From the NCBI RefSeq assembly GCF_001037465.1, contig NZ_LFCV01000029.1, positions 1 to 55,563 of the forward strand: DNA of 55,563 nucleotides, in the 5' to 3' direction. A program made the position numbers and the translations under genes. The notes below the pieces were generated by a model. The model did not search any database and had not been told where the DNA came from. It saw nothing but the letters and a program-made list of their open reading frames with translations. Below are positions 1 to 55,563 of the stretch, piece after piece (position 1 is the first letter of the stretch; every line of letters starts with the position of its first letter). This stretch comes from Xenorhabdus khoisanae (GTDB lineage: Bacteria; Pseudomonadota; Gammaproteobacteria; Enterobacterales; Enterobacteriaceae).

Positions 1-335
1 AATATATTCTGAACAGGGTAGTGTAAAAGATAAAAAGCACATTATGTAATATATTAATAATAAATATTGATAATGGGTAAAATAACTGTAAATTTAGACT
101 TACTAAAAATTAAGTAAATTGAATTTTAGTTTTATTGATATGCTTAAATAATGAAAATCAATAAAACAAAACAATAGATAAAAAATATATTATTAGATGA
201 AAATATCGTCCTTTAACATTAAGGGTAACTTAATTACACATATTGAAAAGATACTAAAATAAAAATGTTTTCAGATGGGTAAATGCGAAGTTTAATTAAC
301 TTTAAATTAAACCAGCAACAGTAATGGAGAACGAA
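1..335. other. AT-rich region upstream of xaxA
   Basis: This stretch is very AT-rich with no credible reading frame on either strand. It probably holds the promoter and long 5' leader of the xaxAB operon. I could not assign a specific -35/-10 pair or operator with confidence because the background is so rich in TATAAT-like words. Confidence 0.5.
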
Positions 336-1550
336 ATGTTATTAAATAACGAATTGGCGGAAAATAAAATTCCTGTATCAGAGGTTCCCGCAGTTACCTT
401 AAAAATATTGACCAGCCAGATAGAGGGAGCAACTCGTCCGGGTGGTATCTTTACTAAAGAAGATCTCATTAGTATTAAATTATATGTTAAACAGGGCTTG
501 GCGCTTCCTTATACTTTGGAAGGCGTTAAGCAATATATTGGTTACAACGATAGTGATATTGATGGTTTAAAACCTGCAGATATGACGACTTTGTTTAAAG
601 GCATTCACGACCACACGCTGAGCTGGAGTGGTGTAGAAAGCAATATTCAACAGCAAAGTATCGATTTGGAAAATGCTGGCAGACAAATTACTGAAACGGG
701 CGGGGATATCATCAGTATTATTGATCAGATGCCGATTATTGAACGTGTAAAGACAAAATTGGGTGATTTAACTGATAAGCAACTCGCTGAAATCACTTAT
801 ACCAATGATGATAAAGAAATCGCTGTTGAATTAGGGAATATCCTTGAAAGTATGAAGAAGGATATTGAGAAACAGCAGGAAAATACCCAGCGAGTTAAAA
901 ATTCGGTAACCGATTTTAAAATAACCTTGATTGGTGGGGAATTATCAAATGGTAATCAAGCGGAAGGGTTACAGTCACAGGTCAATAACAAAAAATATCT
1001 GATGGATAGATATAACCTTTCTACCACCATTAAAGCGCTGCAAGATAAAATCGACAGTAAAAACAGTGAAATTGAACAACTCAAAAAAGACTACGATAAA
1101 TACGTCGGTCTGGCATTTTCTGGAATGGCAGGCGGCATTATTGGTTGGGCGATTACTGGCGGTATTTTTGGTGACAAAGCAGAAAAAGCACGTAAACGTA
1201 AAAATGAATTGATTGAGGAAGTTAAAGGTTTGCAAGAGCAAGTTGAAGGTAAAAGTGCATTGCAGACTGCAATTCAGGATTTATCCCTCAAATTTAGTGA
1301 TATTGGTATTCGTATGGTGGATGCGGAAGTGGCCCTGAGACATTTGGATTTCATGTGGAGCACCATGCTAACGCAAATTACGACTTCAAAAGATAAATTT
1401 GCCGAAATTAATGATGCGTTGAAGCTCACTTCTTTTGTGACGACGTTTAAGCAAGTTATTAGCCCTTGGAAAGAGGTTCGAGGTTCTTCTGCGCAATTGG
1501 TTCAAACTTTCGATCAGGCGTTGGAAGAATATAGAAAACTCTATAGCTGA
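336..1550 (+). CDS. xaxA: Alpha-xenorhabdolysin subunit XaxA (pore-forming toxin)
   Basis: XaxA is one half of the binary cytolysin XaxAB, an alpha-helical pore-forming toxin of the ClyA/YaxAB type that kills insect haemocytes and mammalian cells; both subunits are needed for the pore. The sequence is mostly long amphipathic helices with heptad-like stretches and has no classical signal peptide. A glycine-rich hydrophobic hairpin at about residues 258-279 (GLAFSGMAGGIIGW...) is flanked by lysine/arginine-rich helices, as expected for the membrane-inserting tongue. The ATG at 336 was preferred to the one at 324 because GGAG lies 6 nt before it and would otherwise be inside the gene. Length (404 aa) fits the family. 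xaxB follows after 45 nt, so the two are probably one operon. Confidence 0.93.
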   Translation: MLLNNELAENKIPVSEVPAVTLKILTSQIEGATRPGGIFTKEDLISIKLYVKQGLALPYTLEGVKQYIGYNDSDIDGLKPADMTTLFKGIHDHTLSWSGVESNIQQQSIDLENAGRQITETGGDIISIIDQMPIIERVKTKLGDLTDKQLAEITYTNDDKEIAVELGNILESMKKDIEKQQENTQRVKNSVTDFKITLIGGELSNGNQAEGLQSQVNNKKYLMDRYNLSTTIKALQDKIDSKNSEIEQLKKDYDKYVGLAFSGMAGGIIGWAITGGIFGDKAEKARKRKNELIEEVKGLQEQVEGKSALQTAIQDLSLKFSDIGIRMVDAEVALRHLDFMWSTMLTQITTSKDKFAEINDALKLTSFVTTFKQVISPWKEVRGSSAQLVQTFDQALEEYRKLYS

Positions 1551-1595
1551 TTTCTTCTTGAATAAAGAATTTATAAAATAAAAAGGAACATTAAA

Positions 1596-2648
1596 ATGTC
1601 TGAAAAGAATACCTCACAAAAAGAAACCCTGTATCCAGAAGTTAATATCACGGCTCTGAATCAAGCGGCAAATACAATTTGGCTTTTGGCAGGACGACAA
1701 ACATCTGGTATTGAAATTATTGGTGAAAAAGTTGAGCGTGTCAGGCTCTATAGCCGTGATCTCAATGAATCGATTCGTGATTCCCTAGCACAATTAACGC
1801 CAATACTCAGTCAGTTTGCCGAGGGAGAGACTTTCCAAACAATTAGCCAAATTGATGAGGCTTTGGCAACCCCTGATTTGAGTGACGATGATCGCAATGC
1901 CTTACTGGAAGAACGTAATCAATTGATCGAGAAATTATCAAAAGATATCGATAATGTGATTATCAATTTCAGTGGCAAAACCAGTCAATTGACCGGAAAA
2001 ATTAATGATATTAGCAATATGGTGATTGCAGAGCGCTTGGGAGATCTTGTAGCGCAAGCGGAATCCAAAAAAGCAGAATTACAGAGTGAGATCGAGAGTA
2101 AAGCAGAAAAAAGAAAAAAACTGGATGAAGATCGGGCTAAAATCATCGAAAGTCAGGATGTTATTCGTGCGAATAATATCGCAGATATGTTTAAAGATTT
2201 TATTCCCAGCGCCAGTGATATTGATGGTTTAGACTTTACCCAACCTAAAAAAGAAGCCATTAAACAGGCGATTAAACAAGGTGTTGAGATTGCCAGAAAA
2301 ATACTGGGCAAAATTTCTGAAGGGTTGAAATACTCAGAATTGGCAGATGCCAGAATGAAACTCACTGATCAAATCGATCAGGTAATGAAAGAAACTGACG
2401 TACTGAAAACGACATTACAGGAAACAGAACAGCGGATTTCCGGCTTAAAAGATGTGGTACAAATCGACGCAGAACGTACCGTTCTTCTTTCAGAAGCAGT
2501 TAAACTGGAGCAAGCGTGGAACGAATTTGCGACCCAATTACACAGTTTGTCTGGCAATAAAGTTGATCAGAAGAATTTGACGAACCTGATAAATGGTCAA
2601 CTGGACTTCCTGAAAAATTTGGCAGAACAATATAATAAGCTGAAATAA
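1596..2648 (+). CDS. xaxB: Alpha-xenorhabdolysin subunit XaxB (pore-forming toxin)
   Basis: XaxB is the partner of XaxA; in the known structures XaxA and XaxB form heterodimers that assemble into the pore. The 350-residue product is almost entirely predicted helix, lacks a signal peptide, and has coiled-coil segments at about residues 150-195 (rich in K/E, ending KAEKRKKLDEDRAK) and 245-300. The region at about 196-215 (MFKDFIPSASDIDGLDF) is the least charged part and may be the membrane-contacting element; that assignment is inferred. An AGGA Shine-Dalgarno precedes the ATG. It sits directly behind xaxA and ends just before a strong hairpin, so the cassette is bicistronic and self-contained. 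Confidence 0.93.
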   Translation: MSEKNTSQKETLYPEVNITALNQAANTIWLLAGRQTSGIEIIGEKVERVRLYSRDLNESIRDSLAQLTPILSQFAEGETFQTISQIDEALATPDLSDDDRNALLEERNQLIEKLSKDIDNVIINFSGKTSQLTGKINDISNMVIAERLGDLVAQAESKKAELQSEIESKAEKRKKLDEDRAKIIESQDVIRANNIADMFKDFIPSASDIDGLDFTQPKKEAIKQAIKQGVEIARKILGKISEGLKYSELADARMKLTDQIDQVMKETDVLKTTLQETEQRISGLKDVVQIDAERTVLLSEAVKLEQAWNEFATQLHSLSGNKVDQKNLTNLINGQLDFLKNLAEQYNKLK

Positions 2649-2680
2649 TCGTTACTTTCTTATCTGATCGTAATTTGTCC

Positions 2681-2704
2681 AGAGCCTATTGAAAAATAGG
2701 CTCT
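2681..2704 (+). terminator. Terminator of xaxAB
   Basis: A perfect 10-bp stem (AGAGCCTATT / AATAGGCTCT) with a GAAA loop lies 33 nt after the xaxB stop and is followed by TAATAT. The stem sequence is nearly the same as the hairpins behind the oppA-type genes at 18-22 kb. Confidence 0.8.
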
Positions 2705-2716
2705 TAATATATCGTT

Positions 2717-5113
2717 TTATTTATTCAGATAATCAAGCATCCGTTCCAGCGGATATACCGCCCGAATAACAACTTCATCCCGCATTTGTGCCCCTTGTGA
2801 CAGTAGCTTTTGCGCATCCTGCCATTGTTGTGGAGAAAATGTTTTCCCGGCTTTCAGATGATCCAGCATCAACAAGCCGAGTTCAGCAATTTCACCCACA
2901 TCATTAGCAACGGGGATAAGGTCACGCATCATGTAATTTGCTTTGACGATCTTCATCACGGAATCATGATTGTCCCGCCAGCGTATCAGACGATCACGTA
3001 ATGCCTGTTCCGCTTGCCAATCCCGCTTATTTTTGAGTAGTCGATCAATCAAAGCATCCATTTCCCTGACAACATAGCTTTCTGGCTCCAGTGCATCGGC
3101 AAAACGATAAAGCGGTTCGTATTGATGGTAATTACCTGCCTGAAACTTGGCATGATGGCGGGAGTAATATTGGGCGGGTTCCACGGCTTCCGCCAGGATT
3201 TGCAATGGCTCAATATTCGTACTGTTTGCCAGACGCGTCATTAACCGCTGCGCATTGGCCTGCTGTTGTAAGCCGACAGATACGGTTGTCCATGTGTCCA
3301 TTGCTTGTAAACGCTGGTACATGTGTTTTTCATTCGTCACATCTTTGGCAGACCAGAGCCGTTCAGCAATGGCAAAAGTTCGTGGCCAGAGCTTAATATC
3401 CAGCATTTCAGCCGTGACGTTTTCTGACCATAATGCTGCTTCAGCACCTAAAATATTTTGCTGATGCTGACTGGCAGGTACGACAGGTTGCTTGCCGACA
3501 GGCATTGTCGCGAGCTTTTCGCCGGTGATCGGATAGCGCACATTGCCTAATAAAATATAACCGTCCGCAGTTTTCTGCTTCTGATTGAGATTCACAACGG
3601 GCGTCGTTTCTCCCATCCAGCTATCCACAGTAAATTTGACTGTATCTCCTTGCCAGACAATCTTATTAACGGCACGACGTGATTTTCCGGCAAAATCAAT
3701 AAAACCGCGCCATTTGCCTTTCTCATCCTCAATTAAGGTAAAACTGCCAGTGACAGGACTGCCTTTTAAACGTGGCATCGTAAATGACCAGCTTTGAGCT
3801 GTTTCATTTGCTTTCAGGTTATCATCAATATTGAGTGCTTGCGGCAGTACCTCATTACGATAGTGGTAGGCGGTACTTTGAGGCTGGTCGAGATAAAAAC
3901 CTGTGGACAAAATCCCCTGATAACCATCAGCGGCGGTTTTGCCCAGAGAATCCTGCCCTTGCCATGATTGGATAACGACCGAACGAGGCAAGGAAGGATG
4001 ATAGATCTCATCCCAACCCACCATTTTTCGTCCGTGCTTTGCAAGGATCTTTTCCAGCTCCTGATTGAACCATGTATGCAGGGCATAGGGATCTTTCAAC
4101 CCTTTTTCCTGCATAAATGCCTGTATTTTATCGGAAGCCTGCCATTGAGAGGTATCCACTTCATCACCGCCAATATGGATATAGGGATCAGGGAAAATCG
4201 CAGCAACTTCGCCGATTAAGGTATCGGCAAACTGATGTACTTTAGGATTGCTCGGATCCAGCGTTGGTTTGTGAACTCCCCATCCGCGCTGCATCTCATA
4301 AGTTCCACGCGCACTGATCAATTCAGGGTAGGCAACGGCAATTGCTGAGGCATGGCCGGGGAAATCGATTTCAGGCACAACACGGATGCCCAAACTACTC
4401 GCATAAACAACCACTTCCTGCATTTGAGCCTTGCTGTAAAACAGCCCATCGCTGGCAAGTTGTTGCAGTTTAGGATAATGCTCAGAAGCGAAACGCCAGC
4501 CTTGATCATCGGTTAAATGCCAGTGAAATACATTTATTTTGGCGGCAGCCATACCCTCTAACTGACGTTTGATTGATTCAATTGGCAGGAAATGACGGGC
4601 GGAATCAAGCATGACCCCACGCCATGGAAATCGCGGTTTATCCGTGATATTCACCAGTGGCAGATAAGTTCCTTTGGCATCATTTTGCAGTAATTGCAGC
4701 AATGTTTCCATGCCACGCAGTGCACCAAAACGGGTTACGGCTTTCAGTGTGATGCCGTGGGAATCAATGAGTAACTGGTAACTTTCATCGCTGTCAGGTT
4801 GAGGGATCGGAGATATTTTTTTAGCAATAGTGATTCTGATTGTCTGAACAGGAGAAAAGGCCGCATCGGGGGGAGGTAATACCCAGCCCGTTTGGGCTTC
4901 AATTCGTTTTCGCCAGCGGGATACCGCATCCTGCATGTCATCCCCTGCAACAGTGATATTCAATTTTCTGTCAATATTATAAAGAGTTCCCTGTTGCACT
5001 GAAATTTGTTGTGGCCACGGCATAAGGGGAAGGTGATTGGCAGAAGCCGCAATAGATGAACAACTATAATTTAATGCTGCGATTAATAATAATGGATGAA
5101 AGGAAAATTTCAT
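2717..5113 (-). CDS. Exported beta-N-acetylhexosaminidase (GH20 chitobiase)
   Basis: The enzyme removes terminal N-acetylglucosamine or N-acetylgalactosamine from chitobiose, chitin oligomers or glycoconjugates. The 798-residue protein begins with a signal peptide (hydrophobic core LLLIAALNY, cleavage probably after the SIAA region). It continues with an N-terminal GH20b-type domain and the GH20 catalytic barrel, recognisable by VMLDSARHFLP, HWHLTDDQGWR and the catalytic Asp-Glu pair in HIGGDEVD near residue 317. A C-terminal helical region ends the protein. It should act in the periplasm or outside the cell, which suits a bacterium living in insects and nematodes rich in chitin. The TetR-type gene lies directly upstream on the same strand, but a hairpin separates them. 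Substrate preference cannot be read from sequence. Confidence 0.9.
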   Translation of the reverse strand: MKFSFHPLLLIAALNYSCSSIAASANHLPLMPWPQQISVQQGTLYNIDRKLNITVAGDDMQDAVSRWRKRIEAQTGWVLPPPDAAFSPVQTIRITIAKKISPIPQPDSDESYQLLIDSHGITLKAVTRFGALRGMETLLQLLQNDAKGTYLPLVNITDKPRFPWRGVMLDSARHFLPIESIKRQLEGMAAAKINVFHWHLTDDQGWRFASEHYPKLQQLASDGLFYSKAQMQEVVVYASSLGIRVVPEIDFPGHASAIAVAYPELISARGTYEMQRGWGVHKPTLDPSNPKVHQFADTLIGEVAAIFPDPYIHIGGDEVDTSQWQASDKIQAFMQEKGLKDPYALHTWFNQELEKILAKHGRKMVGWDEIYHPSLPRSVVIQSWQGQDSLGKTAADGYQGILSTGFYLDQPQSTAYHYRNEVLPQALNIDDNLKANETAQSWSFTMPRLKGSPVTGSFTLIEDEKGKWRGFIDFAGKSRRAVNKIVWQGDTVKFTVDSWMGETTPVVNLNQKQKTADGYILLGNVRYPITGEKLATMPVGKQPVVPASQHQQNILGAEAALWSENVTAEMLDIKLWPRTFAIAERLWSAKDVTNEKHMYQRLQAMDTWTTVSVGLQQQANAQRLMTRLANSTNIEPLQILAEAVEPAQYYSRHHAKFQAGNYHQYEPLYRFADALEPESYVVREMDALIDRLLKNKRDWQAEQALRDRLIRWRDNHDSVMKIVKANYMMRDLIPVANDVGEIAELGLLMLDHLKAGKTFSPQQWQDAQKLLSQGAQMRDEVVIRAVYPLERMLDYLNK

Positions 5114-5136
5114 GATGTCTTTCTCATCTTAGAGAA

Positions 5137-5165
5137 GGCGCTGATTTATTTGTTGTTTCAGCGCC
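5137..5165 (-). terminator. Hairpin between TetR gene and hexosaminidase
   Basis: An 8-bp GC-rich stem (GGCGCTGA / TCAGCGCC) with a 13-nt loop sits between the two minus-strand genes. It has no clear U-tract, so it could be a partial terminator, an attenuator or an mRNA-stability element. Confidence 0.45.
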
Positions 5166-5207
5166 GGTTTATATTTTAATGAAAGTAACATAATGGGTAA
5201 ATAATGA

Positions 5208-5846
5208 TTATTTCTTTATAAACCCATTATTGAGTAATGTAATTGCTGCGGTGATACGAGGCATAATATCTGTTTCTGGCAGGGGGGGGAGAAGACCTAG
5301 CGCCATTTTCCTGAGGGGTTCCGCAATGACCATTGAGATCATCAATTCACTGGTAAGGTGGTAATCCAGTTTTTTCAATAATCCCCGTTGATATTGGTGC
5401 TTAAGCCAACTAGCGAGAATATTTTGGTCTCTTTCAATGCTGCTTTGCTGATATTTATCCAGCAATATTTCACGATAAGGAAAATCGGTTTGCAGTAATT
5501 TGAATAAACCTACAGCGTTTGTCGATAATGACCTCTCCGCCATTTCTGCTAAATATATTTTTAATAACTTGATGAGTTGTTGAGGATTATTGGCTTCTTT
5601 CTCAAAAACGGGAATAAAATTGTCTGTCCAGCGCATGACAACTTGTTCAAGCAAATCTTCTCGATTCTTAACAAAGCGATAGAGAGTTTTCTTGGCGATG
5701 CCGGCTTTCTTGGCAACAACATCCATCGTTGTTTTGTTATAGCCTTGATTAACAATAAGTAAAAATGTGACATCGTAAATCTTTTGGCGTATTTCCTGCT
5801 CTGGAATTGTAGGGCGACCCCGTGGACGTGAATGATTTTCTGCCAT
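5208..5846 (-). CDS. TetR/AcrR family transcriptional regulator
   Basis: The 212-residue protein has the TetR layout: a basic N-terminus (SRPRGRP), a helix-turn-helix at about residues 39-60 (TTMDVVAKKAGIAKKTLYRF, then KNREDLL), and a helical ligand-binding and dimerisation domain with no recognisable specificity signature. TetR-family proteins are usually repressors released by a small molecule. Its nearest candidate targets are its own gene, the hexosaminidase downstream and the divergent porin. A perfect palindrome about 145 bp upstream of its start is a candidate operator. The ligand is unknown. Confidence 0.85.
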   Translation of the reverse strand: MAENHSRPRGRPTIPEQEIRQKIYDVTFLLIVNQGYNKTTMDVVAKKAGIAKKTLYRFVKNREDLLEQVVMRWTDNFIPVFEKEANNPQQLIKLLKIYLAEMAERSLSTNAVGLFKLLQTDFPYREILLDKYQQSSIERDQNILASWLKHQYQRGLLKKLDYHLTSELMISMVIAEPLRKMALGLLPPLPETDIMPRITAAITLLNNGFIKK

Positions 5847-6415
5847 TTTAGCACCTTATGAGTTGTTAATACTTGCACCGCATTGGCGTGATTCCATTAA
5901 CAAACAGAAATTACTGATTTTATTTTAAATGGAAGGACTAAACCACCTTTCACCAAATACAGAACTCAAGGATACTTGTCAACAATATCAATTAGTTATT
6001 ATAACTAATTCCATTATTAACGATCGTGAAAAATACAAATTAGAACGGAAAAATACACATCAAGTTAAAAAAAAGCCTTAATTGAGGCAAAAGAATATTT
6101 TTTATTACATCATCTAATATTTCTAACTAACTGTTTTAAGTGATTTATTTTTATATTTAATACTATAAGATCATTGAGTTTATGCTCGCGTTGTGACTCT
6201 CATCACAGGATGGCACTTTTCGTCAATTTTTGTTAGCAAAAGGTTGTGTTAAATCTTAGTATCGCTATTGCTTGTTACAAATTTAACATTTTAGTAACTG
6301 GTTCATGTAAAAAATATTCCGCTCACACCTGATCATTTATTCCAGAAAAGATTTCTTGGAATGTGAATTTCTTGGCGGTGGCGAAAAAATAACAATACCA
6401 ATGAGGATCATGATA
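5847..6415. other. TetR-gene/porin divergent intergenic region
   Basis: About 570 bp of AT-rich DNA carries the promoters of the minus-strand regulator and the plus-strand porin. Besides the palindrome listed separately, words such as TGTTACA at 6273 and GTAAC near 6295 resemble the loose half-sites bound by OmpR upstream of ompF/ompC. This resemblance is weak evidence. No small gene is supported here. Confidence 0.4.
5990..6010. promoter_or_regulatory. Perfect palindrome, candidate TetR-family operator
   Basis: Two 10-bp arms (AATTAGTTAT and ATAACTAATT) meet around a single central T, giving a 21-bp perfect dyad. TetR-family dimers usually bind dyads of this size. It lies upstream of the regulator gene and in the divergent region before the porin, with no T-tract to suggest a terminator. 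Binding by the neighbouring regulator is an inference from position and symmetry. Confidence 0.5.
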
Positions 6416-7564
6416 ATGATAAGACACAACGCAATAGCAATGGCACTTCCGGTACTCCTCATCACAGGCGCTGCAAATGCAGCTGAGATTTATAATAAGG
6501 ATGGTAACAAAATTGACTTATATGGTAAGGCGGATGTTCAGAGAACATTCTCTAAATCAAATACAGAATCTGGAGATAGCTCCGTTGGTCGTATAGGCAT
6601 TAAAGGTTCAACCCAAGTTACGGATAAACTGACTGGTTTCGGGCGCTGGGAATTTAATATGGGTGCCAACGGCGTAGAAACCGAGAGTGGTAAAAATACC
6701 AGAACACGTTACGCGTTTGCGGGTTTGAAATATGGCGAATACGGCTCACTGGATTATGGACGTAATATGGGGGTTGTTTATGATGTCAACGCATGGACAG
6801 ATGCATTGCCAGTATTTGGTGGTGATTCCATGGCGGCAACTGATAATTTCATGATGGGGCGTTCGACAGGGTTACTGACATACCGTAATACTGACTTTTT
6901 TGGTTTGGCGAGTGGGCTGAATTTTGCTTTGCAGTATCAAGCTAAAAATGATGGCGGTACTAAAAATAGTCGTAGTGATATTTCAAGGCAAAACGGTGAC
7001 GGCTTTGGCCTTTCCAGCTCCTATGATTTTGATAACGGTCTCAGTATTGGTGCTGCATATGGTAACTCTAACCGTACTTCGGCCCAAAAACTGGGGAGTG
7101 ATGGCGCTAAGGTACTGGCTAAAGGGAATAAAGCTGAAGCCTGGGGCGTTTCTGCTAAATATGACAGAAATAACGTCTATCTGGCGGCCATGTATGGTGA
7201 AACCCGTAACTTAACCAGATTTGGCAGCTCTGTGGACGGGCATACCATGTTTGCCAATAAAACGCAGAACATTGAGCTGACTGCTCAGTATCAGTTTGAT
7301 TTTGGCCTGCGTCCATCCCTTGCTTTTGTTTATTCTAAAGGCAAAGATCTGGGCAAAGACCTGGCTGACAAGAGCGTTCTGGCATCCAAAGGTTCTGAAG
7401 ATTTGGTGAAGTATGTTTCAGTAGGTGCTTTCTACAATTTCAACAAAAATATGGGCACCTATGCTGAATATCAATTTAACTTGCTGAAAGACAATGATTT
7501 TAGTAAGAAAGCTCAGATCACCACCGATGACATTTTTGGCGTTGGTTTGGTTTACCGCTTCTGA
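6416..7564 (+). CDS. OmpF/OmpC-type general porin
   Basis: This is a trimeric 16-strand outer-membrane beta-barrel for passive uptake of small hydrophilic solutes. A signal peptide (MIRHNAIAMALPVLLITGAANA) precedes mature AEIYNKDGNKIDLYGKAD, the classic start of enterobacterial porins. The porin motif EFNMGANG...NTRTRYAFAGLKYGEYGSLDYGRN follows, and the last residue is Phe (GLVYRF), the signal for barrel assembly. Three in-frame ATGs are possible (6401, 6410, 6416); 6416 was chosen because GAGG lies 9 nt before it. At 382 aa it is near the family norm of about 360-380. It lies between a TetR gene and rdgC rather than at the E. coli ompF or ompC positions, so no symbol is given. Confidence 0.92.
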   Translation: MIRHNAIAMALPVLLITGAANAAEIYNKDGNKIDLYGKADVQRTFSKSNTESGDSSVGRIGIKGSTQVTDKLTGFGRWEFNMGANGVETESGKNTRTRYAFAGLKYGEYGSLDYGRNMGVVYDVNAWTDALPVFGGDSMAATDNFMMGRSTGLLTYRNTDFFGLASGLNFALQYQAKNDGGTKNSRSDISRQNGDGFGLSSSYDFDNGLSIGAAYGNSNRTSAQKLGSDGAKVLAKGNKAEAWGVSAKYDRNNVYLAAMYGETRNLTRFGSSVDGHTMFANKTQNIELTAQYQFDFGLRPSLAFVYSKGKDLGKDLADKSVLASKGSEDLVKYVSVGAFYNFNKNMGTYAEYQFNLLKDNDFSKKAQITTDDIFGVGLVYRF

Positions 7565-7625
7565 TTGAGATAACTATACTGAACTGATAAAACAGGTTGC
7601 TGAAAAATAACACATATTATCTCGT

Positions 7626-7664
7626 CGAACTGCCTCAATGGATATCACCGTTGCAGGCAGTTCG
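7626..7664. terminator. Hairpin between porin and rdgC
   Basis: A 9-bp stem (CGAACTGCC / GGCAGTTCG) with a 21-nt loop lies between the convergent porin and rdgC genes. It may stop transcription from either side; the T-tract is poor. Confidence 0.45.
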
Positions 7665-7680
7665 CCAGTTATTTACCTTT

Positions 7681-7731
7681 CTACTTCTATTACCTTTCTG
7701 TTTCTATTATTTTTCTGTTTCTATTATTTTT
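7681..7731. repeat. 17-bp tandem repeat at the rdgC 3' end
   Basis: Two identical head-to-tail copies of a 17-bp unit (CTGTTTCTATTATTTTT) occupy 7698-7714 and 7715-7731. A diverged third copy sits at 7681-7697. The rdgC stop codon lies inside the last copy, so the duplication extends the 3' untranslated side of the gene. Confidence 0.85.
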
Positions 7732-8635
7732 CTGCTTCGCCGCCCAGCGCATCAATGGTGTTTTTGATCAGTGCGCTTAATTCACCCGCCATCAGGGTAA
7801 AATCGGCATCAAATCGTTGGGCAACATCTTCACGATCGATATCATCGTTTTGTTCACGCAGGGTTTCGCTGAATTTAATGCGCTTAAAAGAACCATCATC
7901 TGACAGCATGAATTGAACGCGTTCCTCCCAATCCAATGCCAGTTTGGTGACATACTTGCCGGATTCAATATGAGTTGCGATTTCGTCTGAAACCAATTCT
8001 TGCTTCTTACAGCGGATAACCCCACCTTCTTCTAAAATCGCTTTCAGTTCAGCTTCATCCATCAGAGCATAACCTGTAGGCAGATTACCTGAACGTACCC
8101 ATTTGGTTAAGGTCAGCTCAATAGGATCGGTGAATGTCAGGGGAACGACCGGCAATGAGCCGAGTGTTTTTCTCAATAGTGCCAGATTATCTTCAGCACG
8201 TTTTGCACTGGCGGCATCAACGATGATCAGGTTATTAACGGTATCGATCCAAATATAGGTTTGGTTGAAACGGCTAAATGCTCTTGGCAACAGAGTGTGG
8301 ATGACTTCATCTTTCAGGGAGTCTTTTTCTGTTTTTTTCAGCTTACGGTGCTGTTCACCTTCCAGGCGAGTTATTTTTGCCTGTAATTCCTGCTTAATGA
8401 CAGGGGAAGGCAGCATTTTCTCTTCCTTACGTGCGCAAATCAGGATTTGATTGCCAGAAGCATGGGTCAATGCTTCACTGTGGGAACCCATTGGGGAAAC
8501 CCAGCCAGTTTTCATCATATCCTGACTGCCACACGGGGTGAATGCCAATGGGCTTAATTGTTTTTCCAGTTCATCCGCAGAAAGAGATATCTCTCGGTTT
8601 AAACGGTAAATCATTAAATTTTTGAACCATAACAT
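7724..8635 (-). CDS. rdgC: Recombination-associated protein RdgC
   Basis: RdgC is a nucleoid-associated protein that forms a ring-shaped dimer around DNA and restrains RecA-dependent recombination. The 303-residue product matches the E. coli protein in length. It shows family-typical stretches throughout, for example the start [14 protein letters not shown], then [26 protein letters not shown] and [17 protein letters not shown]. It is divergent from mak, the same arrangement as in E. coli. Its last codons and stop lie inside a 17-bp tandem repeat. Confidence 0.96.
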
Positions 8636-8826
8636 GCAGTTACCCCATATTGTTGCGCATCATGACAAAGGTCATATTAAAACATAAGGGTGCATAATAA
8701 CGAATCATGTGACGAAGCCCTAGAACTTCATTAGTTTCGTATAATAACTTCCTTATTCTCATATAATAAAAAGTCTTATTGCACGCAGTGCCTGTCAGAA
8801 TAGGCACTAAATAGAAAAGGTAAGCT

Positions 8827-9735
8827 ATGCGCATAGGTATTGATCTGGGTGGAACCAAGATTGAAGTGATCGCATTAGGTGATCAGGGTGAAGAGCTATT
8901 TCGTAAACGGGTGGATACACCTCGTAACGACTATCAAAAAACATTGAAAGCGATTGTTGAGCTGATTAACGATGCAGAACAGGCAACTGGTCAGCAAGGT
9001 ACAGTGGGAATCGGAATACCCGGTGCTATTTCGCCTCTTACCGGAAAAGTTAAAAATGCCAATTCTGTCTGGATGAACGGCCAAATCTTGGATAAGGATA
9101 TTGCTGCTTTGTTGGGGCGTGAAATACGTATTGCCAACGATGCAAACTGTTTGGCGGTATCAGAAGCCACTGATGGTGCAGGGGCGGGAATGCCAATGGT
9201 ATTCGCTGTTATCATTGGGACGGGTTGTGGTTCAGGGATTGCGTTTGATGGTCGGGTTCATGCGGGCGGGAATGGGCTGGCAGGAGAATGGGGACATAAT
9301 CCGTTACCGTGGATGGATGAAGAAGATCGAGCGTATCAGGCAGACGTTCATTGTTTTTGTGGCAAACCGGGATGTACCGAAACTTTTGTATCGGGAACGG
9401 GTTTTATGAGGGATTACCTTCTGTTAAGTGGGTTACATAAAACTGGCCATGAAATTATCGAGGCTGTGGTACAAGGGGATGAACTGGCCGAATTGGCAAT
9501 GCGTCGTTATGAAAGGCGCTTGGCACGGGCCTTGGCACAAGTCATTAACTTACTTGATCCGGATGTGATTGTACTGGGAGGTGGAATGAGTAACATTGAT
9601 CGTCTCTACCAAACCTTGCCAGATTTGGTCAAAGAGTGGGTGTTCGGCGGAGAGTGTTCCACACCGATTAGAAAAGCCGTGCATGGTGATTCCAGTGGTG
9701 TTCGCGGCGCTGCTTGGTTGTGGCCTCAGCAATAA
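8827..9735 (+). CDS. mak: Fructokinase Mak (ROK family)
   Basis: Mak is a cytoplasmic ROK-family sugar kinase that phosphorylates fructose (weakly mannose or glucose) with ATP. The phosphate-binding motif [11 protein letters not shown] is at the N-terminus. The ROK signature with its zinc-binding His/Cys set ([10 protein letters not shown] ... [11 protein letters not shown]) is in the middle, and [14 protein letters not shown] follows near the C-terminus. The 302-residue length equals that of E. coli Mak. It is divergent from rdgC, preserving the ancestral order; the accessory block starts directly after it. Confidence 0.95.
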
Positions 9736-9762
9736 CAGGTATCGATTGAAAATACCTGAACA

Positions 9763-9847
9763 CGATATCCTCAATAGATTTCAAGTTGCGTGCACCGGAG
9801 AATGGAAGCAAATAAAAACCGCAACTTGAAATCCATAGGGTATATCC
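9763..9847. repeat. Palindromic interspersed repeat (MITE/ERIC-like)
   Basis: A perfect 14-bp inverted repeat (GATTTCAAGTTGCG / CGCAACTTGAAATC) encloses 29 bp. The similarity continues outward with mismatches (ATATCCTCAATA against ATATACCCTATG), giving arms of about 34 nt. From memory, elements with this ATTTCAAGTTGC core are common between genes of Xenorhabdus and Photorhabdus. It marks the left edge of the 20-kb accessory block. Only this one clear copy was found in the window. Confidence 0.65.
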
Positions 9848-10202
9848 TCTTTGTACAAAGATGTCAGGCTTATTAAAGTTTTACTTAAGTTAAATCTGTA
9901 ACCTGATACGTTAATTTTTTTTCCATGTTACGCGTAATAATGGGAATAATAAATTAATAGATTCATTATATTTATGATGAATATTTTATTCAGAATTAAA
10001 ATATATTTATTTATTGATGAATAAAATATCGTACCTGACTTTAAATTTATTAACTCTTTAGGTGATAAAAAAGACGATCTATTAAATAAAAAGTGGGATG
10101 AAAAGAATAGGCTAAATGAGTTTTTTTAATGGCATGATAAACAAGGTCTTTGAATGTTAGTATGGTTAATATTTGTATTGCCAATGATGATTGGCAAAAT
10201 TT

Positions 10203-10218
10203 TGTGATATAAATCACA
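10203..10218. promoter_or_regulatory. CRP-cAMP binding site
   Basis: TGTGATATAAATCACA matches the CRP core TGTGA-N6-TCACA in all ten specified positions and sits in an AT-rich context. Its centre (10210.5) is 41-42 bp before the start expected from the TATATT box at 10241, the class II activator spacing. It points to cAMP-dependent activation of the porin-cpdB-rna-nucleotidase genes. Confidence 0.75.
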
Positions 10219-10240
10219 TTAAATTGTAATATTTTGTCTA

Positions 10241-10246
10241 TATATT
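10241..10246 (+). promoter_or_regulatory. Candidate -10 box of the porin-cpdB locus
   Basis: TATATT lies where the -10 element of a class II CRP promoter should be, placing the transcription start near 10252. The assignment rests on spacing to the CRP site; there is no good independent -35 box, which is normal for class II promoters. Confidence 0.5.
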
Positions 10247-10649
10247 TGTGTTAATGTGGTTTTCTTCACGAAAAATATTGTTTTTTTAGGTTACTATTAA
10301 TATATGCAATAAACTGAATTTAGGAATTCAAGGAGATTAAAATTTAATTCTCCGCGTGTTTTTTGCTTAAAAATAAAACTAACGATTGTTACAAATCAAT
10401 TTTGATTACTTACTCCATATTGGTGTTGATAAAAACTCTCAACAGGAAGATGTAATAGAGATAACTTTCAATAATATTCAAAACTAGTCATTTTTTTAAG
10501 CGATTTTCTTTTGGCTAAAGGATCGTGACGGGTATTTATTGCCTTGAATATATTGCAGCTTAGTCTGCGATAGGGTGGGTTTTTGCCTGAAATATTTTAC
10601 TTGAAAGAAAGTCAGATTATTAAATTTAATATTTTATGGGTGTCTTATT

Positions 10650-11846
10650 ATGAGAAGCATGAAGCCATTGGCGACTTTAATTGGATTATTGGTGATGTCT
10701 GGCAGCGCCAATGCGGCGACGGTGTACAACGATAAAGGAACCAAGGTGGATTTGACGGGGCAGTTTCGTTTGAAAACGACCGTGAGCAGTGAAGATCGTG
10801 ATATCCGAATCAAAGATGATGGTAGCCGTATCGGTGTCAACGCCAGCCATGAACTGACCAGAGAAATTAAAGTGTTCGGTAAAATGGAGTGGGGTTCTGA
10901 TACGCAAAAATCCAATAGCGACAATAATAAAACAAGCTTTGAGATGTATAACCGTGTTGGCTATATCGGTGCTTCTCATCGTGATATTGGTGAAATGCGG
11001 GTTGGTCGTACTTATATTCCTATCGATTGGGTGAAAAAATCCAGCCCCGGTTATGGCAACACCGGCGTATTCTATTTTGGCGATGTATTGAGCAGCGCGA
11101 CGGGCTATAACAAAGGTGGTGTTGGTAAAAATAACTTCCTCACCCGTTTGCCTCAGACCCTCTTCTTCCAAACCAACAGTTATAAAGGTTTCAACCTCGC
11201 TGCAACCTACAGCGGCAAATCCGGCGCTGATAACGAACGCCAACACGGTGATATTCGTAGTGCTTACTCGGTGGCCGGTTTTTATAAATCAGACTTTGGT
11301 CTGGAAGCCAGTGCTGGTTATGCTCAGGCGACAGGGGAAAGCAGAAAACCTGTCACGGTAGAGCAAGGGGACAATAAAGGAGAGAGTGTCAGCGATGCAG
11401 GATTGGCTTCTCCACAAGATAGCCTGCTGGCTTTGGGCGTAGAATATTATTTCCCCGGCCGTGAATTCTCCGTTGGTTTCGATTACGGCTTGGCGCGTTC
11501 CAAAAACTCCGGGCTGGTGTACAAAGAAGGCAGTGGAAACTTACAGGAAAAATCGGTCAAAGGTGACTGGAAAGCCAATCTCTACGGTCTGGCTGGCAAG
11601 TGGCATTGGGATAAAATAGGAAGCGGCATGTATGCGGGATATTATCTGCGTGATGGGGATGCCAATACATTCAACTATAAAAAACAGACTTACACGGTCG
11701 GTTTAGATAAACGTTTTGCGGTTTCTAAGTACAATAGCCTGATCCTGTTTGTTGAAACGGCATACGATGATGTCCGTAGCGACAATCCGGCTTACAAAAA
11801 TAAAAAACAAACCATTCTGGGAACAGGAGCACGTTTGTCTTTTTAA
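10650..11846 (+). CDS. Outer-membrane porin, Gram-negative porin family
   Basis: A second porin, clearly different from the one at 6.4 kb. A signal peptide ending SGSANA precedes mature [20 protein letters not shown]. Alternating beta-strand patterns continue to a C-terminal Phe (GTGARLSF), the barrel-assembly signal. The 398-residue length is longer than OmpC/OmpF, with extended loops. The start at 10650 (MRSMKP) or the ATG 9 nt later are both possible. It is the first gene behind the CRP promoter and is followed after 62 nt by cpdB. A role in admitting nucleotides or RNA fragments to the periplasm is an inference from this context; specificity is not visible. Confidence 0.88.
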
Positions 11847-11908
11847 GCAAAATTCCACAGGGAGGGCGCATTTGGGTTCTCCCGTATCATTCTATAAAGG
11901 GGCATAGC

Positions 11909-13864
11909 ATGATGAAGAGTGTGTTGAAAATATCAACATTAGCAATGTTGGTAGCATTCAATGTGAACGCGGCGACAGTCGATTTACGAGTGATGGAAAC
12001 CTCGGATATTCACAGCAACCTGATGGATTTCGATTACTTTAAAGATAAGTCTACGGAGCAATTTGGTTTGGTTCGTACTGCGAACTTAATCAAGGCCGCC
12101 AAGTCTGAAGCTACCAACGCAATTTTGGTTGATAACGGTGACTTAATTCAAGGCAGCCCGCTTGCAGATTACATGGCGGCAAAAGGACTGAAAAAAGGAG
12201 ACGTTCATCCTGCCCATCAACTGATGAATACCATGGGTTACACCGTAGGCAACTTTGGTAACCATGAATTCAACTTTGGACTGGATTACCTGAAACAGGC
12301 TATTGCCGGTGCCAAATTCCCTTATATCAACGCAAATATCATGGATGCCAAAACCGGCAAAAACTACTTTACGCCTTATATTATCGTTGATACCCCTGTA
12401 AAAGACCGGGATGGTAAAGAGCACACAATTAAAGTGGGTTATATCGGCTTTGTTCCACCACAAATCAGCATTTGGGACAAAGCAAATCTGGACGGTAAAG
12501 TTATTGTTAATGACATTACGGAAACCGCGAAAAAATTTGTTCCTCAAATGAAGAAAGAGGGCGCTGATCTGATCATTGCCATTCCACACTCTGGTTTTTC
12601 CCAAGAACCTTATAAGGCAATGGCAGAAAACTCGGTTTACTATCTGAGTGAAGTCCCCGGTATTAATGCCATCATGTTTGGTCATGCCCATGGTGTGTTC
12701 CCAAGTAAAGAATATGCGGAAGTTAAGGGCGTTGATGTTGCCAACGGAACGGTGAATGGCATCCCTGCCGTGATGCCGGGGCAGTGGGGCGATCATCTGG
12801 GTGTTGTTGACATGGTGATCAATAACGACAGTGGTGAATGGAAAGTCGAATCTGCCAAGGCGGAAGCTCGCCCTATTTATGACAAAACCCATAAAAAAGC
12901 CCTGGTCGATCGCGATAGCAAACTGGCCTCCATCATCGAAAAAGATCATCAGGGAACCCGCGACTTCGTTGGGAAATTCATTGGTAAAGCCTCTGCCAAC
13001 ATGTACAGCTATCTGGCGCTGATCCAAAGCGATCCAACCGTTCAGATCGTCAACGATGCGCAGGTGGATTACACTAAGCGCTTCATTCAGGGTGATCCGA
13101 ATCTGGAAGGAATTCCTGTCCTGGCGGCAGCCGCACCTTTCAAAGCGGGTGGGCGTAAAAATGCGCCGGCTGACTTTGTGGAAGTGGAAAAAGGTGATCT
13201 GACTTTCCGTAACGCGGCTGACCTGTATCTCTACCCGAATACACTGGTTGTCGTTAAAGCAACGGGCGCGGATGTAGTTGAATGGCTGGAATGCTCTGCG
13301 GGCATGTTTAACCAGATCGATCCGACATCCACCAAACCGCAAGAATTGCTGAACTGGGATGGCTTCCGTACTTATAACTTCGACACGATTACAGGTGTTA
13401 ACTATAAGATAGACCTGACCCAGCCAGCCAAATATGACACAGATTGCCAGCTTATCAATAAAGGCGCGAATCGCATCAAAAACGTGACCTATCAGGGTAA
13501 GCCGATTGATCCGAAAGCCACTTTCCTGATTGCCACCAATAACTACCGTGGTTACGGCGGTAAATTTGCAGGAACCGGAGAAGATCACATTGCGTTTGCT
13601 TCACCGGATGAAAACCGCACCATTTTGGCTTCTTACATTTCCAGAATCACTAAAGAGAAGGGCGTAGTTTCCACACAGGCTGAAAACAATTGGTCATTCC
13701 TGCCAATTAAAACAGATAAAACGCTGGATGTACGCTTTGAAACTTCACCATCAGAAAAAGCGGCGAAATTCATTAAAGAACACGCCCAATATCCTGTGAA
13801 ATACTTGAAAAACGATGATATCGGTTTTGCGATCTATCAAATCTCTCTGACAGAGAAAAAATAA
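11909..13864 (+). CDS. cpdB: 2',3'-cyclic-nucleotide 2'-phosphodiesterase/3'-nucleotidase
   Basis: CpdB is a periplasmic two-metal enzyme. It opens 2',3'-cyclic nucleotides, the products of RNase I, to 3'-nucleotides and then removes the phosphate, releasing nucleosides. The 651-residue protein has a signal peptide (hydrophobic core LAMLVAF, cleavage after VNAA) and the calcineurin-like metallophosphatase motifs [31 protein letters not shown] and GHAHGVF. The C-terminal 5'-nucleotidase domain carries the substrate-stacking segments [18 protein letters not shown] and [10 protein letters not shown]. The length equals the E. coli enzyme. A long antisense frame inside it is a shadow. Placement between a porin and RNase I points to a scavenging operon. 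Confidence 0.95.
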
Positions 13865-13878
13865 AACTTGATATTGAT

Positions 13879-13900
13879 GCCTGCTCCATTGGGAGCAGGC
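13879..13900 (+). terminator. Hairpin between cpdB and the RNase gene
   Basis: A 9-bp GC-rich stem (GCCTGCTCC / GGAGCAGGC) with a 4-nt loop lies 14 nt after cpdB. No U-tract follows, so it may be a leaky terminator or an mRNA 3'-end stabiliser that sets the ratio of cpdB to downstream expression. Confidence 0.5.
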
Positions 13901-13931
13901 GGACGATTTATCTGACAGTGGATTGATTGCT

Positions 13932-14705
13932 ATGCGTTTTCTAAAACCGTTACCTCTTGTTTTGGCAGTAATGACAGCGGGATGTGCCACTTCGTCCGTA
14001 ACTCATGAACCTCTGAGGGCACAAGCCCATTTGGTGGAAGGGACAGCCTGCATTGTGCCAGAGCAACCCACCGCCAATTACGACTATGATCTAAAAACGG
14101 ATCATTATGGGCAGAACGACAAGGCTTCAACTGACTACTTTAAACTGGCTATTAACTACTCGCCTTCATTTTGTGATTATAAAAAGGACGACATAAAACG
14201 CCTGCAAAACGAGAATGAGAAAGCCAAAGCACAGCGCGAATATGAAAAGTTCGAACTGCAATGCTTCTCTGACAATAAATTTGGCTGGATACTGCATGGC
14301 TTGTGGGCCGAAACCTGCGATGGCAAATCCATGGAAGAGTGCCGCGATTGGTCAGATATTCGAAAACATCCTCGTTTGTGCAAAGGGGATTTGCCTGCAT
14401 TGAATTATCAAACCATTAAACCTTACCTGTGTACCTCTCCCGGCATCGATTTGCTGCAAGCAGAATGGGAAAAACACGGTGTTTGTGCCTTCGATACCGC
14501 AAAACACTATTTCAGCAAACAGCAAGCGCTTTTCAACAGCCTGATATTGCCGGAAGGCCGGCCATCCAATGAAAAACTGATTCAATTCCTGCAAGAACAT
14601 AATCCGGTATTGAAAGGTAAACATATTCAGATTATTCGTGACGAATTCTATATCTGCTATAGCAAGAATTTTGAAGTGATTGATTGTCCAAAGCCTGAAC
14701 GTTAA
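13932..14705 (+). CDS. rna: Ribonuclease I-like enzyme (RNase T2 family), predicted lipoprotein
   Basis: RNase T2 enzymes cut RNA without base specificity through a 2',3'-cyclic phosphate. Both catalytic segments are present: CAS1 as LHGLWAE (His122; HGLWP in most relatives) and CAS2 as EWEKHGVC (Glu178, His182). Several cysteines fit the family's disulfides. Unlike soluble periplasmic RNase I, the N-terminus ends in a lipobox, VMTAGC with Cys18, followed by Ala. That predicts a lipoprotein sorted to the outer membrane. The ATG at 13932 was preferred to an upstream in-frame TTG. The product, cyclic nucleotides, is the substrate of the preceding cpdB. Confidence 0.87.
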   Translation: MRFLKPLPLVLAVMTAGCATSSVTHEPLRAQAHLVEGTACIVPEQPTANYDYDLKTDHYGQNDKASTDYFKLAINYSPSFCDYKKDDIKRLQNENEKAKAQREYEKFELQCFSDNKFGWILHGLWAETCDGKSMEECRDWSDIRKHPRLCKGDLPALNYQTIKPYLCTSPGIDLLQAEWEKHGVCAFDTAKHYFSKQQALFNSLILPEGRPSNEKLIQFLQEHNPVLKGKHIQIIRDEFYICYSKNFEVIDCPKPER

Positions 14706-14716
14706 GAGATAACATA

Positions 14717-16354
14717 ATGAATTATAAATACAGATTACTTCCGATTGTGATTGGTACCGCCTTGTTGGTAGGGTGTGCAACCAAACCAGCCTATGATCCG
14801 GCAAATGTGGTGGATGTGCGGGTTCTGGGCCTGAATGACTTTCACGGCGCATTGAAGGCCCCCGGTCCCAATCAGCCGGGTGGCATTGAACATATGGCTA
14901 CCTTGATTAAAGAACTGAAACAAGAAAACCCGAACAATATCGTCGTTGCTGCCGGAGATATGATTGGCGCCAGCCCATTGCTTTCTTCCATGTTCCATGA
15001 TGAACCGAGTATTGAAGCCCTCTCTCTGGCCGGATTGGAGGCAACGTCTGTCGGTAACCATGAATTCGACAAAGGTAAGGATGAATTACTGCGTAAGCAA
15101 AATGGCGGTTGCCATCCGGTGACGGGCTGTCAGGGACCAAAACCCTTTAAAGGCGCAGATTTTAAATACCTGTCTGCCAATGTCACCGTTAATGAAACGG
15201 GCAAAACACTCTTTCCTGAATATGTCATTAAAGAGTTTGATGGTGTTCCGGTTGCCTTTATCGGCCTGACACTGGAAGGAACCTCGGCCATTGTGACTCC
15301 TCAAGGCACTGAAGGGCTGACTTTTTCTAACGAAGTCAAAACCATCAACGCTTTAGTGCCGGAATTGCAGAAAAAAGGAGTGAAAGCAATAGGTGTCCTG
15401 ATCCACGAAGGTGCTGCACAGAAACGTAAAGGTGGGCGCATTGATGTCAATGCCTGTAATGACGTGACAGGTAAGATATTGGAGATCGTCAATCATCTGG
15501 ATGAAGAAGTGGACTTCGTGATCAGCGGGCATACCCATCAGGCTTATAACTGTGTGATCAATGGAAAATCTGTCACTTCAGCCGAATCCAATGGCGCACT
15601 GCTTACTCAGTTGGATCTGAAACTGGATAAAACCACGAAAGATGTCGTGGATTTCAGGGCTGAAAATATTTGGGTTGATAACCGCAAATATACCAAAGAT
15701 CCAAAAATCACCGAGTTGCTGTCATCCTATGAAAAAATTGCCACACCACTGGCGAACCGAATTGTTGGTAAATTGGAAAACAATCTGACCAAAGAAACCA
15801 GCCAAAGTGGAGAATCTGCACTGGGCAAAGTGATCGCGGATGCTCATTTGTATGCAACTACGGCTAAAGAAAATGGCGGAGCACAGATTGCATTCGTCAA
15901 CAGCGGCGGTATTCGGGCGCCTATGGATGCGGGAGATATGACTTATAACGCGATTTATACTGTCCAGCCGTTCTCCAACATAATGGTAACCAAGACACTG
16001 ACTGGTGAGCAGATCAAACGCCTGCTGGAACAGCAATGGGATCGCACACGTCCACAGGTATTGGCAGTATCACATACCCTCCAGTATTCTTGGGACAGCA
16101 CCAAACCGGTTGGTGATCGCGTTATTGTCAGCTCGATCAAAATCAATGGAAAACCGATTGATCTGAAAGCTAAATACCGTGTAGCGGCCAATGAATATCT
16201 GGCGACGGGAGGAAGTAACTTCTCCGTATTTAAAGAAGGTACCGATCCCGTCTATAACGTGCCAGATGTGGATGCGGTGGTTAAATACTTCACAGAAAAA
16301 TCCCCGATTCATTATCCGAAACAAGATCGAATTATTGATCTCGGTAGAAAATAG
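14717..16354 (+). CDS. UshA-type metallophosphatase/5'-nucleotidase, predicted lipoprotein
   Basis: A bifunctional 5'-nucleotidase/UDP-sugar hydrolase-type enzyme releasing phosphate from nucleotides. The metallophosphatase motifs are LGLNDFHG, AAGDMIGASPL, SVGNHEFDKG and SGHTHQ. The C-terminal 5'-nucleotidase domain has FVNSGGIRAPMD and NEYLATGGSNF. The N-terminus carries a clear lipobox, LLVGC with Cys20, followed by Ala, predicting outer-membrane anchoring, whereas E. coli UshA is soluble. It starts 11 nt after the RNase gene, so the two are almost certainly co-transcribed and share the lipoprotein trait. NadN-like NAD hydrolysis is an alternative for this family. Confidence 0.88.
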   Translation: MNYKYRLLPIVIGTALLVGCATKPAYDPANVVDVRVLGLNDFHGALKAPGPNQPGGIEHMATLIKELKQENPNNIVVAAGDMIGASPLLSSMFHDEPSIEALSLAGLEATSVGNHEFDKGKDELLRKQNGGCHPVTGCQGPKPFKGADFKYLSANVTVNETGKTLFPEYVIKEFDGVPVAFIGLTLEGTSAIVTPQGTEGLTFSNEVKTINALVPELQKKGVKAIGVLIHEGAAQKRKGGRIDVNACNDVTGKILEIVNHLDEEVDFVISGHTHQAYNCVINGKSVTSAESNGALLTQLDLKLDKTTKDVVDFRAENIWVDNRKYTKDPKITELLSSYEKIATPLANRIVGKLENNLTKETSQSGESALGKVIADAHLYATTAKENGGAQIAFVNSGGIRAPMDAGDMTYNAIYTVQPFSNIMVTKTLTGEQIKRLLEQQWDRTRPQVLAVSHTLQYSWDSTKPVGDRVIVSSIKINGKPIDLKAKYRVAANEYLATGGSNFSVFKEGTDPVYNVPDVDAVVKYFTEKSPIHYPKQDRIIDLGRK

Positions 16355-16426
16355 TGTGATGGCGTTAAAAGATAACGCAGAACACGCTAGATAAAACGAA
16401 TAGATCAAAGATACTGTAACGGTTGT

Positions 16427-16440
16427 TTGATCCAGATCAT
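16427..16440. promoter_or_regulatory. FNR/CRP-like site upstream of first oppA-type gene
   Basis: TTGATCCAGATCAT matches the FNR consensus TTGAT-N4-ATCAA in nine of ten positions and is also a weaker CRP-like site. It overlaps the edge of an adjacent hairpin, and no -10 box lies at the standard class II distance, so activity is uncertain. Confidence 0.3.
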
Positions 16441-16474
16441 AAGTGCAACGTTAATTATTATACGTTGCACTTAT
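16439..16474. terminator. 13-bp perfect inverted repeat after the nucleotidase gene
   Basis: Arms ATAAGTGCAACGT and ACGTTGCACTTAT enclose a 10-nt AT loop, 85 nt after the 5'-nucleotidase stop. It could terminate the scavenging operon, though no T-run follows; a protein-binding dyad before the first oppA-type gene is the alternative. Confidence 0.5.
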
Positions 16475-16605
16475 ACATTCGAATAAATTTAGGAAAAATT
16501 TCTTATTACTGGTTTCAGTAATATTTATATCGGTAATGATAATAAGGTGACAGTAATATATGTAATGATTGTTTAATAATAAAAATAGTTATGGAGATCA
16601 CTAAT

Positions 16606-18240
16606 ATGCAGAAAATGCTGGTAATGATGATAAAACATAAAATAACCAGATTATTAACCTGTTCTGTTAGCTTAATATTAGGAAGTATCACATTTTCTTA
16701 TGCTGCTGTTGTTCCTTCCGATGTTCAATTAGCAGATAAACAAGAAATTACCCGCAATAATTTTTCCGAGCCCGGTTCTTTAGATCCGCATAAATCTGAT
16801 AGCAGTAGTGAATTTGATATCTTGCGGGATTTTTTTGAACGCTTGGTTGATACAGATAAAGAAGAGAAAATCATCCCGGCTTTAGCTGAAAGCTGGGAAA
16901 CCAAAGATAATAAAACGTGGATTTTCCATTTAAGAAAAGGGGCTAAGTGGTCTGATGGTACACCCATTACCGCCCATGATGTGGTTTTTTCTTTTCAGCG
17001 TTTGGTAACGCCTGACACGATTTCCCCTTACGGTAGCTACCTGATTCAAGCCACAGTTTTGAATGCACAAGATGTACTGTCTGGTAAGAAAAAGCCTGAA
17101 GAACTGGGAATTAAAGCACTGGATGATTCAACGATAGAAATTGCTCTGGAAAGACCCAAAGCCGGTTTTCTGCAAATGCTGGCACACCCTGCGACGTCTC
17201 CTGTCAGTGAAAAGGTGATCAAAAAATATGGCAGTAAATGGACGCAACCCCAATTTTTTGTCAGCAACGGGCCTTTTAAACTGTCTGAATGGGTAGTGAA
17301 TGAGAAAATTGTCGGCGTCAGAAACCCCTATTATTGGGATGATAAAAATACCATCATTAATAAAGTCACTTACTTGCCATTATCCGATTATAAAGCTGAC
17401 TTTAATCGTTATATGACAGGAGAACTTGATATATCCAACGGTGGGCCATCGGAATTCTTGCCAATGGTTAAGACAAAGTTTGGTGACCAGCTACATGTTA
17501 AGCCCATACTGAGCGTTTATTACTATCTGTTTAATACACAAAAACCGCCATTTAATGATATTCGGGTCAGGCAAGCGCTGGCTTTAGCGCTGGACAGGAA
17601 CATTATTACTGACAAGGTATTAGGCAATGGTCAAAAACCCGCTTATGATGTGGTCTCTCCGGGGGCCGGAGGTATTTATTTAAAACATCCTGAATATGCT
17701 TACTGGACACAAGAACAACGCATTGAAAAGGCGAAAGCGTTACTGAATGAATCTGGTTTTAATAAAAATAATCCGCTTAAGTTTACCCTGTTATATAACA
17801 CGTCCGATGCCCATAAAAAAATTGCTATTGCTGCCAGTTCGGAGTGGAAAAAACATCTTGGAGTAGAGGTGGTTTTACAAAATCAGGAAAGTAAAACACA
17901 GAGTGATAGTATGGCTCAGGGTAACTTTGAAGTGACGAGATACGCATGGAATGCTGATTATAATAGCCCAACCACCTTCTTGGATATTTTCACATCAGAA
18001 AATACCAATAATCATATGAGATACCAAAATAAGGAATTCGATAAGTGGGCTTTAAAAGCAGATGAAACTAACGACACTGCTGATTATCAACAAGCGATTG
18101 ATATCCTCAATAAAGAGATGCCTGCTATTCCGGTTTACTATTATGTCCGTGTTAAATTAATTAAGCCTTATGTTGGTGGTGTTCATATTGATTCAATGGG
18201 AAATATACCGACAAAAGACCTCTATATTATTAAGCAATAA
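16606..18240 (+). CDS. OppA-type peptide ABC transporter binding protein, paralogue 1
   Basis: A periplasmic solute-binding protein of the SBP_bac_5 family that delivers peptides to an OppBCDF-type permease. The Sec signal peptide has the hydrophobic stretch VSLILGSITF and a cleavage site near YAA/VVP. Family landmarks are EPGSLDPHKSD, LAESWETKDNKTWIFHLRKG, KWSDGTPITAHDVVFSFQRL, VRQALALALDRN and the C-terminal PYVGGVH. At 544 residues it is full length. The start at 16606 was chosen because GGAGAT upstream is its Shine-Dalgarno. It heads a tandem family with no permease genes nearby. Compared with the others it has NNFSEP and QESKTQSD where they have NNGS/NNGA and QEWKVMLD, suggesting a changed ligand pocket. 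Confidence 0.9.
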   Translation: MQKMLVMMIKHKITRLLTCSVSLILGSITFSYAAVVPSDVQLADKQEITRNNFSEPGSLDPHKSDSSSEFDILRDFFERLVDTDKEEKIIPALAESWETKDNKTWIFHLRKGAKWSDGTPITAHDVVFSFQRLVTPDTISPYGSYLIQATVLNAQDVLSGKKKPEELGIKALDDSTIEIALERPKAGFLQMLAHPATSPVSEKVIKKYGSKWTQPQFFVSNGPFKLSEWVVNEKIVGVRNPYYWDDKNTIINKVTYLPLSDYKADFNRYMTGELDISNGGPSEFLPMVKTKFGDQLHVKPILSVYYYLFNTQKPPFNDIRVRQALALALDRNIITDKVLGNGQKPAYDVVSPGAGGIYLKHPEYAYWTQEQRIEKAKALLNESGFNKNNPLKFTLLYNTSDAHKKIAIAASSEWKKHLGVEVVLQNQESKTQSDSMAQGNFEVTRYAWNADYNSPTTFLDIFTSENTNNHMRYQNKEFDKWALKADETNDTADYQQAIDILNKEMPAIPVYYYVRVKLIKPYVGGVHIDSMGNIPTKDLYIIKQ

Positions 18241-18257
18241 ACTATCTCAGTAATTAC

Positions 18258-18277
18258 GAGCCTGTTTTAGCAGGCTC
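18258..18277 (+). terminator. Terminator after OppA-type paralogue 1
   Basis: A 7-bp stem GAGCCTG/CAGGCTC with a TTTTAG loop, 17 nt after the stop, followed by TCATTAATT. It is the same hairpin type as after xaxB and the other array members. Confidence 0.7.
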
Positions 18278-18368
18278 TCATTAATTAAAAATGTTAATTT
18301 AAATCGTAAAAAATAAATATGGTAGCGTAATGTAATAATAAAAACAGTAATTAATGGAGATTCAAAAC

Positions 18369-20003
18369 ATGAAAAAAATCATGGCGGGCCTGATTAAAAA
18401 TAGGCTCACCCAAATCCTGACCTGCTCAATGGGAATACTCTTAACAAACATTGCACCCGTCCATGCCGCAGTCGTTCCACCGGGGACACAATTGGCTGAA
18501 AAACAAGAAATTGTACGTAACAATGGATCTTTTCCTGCTTCTTTGGATGTCCATAAAGTAGAAAGTAATGTTGAACTGAACATTATTCATGATTTTTTTG
18601 ATGGCTTGGTCTACACCGATAGAAAAGGCAAGATAGAACCCAGACTGGCTGAAAGCTGGGAAACGCAGGATAACCAAACATGGCTTTTCCACTTAAGAAA
18701 AGGGGCGAAATGGTCTGACGGCTCACCGATTACCGCCCATGATGTGGTATTTAGCTGGCGACGTTTACTTGATCCAACAATGGGCTCTCCTTATGGCAGC
18801 TATCTTGGAACTGCTCATGTTATTAATGCAGACGATATATTGTCAGGCAAGAAAAAAGCAGAAGAGCTTGGTGTTAAGGCACTGGATGATCTCACATTGG
18901 AAGTAAAACTCGATAAACCCGTGGCGTATTTCTTGCAGATGCTGACCCATCCGATTTTAGTTCCGATTAGTGAGAAAGTAGTTAAAAAACAGAGTGATAA
19001 ATGGACGCATCCAGATAATTTTGTGGGTAGCGGTGCATTCAAACTCGCTGAATGGAAAGTGAATGAAAGTGTTATCGGTGTCAGGAACCCTAATTATTGG
19101 GATGATAAAAACACGGTCATTAATAAAGTCACTTATCTTGCCCTTACATCAGAAAAATCAGACTTAAACCGTTACCTTGCGGGTGAAATTGATATTACTC
19201 TTACCATTCCTTTGGACTCCTTTGCATCATTAAAGAAAACATTGGGCGATCAAGTTCATGTTGATCCGATGCTCAGTACTTACTATTACGCCTTCAATAC
19301 TAAAAAACCACCATTTAATGATGTCAGAGTCAGGAAGGCATTAAGTTTAGCCATAGATAGGGATGTGATTGCTGGAAAAGTATTCGGAATGGGGCAGCTT
19401 CCCGCTTACGATATTCTTCCTCCCAATATTGGCGGTATCACATTAACCCCACCAGAATATGCTTCCTGGACACAGGAACAGAGAATTAAAAAAGCCAAAG
19501 AGCTCTTGAACGAAGCCGGTTTTAACGAGAAAAATCCGCTCAAATTTAATTTGCTTTATAACACAAGAGAATCCCATAAAAAACTCGCCATTGCTGTGAC
19601 GGCAATGTGGAAGCAGAATCTGGGGGTTCGAGCCAGCTTACAAAATCAGGAATGGAAAGTGATGTTGGATAATATGCACCAGAATAAGTTTGATGTTGTC
19701 AGATATGCTTGGACGGCAGACTACAATAGCCCAATGTCTTTCTTAGGGATTTTTCTGACAGGAAGCAGCCATAATACACCATTATATGATAATCGTGATT
19801 TCGACCAGTTGGTGATTAAAGCAGGTGAAACCAACGATACGGCTTATTATCAAAAAGCAATTGATATTTTCAACAATGATATGCCTGTAATTCCTATTTA
19901 TTATTATGTTATTAACCGTATGGTAAAACCGTATGTCGGCGGTTTCTACGTTAGCCCAACGGATTATATATCGACAAAAGATCTCTATATTATTAAGCAC
20001 TAA
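18369..20003 (+). CDS. OppA-type peptide ABC transporter binding protein, paralogue 2
   Basis: An intact 544-residue SBP_bac_5 protein with a signal peptide ending near VHAA/VVP. It has the family landmarks SFPASLDVHKVESN, LAESWETQDNQTWLFHLRKG, WSDGSPITAHDVVFSWRRL, VRKALSLAIDRD, and the ligand-pocket stretch QNQEWKVMLDNMHQNKFDV shared with paralogues 3 and 4. GGAGAT before the ATG at 18369 decides the start over the ATG 15 nt upstream. It has its own leader and terminator, so each array member may be a separate transcription unit. Peptide binding is known for the family; the actual ligand is not visible. Confidence 0.9.
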   Translation: MKKIMAGLIKNRLTQILTCSMGILLTNIAPVHAAVVPPGTQLAEKQEIVRNNGSFPASLDVHKVESNVELNIIHDFFDGLVYTDRKGKIEPRLAESWETQDNQTWLFHLRKGAKWSDGSPITAHDVVFSWRRLLDPTMGSPYGSYLGTAHVINADDILSGKKKAEELGVKALDDLTLEVKLDKPVAYFLQMLTHPILVPISEKVVKKQSDKWTHPDNFVGSGAFKLAEWKVNESVIGVRNPNYWDDKNTVINKVTYLALTSEKSDLNRYLAGEIDITLTIPLDSFASLKKTLGDQVHVDPMLSTYYYAFNTKKPPFNDVRVRKALSLAIDRDVIAGKVFGMGQLPAYDILPPNIGGITLTPPEYASWTQEQRIKKAKELLNEAGFNEKNPLKFNLLYNTRESHKKLAIAVTAMWKQNLGVRASLQNQEWKVMLDNMHQNKFDVVRYAWTADYNSPMSFLGIFLTGSSHNTPLYDNRDFDQLVIKAGETNDTAYYQKAIDIFNNDMPVIPIYYYVINRMVKPYVGGFYVSPTDYISTKDLYIIKH

Positions 20004-20012
20004 CATTAAGTT

Positions 20013-20034
20013 AGAGCCTGTTAATACAGGCTCT
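20013..20034 (+). terminator. Terminator after OppA-type paralogue 2
   Basis: An 8-bp stem AGAGCCTG/CAGGCTCT with loop TTAATA, 9 nt after the stop, followed by GATTAT. Confidence 0.7.
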
Positions 20035-20110
20035 GATTATAGCGATTGATAAGTTACTTAAATCATGAGTTGGATAAGTAATAGTAAATACAATGATGGA
20101 GAACTAAAGT

Positions 20111-21733
20111 ATGTCAAAAATAATCAACAATAAAAAAATAAAATTACTTACTTGTGCTATGGCACTTATGTTGAACAATATTGCATTATCTTATGCTGCG
20201 GTAATTCCTGAAGGAACAAAGCTGGCAGCTAAGCAGGAAATTGTGCGCAATAATGGCGCAGAGCCAGCTTCATTGGATACACATAAAGTTTCAAGTAATG
20301 TTGAATTCAATATTATCAGTGACTTTTTTGATGGCCTGATTCAGGTTAATAAGCAGGGCAAAATTGAGCCAAGGTTAGCAGCCAGTTGGGAAACCCAAGA
20401 TAATAAAAAATGGGTTTTTCATTTAAGAAAAGATATCAAATGGTCAGATGGTTCACCTATTACAGCTCATGACGTTGTATTCAGTTGGCGGCGTTTAATC
20501 GATCCTGATACTGTTTCTCCTTATGGCAGCTATCTTGAAAATGCTTCTGTAGTGAATGCAAATGAGGTTCTGACAGGTAAGAAAAAAACAGAAGAGCTTG
20601 GGATAAAAGCGCTGGATGACAAGACGCTGGAAGTGCGGCTGGATAAACCCGTCGGAGATTTCCTACAGATGCTGACCCATCCTGCTATGTTTCCGATTAG
20701 CGAAAAAGCAGTAAAAAAACATGGCGATAAATGGACCAGACCGGAAGTATTTATAGGAAGTGGGCCCTATAAACTCTCTGAGTGGGTTGTTAATGAAAAA
20801 ATAGTCGGAGTCAGAAATACCCAACATTGGGATGATAAAAATACAGTGATTAATAAAGTAACTTATCTTCCTCTTTCTTCAGAAAAAGCGGATTTAAACC
20901 GTTATCTGGCGGGAGAAATCGATATTACTTTTACTATTGCCGCAGAATCTTTTCCATCATTGAAGAAATCTTTGCCTGATGAGATAAAGCTCTCTCCTAA
21001 AGCAACCGTATATTTTTATGAATTTAATAATAAAAAACCACCATTTAATGATGTCAGAGTCAGGCAGGCACTAAGTTTGGCAGTAGATCGGAATATTATT
21101 GTTGATAAAATCTTGGGGCAGGGACAGTTACCCGCTTATACTATGCTTACACCAGATATAGGGGGCTTTAATTTTAAACAACCTGATTATGCTTCGTGGA
21201 CTCAAGAGCAGCGTATTACCAAAGCTAAAGAATTATTGAATGATGCTGGGTTTAATCAAAATAATCCACTTACTTTTAATCTTCTTTATAACACGCAGGA
21301 GGGGCATAAAAAAATTGCCATTGCGGTTAGCTCAATGTGGAAAAAAAATCTTGGTGTAAATGCTGTTTTGCAGAATCAGGAATGGAAAGTCATGTTAGAT
21401 AATATGCACCAAGGGAAATTTGATGTTATCCGGCGGGCATGGGTTGCAGATTATGATAGTCCGATGACGTTCTTATCGTTATTTTCATCTAAGCAAGTAA
21501 AAAATACATCTCTATATACAAATGATGAATTTGATCAGTTATTAGAAAAAGTGTCTGAAACTAATGATAAAAATTATTATCAGAAGGCATCTGATATATT
21601 AACAAAAGAATTGCCGGCTATTCCTATTTATTTTTATGTTAATCATAATATGGTTAAGCCTTATGTTGGTGGCTTTCATGCTAACACAAGGGGAGAATAT
21701 TTCACAAAAGATCTTTATATTATTGAGAATTAA
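20111..21733 (+). CDS. OppA-type peptide ABC transporter binding protein, paralogue 3
   Basis: An intact 540-residue SBP_bac_5 protein. The signal peptide (CAMALMLNNIALSYAA) is cleaved near AA/VIP. Landmarks are NNGAEPASLDTHKVSSN, LAASWETQDNKKWVFHLRKD, WSDGSPITAHDVVFSWRRL, VRQALSLAVDRN and QNQEWKVMLDNMHQGKFDV. It is closest in pattern to paralogues 2 and 4. TGGAGAAC before the ATG is a good Shine-Dalgarno. Paralogues differ mainly in the segments contacting ligand and in the C-terminal third, as expected for recent duplication with diversification. Confidence 0.9.
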   Translation: MSKIINNKKIKLLTCAMALMLNNIALSYAAVIPEGTKLAAKQEIVRNNGAEPASLDTHKVSSNVEFNIISDFFDGLIQVNKQGKIEPRLAASWETQDNKKWVFHLRKDIKWSDGSPITAHDVVFSWRRLIDPDTVSPYGSYLENASVVNANEVLTGKKKTEELGIKALDDKTLEVRLDKPVGDFLQMLTHPAMFPISEKAVKKHGDKWTRPEVFIGSGPYKLSEWVVNEKIVGVRNTQHWDDKNTVINKVTYLPLSSEKADLNRYLAGEIDITFTIAAESFPSLKKSLPDEIKLSPKATVYFYEFNNKKPPFNDVRVRQALSLAVDRNIIVDKILGQGQLPAYTMLTPDIGGFNFKQPDYASWTQEQRITKAKELLNDAGFNQNNPLTFNLLYNTQEGHKKIAIAVSSMWKKNLGVNAVLQNQEWKVMLDNMHQGKFDVIRRAWVADYDSPMTFLSLFSSKQVKNTSLYTNDEFDQLLEKVSETNDKNYYQKASDILTKELPAIPIYFYVNHNMVKPYVGGFHANTRGEYFTKDLYIIEN

Positions 21734-21744
21734 AAAATAAATAA

Positions 21745-21770
21745 TCAGAGCCTGTCTACATAGGCTCTGA
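21745..21770 (+). terminator. Terminator after OppA-type paralogue 3
   Basis: A 9-bp stem TCAGAGCCT/AGGCTCTGA with an 8-nt loop, 11 nt after the stop; again the AGAGCCT-type stem found through the array. Confidence 0.7.
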
Positions 21771-21799
21771 TAACAGTGGAATAATAAATAAAACCATAA

Positions 21800-21970
21800 A
21801 TATCTTGCTCAATTATGATCCTTTTAGGATACATTGTCTTATCCCATGCAGCCATGGTTCCTGCCGGAGCAAAGTTGGCAGCCAAGCAGGAAATTGTCCG
21901 TAATAATTTTTCTGAACCTGCTTCACTGGATCCACATAAATCAGAAAGTGATGTTTCACTTAATATGTGA
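21800..21970 (+). pseudogene. Remnant of an OppA-type gene (N-terminal fragment)
   Basis: In one frame this DNA encodes the end of a signal peptide and the first mature residues of the family: VLSHAAMVPAGAKLAAKQ, then EIVRNNFSEPASLDPHKSES, ending LNM-stop. An in-frame TAA at 21797 removes the natural start and the remaining 480 or so residues are missing. The NNFSEP...LDPHKS words resemble paralogue 1 more than paralogue 3. It is a decayed fifth member of the array; about 290 bp of unassignable DNA follows before the next copy. Confidence 0.85.
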
Positions 21971-22263
21971 ATCCAAGCTTATCCATTAGGCTATTTTATT
22001 TGCCATTTTTAATCTGGCTATGCGCAAAATCTTCACTTACTAATTTCCATATACTATACTATATGCACGCCCCGATTTCTGAGCGCAGTCCATATTCAAA
22101 CTGCATGCAACAATTAACATTTACTGAGATAGGCTATCAGTAATTTTTATTTCACGATGTAATCTATTAATAGATTAATGGTTCTTAGAACATAAATGAG
22201 AATGTACATAACAATGGAGGTTAAATAATAAATAATTCTCACACAGCTATAGAGGATTATAAT

Positions 22264-23886
22264 ATGTTAAATAAAATCAGAAAAGAAATTATTAAAACAC
22301 TTTCTTATTCTATCAGTATTATATTGGGTAGTATTGCATTATCCTATGCCGCAGTTATTCTACCTGACACTCAACTTTCTGAAAAACAAGAAATTATTCG
22401 CAATAACGGTTCAGAGCCAGCTTCATTGGATGTTGATAAGGTTGAAGGTAATATAGCACTAAATATTATCAATGACTTTTTTGATACATTAGTACGCACA
22501 GATAAAGAAGGTAAGATTAAACCCGGGCTGGCTGAAAGCTGGGAAACGAAAGATAATAAAACGTGGATTTTCCACTTACGAAAAGGCATTAAGTGGTCTG
22601 ATGGAACACCAATTACAGCTCATGATGTGGTGTTTAGCTGGCGGCGTTTAACCGATCCTAAAACGCTCTCTCCTTATGGTAGCTATTTCGCTGATGCTTC
22701 TGTTGTGAATGCCAGAGAAATTTTGGCAGGAAAGAAAAAACCGGAAGAACTGGGTGTCAAAGCGCTGGATAGTTCGACCTTGGAGGTAACGTTAGAGAAA
22801 CCTGTTGGGTATTTTTTACAGATATTGGCTTTCCCTATTACGGTTCCAATTAGTGAAAAAGTAGTTGAAAAATATGGTGAACAATGGACTCAGCCGGAAT
22901 TTTTCGTTTCCAGTGGGGCGTTTAAATTAGCAGAGTGGAAAGTAAATGAAAAAATTATTGGGATGAGAAATCCTAATTACTGGGATAACAAAAATACGGT
23001 AATTAATAAAGTCACTTATCTCCCGCTTTCATCAGATGTTTCAGATTTAAACCGTTATCTGGCTGGAGAAATAGATATCACATTTACAATTCCATTGGCA
23101 TCTTTCTCATCATTAAAGAAAAAAATAAGTTCACAGGTTCATGTTTCACCAATACTTAGTACATATTATTATGAATTCAACAATAAAAAATCACTATTTA
23201 ATGATATTAAAGTCCGACAGGCATTAAGTCTTGCCTTGGATAGAGAGATTATTGCTTATAAGATTGTTGCTCAAGGTCAAATACCTGCTTATACTATTTT
23301 CCCACCGGGAATCGGCGGTTTTAAATTCAAACAACCTGATTATCAATCATGGACACAAGCCCAACGTGTTAAAAAAGCCCAAAAATTATTGAATGAAGCA
23401 GGGTTTAATAAGGATAGTCCTCTTGAATTTAATTTGGTTTATAACTCATCAGAAATACACAAGAAAATAGCTATTGCTGCAACTTCGATGTGGAAAAAGA
23501 ATCTTGGTGTTATTGTTAATATACAAACTCAGGAATGGAAAGTTTTGTTGGATAACGAACACCAGGGGAAGTTTGATGTCGTCAGAAATGGATGGATTGG
23601 CGATTATGATAGCCCGATGTCTTTTCTAAATATATTTACAACAAATCAAACGAATAATACTTCATTTTATTCAAATAAGAATTTTGACGCATTGGTACAT
23701 AAGGCCGGAGAAACTAATAAGCTAGAGGATTTTCAATAAGCACTTGATCTTCTGACAGAAGATACACCTGTCATTCCTGTCTATTATTATGTTACAGCAG
23801 TATTAGTGAAACCTTATATCGGTGGATATTACTCTAATCTTATGGGATTTATTGCAACGAAAGATCTTTATGTTATTAAACATTAA
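22264..23886 (+). pseudogene. OppA-type paralogue 4, interrupted by a nonsense codon
   Basis: The frame runs as a normal SBP_bac_5 protein: signal peptide ending LSYAA, then NNGSEPASLDVDKVEGN, LAESWETKDNKTWIFHLRKG and TQEWKVLLDNEHQGKFDV. At 23737 it meets TAA after EDFQ. The same frame continues for 48 more codons (ALDLLTEDTPVIPVYYYV ... ATKDLYVIKH) to the natural stop at 23884, matching the C-termini of the other paralogues. A single substitution of CAA or AAA explains the stop (siblings read YQQA or YQKA here). The 491-residue product would lack the final segment that completes lobe I. Readthrough cannot be excluded, but this is most likely a recent pseudogene. Confidence 0.85.
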
Positions 23887-23888
23887 AT

Positions 23889-23914
23889 TAAGGGCCTGCT
23901 TAAGCAGGCCCTTA
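23889..23914 (+). terminator. Terminator after OppA-type paralogue 4
   Basis: A perfect 26-nt palindrome with a GC-rich centre (arms TAAGGGCCTGCTT and AAGCAGGCCCTTA), immediately after the original stop codon. It is the strongest hairpin of the array and is followed by GATTTC. Confidence 0.75.
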
Positions 23915-24087
23915 GATTTCCAGAAAACTTCATTCAAAATAATGAGTGGGTATTTTTCCATAGTAAAAAAATACAGTGATTAATTTATCTCATCTTTAAA
24001 TAAAAACAGTAAAACGTTTACACGCCATATCTGGCAGGTATACTTTTTGCTGACAATAACAAAATACACATTCGTTGGGAATATGGA

Positions 24088-24396
24088 ATGAATATTAAAT
24101 TCAATCGACTGAGTAAAGTTAATAGAAATGATATTATTGCTTTAAACACTCATCCTCTTGTTCTCCGCCAAATGCCTTTAGCAAAGGATAAATTTGATGA
24201 GCAACAGTGCCGAATGTGGGTTAAAGAAAAAGAAAAGCACTGGGAAATATACGGTTATGGCCTTTGGGCATTATTTTTTCAAATGAGACTTGAATCAGTA
24301 ACGATCTTACTCCCTCCGAGCAGAAACCGAACAAAAGGGATTTTTCGTCTGGGAATGGCTATCTTGGTAGCATTTAACGTGCCAATGCATTGTTAA
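24088..24396 (+). pseudogene. GNAT-type N-acetyltransferase, decayed
   Basis: The first 70 residues (LNTHPLVLRQMPLAKDKFDE ... EIYGYGLWALF) resemble the start of a GNAT-fold acetyltransferase. The later words ESVTILLPPSRNRTKGIFRLG resemble its C-terminal part. The central acetyl-CoA-binding region that should lie between them is missing, and the end runs out of frame to NVPMHC. The 102-residue frame is therefore an internally deleted and frameshifted relic rather than a small gene. Family assignment is by motif memory. Confidence 0.65.
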
Positions 24397-24729
24397 TAAA
24401 TTACTAAGTGTTTAGTCTCAGATTTTGCGAGAACCCCTTGATAGAGCAGGGAGCAGCTACCAGATCCTACTTATCCCTTTATCTTTCAATTATTGTAATC
24501 GAATGAATTCACTTGCCGATTCAAGGACAATTTTTAAGTACTGAAACCTGCATCTTCAAGCTAATTGGATATAGTTACTTCTCCTAAGCAAATAGATGAG
24601 ATTTTTTAACAAAATGTAAACAATTATGAATCATTTTATTTACATTTTCGGGTGGGTAATATATGTTTTTATTGTCTTGCAAGAGAAAAATAAAATACAA
24701 CCATTACTTATATTACAAAGGAGAAAGTC
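24397..24729. other. Intergenic region before the oxygenase cluster
   Basis: About 330 bp of AT-rich DNA without a supported gene. It must contain the promoter of the six-gene cluster, but no -35/-10 pair with 16-18 bp spacing stood out. GCATCTTCAAGC near 24550 faintly resembles one arm of the interspersed repeat at 9.8 kb. Confidence 0.4.
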
Positions 24730-24756
24730 ATGGATTATCAACCTTTAGGCATTTAG
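24730..24756 (+). other. Eight-codon reading frame ending in TAG, in frame with the MFS gene
   Basis: AAAGGAGAAAGTC directly precedes ATG, the best Shine-Dalgarno in this region. The frame reads MDYQPLGI and stops at TAG (24754). The same frame continues without another stop (LTNKLDRYKENF) into the MFS transporter ATG at 24793. Two readings fit: the transporter's true start is 24730 and codon 9 has mutated to amber, or this is a leader peptide whose translation is coupled to the transporter. Confidence 0.6.
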
Positions 24757-24792
24757 TTAACCAATAAACTGGACAGGTATAAAGAAAATTTT

Positions 24793-26007
24793 ATGCCTGT
24801 TCTACTTTACAATGGATGGGGGAACTACATGATAAAATACGTTGGAGTGGGTGCCAATGAACTGGATACATATCTCGATTATGCCATATTAAGTATCATT
24901 GCAGTTTATATATTGCAGTCAAAACCATACGAAATCGGCATATTGGGTGCATGCTTTGCCTTTCCTTTTTTGCTTTCAAGTTATTTGTTTGGACGTATTT
25001 TTGATAAGGTAAGTATTCTGAAATGGCGGGCATTTTTATTCATTATCAATATTATTGTCATGCCCCTTATTTGTCTTTCTAGTACGATGGTTACTTTATA
25101 TTTTGTCGCTATTATTAAAACGACATCACGATGTGGAATCTATATTTCTAACACTAAACTTAATATCAATGATGATGAGTCCAAAAAATTCTATGAAATT
25201 TATGGCTATATGATTAATTTCAGTAGGGTTGTCATCCCGTTGGTAATTATCTTTATCTACCATACTGTTGGAACATGGGGTGTGATTGCTATTTCTATGC
25301 TACTTAATCTAGTAGCATTATTATCGACACTATCTGATGATAAAGAAGATTATCTCTACACTGACACTAAAGGCAGTGCGGTAAGCGCAGAGTATTCCTT
25401 TTATCAGATTGTTAAAAATAACACAGACCTTTTTAACCTTGTTGTGGCTTATACGTTAGCAAATCTGGCTTTCTTCCTTAGTAACGATATGCTTAGTATT
25501 TTCTTTCGTCACTTAGGCCAGAGCGAAAATAGTGTAGGGTATATTATATCGCTACTGGGCATTGGGGGATTTTTAGGTACCAAACTTGCTGCTGTTCTAG
25601 TCAATGATCTAAGAGCAAAATTTATTTTATTAATTTCCGTATTTATCAATACAACCGCATTTACTTGTTTTGGTTATCTGAATCCAGAGACGACATCTAT
25701 ATATATATTCTATATCGATATCCTGCTGGTGGGCATATCATCTGGACTTACATTTTTCTCAATTCGTTATGGTGTGAGAAACATAGTAGGGTACCAACAT
25801 ATGGGAAAAACAACAGGAAATATTCAGATGTTATCGTCTATTTTTGCAATCCTTATGCCAATTGTGGGGGGATTTATCGCCAATAATTTTTCCATTAATT
25901 TTACATTCAAAATAACGAGTTTCATTCTGGGGATGACGTTTGTTTACTTTATCTTATTCAAAGACAAAATGCACAAAGGAAATAAACTCTATGAAAAATC
26001 AGAATAA
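24793..26007 (+). CDS. MFS transporter, probable exporter of the cluster product
   Basis: The 404-residue protein is highly hydrophobic with about ten to twelve membrane segments and major-facilitator features. These include the short basic/acidic loop FGRIFDKVSILKW after the second segment, a polar central loop (DDKEDYLYTDTKGSA) dividing two halves, and glycine-rich helices such as SLLGIGGFLGTKLAA. Its immediate upstream sequence is open in frame to a well-placed start at 24730 except for one TAG, so the annotated start may be a fallback. ATGs at 24793 and 24829 are both possible; the latter has GGGGGA before it. The next gene overlaps its end by 17 nt. Export of the pathway product or self-resistance is inferred from context. 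Confidence 0.82.
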   Translation: MPVLLYNGWGNYMIKYVGVGANELDTYLDYAILSIIAVYILQSKPYEIGILGACFAFPFLLSSYLFGRIFDKVSILKWRAFLFIINIIVMPLICLSSTMVTLYFVAIIKTTSRCGIYISNTKLNINDDESKKFYEIYGYMINFSRVVIPLVIIFIYHTVGTWGVIAISMLLNLVALLSTLSDDKEDYLYTDTKGSAVSAEYSFYQIVKNNTDLFNLVVAYTLANLAFFLSNDMLSIFFRHLGQSENSVGYIISLLGIGGFLGTKLAAVLVNDLRAKFILLISVFINTTAFTCFGYLNPETTSIYIFYIDILLVGISSGLTFFSIRYGVRNIVGYQHMGKTTGNIQMLSSIFAILMPIVGGFIANNFSINFTFKITSFILGMTFVYFILFKDKMHKGNKLYEKSE

Positions 26008-26740
26008 ATTAAGTGAAATCAACTTCCTTGCTGATAAGCACTATGATTTATATTTAAAAGGGAAAACCAAACAAACTTGGGATTGTAATCTTGACTGGGA
26101 GCTCGCAGCTAATGATCTCTTGTCGGATAATTTGCATGAAGCTGCTGTAACAGTGGCTAGCCTATCTGCGCATGTTGAACTACTGGGAATGGAAAATGCT
26201 GCTGAATTAATGCTGCAGACGAACGATTTTGCATTAAAGATGGGGCTTGCTCAGGCGGTCAATGATGAAGCTAGACATTCTGAACTGTTTGCCAAGTACG
26301 CTATTTTGGCTAATGGTGCCATCAAAGACCTCTCAAAAACACGTGAACTCTATCTTTATCATTTTACTCAGCTTAAAACTTTTGATGAAACTTTTTTGAG
26401 CCATGTTTTTTTAGAAAATGGAGCATTGGAACAGTTTAACATTTTTATTCATGCTTTTGGTGAGCAAAGCCTGATTGGTCAGATCTATAAAGGTGCCATG
26501 CAAGATGAAGCCCGCCATGTTCAGATGGGAATTAACTATTTCAGAAGTCTTATTGATCAATCGCCATCGAAAAAAGAAATGATTTACGAACATTTGTCAA
26601 CCTTTAAGCACATCATCCATGTCAACAAAGACAGCATCGATTGGTTATCTGGTATTAGTAAGATCCCTGCCGATGAAATTGATAAGAGAACCAAAAAACG
26701 ACACGATAATTTTATCAACAAAATATTGGAGAATAATTAA
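25991..26740 (+). CDS. Ferritin-like non-haem diiron oxygenase/oxidase
   Basis: A four-helix-bundle carboxylate-bridged diiron protein is indicated by two copies of the ligand motif DEARH. Candidate ligands in the 249-residue product are Glu63 (HVELLG), Glu93 and His96 (NDEARH), Glu142 or Glu147 (LENGALEQF), and Glu173 with His176 (QDEARH). The pattern is E, ExxH, E, ExxH, as in ribonucleotide-reductase R2-like, AurF-like and MiaE-like enzymes, which activate O2 for hydroxylation, N-oxygenation or desaturation. The ATG at 25991 has AAAGGA before it and overlaps the transporter gene, implying translational coupling. The substrate is not recognisable. It is not a ferritin storage protein by length or context. 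Confidence 0.8.
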   Translation: MKNQNKLSEINFLADKHYDLYLKGKTKQTWDCNLDWELAANDLLSDNLHEAAVTVASLSAHVELLGMENAAELMLQTNDFALKMGLAQAVNDEARHSELFAKYAILANGAIKDLSKTRELYLYHFTQLKTFDETFLSHVFLENGALEQFNIFIHAFGEQSLIGQIYKGAMQDEARHVQMGINYFRSLIDQSPSKKEMIYEHLSTFKHIIHVNKDSIDWLSGISKIPADEIDKRTKKRHDNFINKILENN

Positions 26741-27343
26741 ATGCTTGAAGGTGTTTGTATTATACAAAATGCAATTAGTGAAAGAGAATTAGATATTATT
26801 TATCGTTATCTGGCTGTTTCCGAAAATATTGGGCAGTTGAAAGGAAACAAAGACGCAACTGATGCGCATATGTATTACGCATTGCCTTATTTTGAAGCGA
26901 TGTTGAGCCATTATACTGACGTCATCTCACAAACAGTAAAAGAAAAAGTTTATCCTAGCTATTCTTTTTTATGGAATTACAAGAAAGGTTACCAGCTTCC
27001 ACGTCATAAGGATAGAAACTCTGTCGATTATATTATTTCTATTGGTATCCATAAGCAGGCAGAATGTGAATGGCCTCTATTTGTGGATGGCAAAGAAATG
27101 AATATGGATGTGGGTGATATTCTGATTCTTGATGGCAAGCGTTTTGAACATTGGAGAGAAGCGTGTCCATACAATAACCGACTACAGTTGATACTTTGCT
27201 ATACCAGAGATCCATTTCTTCGTTTTGATAAGAGAGTGCATTTAGGATTTGAACCTATTCCTGAAGTTATTACTAGTCCCTTCAAAGAACATCTTACGAT
27301 AGATGATGACTATATTTCTGAATTAAGGAGCCTCTATGTCTGA
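26741..27343 (+). CDS. Putative 2-oxoglutarate/Fe(II)-dependent oxygenase
   Basis: The 200-residue protein has the jelly-roll dioxygenase facial triad: His89-x-Asp91 (LPRHKDRNSVDYIISIG), then His137 (GKRFEHWRE), and a downstream Arg147 (NNRLQLILCY) at the place where 2-oxoglutarate is bound. The strand MDVGDILILDG before the distal His is typical of prolyl-hydroxylase-like folds. Such enzymes hydroxylate or otherwise oxidise unactivated carbons with O2 and 2-oxoglutarate. The start codon abuts the stop of the diiron gene, and the next gene overlaps its end by 8 nt. The family assignment is from motif geometry; overall similarity to a named enzyme was not recognised. Confidence 0.7.
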   Translation: MLEGVCIIQNAISERELDIIYRYLAVSENIGQLKGNKDATDAHMYYALPYFEAMLSHYTDVISQTVKEKVYPSYSFLWNYKKGYQLPRHKDRNSVDYIISIGIHKQAECEWPLFVDGKEMNMDVGDILILDGKRFEHWREACPYNNRLQLILCYTRDPFLRFDKRVHLGFEPIPEVITSPFKEHLTIDDDYISELRSLYV

Positions 27344-27629
27344 ACCATTATTTTATGATAATTCATTTGTTTTTTTCGATGGGCGAGTAATACTAAGAAA
27401 TTTCATTTCCAACGGTGTTCGTGTCACATTGGGTTTTATGGCTAAGGGTGAGTATCGTTGGCTGGCTGAGGAAGCAGAACATTTTATTATTGACGAAGGA
27501 GAAGCGATTTTTTCTTATGATAATTTCGAATTTGTCGCCTCTCCTAGCAGTGAAATCATCATTCCTAAGGGTATGACTTTTAACGTTAACGTGAGGAGTC
27601 ATCTTGATTATTGGTGTTATTATGCTTAA
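27336..27629 (+). CDS. PpnP-like small cupin (DUF1255 family)
   Basis: The 97-residue protein lines up by eye with the pyrimidine/purine nucleoside phosphorylase PpnP (YaiE). Shared features are a strand with VTLGFMAKGEYRW, then an acidic segment EEAEHFIIDEGEA, IIIPKGMTFNVNV and the C-terminal YWCYYA (PpnP ends YLCRYL). PpnP is a single-domain cupin that phosphorolyses several nucleosides. If the assignment holds, this is an unusual member placed inside an oxygenase cluster. It might act on a nucleoside intermediate or have been recruited as a cupin of another function. GGAG precedes the ATG, and it overlaps both neighbours. Confidence 0.65.
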   Translation: MSEPLFYDNSFVFFDGRVILRNFISNGVRVTLGFMAKGEYRWLAEEAEHFIIDEGEAIFSYDNFEFVASPSSEIIIPKGMTFNVNVRSHLDYWCYYA

Positions 27630-28638
27630 TTTGGGAATTATAGGTACTGGGCTAATGGCCAATGTTATCGCTGCTGTGTGCAAAGAAACAGATATAAACA
27701 TTTATTCTGTTCTTTCCCGTACAGAAAGTTCAGCACGCTTATTTTGTCAAAAATATAATATTGAGCAACAGAATGCTTTTAGCGATTTGGATGCTTTTTT
27801 CCGTGATGTGAAATTAGAGGCAGTTTATATAGCAACACCAACTTCAGTAAAACATAAATTTATTGCTCAATGTTTGATCCATAAAAAACATGTTCTAATC
27901 GAAAAACCGTTGCATGATATGCATTTTTTCAGCAAGTTTTGTAATAAAGCGCAAGAGCTAGGTTTAGTCTGGCTTGATGCTGCTCATTTTATCCATAATG
28001 AATGGTATGAACAGCTCCACTCACTCATTGAAACTAATGTGGGGCTTCCTTCCCGCATTGATGCTAGTTTCTTCTGGCCTGATTCGGATAACGGTCAAAT
28101 TAAATTTAATCCCGATCTTGAACCTGATGGTGCGTTGGGAGATTTGGGGTGGTATCCCATGAGACTTTTATCTTCTGTGATCGGCTCTTCTCGTATTAAA
28201 TATTTAAGCGGATTCCTTCGAGAGAATTATCGCAAAACTATAGTTGAATTCAATGCGATAGGTTGTTCTGAAGAAGGTATAACTTTTTCTCTGGCTTCAA
28301 CCTATCGCGGGACGGTAGCACGTCAGCAGTGTGTTATTTCAGGTGAAAAAGGGGAGATTTCCATGCAGGATTTTGTGATGCCATATTGTGGCTCTTTTGT
28401 ATATGGGAAAATGCTCCCTTCAATGAGTTGCCGACATTCTTGGGGACTCAAGCCGTTGATAGATTTTGAGGAGATACCATTCACATTCTCTGGGTTACAA
28501 CATAAAAGTATGCTTCAGAATTTTCACCGCTATACACGGCATGTCGATACTGAAAAATTATACATTCATCAACGTAACGCGCTGAATACGCTGTTATTAA
28601 TGGAAAAAATGAGGCAAGAATTGTTCCGTATCACATAG
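27622..28638 (+). CDS. Gfo/Idh/MocA-family NAD(P)-dependent oxidoreductase
   Basis: The N-terminal Rossmann fold shows GIIGTGLMA (residues 5-13) and the family motif EKPLHDM (EKP 94-96), with AVYIATPTSVKH before it. The C-terminal substrate domain has EPDGALGDLGWYPMRLL. Here Tyr replaces the usual catalytic His, as in the dihydrodiol-dehydrogenase-like and glucose-fructose-oxidoreductase-like branches. Enzymes of this family oxidise or reduce hydroxyl/keto groups, often on sugars or cyclitols. The ATG at 27622 overlaps the cupin gene by 8 nt and was preferred to an upstream TTG. At 338 residues it is full length. Substrate unknown. Confidence 0.85.
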   Translation: MLNLGIIGTGLMANVIAAVCKETDINIYSVLSRTESSARLFCQKYNIEQQNAFSDLDAFFRDVKLEAVYIATPTSVKHKFIAQCLIHKKHVLIEKPLHDMHFFSKFCNKAQELGLVWLDAAHFIHNEWYEQLHSLIETNVGLPSRIDASFFWPDSDNGQIKFNPDLEPDGALGDLGWYPMRLLSSVIGSSRIKYLSGFLRENYRKTIVEFNAIGCSEEGITFSLASTYRGTVARQQCVISGEKGEISMQDFVMPYCGSFVYGKMLPSMSCRHSWGLKPLIDFEEIPFTFSGLQHKSMLQNFHRYTRHVDTEKLYIHQRNALNTLLLMEKMRQELFRIT

Positions 28639-28667
28639 ATATACTCAAAAAAACTGGTGAGAACAAT

Positions 28668-29669
28668 ATGACTAATATCCATTCAATATTCATTTTCATC
28701 TATCAGGATATAATTATTCCTTTCTACTACAGGCTGACCATCTTTTTTTCTCCTAATCATGGATTATTCATAGGCTATTTATTTATTTCATTTGTAATTG
28801 CTGTCATTTGGTTTTCTGTACACCTAAAAACTTGGAATGTTATTCAAGTTAGTGGCCAAGTTATACGTATCCATAATTTTAAGTCAAGATCATCGATAGA
28901 TGACCTTAAGCTATATTTTTTTGATAAAGTAGTTCTTGGGTTTGTTTACTCACTAATCTTGGGAATATCATTATTTTTCAGGCAAGAGGTCATAGAACTC
29001 TTTTCTATTCTAGGAATACCGACGGGACATAGAGTAGCTAGTGCGGCTATTAGTTTGTTACTTACTCTGGGTTCGCTGATTGCTTTTGATTTTGCAGTTT
29101 TTTTTGAACATTATTTATCCCATAAAATTCATATTTTATGGGAGTTTCATAAAATCCATCATATTGCTGAAGACTTAACTCCACTAACTGCTTACCGTTC
29201 GCATCCGGTCAACCAGTCGACATTTATCTTACTGGCAAGTTTTATTACTGGTATTTATTCTGGGGTCGTTGGGTATTTTTTTGATCAAAATCATGCTTAC
29301 GTGGTATTTGCCGGACAAAATGTCTTCATGTTTCTTCTCCTTATGTTAGGCCTTAATCTTCAACATTCTAGAGTCTATCTGAGATACCCCCTGATTATTC
29401 GGAATATTTTTGTAAGTCCAGCATATCATCAGGTACATCATAGCAGTGATTCACAGCATCATGATAAGAATTTTGGGTTCATCTTTTCGTTCTGGGATAA
29501 GTTTTTTGACTGTCAGGTAATGCCTCCAAAAACAGTGGAACTATCATTTGGAGTCAGTGGGGAAAAGTATGAAAACTTTTCAGGCTTAAAAAATATGTAT
29601 CTCACGCCCTTTAAAAGAATATTTAAACGAATAAGAAAAAAAATATCCCGATACAGCTTGCGGCAGTAA
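28668..29669 (+). CDS. Sterol desaturase/fatty acid hydroxylase superfamily membrane enzyme
   Basis: An integral membrane diiron hydroxylase or desaturase. Several hydrophobic segments in the first 140 residues precede the histidine clusters that bind iron: His148-x3-His152 (HYLSH), His161-x2-HisHis165 (HKIHH), a central NLQHSR, and His254-x2-HisHis258 (HQVHH) followed by SDSQHHDKNFG. These match the superfamily signature. Members hydroxylate or desaturate lipids, carotenoids or sterols. The gene is last in the cluster, 29 nt after the dehydrogenase, behind GAGA and ATG. A lipid-like moiety in the pathway product is possible but inferred. The C-terminus is basic (KRIFKRIRKK). Confidence 0.85.
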   Translation: MTNIHSIFIFIYQDIIIPFYYRLTIFFSPNHGLFIGYLFISFVIAVIWFSVHLKTWNVIQVSGQVIRIHNFKSRSSIDDLKLYFFDKVVLGFVYSLILGISLFFRQEVIELFSILGIPTGHRVASAAISLLLTLGSLIAFDFAVFFEHYLSHKIHILWEFHKIHHIAEDLTPLTAYRSHPVNQSTFILLASFITGIYSGVVGYFFDQNHAYVVFAGQNVFMFLLLMLGLNLQHSRVYLRYPLIIRNIFVSPAYHQVHHSSDSQHHDKNFGFIFSFWDKFFDCQVMPPKTVELSFGVSGEKYENFSGLKNMYLTPFKRIFKRIRKKISRYSLRQ

Positions 29670-29758
29670 CTGTATCATTTTCTATCAGGATCAAATCCGC
29701 ACGCTTCTAAATTGCCTCTACATTTCAAGAAAGATGTGGAGGTTTGAATTCACATAAT

Positions 29759-29801
29759 ACTCTCCGTCATTGAAGATCATGACGTACTCATGACAGAGAG
29801 T
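29759..29801. terminator. Hairpin between oxygenase cluster and sbcC side
   Basis: Arms ACTCTCCGTCAT and ATGACAGAGAGT pair at 11 of 12 positions. It sits 90 nt after the hydroxylase gene and before the convergent minus-strand genes, where a bidirectional terminator would be expected. No long T-tract is present. Confidence 0.5.
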
Positions 29802-29816
29802 GCACGAGACCTATCA

Positions 29817-29951
29817 CTACTTATTAAAGCTGTTTCTTTTGGCCCATGAGAGCCCTAGATTGCTTAGATGATTGCCAAGTTTTGTGTATTCAAGAAACCA
29901 ACCACTGGTTCCACCATTTTCTTCTATTTCGGTAACTGATTGATATAACAT
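29817..29951 (-). CDS. Small hypothetical ORF after sbcC (44 aa)
   Basis: The frame starts 13 nt after the sbcC stop on the same strand and encodes 44 residues with a balanced composition (MLYQSVTEIEENGG ... GLSWAKRNSFNK). The Shine-Dalgarno is weak (AAGATA). It might be a real small gene co-transcribed with sbcDC or the tail of a decayed larger gene. I recognise no family. Confidence 0.35.
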   Translation of the reverse strand: MLYQSVTEIEENGGTSGWFLEYTKLGNHLSNLGLSWAKRNSFNK

Positions 29952-29964
29952 TATCTTGTTTTAT

Positions 29965-32900
29965 TTAAACCCGAAATTCTGGTGCTAATTGGCTGAAACC
30001 TAAGCCATTCTTTTTTTCCACTTTAATCTGAACAGGAATTCGTTCTTTTAATGCTTCTACGTGGCTGATTACCCCGATAGTTTTTCCTGACGCATTGAGG
30101 TGATCCAGCGCATCCAGTGCGATATCGAGGGTTTCAGCATCAAGCGTACCAAAACCTTCATCAAGGAACAGGGATTCTATCTGTGTTTTATTACTCACCA
30201 GATCAGACAAGGCGAGCGCAAGGGCTAAGCTGACAAGGAAACTTTCTCCACCGGAGAGGGTTTTGGTATCCCGAATGGCATCCGCTTGCCAGGTATCAAC
30301 AACCTGTAATTCCAATCCACCATCATTTTTGCGCTGTAAGTAGTAACGACCATGTAGTTTTTCCAGTCGGATATTTGCCAGATAGACAAGATGATCCAAT
30401 GTTAATCCCTGAGCAAAACGGCGGAATTTGGCACCATCTGCGGAACCAATGAGATTGTTGAGATAGCTCCAGTCATCATAGTTTTGTTGTAAGAGTGCAA
30501 TTTGAGACAGTAGTGCCTGTTGTTGCTGGCGGCGAGCTGCATCGCTATTTAGCAGGGTCCTGACTTCACCTTGTTGTTGGTTGTTATGTTTCAACTTATC
30601 TGTAACGTCGGTCAACATGATCGATAATTGCAGGGCTTCATATTGCTCAAGCAGTTGCGGTTGTGCTTCTGCATGTCGCTGCAATGCCACTTCTGATTCG
30701 TGATGCCGTGTTTTGGCTTGTAATTGTTGTTGTTCCAGTTTTTCTTGTAATTGTTGTAATTTTTCCCGCTGTTCCGGTTCCAATAAGGCGTGTTCAAAAG
30801 AGGCTTGATCGGGAAAACCTTGCTGCTCCAATCCGGTTTGGAAGTGGCTGGCAGCAAGTTTGCAGGCTGCTTCGGTGGTGATGCAGCTTCTTTCAATTTC
30901 ACTGGCTGCACCGGTCAATTGATTCATTTTGTTTTGCAATTCTTGCAGATGGGTAGTGGCCTGTTTATAAGCCGCTTCCAGTTCATAGGCTTTTTGTTGT
31001 AAGCCCTGACGAACGTTAGTAACAGATTGTTCGCCAAATAAATGATGGCGTTCCTGACGCGTTTGTTCCAATAACTGCTTTTGTTGTTGTTGCTGCTGAT
31101 TTAAAGCATGAAGATGTGCGGTTAGCTTATTTTTTTGTTTTTCTAATTCACTCAGTTTGCTTTGTAAGGCGGCTTGTTCTTTCTGTAGTTGTTGCCATCT
31201 TTCACGGGATTCATGGTAGTTCTTTAATTCTTGTTGACGCTGCTGTAGCCAACTCTCTGTTTCTTGATGGGAAGGCAAGGTAAAAGGTGTCGATTGTAAT
31301 TCGGTCTTTAATTGTTGCTCTGTTGCCGCGTAATCTGTTTCTATCTGTCGAATTTCAGCCGTTTTTTCGTCTAATTGTCTTTGGGCTGAATCCTGTTTGA
31401 ATTTTTCCAGCTCAATATTTTTTTCACACTCTTGGTACTGCTCACGATTGGCTGTGAGGGCTTTTTCGGCTGCCTGATGGTTTTTTTCTGCTTGTAAAAG
31501 TGCTTCCTGTTGGGCTTGATGCTGGTAATAAGCAGATTGTCTCTGGCTGATAAAATCATTAACCGATTCTGTATCTATCGGTAAATCTATTGCCTGTAAT
31601 TGTTGGCAATGGTGTTGCCATTGTTCTAGCAATTCGGCCAATTTGACGTTGAATTGTACAATGTTGTTCTGCAATTGTTCGCAATGTTGCTGTTGAATTT
31701 GTTGCCTTTGTTGTAGGGCAGTGCGGTTTTCTTGTAATTGTTCAACCTGCTGGCGCAGGGTTTTTAATCGCTCTTCTGATTGTGGCAGGGCAATATTTTG
31801 GTATTCATTGATTAAAGGGTGGTGAGTTGAACCACAAAGCGGGCAGGATTCACCTTCTTTTAATTGTGAACGTTCTTTTTCCAGGCTCACGATCCGTTGT
31901 TCTAAACGAATGCGATTATCAAGATCGTCATAGTGTTGCTGCTTTTCTGCTAATTGTTGATTGAGGGTTGCGATCTGATCCGGTAAGAGTTTTAGCGATT
32001 CTTGAAGTTGTGCCAGTTGGGTTTGATCGGCAGTGATCGTAGTTTGTTGTTGCTGGATCTGAGGCAGTAAGATCTCCAGTTGATTCTGTGATGCCAGTTG
32101 TTTCTGATAATTTGCTAAATATTTATGTAACTGCGCTAAAGGATGTGTTTTCTGTAAAGCAGTGAGCTGATTTTCAGCATTAACAAGATGACTGTGTAAT
32201 GTCTGGCTCTGTTCTTTTTGTTTCGCTAATTCTGCATTCAGCGCATTCAAATGCTCAGTTGTGTGAGTGATTTCTGTGGTAATTTGTTGCGTGTTTTGTG
32301 TGAGTTGGTTTATTTTCGTTTGCCGCTCTTGTTGGCGGGTAATTAGCTGTTTCCATTCAGATAGTTTGCTGTCTAAATTGAGGTAATGAGGATGTTGATC
32401 GTAATAGGATTCCAGCCCTTTTTGCTCTTTATTCAGTGTCTCTGTCTGATCTTGAGTGGTTTGGTATTGGGATTGAATATCAGAGTATTCACGATCTTGT
32501 ACCGTTATTTCTTTCTCAAATGTCAGCAGATCTTTTGATTGAATATCAATTTTATGATCGAGCGGCATAATTTGTTCTGAGATGAGCTTTTCCTGCTGAT
32601 TTTGATGTTGTTGGTGCTCTTCCCGGTTTTTTTCTAACTGTATAAGCTGTTGTTCAGCAGGTTGCAGCAGCGCCAATTGTTGTTGGCGTTCATTTTCTAT
32701 TTTTATACGTTGTTCAGTGAGCCGCTGTTTTTCATGAAAAACACGGTTTTGTGCATCCCATAATGGACGGATTTTTTCAGCCGGCTCGCTGGTAGCCAGT
32801 TGTTGTAACTGAGGTTGTGCTTCTTGAATGGTTTGCTCAGTTTGTTGCAGAAGTGATGTGTTCTTTGCCAGAGATTGCTGTAGTTCATCTTTTCTGATAA

Positions 32901-33645
32901 GCCACTGCTCGGTTTTTTGTAATGCCTTAATTTGCTGACTGAGTTCGGTTTCTTCTGCAATAAGTTGTTGTTGCTGATTTTGGTACGCTTGTTGCTGCTC
33001 TGGTGTGAGTAATTCAATAGAGGAGGCTTTGGTATTCTGAATATTCAGTTCAGATTGTGCATCTTTATGGCGTCGATAAATTTCCTGAGACAGAATACCG
33101 TAAATTTCTGTGCCTGTTAGCTCTTCCAGTAAGTCTGCCCGATCTTTATCCTGCGCATTTAAGAATGCAGCAAAATCACCCTGTGATAAGAGCATGGATT
33201 TGGTAAAGCGACCAAAATCCAATCCGGTTATTTCGGCAATTTTTTCTTTTTTCTCTGGAATTTTATCAGCCAGAATTTTCCCGTCTTTTTTGAGGGCCAG
33301 TTCTCCTTTTGGCTGTTGGAGCTTGCCATCTGCTTGGTTACGAGCGCGGCGTTGGCTCCAAAACGCCCGATATGCGACGCCTTTAACTTCGAATTCAACT
33401 TCCGCGAGGCATTCAGCAGTATGGCGGGTCATTAGCTCGTTTTGTGAACTGGAAATCGTCTTGAGCCTTGGGGTTTCATGATATAGAGCGAGGCAAATGG
33501 CATCCAACAAAGACGTTTTACCTGCACCTGTTGAACCGGTAATGGCAAATAATCCATTGCTGGCAAAAGGCTCTGCCGTAAAGTCAATCTTCCATTCACC
33601 TTGCAGGGAATTGATATTTTTCAACCGTAAGCTAAGGATTTTCAT
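29965..33645 (-). CDS. sbcC: Nuclease SbcCD subunit C (SMC-like ATPase)
   Basis: SbcC is the ATPase of the SbcCD (Rad50/Mre11-type) complex, which opens DNA hairpins and processes double-strand ends. Walker A is GSTGAGKTS at residues 37-45. Two very long Gln/Leu-rich coiled coils flank the zinc hook CPLCG (Cys601, Cys604). The C-terminal half has the ABC signature [20 protein letters not shown] and Walker [13 protein letters not shown]. At 1226 residues it is clearly longer than the E. coli protein (about 1050), with the extra length in the coiled coils. Its ATG overlaps the sbcD stop by 4 nt, the usual coupled arrangement. Confidence 0.97.
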
Positions 33646-34880
33646 GGGAGAGGCTCTTCATGTGATTGCTGAGAAATATCATCCAGCGTTTGCTTAAATA
33701 AGGTAGTCAGGCGTTGTTTTTTAGACGAATCTTCTAATCCTTCCAAAGCCAAACGTCGTTCGAACACCTCATTGACACTCAGTTCGCTGAGGGTTTCTTT
33801 ATTTTGTTCAGATAGTGACAATTGGCGGGTATTTTTGCTGCGGCGCAGCAGAATGATCTCAACGGGCAGACCTTCACTCAGAGTTTGGATGCGCTTCTGG
33901 ATATCGGGCAGGTAATCTTGAGTCGCAACTTCAATATCCAGCCAGACCGGGCGTTCACCTTGATGCTCCCTGAAAACTTGTAATTGTTCCTCTATCTGTT
34001 TCAAATTGCCACGAATCAACTGCATTGGTTGATAGTCTGGAACGGGTAAAAGCGTGATGCTATCAAGCTTATCTGCCTTAAAGTCAACTAAGCAGATGCT
34101 TTTTTCCTGACCAACTTCATCAAAACTCAGTGGAATAGGCGAACCGCTGTAGCGGATGTGCTCAGATTTTCCGATAACTTGTGGACGATGAATATGCCCC
34201 AGTGCAATATAGTCAGCAGGTGGAAATTCTTGGGCAGGGAACGCATCCAATGTGCCAATGTAAATATCGCGGACGGAGTCTGTGGTGGAGGCCCCGACGG
34301 TAGTGAGGTGCCCGGTGGCAATAATTGGTAATGGCTGGCCGAGTTGTTCCCGTAACGCACAGGCGTGGTGATAAAGCTGGTGATAGTGTTCCGTAATGGC
34401 ATTTTGTAATGCTTGTTGTTTTTGGGTGCCAGATTGTCCCGCCCGGCTGATCATGACGTCCCGCGGGCGAAGATAAGGAATAGCACAGAGAATCGCTCCT
34501 GCATTACCATCTTTATTATTCAGCACTTTTATTTGTTTCTCTGGTTCTTTGGTCTCCGCATTGGCAATCACGGTTGTATTCAGGTAAGAAAGCAGGGCTT
34601 TTGACTCATTGAGTGTAGCGACAGAATCATGGTTTCCCCCAAGAATGACAAGTTGGCAGCCTGTGGGCTGTAGCGCCACAATGAATTTGTTGTAAAGCTC
34701 ACGTGCATAACTGGGAGGGGAGCCTGTATCAAAAACATCTCCGGCAATAATTAATGCATCAACCTGATATTGAATTATTTTTTCAATAAGCCACTGCAAA
34801 AAGTGCCTGTGCTCTGCTGCGCGGCTTTTGGTAAAGAAATATTGTCCAAGATGCCAGTCCGATGTATGAATGATTCGCAT
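33642..34880 (-). CDS. sbcD: Nuclease SbcCD subunit D (Mre11-like)
   Basis: SbcD is the manganese-dependent exo/endonuclease of SbcCD. The phosphoesterase motifs are in order: [35 protein letters not shown] and LGHIHRPQ. The start was set at [12 protein letters not shown], with GGGAAG as Shine-Dalgarno, rather than 42 nt upstream, because the upstream residues are not part of the family. At 412 residues it matches E. coli (400). It is divergent from phoB, as in E. coli. Confidence 0.97.
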
Positions 34881-35086
34881 GTCTTCCCGCCGTTGCCTGT
34901 GAGTTTCTCTTACCTGTGACAAGCGCTAATTATAATGAGTATGTGAAAGATGTCCTGCGTAATTCAGTCCCTTTTGTTGAATTATCGAATAGTTTCGCAT
35001 CAAGAATGAAATATGACAGATGAGGTATATATTTCCTGCGAGCCAGATTACAGCTTGATGATTGAGAGATAAGAGTTTTCATAAAA

Positions 35087-35105
35087 TTGTCATAAAATTG
35101 ACTCA
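35087..35105 (+). promoter_or_regulatory. Pho box upstream of phoB
   Basis: TTGTCATAAAATTGACTCA matches the PhoB-box consensus (two CTGTCAT-type repeats, 11-nt period) at about 15 of 19 positions and lies 53 bp before the phoB ATG. It predicts autoregulation of phoBR under phosphate limitation, as in E. coli. Confidence 0.7.
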
Positions 35106-35157
35106 TAATGACCTAAAGTTAATGTTGCTGACTTCAATGATATTGACAGGATTAACC

Positions 35158-35847
35158 ATGGCTAAACGCATTTTGGTAGTTGAAGATGAAGTACCGATTC
35201 GTGAAATGGTTTGTTTTGTACTTGAGCAAAACGGTTATCAGTCCGTTGAAGCTGGAGATTATGATACGGCAATAAGGCGTCTGTCAGAGCCTTATCCTGA
35301 TTTAGTGTTACTGGATTGGATGCTTCCCGGAGGTTCAGGCGTACAGATTATCAAGCAAATCAAACGGGATAATAATACTAAGGCGATTCCAGTCATTATG
35401 GTAACGGCTCGCTCAGAAGAAGAAGATCGGGTGCGTGGCCTTGATGTCGGAGCTGATGACTATATCACTAAACCTTTCTCACCCAAGGAATTGATTGCCC
35501 GTGTCAAGGCAGTTCTGCGGCGTATCTCGCCCATAGAAGCAGAAGATGTCATTGATATGAATGGATTGATACTGGATCCGGTATCTCACCGAGTTTCCAG
35601 TCAGGGACAGGATTTGGAGATGGGGCCAACCGAATTCAAACTTCTCCACTTTTTTATGACTCATCCAGAGCGTGTTTATAGCCGGGAGCAGTTACTCAAT
35701 TATGTGTGGGGAACGAATGTTTATGTGGAAGATCGCACCGTTGATGTACATATCCGGCGATTGCGTAAAGCGTTGGAAATCGGCAAACACGATAAAATGG
35801 TGCAAACCGTTCGTGGCACAGGATATCGCTTTTCTACCCGTTATTGA
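35158..35847 (+). CDS. phoB: Phosphate regulon response regulator PhoB
   Basis: PhoB is the OmpR-type response regulator that activates the Pho regulon at low phosphate. The receiver domain has the acidic pair Glu9-Asp10, the phospho-acceptor Asp53 ([10 protein letters not shown]), the Thr in [11 protein letters not shown] and the Lys in DYITKPFSP. The C-terminal winged-helix domain shows EFKLLHFF and [12 protein letters not shown]. The 229-residue length equals E. coli PhoB when the ATG at 35158 is used. A Pho box precedes it and phoR follows. Confidence 0.98.
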
Positions 35848-35864
35848 TGGTTATGAACCCCGTT

Positions 35865-35917
35865 GGTGTTGATTGGTATTGGTGTTGATGGGTAATAGTG
35901 GTGTTGATGGTAATAGT
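35865..35917 (+). repeat. Three tandem GGTGTTGAT-type units after phoB
   Basis: Units of 16, 19 and 18 bp, each starting GGTGTTGAT and most continuing GGTAATAGT, lie head to tail between the phoB stop and the phoR start. The copies differ by small indels. They lengthen the phoB-phoR spacer to 134 nt. Confidence 0.75.
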
Positions 35918-35981
35918 ATTGAGTGGCAGAAGTTTGGGGAATGGTTTCGGGTAATACCGTTTTCGTACCGGAGAAAATAGC

Positions 35982-37292
35982 GTGCTTGAGCGTTTATCAT
36001 GGAAAAAGTTGGTATTGGGCTTCGTGCTTTTCTGTTTGCCCGCTGTCATTTTGTCTCTTTTTGTTGGTCATTTGGCTTGGTTATTGGTTATCGCGCTATT
36101 TTTGGCACTGGTGTGGCATAGCTATAATTTGCTGAAATTATCCCATTGGTTATGGTTAGATCGCAGTATGTTACCTCCTGCGGGACGCGGCGGATGGGAA
36201 CCTATCTTTTACGGCATTTATCAGATGCAGCAGCGTAACCGTAAACGGCGTCGTGAACTTGCATTATTGATCAAACGTTTTCGTAGTGGCGCTGAGTCAC
36301 TACCGGATGCCATTGTGATGATGACCACAGAGGGCAACATTTTCTGGTGTAATCGTCTGGCACAGCATTTACTTGGTTTTCGCTGGCCAGAGGATAACGG
36401 TCAACATATTTTCAATTTACTTCGCTACCCCGATTTTAGTCGCTATATCACAGCAAATGACTTCTCCCGTCCTTTAACCATCGAATTGAACAACGGTAAT
36501 ATGATGGAATTCCGGGTCATGCCCTATTCAGAAAGGCAGTTATTGATGGTGGTGCGTGATATTACCCAAAAAAGATTGCTGGAAAATTCCAGACGGGATT
36601 TTTTCGCCAATGTCAGCCATGAACTCAGAACACCGCTCACTGTACTGCAAGGTTATTTGGAAATGATGCAGGATCAGGTAATTGGTAGTCAGGTAAACCA
36701 GAAAGCGGTCAGTACGATGCAGGAACAGATACGGAGAATGGATAGTCTGGTTACGCAACTATTGCATCTCTCTAAAATTGAAGTCGGGCCGCAAGTGGAC
36801 ATGAATAAAGTGGTTGATGTTCCCGTTATGTTGAATCTATTGCAGCAGGAAACCCTCGCCTTGGGTAATAACCAGTATGACATCATATTTAATGTTGATG
36901 AAAAACTGAAAGTTTTTGGTAATGAGGAACAACTGCGCAGTGCGATGTCTAATCTGGTCTATAACTCCATTAGACATACTCCTGAGGGAACGCGAATTGA
37001 GGTTAGTTGGCAGAGGGTGGCTCAGGGAGCGCTGTTTAAAGTGGAAGATAATGGCGGAGGAATTAGCGCAGAACATTTGCCACGTCTTACCGAACGTTTT
37101 TATCGTGTTGATCGTGCCCGTTCTCGACAAACCGGAGGTAGCGGGCTAGGACTGGCGATAGTGAAACATGCACTGCACCACTACAATACCAATCTCGATA
37201 TTTCTAGTGCATTAGGAAAGGGATCTATTTTTAGCTTTCTATTAGCATCTCGACTTATTGTTTCAACTAAAAAGAGTTTGAATAAAAACTAG
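35982..37292 (+). CDS. phoR: Phosphate regulon sensor kinase PhoR
   Basis: PhoR is the inner-membrane histidine kinase/phosphatase for PhoB. Two hydrophobic segments at residues 10-50 anchor it, followed by the cytoplasmic charged region ([20 protein letters not shown]) and a PAS domain ([20 protein letters not shown]). The H-box has His213 in [11 protein letters not shown], at the same residue number as in E. coli. N, G1 and G2 boxes follow ([34 protein letters not shown]). The GTG start at 35982 is preceded by GGAG and gives the family N-terminus [13 protein letters not shown]. Confidence 0.97.
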
Positions 37293-37673
37293 CTAAGTTT
37301 AATAGGATTTAATGGTAACAATACGGGAAAAATTATTTATTAATCAATGTGAATGAAGAAAGTACAAATCATATAGTGTGTATTCAATGATAGATAACAA
37401 TAATCACTGATTTTAAAATTTAGTTTAGGATATTGTTCTGGTTTTTGGTTTGCCGCTTGCCTTTTGACGCTATAAAAGTTTTACTTGTGGGCAGTTGTTG
37501 GCGATTCTGGCTGTAATTACCACTATCATTTTATATTTCACGTTTATCAGTGAATATTATGTTGCTCACTGATTGTTAAAACAGAATTCAGTTTCGCCAG
37601 TGAAAATTCAAGTGTTTGCGATACTTAATATCGTACATGCAATTCTTTTGGCAACAATACATTAACAATCATT
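37293..37673. other. phoR-brnQ intergenic region
   Basis: About 380 bp of mostly AT-rich DNA without a supported reading frame or obvious terminator. It should contain the brnQ promoter and leader; no leucine-responsive or attenuator structure could be defined with confidence. Confidence 0.4.
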
Positions 37674-39014
37674 ATGGCATACCGTTTATCATCTAAGGAT
37701 ATTTGGGCATTAGGTTTTATGACTTTTGCCTTGTTCGTTGGTGCGGGAAATATCATTTTTCCGCCTATGGTTGGCTTGCAGGCTGGAGAACATGTTTGGA
37801 TCGCAGCCGCTGGCTTTTTGCTAACTGCTGTTGGCTTGCCCGTTATTACCGTAATTGCTTTAGCAAAAGTAGGTGGTGGCATTGAAGCACTTAGTTCACC
37901 TATTGGTAAAACTGCGGGTTTGGTTCTGGCAACTGTTTGCTATTTGGCTGTAGGCCCTCTATTCGCAACGCCCAGAACCGCAACAGTTTCTTTTGAAGTG
38001 GGTATCGCACCAATTACCGGAACTGGTGAACTTCCTTTGTTCATCTACAGTGTCGTTTATTTTGCATTGGTGATCCTGATTTCACTGTATCCGGGTAAAC
38101 TACTGGATAGCATCGGGCATATACTGGCTCCAATCAAAATTCTGGCGCTGGCAATTCTGGGTATCGCTGCTGTGCTGTGGCCTGCTGGTGGCTCTATTCC
38201 AGCCGTTGGAACCTATACGGAAATTCCGTTCTCAAATGGTTTTGTAAATGGTTATCTGACGATGGATACATTGGCCGCGATGGTGTTCGGCATTGTTATT
38301 GTCAATGCTGCTCGTTCCCGAGGGGTTGAAGCGTCTTCTTTGCTGACTCGCTATGCCATGTGGGCTGGCCTGATTGCCGGTCTTGGTCTGGCACTTGTGT
38401 ATCTCTCTTTGTTCAAGCTTGGGGAAAGCAGTGGCACACTGGTACCGAATGCTGAAAATGGCGCGGTGATCCTGCATGCTTATGTCCAAAATGTTTTTGG
38501 TAACTACGGCAGTTTCTTCCTGGCGGTACTGATTTTCGTGGCCTGTATGGTTACCGCGGTAGGTCTGACTTGTGCTTGTTCTGAGTTTTTCAGCCGTTAT
38601 TTACCGTTGTCTTATCGTGCGCTAGTGCTGATTCTGGGCACTTTCTCCATGCTGGTGTCTAATCTGGGTCTGAGCCACTTGATTAAGTTCTCTATTCCAG
38701 TGCTGACGGCAATTTACCCGCCATGCATCGTTCTGGTATTACTGAGCTTTACAATGAACTGGTGGAATAACTTCTCGCGTATTCTGGCTCCCGCAATGGC
38801 TATCAGCCTGCTGTTTGGGATTTTGGATGCAGTAAAATCTTCTGAATATCTGTCTCACTTACTGCCAGAATTGGCGAAGCATTTGCCATTGGCAGATCAG
38901 GGTTTGGCATGGTTACTGCCTACTTTGCTGACTATCGTTGTGTGTGCTGTTTATGATCGCATCGCAGGAGGAGTAAAACTCCCAAAGTATGAAGCTCAGC
39001 ATGAAGAACAGTAA
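37674..39014 (+). CDS. brnQ: Branched-chain amino acid:cation symporter BrnQ
   Basis: BrnQ is an inner-membrane LIVCS-family carrier importing leucine, isoleucine and valine with Na+ or H+. About twelve hydrophobic segments are seen, with signature stretches [14 protein letters not shown] near the N-terminus, [27 protein letters not shown] and [12 protein letters not shown]. The 446-residue protein is very close to E. coli BrnQ in pattern and keeps its position after phoR. The Shine-Dalgarno is weak, so expression may depend on the leader. A strong hairpin follows. Confidence 0.96.
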
Positions 39015-39066
39015 GAAAAAATAAGTGGTTATTTACTAACTTCATGACTGAATTGATGATATTAAT

Positions 39067-39103
39067 AATAAGGGTGGGCTGCTTTAGTATGCCCACCCTT
39101 ATT
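39067..39103. terminator. Bidirectional terminator between brnQ and ggt
   Basis: A perfect 13-bp stem AATAAGGGTGGGC/GCCCACCCTTATT with an 11-nt loop lies between these convergent genes. A/T-rich flanks on both sides make it usable in both directions. Confidence 0.85.
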
Positions 39104-39111
39104 TACTCAGC

Positions 39112-39145
39112 CTGAATCAGTAACCAATCTGAATCAGTAACCAAT
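39112..39145. repeat. Perfect 17-bp tandem duplication at the ggt stop
   Basis: CTGAATCAGTAACCAAT occurs twice head to tail (39112-39128 and 39129-39145) with no mismatch. On the minus strand it spans the ggt codons for Ile-Gly-Tyr and the stop, so the duplicate places a second copy of the gene's end just behind the stop. Confidence 0.9.
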
Positions 39146-40897
39146 AGCAGCACCAGCAGGTCGCCTTACATCATTGGAACCGTAGATGTAACCTTCACGG
39201 ACAATGCCTGATACCGCTGAATCATTGCCGGATGAATTTACAGAAGTAACCCCAGCCGCGCCCGGCAATCCAATCATGATTAACTCTGTCGCTCCCCATG
39301 GTGTTTGCTTCACCATTTTGTAACCCATTTTTTCCAGTAAATTCAGGGTGTCTTTCGACAGTCCACGTTGCTCATAATAGACTTCATCGGGTAGCCATTG
39401 ATGGTGTATACGTGGGCTATTGACTGCTTCTTGTGGTGGCATATTAAAGTCGATGATATTCAGGGCGCTCTGTAGCGTGATGGAGATAATGCGAGAACCT
39501 CCCGGAGATCCCAGAACCAGAAAGATTTTATCATCTTTGGTCACGAGGGTTGGACTCATTGATGATAGTGGGCGCTTACCAGGGGCAATGGAGTTAGTTG
39601 CGCCCTGTACTAGCCCGTACAGGTTTTTTTCACCCACTTTGGTTGTGAAATCGTCCATTTCATCGTTCAGGAAAAAGCCGGTTCCTGGTGCAATCACGAC
39701 AGCGCCAAAGCGTCCATTAATTGTGTAAGTGGTTGATACTGCATTTCCTTCTTTATCCACGACGGAATAATGCGTGGTTTCTGGTTTTTCATGGGGACCA
39801 ATGCCAGGTTGGACATTTACTGATGGAGTGGCTTTGTCAGGTTGAATCTCTTTTCGGATAGATTCTGCGTAGCTTTTACTTAACAGCCTATCAAGAGGAT
39901 TTTTGACAAATGCCGGATCGCCCAGATAGGTATTTCTATCCATATAGGCGTGGCGCATGGCTTCTGTCAATGTGTGGATATAAGCAGCGGAATTGAATCC
40001 CATGGATTTAAGATCATAACCTTCCACAATGTTCAATATTTCGCATAACGTGACGCCACCAGAGCTGGGAGGTGGAGAAGAGATGAATTTGTAGCCGCGA
40101 TAGCTACAGGTGACAGGGGCTGTTTCGGTGATATGAAAGTTAGCAAAATCTGCTGCGGTGATAATTCCCCCTGATTTTTTTGATGCTTCTTCGACAAGTT
40201 GAGGGATCTTACCGTGATAAAAAGCATCCGGCCCTTGTTTGGCAATCATTTCCAATGTATTGGCTAAATCGGTTTGAATGAGTCTGTCCCCGGGTTCGAA
40301 TGGCGTACCATCTTTACGCAGGAAAATACGGGTTGCTTCTGGATCTTGAGCAAAACGTTTAACAGTCGTGTCCAGAATATCGGTATCGCCCCGGGTCAGG
40401 ATATAGCCTTCACGAGCGAGTTTGATGGCAGGAGCCATAACTTGCTCGCGAGTCAATGTGCCATATTTTTTCAAGGCTTCTTCAAATCCCATGACTGTAC
40501 CCGGTACAGCAACCGATTTATAGCCATACAGGCTGGCATTTTTGATAACATTGCCGTCTTTATCCAGATACATATTAGCGCTGGCTGCGGCGGGTGCGGT
40601 TTCACGGAAGTTAATAAAGGTATCTTTGCCATTGGCGAGATGGATAGTCATAAATCCACCCCCACCAATGTTGCCACAGCAAGGATTGACGACAGCCTGG
40701 GCATATCCAACAGCAACTGCGGCGTCAATAGCGTTCCCTCCCATTTTGAGAATATCGATACCCGCCTGTGAAGCAAGGCGTTGTGAGCTGACAACCATGC
40801 CTTGTTTAGCTTCAACAGCAGGTTCAGTGGCTGCATAAAGTGGGGAGGAGACGAGGAGGGATATAGCTATCAACGATATTTTCCATGCTTTTAACAT
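39134..40897 (-). CDS. ggt: Gamma-glutamyltranspeptidase
   Basis: GGT is a periplasmic N-terminal-nucleophile hydrolase that cleaves glutathione and other gamma-glutamyl compounds. The 587-residue precursor begins with a signal peptide ending SPLYAA. The large subunit has GGNAIDAAVAVGYAQAVVNP and NIGGGGFMTIH. Self-cleavage should occur before Thr374 in ETTHYSVVDKEGNAV, which becomes the small-subunit nucleophile. The small subunit has the lid and oxyanion segments LNDEMDDF, RPLSSMSPTLV and GSPGGSRII. The start at 40897 has GGAGAA upstream; an ATG 42 nt earlier was rejected. The gene is not at this place in E. coli. Confidence 0.96.
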   Translation of the reverse strand: MLKAWKISLIAISLLVSSPLYAATEPAVEAKQGMVVSSQRLASQAGIDILKMGGNAIDAAVAVGYAQAVVNPCCGNIGGGGFMTIHLANGKDTFINFRETAPAAASANMYLDKDGNVIKNASLYGYKSVAVPGTVMGFEEALKKYGTLTREQVMAPAIKLAREGYILTRGDTDILDTTVKRFAQDPEATRIFLRKDGTPFEPGDRLIQTDLANTLEMIAKQGPDAFYHGKIPQLVEEASKKSGGIITAADFANFHITETAPVTCSYRGYKFISSPPPSSGGVTLCEILNIVEGYDLKSMGFNSAAYIHTLTEAMRHAYMDRNTYLGDPAFVKNPLDRLLSKSYAESIRKEIQPDKATPSVNVQPGIGPHEKPETTHYSVVDKEGNAVSTTYTINGRFGAVVIAPGTGFFLNDEMDDFTTKVGEKNLYGLVQGATNSIAPGKRPLSSMSPTLVTKDDKIFLVLGSPGGSRIISITLQSALNIIDFNMPPQEAVNSPRIHHQWLPDEVYYEQRGLSKDTLNLLEKMGYKMVKQTPWGATELIMIGLPGAAGVTSVNSSGNDSAVSGIVREGYIYGSNDVRRPAGAAIGY

Positions 40898-41072
40898 GTG
40901 TTGTTCTCCTAAGCGTGAGTCTACTGTGGGTAGACCCAATTGTTTGTAATGTTTTTGTTAGTAATATGTAGATTACCTTATCTAAAGCTTAGGATTTTTG
41001 AAAGGGTGATTTTTTGTGCGCAATTTAATGCAAGCCGATAAAACAGCGAGCTTCAGGAAGATCTGTTTTGAG

Positions 41073-41103
41073 AGAAAAAAACCAGCCGACAAGCGGCTGG
41101 TTT
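41073..41103 (-). terminator. Intrinsic terminator of the peroxiredoxin gene
   Basis: On the minus strand a 10-bp stem AAACCAGCCG/CGGCTGGTTT with a 5-nt loop is followed by a run of T residues, 50 nt after the peroxiredoxin stop. It is a textbook rho-independent terminator. Confidence 0.9.
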
Positions 41104-41152
41104 GGAAGGATTAATAACATTAAGTTATTAACTGATTAAATGCTGCGGAATA

Positions 41153-41755
41153 TTACAGTTTGTCAGCATTTTTGGTCAGGTATTTTGCTACGCCTTCAGG
41201 TGAAGCGCCCATACCTTCTTGACCTTTTGCCCATTGTGCAGGACAAACTTCGCCATGTTCTTCGTGGAATTGCAGAGCGTCAACCATACGTACCATCTCA
41301 TCGATGTTACGGCCCAATGGCAGATCGTTAACCACTTGGTGACGGACAACACCATTTTTGTCAACCAGGAAAGAACCACGCAAGGCAACGCCAGCTTCTG
41401 GGTGCTCAATGCCGTAAGCTTTCATGATGTCACGTTTGATGTCAGCAACCATTGGATATTTGACTTCGCCGATGCCACCTTCGCTGATTGGGGTTTTACG
41501 CCATGCGTTGTGAACAAATTCAGAGTCGAAGGAAACGCCGATAACTTCAACGCCGCGTTTCTGGAATTCTTCATAACGGTGATCAAAAGCGATCAACTCA
41601 GAAGGGCAAACAAAAGTGAAGTCCATTGGCCAGAAGAAAATAACGGCAGGACGGCCATTCAGGTGTTTTTTCAGATTGAAGTTATCAACGATTTCACCGT
41701 TACCGAGAACTGCAGCAGCTGTAAAGTCAGGGGCTTGGCGGGTTACTAAAACCAT
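41153..41755 (-). CDS. 2-Cys peroxiredoxin (AhpC/Prx1 family)
   Basis: The enzyme reduces hydrogen peroxide and organic hydroperoxides in the cytoplasm. The 200-residue protein has the peroxidatic Cys50 in DFTFVCPSELIAF and the resolving Cys171 in HGEVCPAQW, with GGIGEVKYPM, the GGIG motif typical of the sensitive, decameric Prx1/AhpC type. It is a peroxiredoxin C-type protein of enterobacteria, distinct from the ahpC of an ahpCF operon, because no ahpF is near. It is monocistronic, with its own terminator. The electron donor is not visible. Confidence 0.93.
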   Translation of the reverse strand: MVLVTRQAPDFTAAAVLGNGEIVDNFNLKKHLNGRPAVIFFWPMDFTFVCPSELIAFDHRYEEFQKRGVEVIGVSFDSEFVHNAWRKTPISEGGIGEVKYPMVADIKRDIMKAYGIEHPEAGVALRGSFLVDKNGVVRHQVVNDLPLGRNIDEMVRMVDALQFHEEHGEVCPAQWAKGQEGMGASPEGVAKYLTKNADKL

Positions 41756-41946
41756 AATTGACTCCTGTGATTTTAAAAGGTGTTATGTAGAAACGGGTTA
41801 CAGCATAAGGAATTAGGGTATAGCAATAAAGGATAAAATACCAATTGTTGCAATAGATTTTACCTATCAATAACCTGTTTTTAATTCCTTTTGGCCTACA
41901 TAAGATAAAACTATTTGAAAAAAGTGCAAGGCTCTGGGAAGTTTTC

Positions 41947-42534
41947 TTATTCAAGCAGGCGCTTATTTGACGCCAATGCCATCATCTGTGGGTAGAATTG
42001 CAAAAATAGCGTTTCAAAATCAAGGTAATGGGTTTCTATATCCTGATATGATCCTGCCAGTGCTGATAATTTCGGGCGTCTGCGTGCCATGCTTTGCAGT
42101 ACATTGGCAATGCAGGACATATCCGCATAGCGGATGAGCAGGTTTTGTGACCAGAGATAACTGTTCAATTCTTGAAACTTTTCAGGGGTTGAATTGAGAT
42201 GAGGCTCTATGTTGCTGCGGGCAAGGTTGACAAATTCAGGTAAAGAATAATTTTTTTCAAGTTTGTCCCAATGTAGGGCAAGAAAATGATCCCAGATGAT
42301 ATCAAGGGTAATTGGGGCAACGCGGCGAAACTCGCAACGGAATAAGTGACGCGCTTCTATAACAAGCGGGTGTCTGTCCGTCAGACTGTCTACCCGACGG
42401 TGCATACGAATGCCCGCTACAATGTCGGAATTGAATAACCCTTCTGGTGAACCACGGACAAAATCCGCCATCAGATTGCCCAATAAGGAGCTTTCCGATA
42501 ATGCAGCTAAATGAAGGTGAGCGAGAAAATTCAT
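41947..42534 (-). CDS. acpH: Acyl carrier protein phosphodiesterase AcpH
   Basis: AcpH removes the 4'-phosphopantetheine arm from holo-ACP. The 195-residue protein has the family start [10 protein letters not shown], then [24 protein letters not shown] and the motif [16 protein letters not shown], which carries conserved Asp/His residues of this HD-like family. The start at 42534 matches E. coli AcpH; a longer upstream frame is not conserved. It is divergent from queA, as in E. coli. Confidence 0.93.
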
Positions 42535-42638
42535 GATGAGAGTATACCGTAAATCGCTAAACCAGATGCTTCTTTGTTGCACCCTCGCGTTTGCAGCACT
42601 AGACTAGTCCGCCTGTTTTTTTGAATGATACAGATAAA

Positions 42639-43739
42639 ATGCGTGTCGCTGATTTTACATTTGAACTGCCAGAAGAGCTGATTGCTCACTATCCCCAGCC
42701 GCAGCGAAGTGCTTGTCGCCTGCTTTCCCTTGACGGTGAAACGGGAACGCTGACGCACGGTGTTTTTACTGATGTGCTGGATAAACTGGAAGCCGGTGAT
42801 CTGTTGGTTTTCAATAATACTCGCGTCATTCCTGCGCGCCTGTTCGGCCGCAAAGCGACGGGGGGAAAATTGGAAGTTTTAGTTGAAAGGATGCTGGATA
42901 ATAAGCGAGTGCTTGCTCATGTTCGTGCTTCCAAGGCACCGAAAGAAGGCGCTGAGCTGATTCTTGGTGAAGATGTTCTTGGTGAAGATCGAAGCATTAA
43001 AGCAACGATGCTGGCGCGTCATGATACATTGTTTGAAATTCGTTTTGATGATGATCGTGATGTGTTGACCATTTTGGATCAGATTGGTCATATGCCATTG
43101 CCTCCTTATATTGCCCGTCCTGATGAAGATGCAGATCGTGAGTTATATCAGACGGTCTATAGTGAACGTCCGGGCGCAGTGGCTGCACCGACTGCCGGGC
43201 TGCATTTTGATGAACCGCTTTTGGCTGCTTTGCGTGAAAAAGGCATTGAAATGGCTTTTGTCACCTTGCATGTCGGCGCCGGTACTTTTCAGCCTGTGCG
43301 AGTGGAAACCATTGAAGATCATGTTATGCATGCTGAATATGCGGAAGTGCCACAGAATGTCGTGGATGCGGTACTGGCATGTAAAGCGCGTGGTAACAAA
43401 GTTGTCGCGGTGGGAACAACTTCAGTCCGCTCATTGGAAAGCGCAGCCAGAGCCTGCCAGAATGGGATTATCGCGTCTTTTTTTGATGATACCCAAATCT
43501 TTATCTATCCTGGTTTTGAATATCAGGTTGTCGATGCATTGATTACCAATTTCCATCTGCCAGAATCCACGCTTATCATGCTGGTTTCTGCGTTCGCCGG
43601 TTATAAAAATACCATGAGTGCCTATAAAGAAGCGGTGACAGAAAAATATCGCTTTTTTAGTTATGGTGATGCGATGTTTATCAGTCGCAATATGATGGCA
43701 TCGAAAGAAATGGTATCGAAAGAAGCGGTGTTGAAATAA
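42639..43739 (+). CDS. queA: S-adenosylmethionine:tRNA ribosyltransferase-isomerase QueA
   Basis: QueA transfers and isomerises the ribosyl group of SAM onto preQ1-tRNA to give epoxyqueuosine in the wobble position. Landmarks are [56 protein letters not shown] and [13 protein letters not shown]. The ATG at 42639 gives the family N-terminus [13 protein letters not shown]; an upstream TTG frame is unlikely. The C-terminus departs from E. coli QueA: after DAMFISRN it ends in a duplicated [10 protein letters not shown], produced by a 15-bp in-frame tandem repeat. tgt, the preceding step of the same pathway, follows. Confidence 0.96.
43695..43724 (+). repeat. 15-bp in-frame tandem duplication at the QueA C-terminus
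   Basis: ATGGCATCGAAAGAA is followed directly by ATGGTATCGAAAGAA, one mismatch in 15. It is in frame and adds five residues ([10 protein letters not shown]) just before the stop. Confidence 0.85.
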
Positions 43740-43850
43740 AAATTTTGAAATTAAATATTTTTAAATCAGAATGATCGTCATTTCAGCTCCGCTGGTTTGA
43801 ACGGTGTCTAAACATAGCATCAGACTGTTTTTCTGATGTCTGGAGGTTAA

Positions 43851-44975
<1,125 letters not shown>

Positions 44976-44987
44976 TTTGGCGTGACT

Positions 44988-45026
44988 AACCAGCCTCAAT
45001 ATGTGTAGCATATCGGGCTGGTTTTT
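44988..45026 (+). terminator. Intrinsic terminator after tgt
   Basis: An 8-bp stem AACCAGCC/GGCTGGTT followed by TTT closes the queA-tgt unit, so yajC-secDF probably has its own promoter downstream. Confidence 0.8.
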
Positions 45027-45041
45027 GATCGAGCCACTGTC

Positions 45042-45126
45042 GATTTTCGGCAAACACGATTTTCGAGAAGTAAGATTTTCGGAAAGTAATATTTTCGATG
45101 ACACGATTTTCGGTAACATGTTTTCG
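45042..45126 (+). repeat. Six near-tandem GATTTTCG units before yajC
   Basis: GATTTTCG or a one-base variant begins at 45042, 45058, 45074, 45090, 45105 and about 45119, so the period is 16, 16, 16, 15 and 14 bp. The intervening bases are partly conserved as well (GAGAAGTAA, GGAAAGTAA, then ATGACAC, GTAACAT). The array fills the space between the tgt terminator and the yajC Shine-Dalgarno, so it must lie in the promoter or leader of yajC-secD-secF. Confidence 0.9.
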
Positions 45127-45146
45127 ATAACAATGAGGGAAATTTG

Positions 45147-45485
45147 ATGAGTTTTTTTATTTCTGAAGCTGCGGCAGCTGCTGGTGCACCAGCGCAAGCT
45201 CAGGGTAACCCATATTCTCTGATCATCATGCTGGTTGTTTTCGGTTTGATTTTCTATTTTATGATCCTGCGTCCACAACAAAAACGTACCAAAGAACATA
45301 AAAAATTGATGGATTCCATCTCCAAAGGAGATGAAGTACTGACTTCTGGTGGTTTGGTAGGTCGTGTCTCTAAAGTGTCTGAAACAGGCTACGTTGTGAT
45401 TGCCCTGAATGATACCACTGAAATAACTGTCAAACGTGACTTCGTCGCTGCCATTCTGCCGAAAGGTACAATGAAGGCTATTTAA
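45147..45485 (+). CDS. yajC: Sec translocon accessory protein YajC
   Basis: YajC is a small single-span inner-membrane protein that associates with SecDF and SecYEG. The 112-residue product has a short periplasmic N-terminus ([12 protein letters not shown]), one membrane helix ([19 protein letters not shown]) followed by [16 protein letters not shown], and a cytoplasmic beta domain ([14 protein letters not shown]). The start ATG at 45147 has GAGGGA upstream. It is followed 28 nt later by secD, the standard operon. Confidence 0.96.
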
Positions 45486-45513
45486 TTTTCTGATTTTCCC
45501 GAAGGGAACTGCC

Positions 45514-47361
45514 GTGTTGAACCGTTATCCTTTGTGGAAGTATCTGATGCTGATCGCTGCGATCCTCATCGGTTTGCTTTATGCACTTCCCAACCTTTAT
45601 GGTGAGGATCCGGCTGTACAAATCACTGGCGCGCGAGGCATCGCCGCCAGTGAAAAAACGCTGGACCAAGTCCGTAATGTTTTAGAAAAAGATCAAATCC
45701 AGAGCAAGTCCATTGCATTAGAAAATGGGGCAATTCTTGCTCGTTTTAACAGCACTGACGTGCAGCTCCGTGCTCGTGAAGCACTGGTTTCTGCATTGGG
45801 CGAACAGTATGTCGTGGCATTGAACCTCGCGCCTGCAACGCCTGTCTGGTTAAGGACAATCAATGCTGAGCCTATGAAACTGGGGCTTGACCTGCGTGGT
45901 GGTGTTCACTTCTTGATGGAAGTGGATATGGAAACCGCACTGAGCAAGTTACAGGAACAAAATATTGATAGCCTGCGCTCTGAACTGCGTGATCAGGGCA
46001 TCGCTTATTCTACTATCCGCAAAATTGATAATTACGGCGTTGAAGTTCGTTTCCGTGATAACGATGCGCGTTCCAAAGCAGAAAACTACCTTGAACCTCG
46101 CCACCGTGATTTAGTGTTCTCTACTGGTGCCAACAGTACTCTGAAAGTTGTCATGAGTGATGAACGTCTGCGTGAAGCCCGTTCTTATGCAGTACAGCAG
46201 AACATTACTATTCTGCGTAACCGCGTAAACCAATTGGGGGTTGCGGAACCTTTGGTGCAGCGTCAGGGTGCAGATCGTATCGTTGTTGAGCTGCCAGGTA
46301 TCCAGGATACAGCCCGCGCTAAAGAGATCCTCGGTGCAACCGCAACATTGGAATTCCGTCTGGTGAATAGTAATGTTGACCAGAATGCAGCACTGTCTGG
46401 CCGAATTCCGGCTGATTCAGAATTGAAATATACCCGTGATGGCAGTCCTGTTGTCTTGTACAAGCGTGTTATTCTGACAGGCGACCATATTACTGACTCC
46501 ACGTCCAGCACGGATGAGAACGGTTATCCGCAGGTGAATATTTCTCTGGATAGTGCTGGTGGCACGGCGATGTCCAATTTCACCAAAGATAATCTGCAAA
46601 AACCGATGGCAACGCTGTTTGTGGAATATAAGGACAGCGGTAAGAAAGATGCCAATGGTCGTGCGATCTTAGTTAAGAAAGAAGAAGTCATTAACATTGC
46701 CACCATTCAGTCACGTTTGGGTAACAGTTTCCGTATCACTGGCATTGGCAATCCTACCGAAGCTCGCCAGTTGTCGCTGTTGCTACGTGCGGGTGCATTG
46801 ATTGCACCAATTCAGATTGTCGAAGAGCGTACTATTGGGCCAACTCTGGGCTTGCAGAATATCGAGCAGGGTCTTGAGGCGTGTTTATGGGGCCTGATTG
46901 CGTCCATCTTGTTCATGGTGATTTACTATCGCAAGTTTGGTCTGATTGCGAGCAGTGCGCTGCTGGCTAACCTGGTGCTGATCGTCGGTATCATGTCCCT
47001 GTTGCCGGGAGCGACGCTGACCATGCCGGGGATTGCGGGTATCGTCCTGACACTTGCCGTCGCTGTGGATGCGAACGTGTTGATAAACGAACGTATCAAA
47101 GAAGAGCTGCGTAATGGCCGTACGGTGCAGCAAGCGATTCACGAAGGCTATAAAGGCGCGTTCTCCAGTATCATCGACGCAAACCTGACTACGCTGATTA
47201 CAGCCGTTATTCTGTATGCCGTGGGCACTGGCTCTATCAAGGGCTTTGCGATTACTACCAGTATTGGTGTGGCGACTTCAATGTTCACTGCTATTGTAGG
47301 AACTCGTGCAATCGTGAACTTGCTGTACGGTGGCAAGCGTATCAATAAGTTGTCAATTTAA
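45514..47361 (+). CDS. secD: Protein translocase subunit SecD
   Basis: SecD, with SecF, uses the proton motive force to pull exported proteins across the inner membrane. The 615-residue protein has an N-terminal membrane helix ([20 protein letters not shown]) and the large periplasmic P1 region beginning near [16 protein letters not shown]. Five C-terminal membrane segments include the RND-type motif [27 protein letters not shown]. The GTG start follows GAAGGGA. secF begins 10 nt after it. Confidence 0.98.
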
Positions 47362-47371
47362 GGAGCACGTT

Positions 47372-48340
47372 GTGGCACAGGATTATACTGTTGAACAATT
47401 AAACTACGGGCGTAAAGTTATCGACTTTATGCGCTGGGACAACGTTGCCTTTGGGATTTCGTTCCTGCTATTGGTCGCTTCCATCGTGATAATTGGTGTT
47501 CGTGGATTTAACTGGGGGCTTGATTTTACCGGGGGTACGGTAATTGAAGTGAACCTGAGTAAGCCTGCGGATCTGGACAAAATGCGTGAGAGCCTGACCC
47601 AGAATGGTTTTGTTGATCCACTATTGCAAAATTTTGGTAGCAGCCGTGATGTGATGGTTCGCATGCCACCAGTGGAAGGGAATGCGGGGCAAGAACTGGG
47701 TAATAAAGTTATTTCTATTATTAACCAGAATATCGATAAAGATGCCACGGTCAAACGTGTGGAGTTTGTCGGCCCAAGTGTGGGTAGCGAGCTGGCGCAA
47801 ACCGGAGCGATGGCGTTATTGGTTGCCCTTATCAGTATCCTGATTTATGTCGGTTTCCGCTTTGAGTGGCGTCTGGCATTAGGGGCGGTTATCGCGCTTG
47901 CGCATGACGTGATCATTACATTGGGCACTTTGTCGTTGTTCCACATTGAGATTGACCTGACTATCGTTGCATCGTTGATGTCCGTTATCGGCTATTCATT
48001 GAACGATAGCATCGTGGTATCGGATCGTATTCGTGAGAACTTCCGCAAAATCCGCCGTGGTACGTCTTATGAAATCATGAACGTTTCCCTGACTCAGACT
48101 CTGAGCCGTACGATCATGACTTCTGCAACCACGCTGCTGGTTGTACTGATGCTGTACATTTTCGGTGGTGAAATGTTGAAAGGCTTCTCACTGGCAATGT
48201 TAATCGGTGTTTCTATCGGTACAGTGTCTTCCATCTATGTTGCTTCTGCACTGGCTCTGAAGTTGGGCATGAAGCGTGAACATATGATTCAGCAGAAAGT
48301 TGAGAAAGAAGGGGCGGATCAGCCTTCTATTCTTCCTTAA
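47372..48340 (+). CDS. secF: Protein translocase subunit SecF
   Basis: SecF is the smaller partner of SecD. The 322-residue protein has one N-terminal membrane helix, a short periplasmic domain starting at [12 protein letters not shown], and five C-terminal helices with [20 protein letters not shown], the family motif. The GTG start at 47372 ([13 protein letters not shown]) is preceded by AGGAG; the longer frame starting inside secD is rejected. A terminator follows, so yajC-secD-secF is one unit. The E. coli genes yajD, tsx and yajI that lie next are absent. Confidence 0.98.
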
Positions 48341-48372
48341 CGATTTAGCATGATCAAGCTCTGATATCGCTT

Positions 48373-48408
48373 AAACACTCTGTGAGTACTTACTGACAGG
48401 GTGTTTTT
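48373..48408 (+). terminator. Terminator after secF
   Basis: An 11-bp stem AAACACTCTGT/ACAGGGTGTTT with one wobble pair and a 12-nt loop, followed by TT. Confidence 0.8.
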
Positions 48409-48462
48409 CATTATCACTTCAAGGTACACTGTTATTCCTTCGGTTAACTGTCAGGAAACGAT

Positions 48463-48912
48463 ATGCATTGCCCATTTTGCGCAGCCGTTGATACTAAAGT
48501 TATTGATTCCCGTCTGGTTGGGGATGGCTCACAAGTGCGCCGTCGCCGTCAGTGCCTAGAATGTCATGAACGCTTCACTACATTTGAAATTGCAGAATTG
48601 GTGATGCCACGGGTCATTAAAAGTGATGATATTCGGGAGCCTTTCGACGAAGAAAAATTGCGTCGTGGCATGCAAAAGGCACTTGAAAAACGTCCTGTCA
48701 GCTCTGATGATGTGGAAACGGCAATTATCCATATCAAATCACAAGTGCGGGCAACAGGTGAACGTGAAATTCCGTCCAAGATGATTGGAAATTTTGTCAT
48801 GGATGAGCTGAAGAAACTGGATAAAGTGGCGTATATCCGTTTTGCATCTGTTTACCGCAGCTTTGAAGATATTCGTGAATTCGGCGAAGAAATAGCCAGA
48901 TTACAAGACTAA
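48463..48912 (+). CDS. nrdR: Transcriptional repressor NrdR
   Basis: NrdR senses ATP/dATP and represses ribonucleotide reductase operons. The 149-residue protein has the zinc ribbon Cys3-x2-Cys6 ... Cys31-x2-Cys34 with the basic stretch [14 protein letters not shown]. An ATP-cone domain follows ([20 protein letters not shown] ... [12 protein letters not shown]). Length equals E. coli. ribD begins 5 nt after the stop, so they are co-transcribed as in other enterobacteria. Confidence 0.98.
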
Positions 48913-48917
48913 ATACC

Positions 48918-50039
48918 ATGACACTCGATGAAATATATATGTCCCGAGCGCTGGAATTAGCGCAACAGGGGCGTTTTACAACTTCTCCGAATCCAAATGT
49001 AGGTTGTGTCATCGTTAAAGATGATCAGATAGTCGGGGAAGGTTTTCATTTACGAGCCGGTGAACCGCATGCAGAGGTCCATGCCCTACGCATGGCCGGT
49101 GAAAAAGCGAAAGGCGCCACAGCTTATGTCACGCTTGAGCCATGCAGTCACCATGGCAAAACACCGCCTTGTGCTGATGCTTTGATTGCTGCCGGTTTAA
49201 GTCGCGTTGTGGTTGCGATGCAAGACCCCAATCCCCAAGTGGCTGGACGCGGCTTGTATAAATTGCAGCAGGCGGGCATCACTGTAGAACATGGCCTGAT
49301 GATGGCGCAGGCGGAATCCTTGAATAAAGGTTTTCTTAAACGTATGCGCACCGGTTTCCCTTACCTGCAATTGAAACTGGGAGCTTCATTGGATGGCCGT
49401 ACCGCGTTGGCCTCGGGAGAAAGTAAGTGGATTACTTCACCTGAAGCGCGTCAGGATGTGCAGAAATTGCGAGCGCAGTGCAGCGCCATTTTGAGTTCCA
49501 GTGCAACAGTATTGGCGGATGATCCTTCACTGACTGTCCGTTGGAATGAACTGGATGCTGATACACAAGCGGCTTATCCCCAAGAACGTCTCCGCCAGCC
49601 AATCCGTATCATTACTGATAGCCAGAATCGCGTGACGCCACAACACCATGTTATCCGGCAAACAGGGCAATGTTGGTTAGCACGTACTAACTTGCTGGGC
49701 ACTGACAAAGATGAACAGGAATGGCCTGATCACGTCGAACAAATTTTATTGCCGACACATGGTGATGGCGTTGACTTGGTACTGTTGATGATGCAGCTGG
49801 GTAAGCGTCAGGTAAATTCAGTCTGGGCGGAATGCGGCCCTGCTCTGGCCGGGGCGTTGTTATCATTGGGGCTGGTAGATGAATTGATCCTTTATATCGC
49901 TCCTAAGGTGCTGGGAAATAATGCCCGTGGATTGTTTGCTATTCCTGAATTGCAAAGATTATCCGATGCGCCTGAATTTGCTCTGTTTGATGTAAAACAG
50001 GTTGGCCCTGATGTGCGTCTTCGTTTACGACCACTCTGA
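48918..50039 (+). CDS. ribD: Bifunctional riboflavin biosynthesis deaminase/reductase RibD
   Basis: RibD carries out the second and third steps of riboflavin synthesis: deamination of the pyrimidine from GTP cyclohydrolase II, then reduction of the ribosyl side chain. The N-terminal deaminase has the zinc set His51-x-Glu53 (HAEVHAL) and Cys76/Cys85 (LEPCSHHGKTPPC). The C-terminal reductase domain has LKLGASLDGRTALASGESKWIT and WAECGPALAGALL. The 373-residue length is typical. It is in line with ribH and nusB. Confidence 0.97.
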   Translation: MTLDEIYMSRALELAQQGRFTTSPNPNVGCVIVKDDQIVGEGFHLRAGEPHAEVHALRMAGEKAKGATAYVTLEPCSHHGKTPPCADALIAAGLSRVVVAMQDPNPQVAGRGLYKLQQAGITVEHGLMMAQAESLNKGFLKRMRTGFPYLQLKLGASLDGRTALASGESKWITSPEARQDVQKLRAQCSAILSSSATVLADDPSLTVRWNELDADTQAAYPQERLRQPIRIITDSQNRVTPQHHVIRQTGQCWLARTNLLGTDKDEQEWPDHVEQILLPTHGDGVDLVLLMMQLGKRQVNSVWAECGPALAGALLSLGLVDELILYIAPKVLGNNARGLFAIPELQRLSDAPEFALFDVKQVGPDVRLRLRPL

Positions 50040-50137
50040 GTGTCCTGATCTAAGTCTGGACATAAATCAAGACGCAGAGAAAAAGAATGTGATAAGATCC
50101 GCGCCCCTGCGGATATGAATAAGATATAAGGAAGGCT

Positions 50138-50608
50138 ATGAACGTAATCAAAGGTGTTGTTGCAGCTCCTGAAGCTCGTATCGCTATTGCGATTGCCCGC
50201 TTTAACAACTTCATTAATGACAGCCTGCTGGAAGGGGCCGTGGATGCGCTGGATCGTATCGGTCAGGTTTCTTCAGACAATATCACCGTAGTATGGGTAC
50301 CGGGTGCTTATGAACTGCCGCTGACGGTCAAGGCACTGGCTGAGTCCAAAAAATATGATGCGGTTATCGCTTTGGGTACTGTTATCCGTGGCGGTACAGC
50401 CCACTTCGAATATGTTGCTGGCGAGTGCAGCTCTGGTTTGTCCAACGTGGCAATGTCCAGCAACATTCCTGTCACATTTGGTGTTCTGACGACTGAAAAT
50501 ATTGAACAGGCGATTGAACGCGCTGGCACTAAAGCGGGTAATAAGGGGGCAGAAGCTGCCTTGACCGCATTGGAAATGATTAATGTAATCAAAGCCATCA
50601 AAGGCTGA
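50138..50608 (+). CDS. ribH: 6,7-dimethyl-8-ribityllumazine synthase
   Basis: Lumazine synthase (ribE in current E. coli naming) condenses the product of RibD, after dephosphorylation, with dihydroxybutanone phosphate. The 156-residue subunit has [48 protein letters not shown] and [17 protein letters not shown], all family signatures. GGAAGG precedes the ATG. nusB follows after 28 nt. Confidence 0.98.
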
Positions 50609-50636
50609 ATTTTTAGTTTTAATTAAGGGGAATTTT

Positions 50637-51053
50637 GTGAAACCTGCTGCTCGTCGTCGTGCTCGTGAGTGTGCTGTTCAGGCAATTTATTCATGGCAAT
50701 TATCCAAAAACAGCATTGCTGATGTTGAATTGCAGTTTCTGTCAGAGCAGGACGTAACTGGTGTTGATATCACCTATTTCCGTGAGTTGCTGTCCGGGGT
50801 AGCGATCAATGTTACAAGATTAGATGCACTGATGGCTCCTTATCTTTCACGCCAGCTCGAAGAGTTAGGTCAGGTAGAAAAAGCCATCTTGCGCGTTGCA
50901 ATGTTTGAACTAAGCTTTCGTGATGATGTTCCCTACAAAGTGGCTATTAACGAAGGCATCGAACTGGCAAAAACGTTTGGTGCTGAAGATAGCCATAAAT
51001 TCGTGAATGGGGTGTTGGATAAAGCTGGCCCGGCAGCACGCAAGAAAAAGTGA
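50637..51053 (+). CDS. nusB: Transcription antitermination factor NusB
   Basis: NusB joins NusE (S10) in rRNA antitermination complexes on boxA. The 138-residue all-helical protein has [16 protein letters not shown] at the N-terminus, [31 protein letters not shown] and the C-terminal [11 protein letters not shown]. The GTG start is preceded by AAGGGGAA. It lies in the conserved ribD-ribH-nusB-thiL order. Confidence 0.98.
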
Positions 51054-51099
51054 TTGCTTGCCAGGAGTTCCCCATTATAACTCGATGATTTTACCTATG

Positions 51100-51117
51100 A
51101 GGCCGGTTTCCCGGCCT
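51100..51117 (+). terminator. Hairpin between nusB and thiL
   Basis: A 7-bp GC stem AGGCCGG/CCGGCCT with a TTTC loop; only a short T-rich tail follows, so it may be partial. Confidence 0.55.
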
Positions 51118-51154
51118 TGTGTGCTCATCGTTAGTCACTTTTTGGAATTCTACT

Positions 51155-52201
51155 ATGGCATGTGGTGAATTTGACCTCATTGCACGTTATTTCAATCGCC
51201 ATGTCAGCCGTCGCCGTGATGTCAATCTCGGGATTGGCGATGATTGTGCTCTGATGACCGTTGCAGATAAGCAAGAATTAGCGGTAACTACAGATACGTT
51301 GGTTGCCGGCGTTCATTTTCTCCCTGACATCTCACCGGAAGATTTGGCCTATAAGGCACTGGCTGTCAATATCAGTGACTTGGCCGCTGTTGGGGCAGAT
51401 CCCGCGTGGGCATCATTGGCTTTAACGCTACCTGATGTCAATGAGGATTGGTTAAAGCGATTCAGTGACAGTTTGTTTGAGCAACTGAATTATTATGGTA
51501 TGCAGTTGATCGGTGGGGATACGACGAAAGGCCCCATGAGTTTGACGTTAACCGTACATGGTTTGGTTCCGGCGGGCAGGGCACTGCGCCGTGCAGGGGC
51601 GAAAAATGGTGACTGGATTTATGTAACCGGAACACTGGGGGATAGTGCCGCAGGGCTTGCTCTGCTGCAAGATCGTCTGACGGTGGAGGATGCGGCGATC
51701 CATAACTGGTTGGTCAAACGTCATCTCCGTCCACAACCCCGGGTTCTACAAGGGCAGGCATTACGCGATCTTGCTTCTTCCGCAATTGATCTGTCCGATG
51801 GTTTAATTTCTGATCTCAACCATATTTTGACAGCCAGCCAATGTGGTGCACGTATTAATCTGGATGCGCTGCCTTATTCGGAAGCCATGCAGCAATATGT
51901 TGCCCCTGAGCAAGCATTGAAATGGGCGCTGAGCGGTGGTGAAGATTATGAATTGTGCTTTACTGTACCTGAGCTTAACCGTGGTGCGTTAAATATGGCA
52001 TTGGCCCATTCTGGTGCGAGTTTCTGCTGTATTGGGCAAATCAGGCCAGAATCAGAAGGTATCCGCTATTTTAATCATAACGAAGAAATTGAGCTGAATC
52101 TGAACGGTTTTGACCATTTTAAAACTGATAAAAAACCTGTAGCACCTTGTTCGGCCGCACAGCAAGAGGAAAATGACCAAACGGAGGGAACGCATGGATG
52201 A
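51155..52201 (+). CDS. thiL: Thiamine-monophosphate kinase
   Basis: ThiL phosphorylates thiamine monophosphate to the coenzyme thiamine diphosphate. Magnesium/ATP motifs are [34 protein letters not shown] and [23 protein letters not shown] and [11 protein letters not shown] follow. The start at 51155 ([13 protein letters not shown]) is the family N-terminus; the frame upstream lies in non-conserved sequence. At 348 residues it is about 20 longer than E. coli because of a polar C-terminal tail ([20 protein letters not shown]) that overlaps the pgpA start by 8 nt. Confidence 0.97.
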
Positions 52202-52685
52202 TGCAAAGCGCCGCTTAAAGATGAGCAATCCGTGGCATTTGTTGGCTACGGGGTTCGGTAGTGGCTTATCGCCGATTATGCCGGGCACGATGGGCTCAGT
52301 GGCGGCGATCCCTTTCTGGTTATTGCTGGTGCAATTGCCTACATGGGGAATATGGGTAGCCATCTTGTTAGGAACTGTCATTGGTTGTGTGATTTGTCAA
52401 AAAGCTGCCGATGCCATGAATGTAGAAGATCCGGGTTGTGTGGTCTGGGATGAATTCATCGGCATGTGGATCACACTGATGGCCATTCCGGTGCTCAACT
52501 GGCAATGGGTTTTGGTTGGCTTTGTGGTATTCCGCATTTTTGATATGTGGAAACCGTGGCCGATTCGCTGGTTTGACCGCTATGTAAAAGGCGGTGTCGG
52601 CATCATGCTGGATGACATTATTGCGGCAATCTTTGCGGTTGTGGTTATCTGGTTACTGAATTTCTACCAATTATTGCCTTTCTGA
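52194..52685 (+). CDS. pgpA: Phosphatidylglycerophosphatase A
   Basis: PgpA dephosphorylates phosphatidylglycerophosphate to phosphatidylglycerol at the inner membrane. The 163-residue protein has [59 protein letters not shown] and a C-terminal hydrophobic helix. The ATG at 52194 was preferred to the one 21 nt upstream because CGGAGG sits at the right distance. It is coupled to thiL by overlap. Confidence 0.96.
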
Positions 52686-52698
52686 CCATTGTTTTTCT

Positions 52699-52726
52699 GA
52701 TTAGCCACTGAATACAGTGGCTAATC
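52699..52726. terminator. Terminator between pgpA and pcp
   Basis: A perfect 12-bp stem GATTAGCCACTG/CAGTGGCTAATC with an AATA loop between convergent genes, followed by TATTT. Confidence 0.85.
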
Positions 52727-52766
52727 TATTTCCTGTACTGATTTATTCTCTTAATGCGTACATTTC

Positions 52767-53414
52767 TTAGTGTATAGCACCGCCCGTTACAACCGTATCA
52801 GATTTATTTTCCCATGCAGTTTCAATAGCTACTTTTAGTGCTTTTGTCATCAATTCTAGCGTCATGCTTGGTGTATCAAAGAGGATTTTGGCTTGTTCTG
52901 GAAGATAAGGAACATGGATAAATCCTCCACGTGCAGAGGGGTAATTTTGTGTTAAATAATGCAATAAACCATACATCACATGATTGCAAACAAAAGTACC
53001 GGCAGTTTGGGAAACTGATGCAGGAATTCCCGCCTGCCTCAACGTATTAACCATAGTTTTGATCGGTAGGTTAGATAAATATGCTACAGGGCCACCGGAA
53101 ATAACAGGCGTATCAATCGGCTGGTTCCCTTTATTATCGGGAATACTGGCATCATTGATATTAATTGCGACGCGTTCTACGCTGATATCTGCCCTGCCTC
53201 CTGCCTGCCCTACTGAAATCACCAATTCTGGCTGAGTCCGGTCAATCGCTGTATTAAGATGTTGCAAGGCGATATCAAAAATACAGGGGAGTTGGCAAAC
53301 TTCAATAATCGCGTCAGCGACTTGGCAGCCCTGTAATGGTTTAATGGCTTCCCATGATGGATTTATCCTATCACCTCCGAAAGGCTCAAAACCAGTGACT
53401 AAAATAGTTTTCAT
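52767..53414 (-). CDS. pcp: Pyroglutamyl-peptidase I
   Basis: Pcp is a cytoplasmic cysteine peptidase that removes N-terminal pyroglutamate (5-oxoproline) from peptides. The 215-residue protein has TGFEPFGG near the N-terminus. The catalytic triad is Glu80 (ADISVERVAIN), Cys143 (AGTFVCNHVMYGL) and His167 (GGFIHVPYLPEQ). The start at 53414 matches the family; the longer frame runs into the upstream gene. It is the last gene of a minus-strand operon behind two DUF membrane proteins. Confidence 0.97.
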   Translation of the reverse strand: MKTILVTGFEPFGGDRINPSWEAIKPLQGCQVADAIIEVCQLPCIFDIALQHLNTAIDRTQPELVISVGQAGGRADISVERVAININDASIPDNKGNQPIDTPVISGGPVAYLSNLPIKTMVNTLRQAGIPASVSQTAGTFVCNHVMYGLLHYLTQNYPSARGGFIHVPYLPEQAKILFDTPSMTLELMTKALKVAIETAWENKSDTVVTGGAIH

Positions 53415-53434
53415 GATGATTCCTTTTTGTTGTT

Positions 53435-54451
53435 TTATAAGAACATTAGAGAATAGAGCAAGAACACATTGGTAATAAGTAAAGCGCATCCTGTGGGAAT
53501 CTGAGCCTTGATAACGGCATTGCGATCAGGCAACTCTAACAGTGCTGCGGGAACGATATTGAAATTTGCTGCCATAGGTGTCATCAACGTCCCGCAATAG
53601 CCGGAAAACATCCCGATGGCCGCCATAACTGCGGGATTACCATCGTGCTGTAAAATCAGAATGGGGATGCCAATACCGGCAGTGATGATGGGGAAAGCGG
53701 CGAAAGCATTCCCCATTATCATAGTCAGCAGAGCCATGCCAAAGACATACGTTACCACTGCAATAAAACGATTATCGACATACAAATAATTTTCAGTTAA
53801 ATAAGAAATCACCGTACCCACACCGGCTGCGGTAAACAACAATCCGAGCGTTGCCAGAATCTGCGGCAAAATAAATACACAACCAATGGCATCCAACAGG
53901 CGGCGAGTTTCCTGTATAGGCTGTGTGATGGTATCGCGGCTCATGCGCAACGCGATAATTAACCCAATCAGGCAACCAAGAGTAATGGAAAAGAGTGTTA
54001 CCAGCGTGGAGTGATTGCCTTCACCAAATACAGCCTGCTGTAAGCCGGGAATGTGGTTAAACATTAGCACCCCTAGCATTGTGACGATAGGGATCAGCAG
54101 GGCGGGCAAAAATAACCGGTGACCAAGACGATCAGCACTTTTCTGCCGTTGTTCTGGTGTACGTTGATGATAATTTCCCAAACGCACTCCACCGAATCCT
54201 GCCAGCAGCGCCATAACAACGACCAACACACCAACACTGATATGGGCTATTTTCTGGGCGTGGGCTTCATCACTGATCCAGATAGCTGCCAGATGACCGC
54301 TCCATTTCCCCACCAGAAAAATCAAACCATACAGTGCCCAGAATAAGCCTGTTGTTAAGCGGCGAGGATTGGCTTTATCACGCCATGACATAATGGCAAC
54401 AGCCAGTAAGAGTAGCCCAGCTAGCACATAGAGATATTGTAATTGAAACAT
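53435..54451 (-). CDS. DUF979 family membrane protein
   Basis: A 338-residue very hydrophobic protein with about nine to ten membrane segments, beginning LYVLAGLLLLAVAIMSWRDK. Conserved-looking segments include GNAFAAFPIITAGIGIPI and MFSGYCGTLMTPMAANFNIVP, reminiscent of ion-transporter-type carriers. It overlaps the end of the DUF969 gene by one base (TAATG) and is followed 20 nt later by pcp. The DUF969-DUF979 pair is commonly found with pyroglutamyl peptidase or 5-oxoprolinase genes, so import of 5-oxoproline or pyroglutamyl peptides is the favoured idea; it is inferred here, not shown by sequence. Confidence 0.85.
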   Translation of the reverse strand: MFQLQYLYVLAGLLLLAVAIMSWRDKANPRRLTTGLFWALYGLIFLVGKWSGHLAAIWISDEAHAQKIAHISVGVLVVVMALLAGFGGVRLGNYHQRTPEQRQKSADRLGHRLFLPALLIPIVTMLGVLMFNHIPGLQQAVFGEGNHSTLVTLFSITLGCLIGLIIALRMSRDTITQPIQETRRLLDAIGCVFILPQILATLGLLFTAAGVGTVISYLTENYLYVDNRFIAVVTYVFGMALLTMIMGNAFAAFPIITAGIGIPILILQHDGNPAVMAAIGMFSGYCGTLMTPMAANFNIVPAALLELPDRNAVIKAQIPTGCALLITNVFLLYSLMFL

Positions 54452-55179
54452 TATCTTGTCTCCTTGCTGCTAGTACTGGTGTGATTTAAAGAGCCAAGTT
54501 CATTGGCAAGACGGTAATCCAGGCGATATAAACGAACAGAATGGATAAGAAAAGCACAAATGGCGGTGGGAATACCCCAAAGGGCAATATGCAGCGGTTC
54601 GGTTTGAATACCACCCGATTCCAGCATGAAATTGTGCATAAAAATAATTGCCCCAAAGGCGACAAAAATATCTTCACCAAAGAACAAACCCGTATTATCC
54701 GTTGCGGCGGACATAGCACGAATGCGATAGCGGACTGAATCCGGTAATTCACCATATTGGTTTTCAGCCGCACCTTCTGCCATAGGGGCCAGCAAAGGGC
54801 GAACCATTTGTGGATGACCACCTAAACTGGTTAATCCCAATGCGGCGGCAGTTTCACGTATAAACAGGTAGATAATCAGTAACCTTCCGGTAGTGGCAGT
54901 TTTGATATGGGCAATGGATTTCTGGGCGCGTTCTTTTAATCCATGTCTTTCCAATAGCCCAATGATGACCAAGGGAAACAAAATCGTCAGCGTCAGATTT
55001 AGTGTATTAATAAATCCTGAACCTAGCTTTTCCAGAATATCGACTAATGGCATTTTGGCTGACAGCCCGGTGACAAGGCCGGCAACGGTAACAACCAGAA
55101 CAGGATTAAATCTGATGATAAAACCAATGATAATGACGGCAATCCCGATGAGGGGCCAAAAATTGATCGTGTGCTGCAT
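54451..55179 (-). CDS. DUF969 family membrane protein
   Basis: A 242-residue membrane protein with about six segments. Recognisable stretches are FWPLIGIAVIIIGFIIRFNP, FINTLNLTLTILFPLVIIGL, GLTSLGGHPQMVRPLLAPMA and SAATDNTGLFFGEDIFVAFG. The start is supported by a strong GGGGGAAG Shine-Dalgarno. It is the first gene of the operon, translationally coupled to the DUF979 gene; the two probably form one transporter. The polar C-terminus (NHTSTSSKETR) is cytoplasmic by prediction. Confidence 0.85.
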   Translation of the reverse strand: MQHTINFWPLIGIAVIIIGFIIRFNPVLVVTVAGLVTGLSAKMPLVDILEKLGSGFINTLNLTLTILFPLVIIGLLERHGLKERAQKSIAHIKTATTGRLLIIYLFIRETAAALGLTSLGGHPQMVRPLLAPMAEGAAENQYGELPDSVRYRIRAMSAATDNTGLFFGEDIFVAFGAIIFMHNFMLESGGIQTEPLHIALWGIPTAICAFLIHSVRLYRLDYRLANELGSLNHTSTSSKETR

Positions 55180-55563
55180 ATTCTACTTCCCCCTGACAAA
55201 TACGGTGTTGTTTTATTGTTGGTTTAAATGCCTTTATTGTTAATCCATTGTTTTTATATTGTTGAACAATAAATAGATTGCGATCAAAAAACAGGCAAGA
55301 AAAATCTGCATCGAATTGTAAAAATGGAATGCAGATCACTAATTGAATGTAAAACGAGCTTATTTGGTGAAAATATTTTGCACATTATCTACAAATAAAG
55401 AGATATGTTTAGAGGTATCAGAATTCGGAGAAGAAATTCGACATGATGAATATAAAAAATATATTTCTGATAAATAGTAATATGATGCCAAAAACTCCAT
55501 TTCGGGAGTGATTGATATGTATTTACGAGCTATTTATTATAAGTTTTTGTATGTTATTAATTC
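55180..55563. other. Right-end intergenic region
   Basis: AT-rich DNA upstream of the DUF969-DUF979-pcp operon, presumably holding its promoter. A short plus-strand frame near 55410 (EVSEFGEEIRHDEYKKYISD, then stop) has protein-like composition but no start. A small hairpin ACTCC/GGAGT follows at about 55495. An ATG at 55517 stays open to the window edge. None is strong enough to call a gene. Confidence 0.35.

Follow-up and report, generated by a model that had tools for sequence, protein, structure and literature searches.

A six-gene cluster of Xenorhabdus khoisanae is headed by an 8-codon minigene, and comparison of related loci suggests that its product is probably a very small ribosomal peptide, heavily oxidised and then exported, of a type not described before. 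We propose a RiPP-type pathway in which the minigene encodes the substrate peptide, three iron enzymes would oxidise it and an MFS protein would export it; we give this reading a probability of roughly two in three. The cluster lies at 24730..29669 of the window, the whole stretch of DNA analysed (55,563 nt, contig NZ_LFCV01000029.1, assembly GCF_001037465.1), and the interval begins with the first base of the minigene's ATG.

The Six-Gene Locus

Pfam and NCBIfam scans, together with the coordinates, confirmed that the six genes of the preliminary description are real, stand in the order given there and are all on the plus strand (Table 1). Genes 1-5 overlap or abut, as had been described, and a gap of 29 bp separates genes 5 and 6. 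The MFS gene was taken to start at 24829, where its homologues begin at the equivalent site; the listed ATG at 24793 lies within a hairpin. In the same scans the six proteins had no match to NRPS, PKS or other scaffold-making families, which favors a peptide product. The scans of the six proteins also found no dedicated peptidase and no peptide-recognition domain, and this counts against such a product; recognition domains are common, but not universal, in RiPP pathways.

Table 1. Features of the cassette and its leader region in the window.
Feature	Position	Strand	Basis	Loci
Promoter-like TTTACA-17-TATGTT upstream of the minigene	24639..24667	+	consensus scan 9/12	
8-codon minigene (MDYQPLGI), putative gene of the precursor peptide	24730..24756	+	conserved core, preceding AAAGGAG	11/11
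Hairpin, 13 bp stem, between minigene and MFS gene	24771..24802	+	predicted stem	11/11
Gene 1, MFS transporter, proposed exporter	24829-26007	+	PF07690 E 5e-23	11/11
Gene 2, ferritin-like diiron oxygenase/oxidase (putative), two DEARH motifs	25991-26740	+		11/11
Gene 3, HxD...H...R iron oxygenase (putative), Asp/Arg hydroxylase-like, orphan family	26741-27343	+		10/11
Gene 4, PpnP-like cupin	27336-27629	+	PF06865 E 1e-10	9/11
Gene 5, Gfo/Idh/MocA NAD(P) oxidoreductase	27622-28638	+	PF01408 E 4e-16	9/11
Gene 6, membrane FA_hydroxylase/sterol-desaturase family protein	28668-29669	+	PF04116 E 1e-19	10/11

A Conserved Minigene at the Head of the Cluster

The preliminary description had stated that the cluster has no recognisable peptide precursor. 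This statement is contradicted by the minigene, which follows a strong ribosome-binding site and is found at the equivalent place in all 11 distinct loci compared, namely Xenorhabdus contigs and a plasmid, Pantoea plasmids, and loci of Cedecea, Winslowiella and Vibrio. At 27 bp, the window's minigene falls within a range of 24-33 bp (7-10 codons) for all the loci, and every copy encodes a core of [D/E]YQP[L/V]. The Vibrio locus has two tandem minigenes, each with its own SD, that share an identical core and differ at their ends; the comparison therefore included 12 minigenes. Among these, the third position is variable in 5/5 core codons, the first in 1/5 and the second in 0/5, and the changes in codons 2-5 are at third positions only. 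The ends of the peptide are variable, with M, MF or MK before the core and GI, AV, AS, VS, V, GVI or GVV after it. The YQP core is identical in the window and in Vibrio, though the MFS proteins of these loci are only 35% identical, and the core is kept as amino acids while the untranslated DNA of the loci diverges. These results showed the minigene to be a coding unit conserved among the loci. The distributed gene table of the three plasmid records, which is incomplete, holds no minigene entry.

RNA Structure Around the Minigene

The hairpin region folds better than 200/200 shuffles in the window (z -3.81) and better than 199/200 in Vibrio, where a well-supported hairpin was found only after the second minigene (z -2.94, with z -1.03 between the two minigenes). 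In a set of 10 loci, several columns of the stem show two-sided pair changes, and the sequence of the Vibrio stem is unrelated to those of the other stems. A 12-column test of the hairpin against swapped arms gave 0.958 versus 0.886 paired, a gap that is small because the arms are alike among loci. What supports the hairpin is therefore the shuffle scores, together with the two-sided changes and the unrelated sequence of the stem in Vibrio, and not the 12-column figure. A terminator scan of the window region did not list this hairpin. The promoter-like match upstream of the minigene is weak, since the region contains fewer such matches (15) than the shuffle mean (23.3); a similar TTTACA/TATgTT layout was seen by eye in several relatives.

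The stem starts 3-20 nt past the minigene stop in 9/11 loci and 22 and 26 nt past it in the other two, close enough for a ribosome to influence it. In RNA cut where the 5′ arm ends, 0 to 12 bases of the arm pair upstream. In 7/10 loci, a count made with no significance test, the leader offers the 5′ arm a possible pairing partner 44-60 nt ahead of the minigene, around a CCTTGCAAGG/CCTGCAGG palindrome. For the remaining three loci, the partner falls inside the minigene, is closer by, or is absent.

A hairpin behind so small an ORF is also what a leader-peptide attenuator would show, a likeness that runs against a precursor role. Under such regulation the minigene would be a sensor rather than a substrate and the pathway product would not be a peptide; a ribosome stalled on MDYQPLGI, for example by the product itself or by an uncharged tRNA, would alter hairpin formation and, through it, the readthrough into the pathway genes. 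The presence of the strong SD, the ORF and the hairpin in 11/11 loci, the short distance from stop codon to stem and the candidate competing fold are all in favor of this explanation, and some resistance genes are preceded by leader ORFs in tandem. Against it, the minigene has no run of repeated regulatory codons, a T-run directly follows the stem in Vibrio only (the other 10/11 stems have none), the two Vibrio minigenes are separate SD-bearing genes, and the conservation described above is that of amino acids. The competing fold, for its part, fits both readings, because the substrate-encoding mcc operon also has ribosome-dependent termination, according to PMC6495379. The possible competing pairing nonetheless keeps regulation by a leader peptide alive as the main rival, an unlikely explanation that deserves serious consideration.

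The Cassette Enzymes

The features of the gene 2 product are consistent with those of the ferritin-like diiron oxygenases, that is, a helical bundle with four Glu and two His ligands, all six of them assigned here from the motif. Its AlphaFold2 model is all-helical (mean pLDDT 84.8), and E63, E93, H96, E142, E173 and H176 are invariant in the 10 aligned proteins, one of which has DEAKH as its second DEARH motif. The DUF455 and phenol-hydroxylase models of Pfam match this protein below cut-off. It is weakly similar to the R2-like ligand-binding oxidases (NCBIfam E 4e-6, far below cut-off), and PDB chains named "ribonucleotide reductase small subunit" resemble it, the best being 6i90 (E 3e-4), which we take to be R2lox. 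The VlmB homologue 6d9f matched only at E 0.47, and the PDB search produced no close solved relative. What distinguishes the protein from both the R2-like ligand-binding oxidases and VlmB is its size of about 250 residues and its two DEARH motifs.

The gene 3 product may be one of the Fe(II)/2-oxoglutarate dioxygenases, which have an HxD...H facial triad and a 2OG-binding Arg on a beta fold. Its candidate triad and arginine (H89, D91, H137 and R147) are invariant in 10/10 aligned proteins, the model is beta-rich and of moderate confidence (mean pLDDT 73.3), and the Asp_Arg_Hydrox model matches below the Pfam cut-off. A search of solved structures with the HxD profile gave no match at E up to 1.

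The enzyme families invite another explanation, an ordinary pathway for the oxidation of a small molecule or lipid with its transporter, in which the minigene would be a translational enhancer or a relic. The FA_hydroxylase, for which no solved structure matched the window's protein at E up to 1, would suit such a pathway, and so would the NCBIfam OlsE and inositol 2-dehydrogenase models, which match cassette proteins below cut-off, and the sugar 3-ketoreductase structures among the structure matches to the cassette enzymes. Neither the conservation of the minigene's amino acids across families nor its duplication in Vibrio is explained in this way, and we consider such a pathway improbable. 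The earlier proposal that the cluster makes and exports an oxidised metabolite fits the enzyme families, but its precursor-free form is contradicted by the minigene.

Distribution, Linkage and Mobility

The six-gene set is not a product of chance, because all six genes have the same order in 8/11 loci, the window counted. The complete set shows synteny in Vibrio, in Cedecea and on both Pantoea plasmids, and the diiron gene was found in 5/30 genomes of the genus (the window's included), the same five that have a close Gfo relative. This co-occurrence within the genus and synteny across families strongly support the idea, put forward in the preliminary description, that the genes form a functional unit; losses apart, homologues were not seen to scatter independently. 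The cupin and Gfo genes are lost in 2/11 loci and the HxD oxygenase (of which a remnant persists) and the membrane hydroxylase in 1/11. A Gfo match in one locus, weak and on the reverse strand, was rejected as a cassette member and left out of the count. Preservation of gene order across families, with differing flanks and low GC, indicates that the locus is a mobile cassette.

The minigene of X. mauleonii has been kept despite the decay of its HxD oxygenase and the loss of its membrane hydroxylase, and codon 22 of the X. yunnanensis diiron gene is an in-frame TAG. Both observations speak against a precursor role for the minigene.

Searches beyond these loci gave few matches. Of the 12 that the diiron profile had in 369 class-level genomes, one was the window's own and the other 11 were weak (E from 2e-10 to 2e-4, with tblastn identities of 24-29%). 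These 11 were not counted as members, and none of the remaining cluster genes was found in their short loci at E 0.05. The HxD profile found nothing beyond the window's own protein in 398 genomes of the phylum, and 0/20 candidates from IMG/VR were confirmed with it. A search of plasmids with the Vibrio HxD protein returned the same three records and one 22% Cupriavidus match, while 5,426 E. coli genomes had no match to the Pantoea DNA of genes 2-3.

Within the genus, the SD and minigene pattern is present in exactly the five genomes that carry the diiron gene and in 0/25 others; the minigene is strictly tied to the cassette enzymes there. A reversed control pattern had matches in 4/388 genomes and in 0/30 of the genus. 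It is scarcely credible that the ORF is open by chance and conserved merely as DNA: eight codons are few and GGAG...ATGGANTAYCARCC also occurs in 2/388 genomes besides two cluster holders, but those two matches, from other families, were rejected as minigenes since their frames stay open to 28 and 86 residues, and neither the restriction of the true pattern, within the genus, to cluster-bearing genomes nor the third-position changes are those of such a frame.

Proposed Pathway

In the RiPP-type pathway that we favor, the minigene would be translated from its strong ribosome-binding site into (formyl-)MDYQPLGI, and the hairpin past it would keep the levels of minigene RNA and peptide above those of the enzymes, as happens in mcc. 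The diiron protein and the HxD...H oxygenase may then oxidise residues of the D/E-Y-Q-P-L/V core by hydroxylation, desaturation or cross-linking. Additional redox or isomerisation reactions, which the pathway can do without, could fall to the cupin and the Gfo/Idh/MocA dehydrogenase. The membrane hydroxylase may catalyse an oxidation late in the pathway, and export of the product would be left to the MFS protein; the variable peptide ends are probably trimmed or tolerated. A conserved peptide gene stands beside oxidative enzymes in 11/11 loci; the substrate role of the peptide, the residues modified, the order of steps, export and any bioactivity are inferred.

We also lean, with some reserve, toward a new RiPP class that combines three traits: leaderless genes of 7-10 codons with a D/E-Y-Q-P-L/V core; maturation through the joint action of an orphan HxD oxygenase, a membrane hydroxylase and a ferritin-like diiron enzyme; and a mobile cassette shared among Enterobacterales and Vibrio. 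Such a class would have escaped notice since genes of eight codons are absent from the output of gene callers.

To our knowledge, very few systems make ribosomal natural products from genes of less than 10 codons, microcin C and the biarylitides being those we know of. If our reading is correct, the cassette would be another such system, with a different, non-haem-iron enzyme set, and MDYQPLGI would be a small, tractable substrate for two poorly described oxygenase families. Minigenes would then hide in published genomes, and the cassette offers a recipe to search for them: SD, minigene, hairpin, exporter and oxygenases.

Comparison with Known Systems

The preliminary description knew of no characterised pathway with this set, and among the titles and abstract beginnings of the leading literature matches none describes it. 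The cassette is without the defining enzymes of the microcin C, biarylitide and MNIO pathways. The MNIO (DUF692) RiPPs, such as methanobactin, involve iron-dependent oxidation of a ribosomal peptide, as is proposed here. Their enzyme is a DUF692 protein, to which the six cassette proteins had no Pfam match; the iron proteins of the cassette belong instead to the ferritin-like diiron, HxD...H oxygenase and membrane FA_hydroxylase types. In biarylitides, a cross-linking cytochrome P450 is encoded beside an 18 bp gene (bytA); Pfam found no P450 among the six proteins, and the core and hosts are unlike those of the cassette.

Pantocin A has a longer precursor and an enzyme set unlike that of the cassette. 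It resembles the cassette as a small peptide-antibiotic cluster of Enterobacterales (Pantoea) with a small ORF upstream, and differs in being a three-gene operon, as summarized in PMC11350110. The same paper describes the Pantoea natural product PNP-2, a six-gene cluster from other host genera in which pnp2E is a predicted ferredoxin reductase. Identity of the cassette with PNP-2 was rejected on that description, as Pfam found no ferredoxin reductase domain among the six proteins.

Microcin C has an MFS-type exporter, MccC, as the cassette has an MFS protein. Its organization is also similar: as PMC6495379 relates, the 7-codon mccA (MRTGNAN) heads the operon, a hairpin separates it from mccB, ribosome binding to mccA induces termination at the hairpin and leads to excess MccA, and ORFs of 2-8 codons may undergo reiterative translation. 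The order minigene, hairpin and operon is the one found in the cassette. The two differ in that MccA ends in Asn, whereas the cassette peptide has a conserved core and no terminal Asn, and in that Pfam found no counterpart of the ThiF-like adenylyltransferase MccB among the six proteins. Where microcin C has nucleotide transfer, the cassette has oxygenases in its place.

The six genes and their distribution

The preliminary description had listed six genes, for an MFS transporter, a diiron protein, an HxD oxygenase, a cupin, a Gfo/Idh/MocA dehydrogenase and a membrane hydroxylase, and all were borne out as described, every one on the plus strand; comparison with relatives revised three starts. 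The iron-enzyme assignment of the sixth gene comes from Pfam FA_hydroxylase (E 1e-19), while those of the diiron and HxD genes come from conserved ligand patterns, the Pfam matches of both lying below curated cut-offs.

The diiron gene was found in five of 30 genomes of the genus, the window's own included, and the same five hold a close Gfo relative (E ≤ 1e-103; remaining Gfo matches, E ≥ 1e-10). Scanning 84,980 species genomes gave 92 candidate stretches, from which seven loci were confirmed, and 72,556 plasmid records yielded three. With repeat copies of four contigs counted once, the total is 11 distinct loci, window included: six from Xenorhabdus (window, BG5, X. thuongxuanensis, X. yunnanensis, X. 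mauleonii and the TH1 plasmid), two Pantoea plasmids, an uncultured Cedecea, Winslowiella arboricola and Vibrio hepatarius. Only two of 394 genomes sampled across the order carry the cassette. The genome scan was probed with two short peptide patterns and therefore may miss more distant clusters.

The complete set occurs in eight of the 11 loci, and whichever genes remain keep the same order in all. The MFS and diiron genes are universal, the HxD oxygenase and membrane hydroxylase are present in all loci except X. mauleonii (10/11), and the cupin and Gfo genes in all but Winslowiella and the TH1 plasmid (9/11). The X. mauleonii HxD remnant outscored all 300 shuffles with each of three queries; the minigene and diiron gene there are still open. 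In X. yunnanensis, codon 22 of the diiron gene is an in-frame TAG. Both loci without cupin and Gfo carry a nearby short-chain dehydrogenase, on opposite sides and strands relative to the cassette, either a substitute or a coincidence.

No flanking ORF of at least 80 aa outside the cassette in four Xenorhabdus loci matched a window ORF, and one flanking gene was common to two of those four. The GC content of the window cassette is 0.357 versus 0.425 in its surroundings; it was also lower in all six other loci computed (out of 10). Conjugation genes adjoin one Pantoea copy. The differing flanks, low GC and conjugation genes indicate that the cassette moves horizontally.

Coordinates of features in the window and in related loci
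Sequence	Position	Strand	Feature
Window	16591		ORF similar in size to the SBP_bac_5 gene at 22264, which it precedes
Window	18354		As above
Window	20111		As above; SBP_bac_5 (only one of the three scanned)
Window	22264-23886	+	Oligopeptide-binding protein gene (SBP_bac_5), broken by in-frame TAA (23737-23739); frame runs on to 23886
Window	24088-24396	+	102-residue ORF, by eye like the beginning of a GNAT acetyltransferase; without a Pfam match at E ≤ 1; possibly a gene fragment
Window	~24675-24685		Short palindrome
Window	24730-24756		Minigene
Window	24829	+	MFS gene, revised start
Window	25991	+	Diiron gene, revised start
Window	27622	+	Gfo gene, revised start
L021 (X. mauleonii)	8751-8995		Decayed HxD oxygenase remnant
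L025 (no cupin, Gfo)	10992-11897		Short-chain dehydrogenase
L022 (no cupin, Gfo)	5638-6444		Short-chain dehydrogenase

A conserved minigene

Alignment of the upstream regions revealed an 8-codon ORF preceded by AAAGGAG, a proposed precursor peptide gene present in all 11 loci. It encodes MDYQPLGI in the window, MEYQPVGI in BG5 and X. thuongxuanensis, MDYQPLAV in X. yunnanensis, Cedecea and both Pantoea copies, MDYQPLVS in Winslowiella, MDYQPLAS in the TH1 plasmid and MDYQPLV in X. mauleonii; Vibrio has a tandem pair, MFEYQPVGVI and MKDYQPVGVV, with a separate ribosome-binding site for each. Across the five core codons of the 12 minigenes, variation is confined to six of 15 sites, namely every third position (the D/E exchange among them) and one first position; no second position varies. 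Six random variable sites would include all five third positions with a chance of 10/5005 (hand arithmetic, kinship ignored). Within the genus, a ribosome-binding site followed by M[D/E]YQP marks precisely the five cluster holders among the 30 genomes (reversed control, 0 matches). Of 388 order genomes four have it, two of them being cluster holders and the other two having longer ORFs (control, also four).

The predicted intergenic hairpin

A stem is predicted between the minigene and the MFS gene in all loci (isolated hairpin, -11.9 to -22.1 kcal/mol). None of 200 shuffles folds as well as the window stretch, and just one of 200 does so for Vibrio; the stretch separating the two Vibrio minigenes is unremarkable, its fold being equalled by 34 of 200 shuffles. 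Several pairs change on both sides (12 columns, 10 loci; e.g., column 8, T-A to C-G), and pairing is 0.958 with own arms versus 0.886 with swapped arms. The Vibrio stem is of unrelated sequence, with a T-run.

In seven of 10 loci the 5′ arm could pair instead with the leader 44-60 nt upstream of the minigene, a leader that might in part precede the transcription start. Such pairing would suit ribosome-controlled termination, of the microcin C (mcc) or of a regulatory kind. The palindrome (reading CTTGCAAG, CCTTGCAAGG or CCTGCAGG across the window and its relatives) recurs just 3′ of a promoter-like -10 in several loci, and could be an operator or a competing-fold partner of the 5′ arm.

Proposed mechanism and comparison with known systems

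Most likely, an excess of the peptide would be made; the diiron and HxD enzymes would oxidise its D/E-Y-Q-P-L/V core, the remaining enzymes would process it further and the MFS protein would export the product. That the cassette combines an invariant acidic residue with an Asp/Arg-hydroxylase-like protein, and an invariant Tyr with an R2lox-like one, is at most suggestive of enzyme-residue matches. The biological role may be that of an antibiotic, a metal ligand or a signal.

The literature matches listed held no published description of this gene set. Membership in the microcin C-like, biarylitide or MNIO (DUF692) groups was rejected, the defining enzyme of each being missing among the six proteins. 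PNP-2, a Pantoea antibiotic cluster, also has six genes and a similar size; compared by gene content and hosts, it differs in including a ferredoxin reductase and in its host genera (PMC11350110). A close parallel in layout is the mcc operon, where a hairpin occupies the same place, between the 7-codon mccA and the next gene. Ribosome binding to mccA triggers termination at this hairpin, resulting in abundant mccA RNA, and reiterative translation is possible for ORFs of 2-8 codons (PMC6495379). By analogy, the cassette hairpin may function as that of mcc does.
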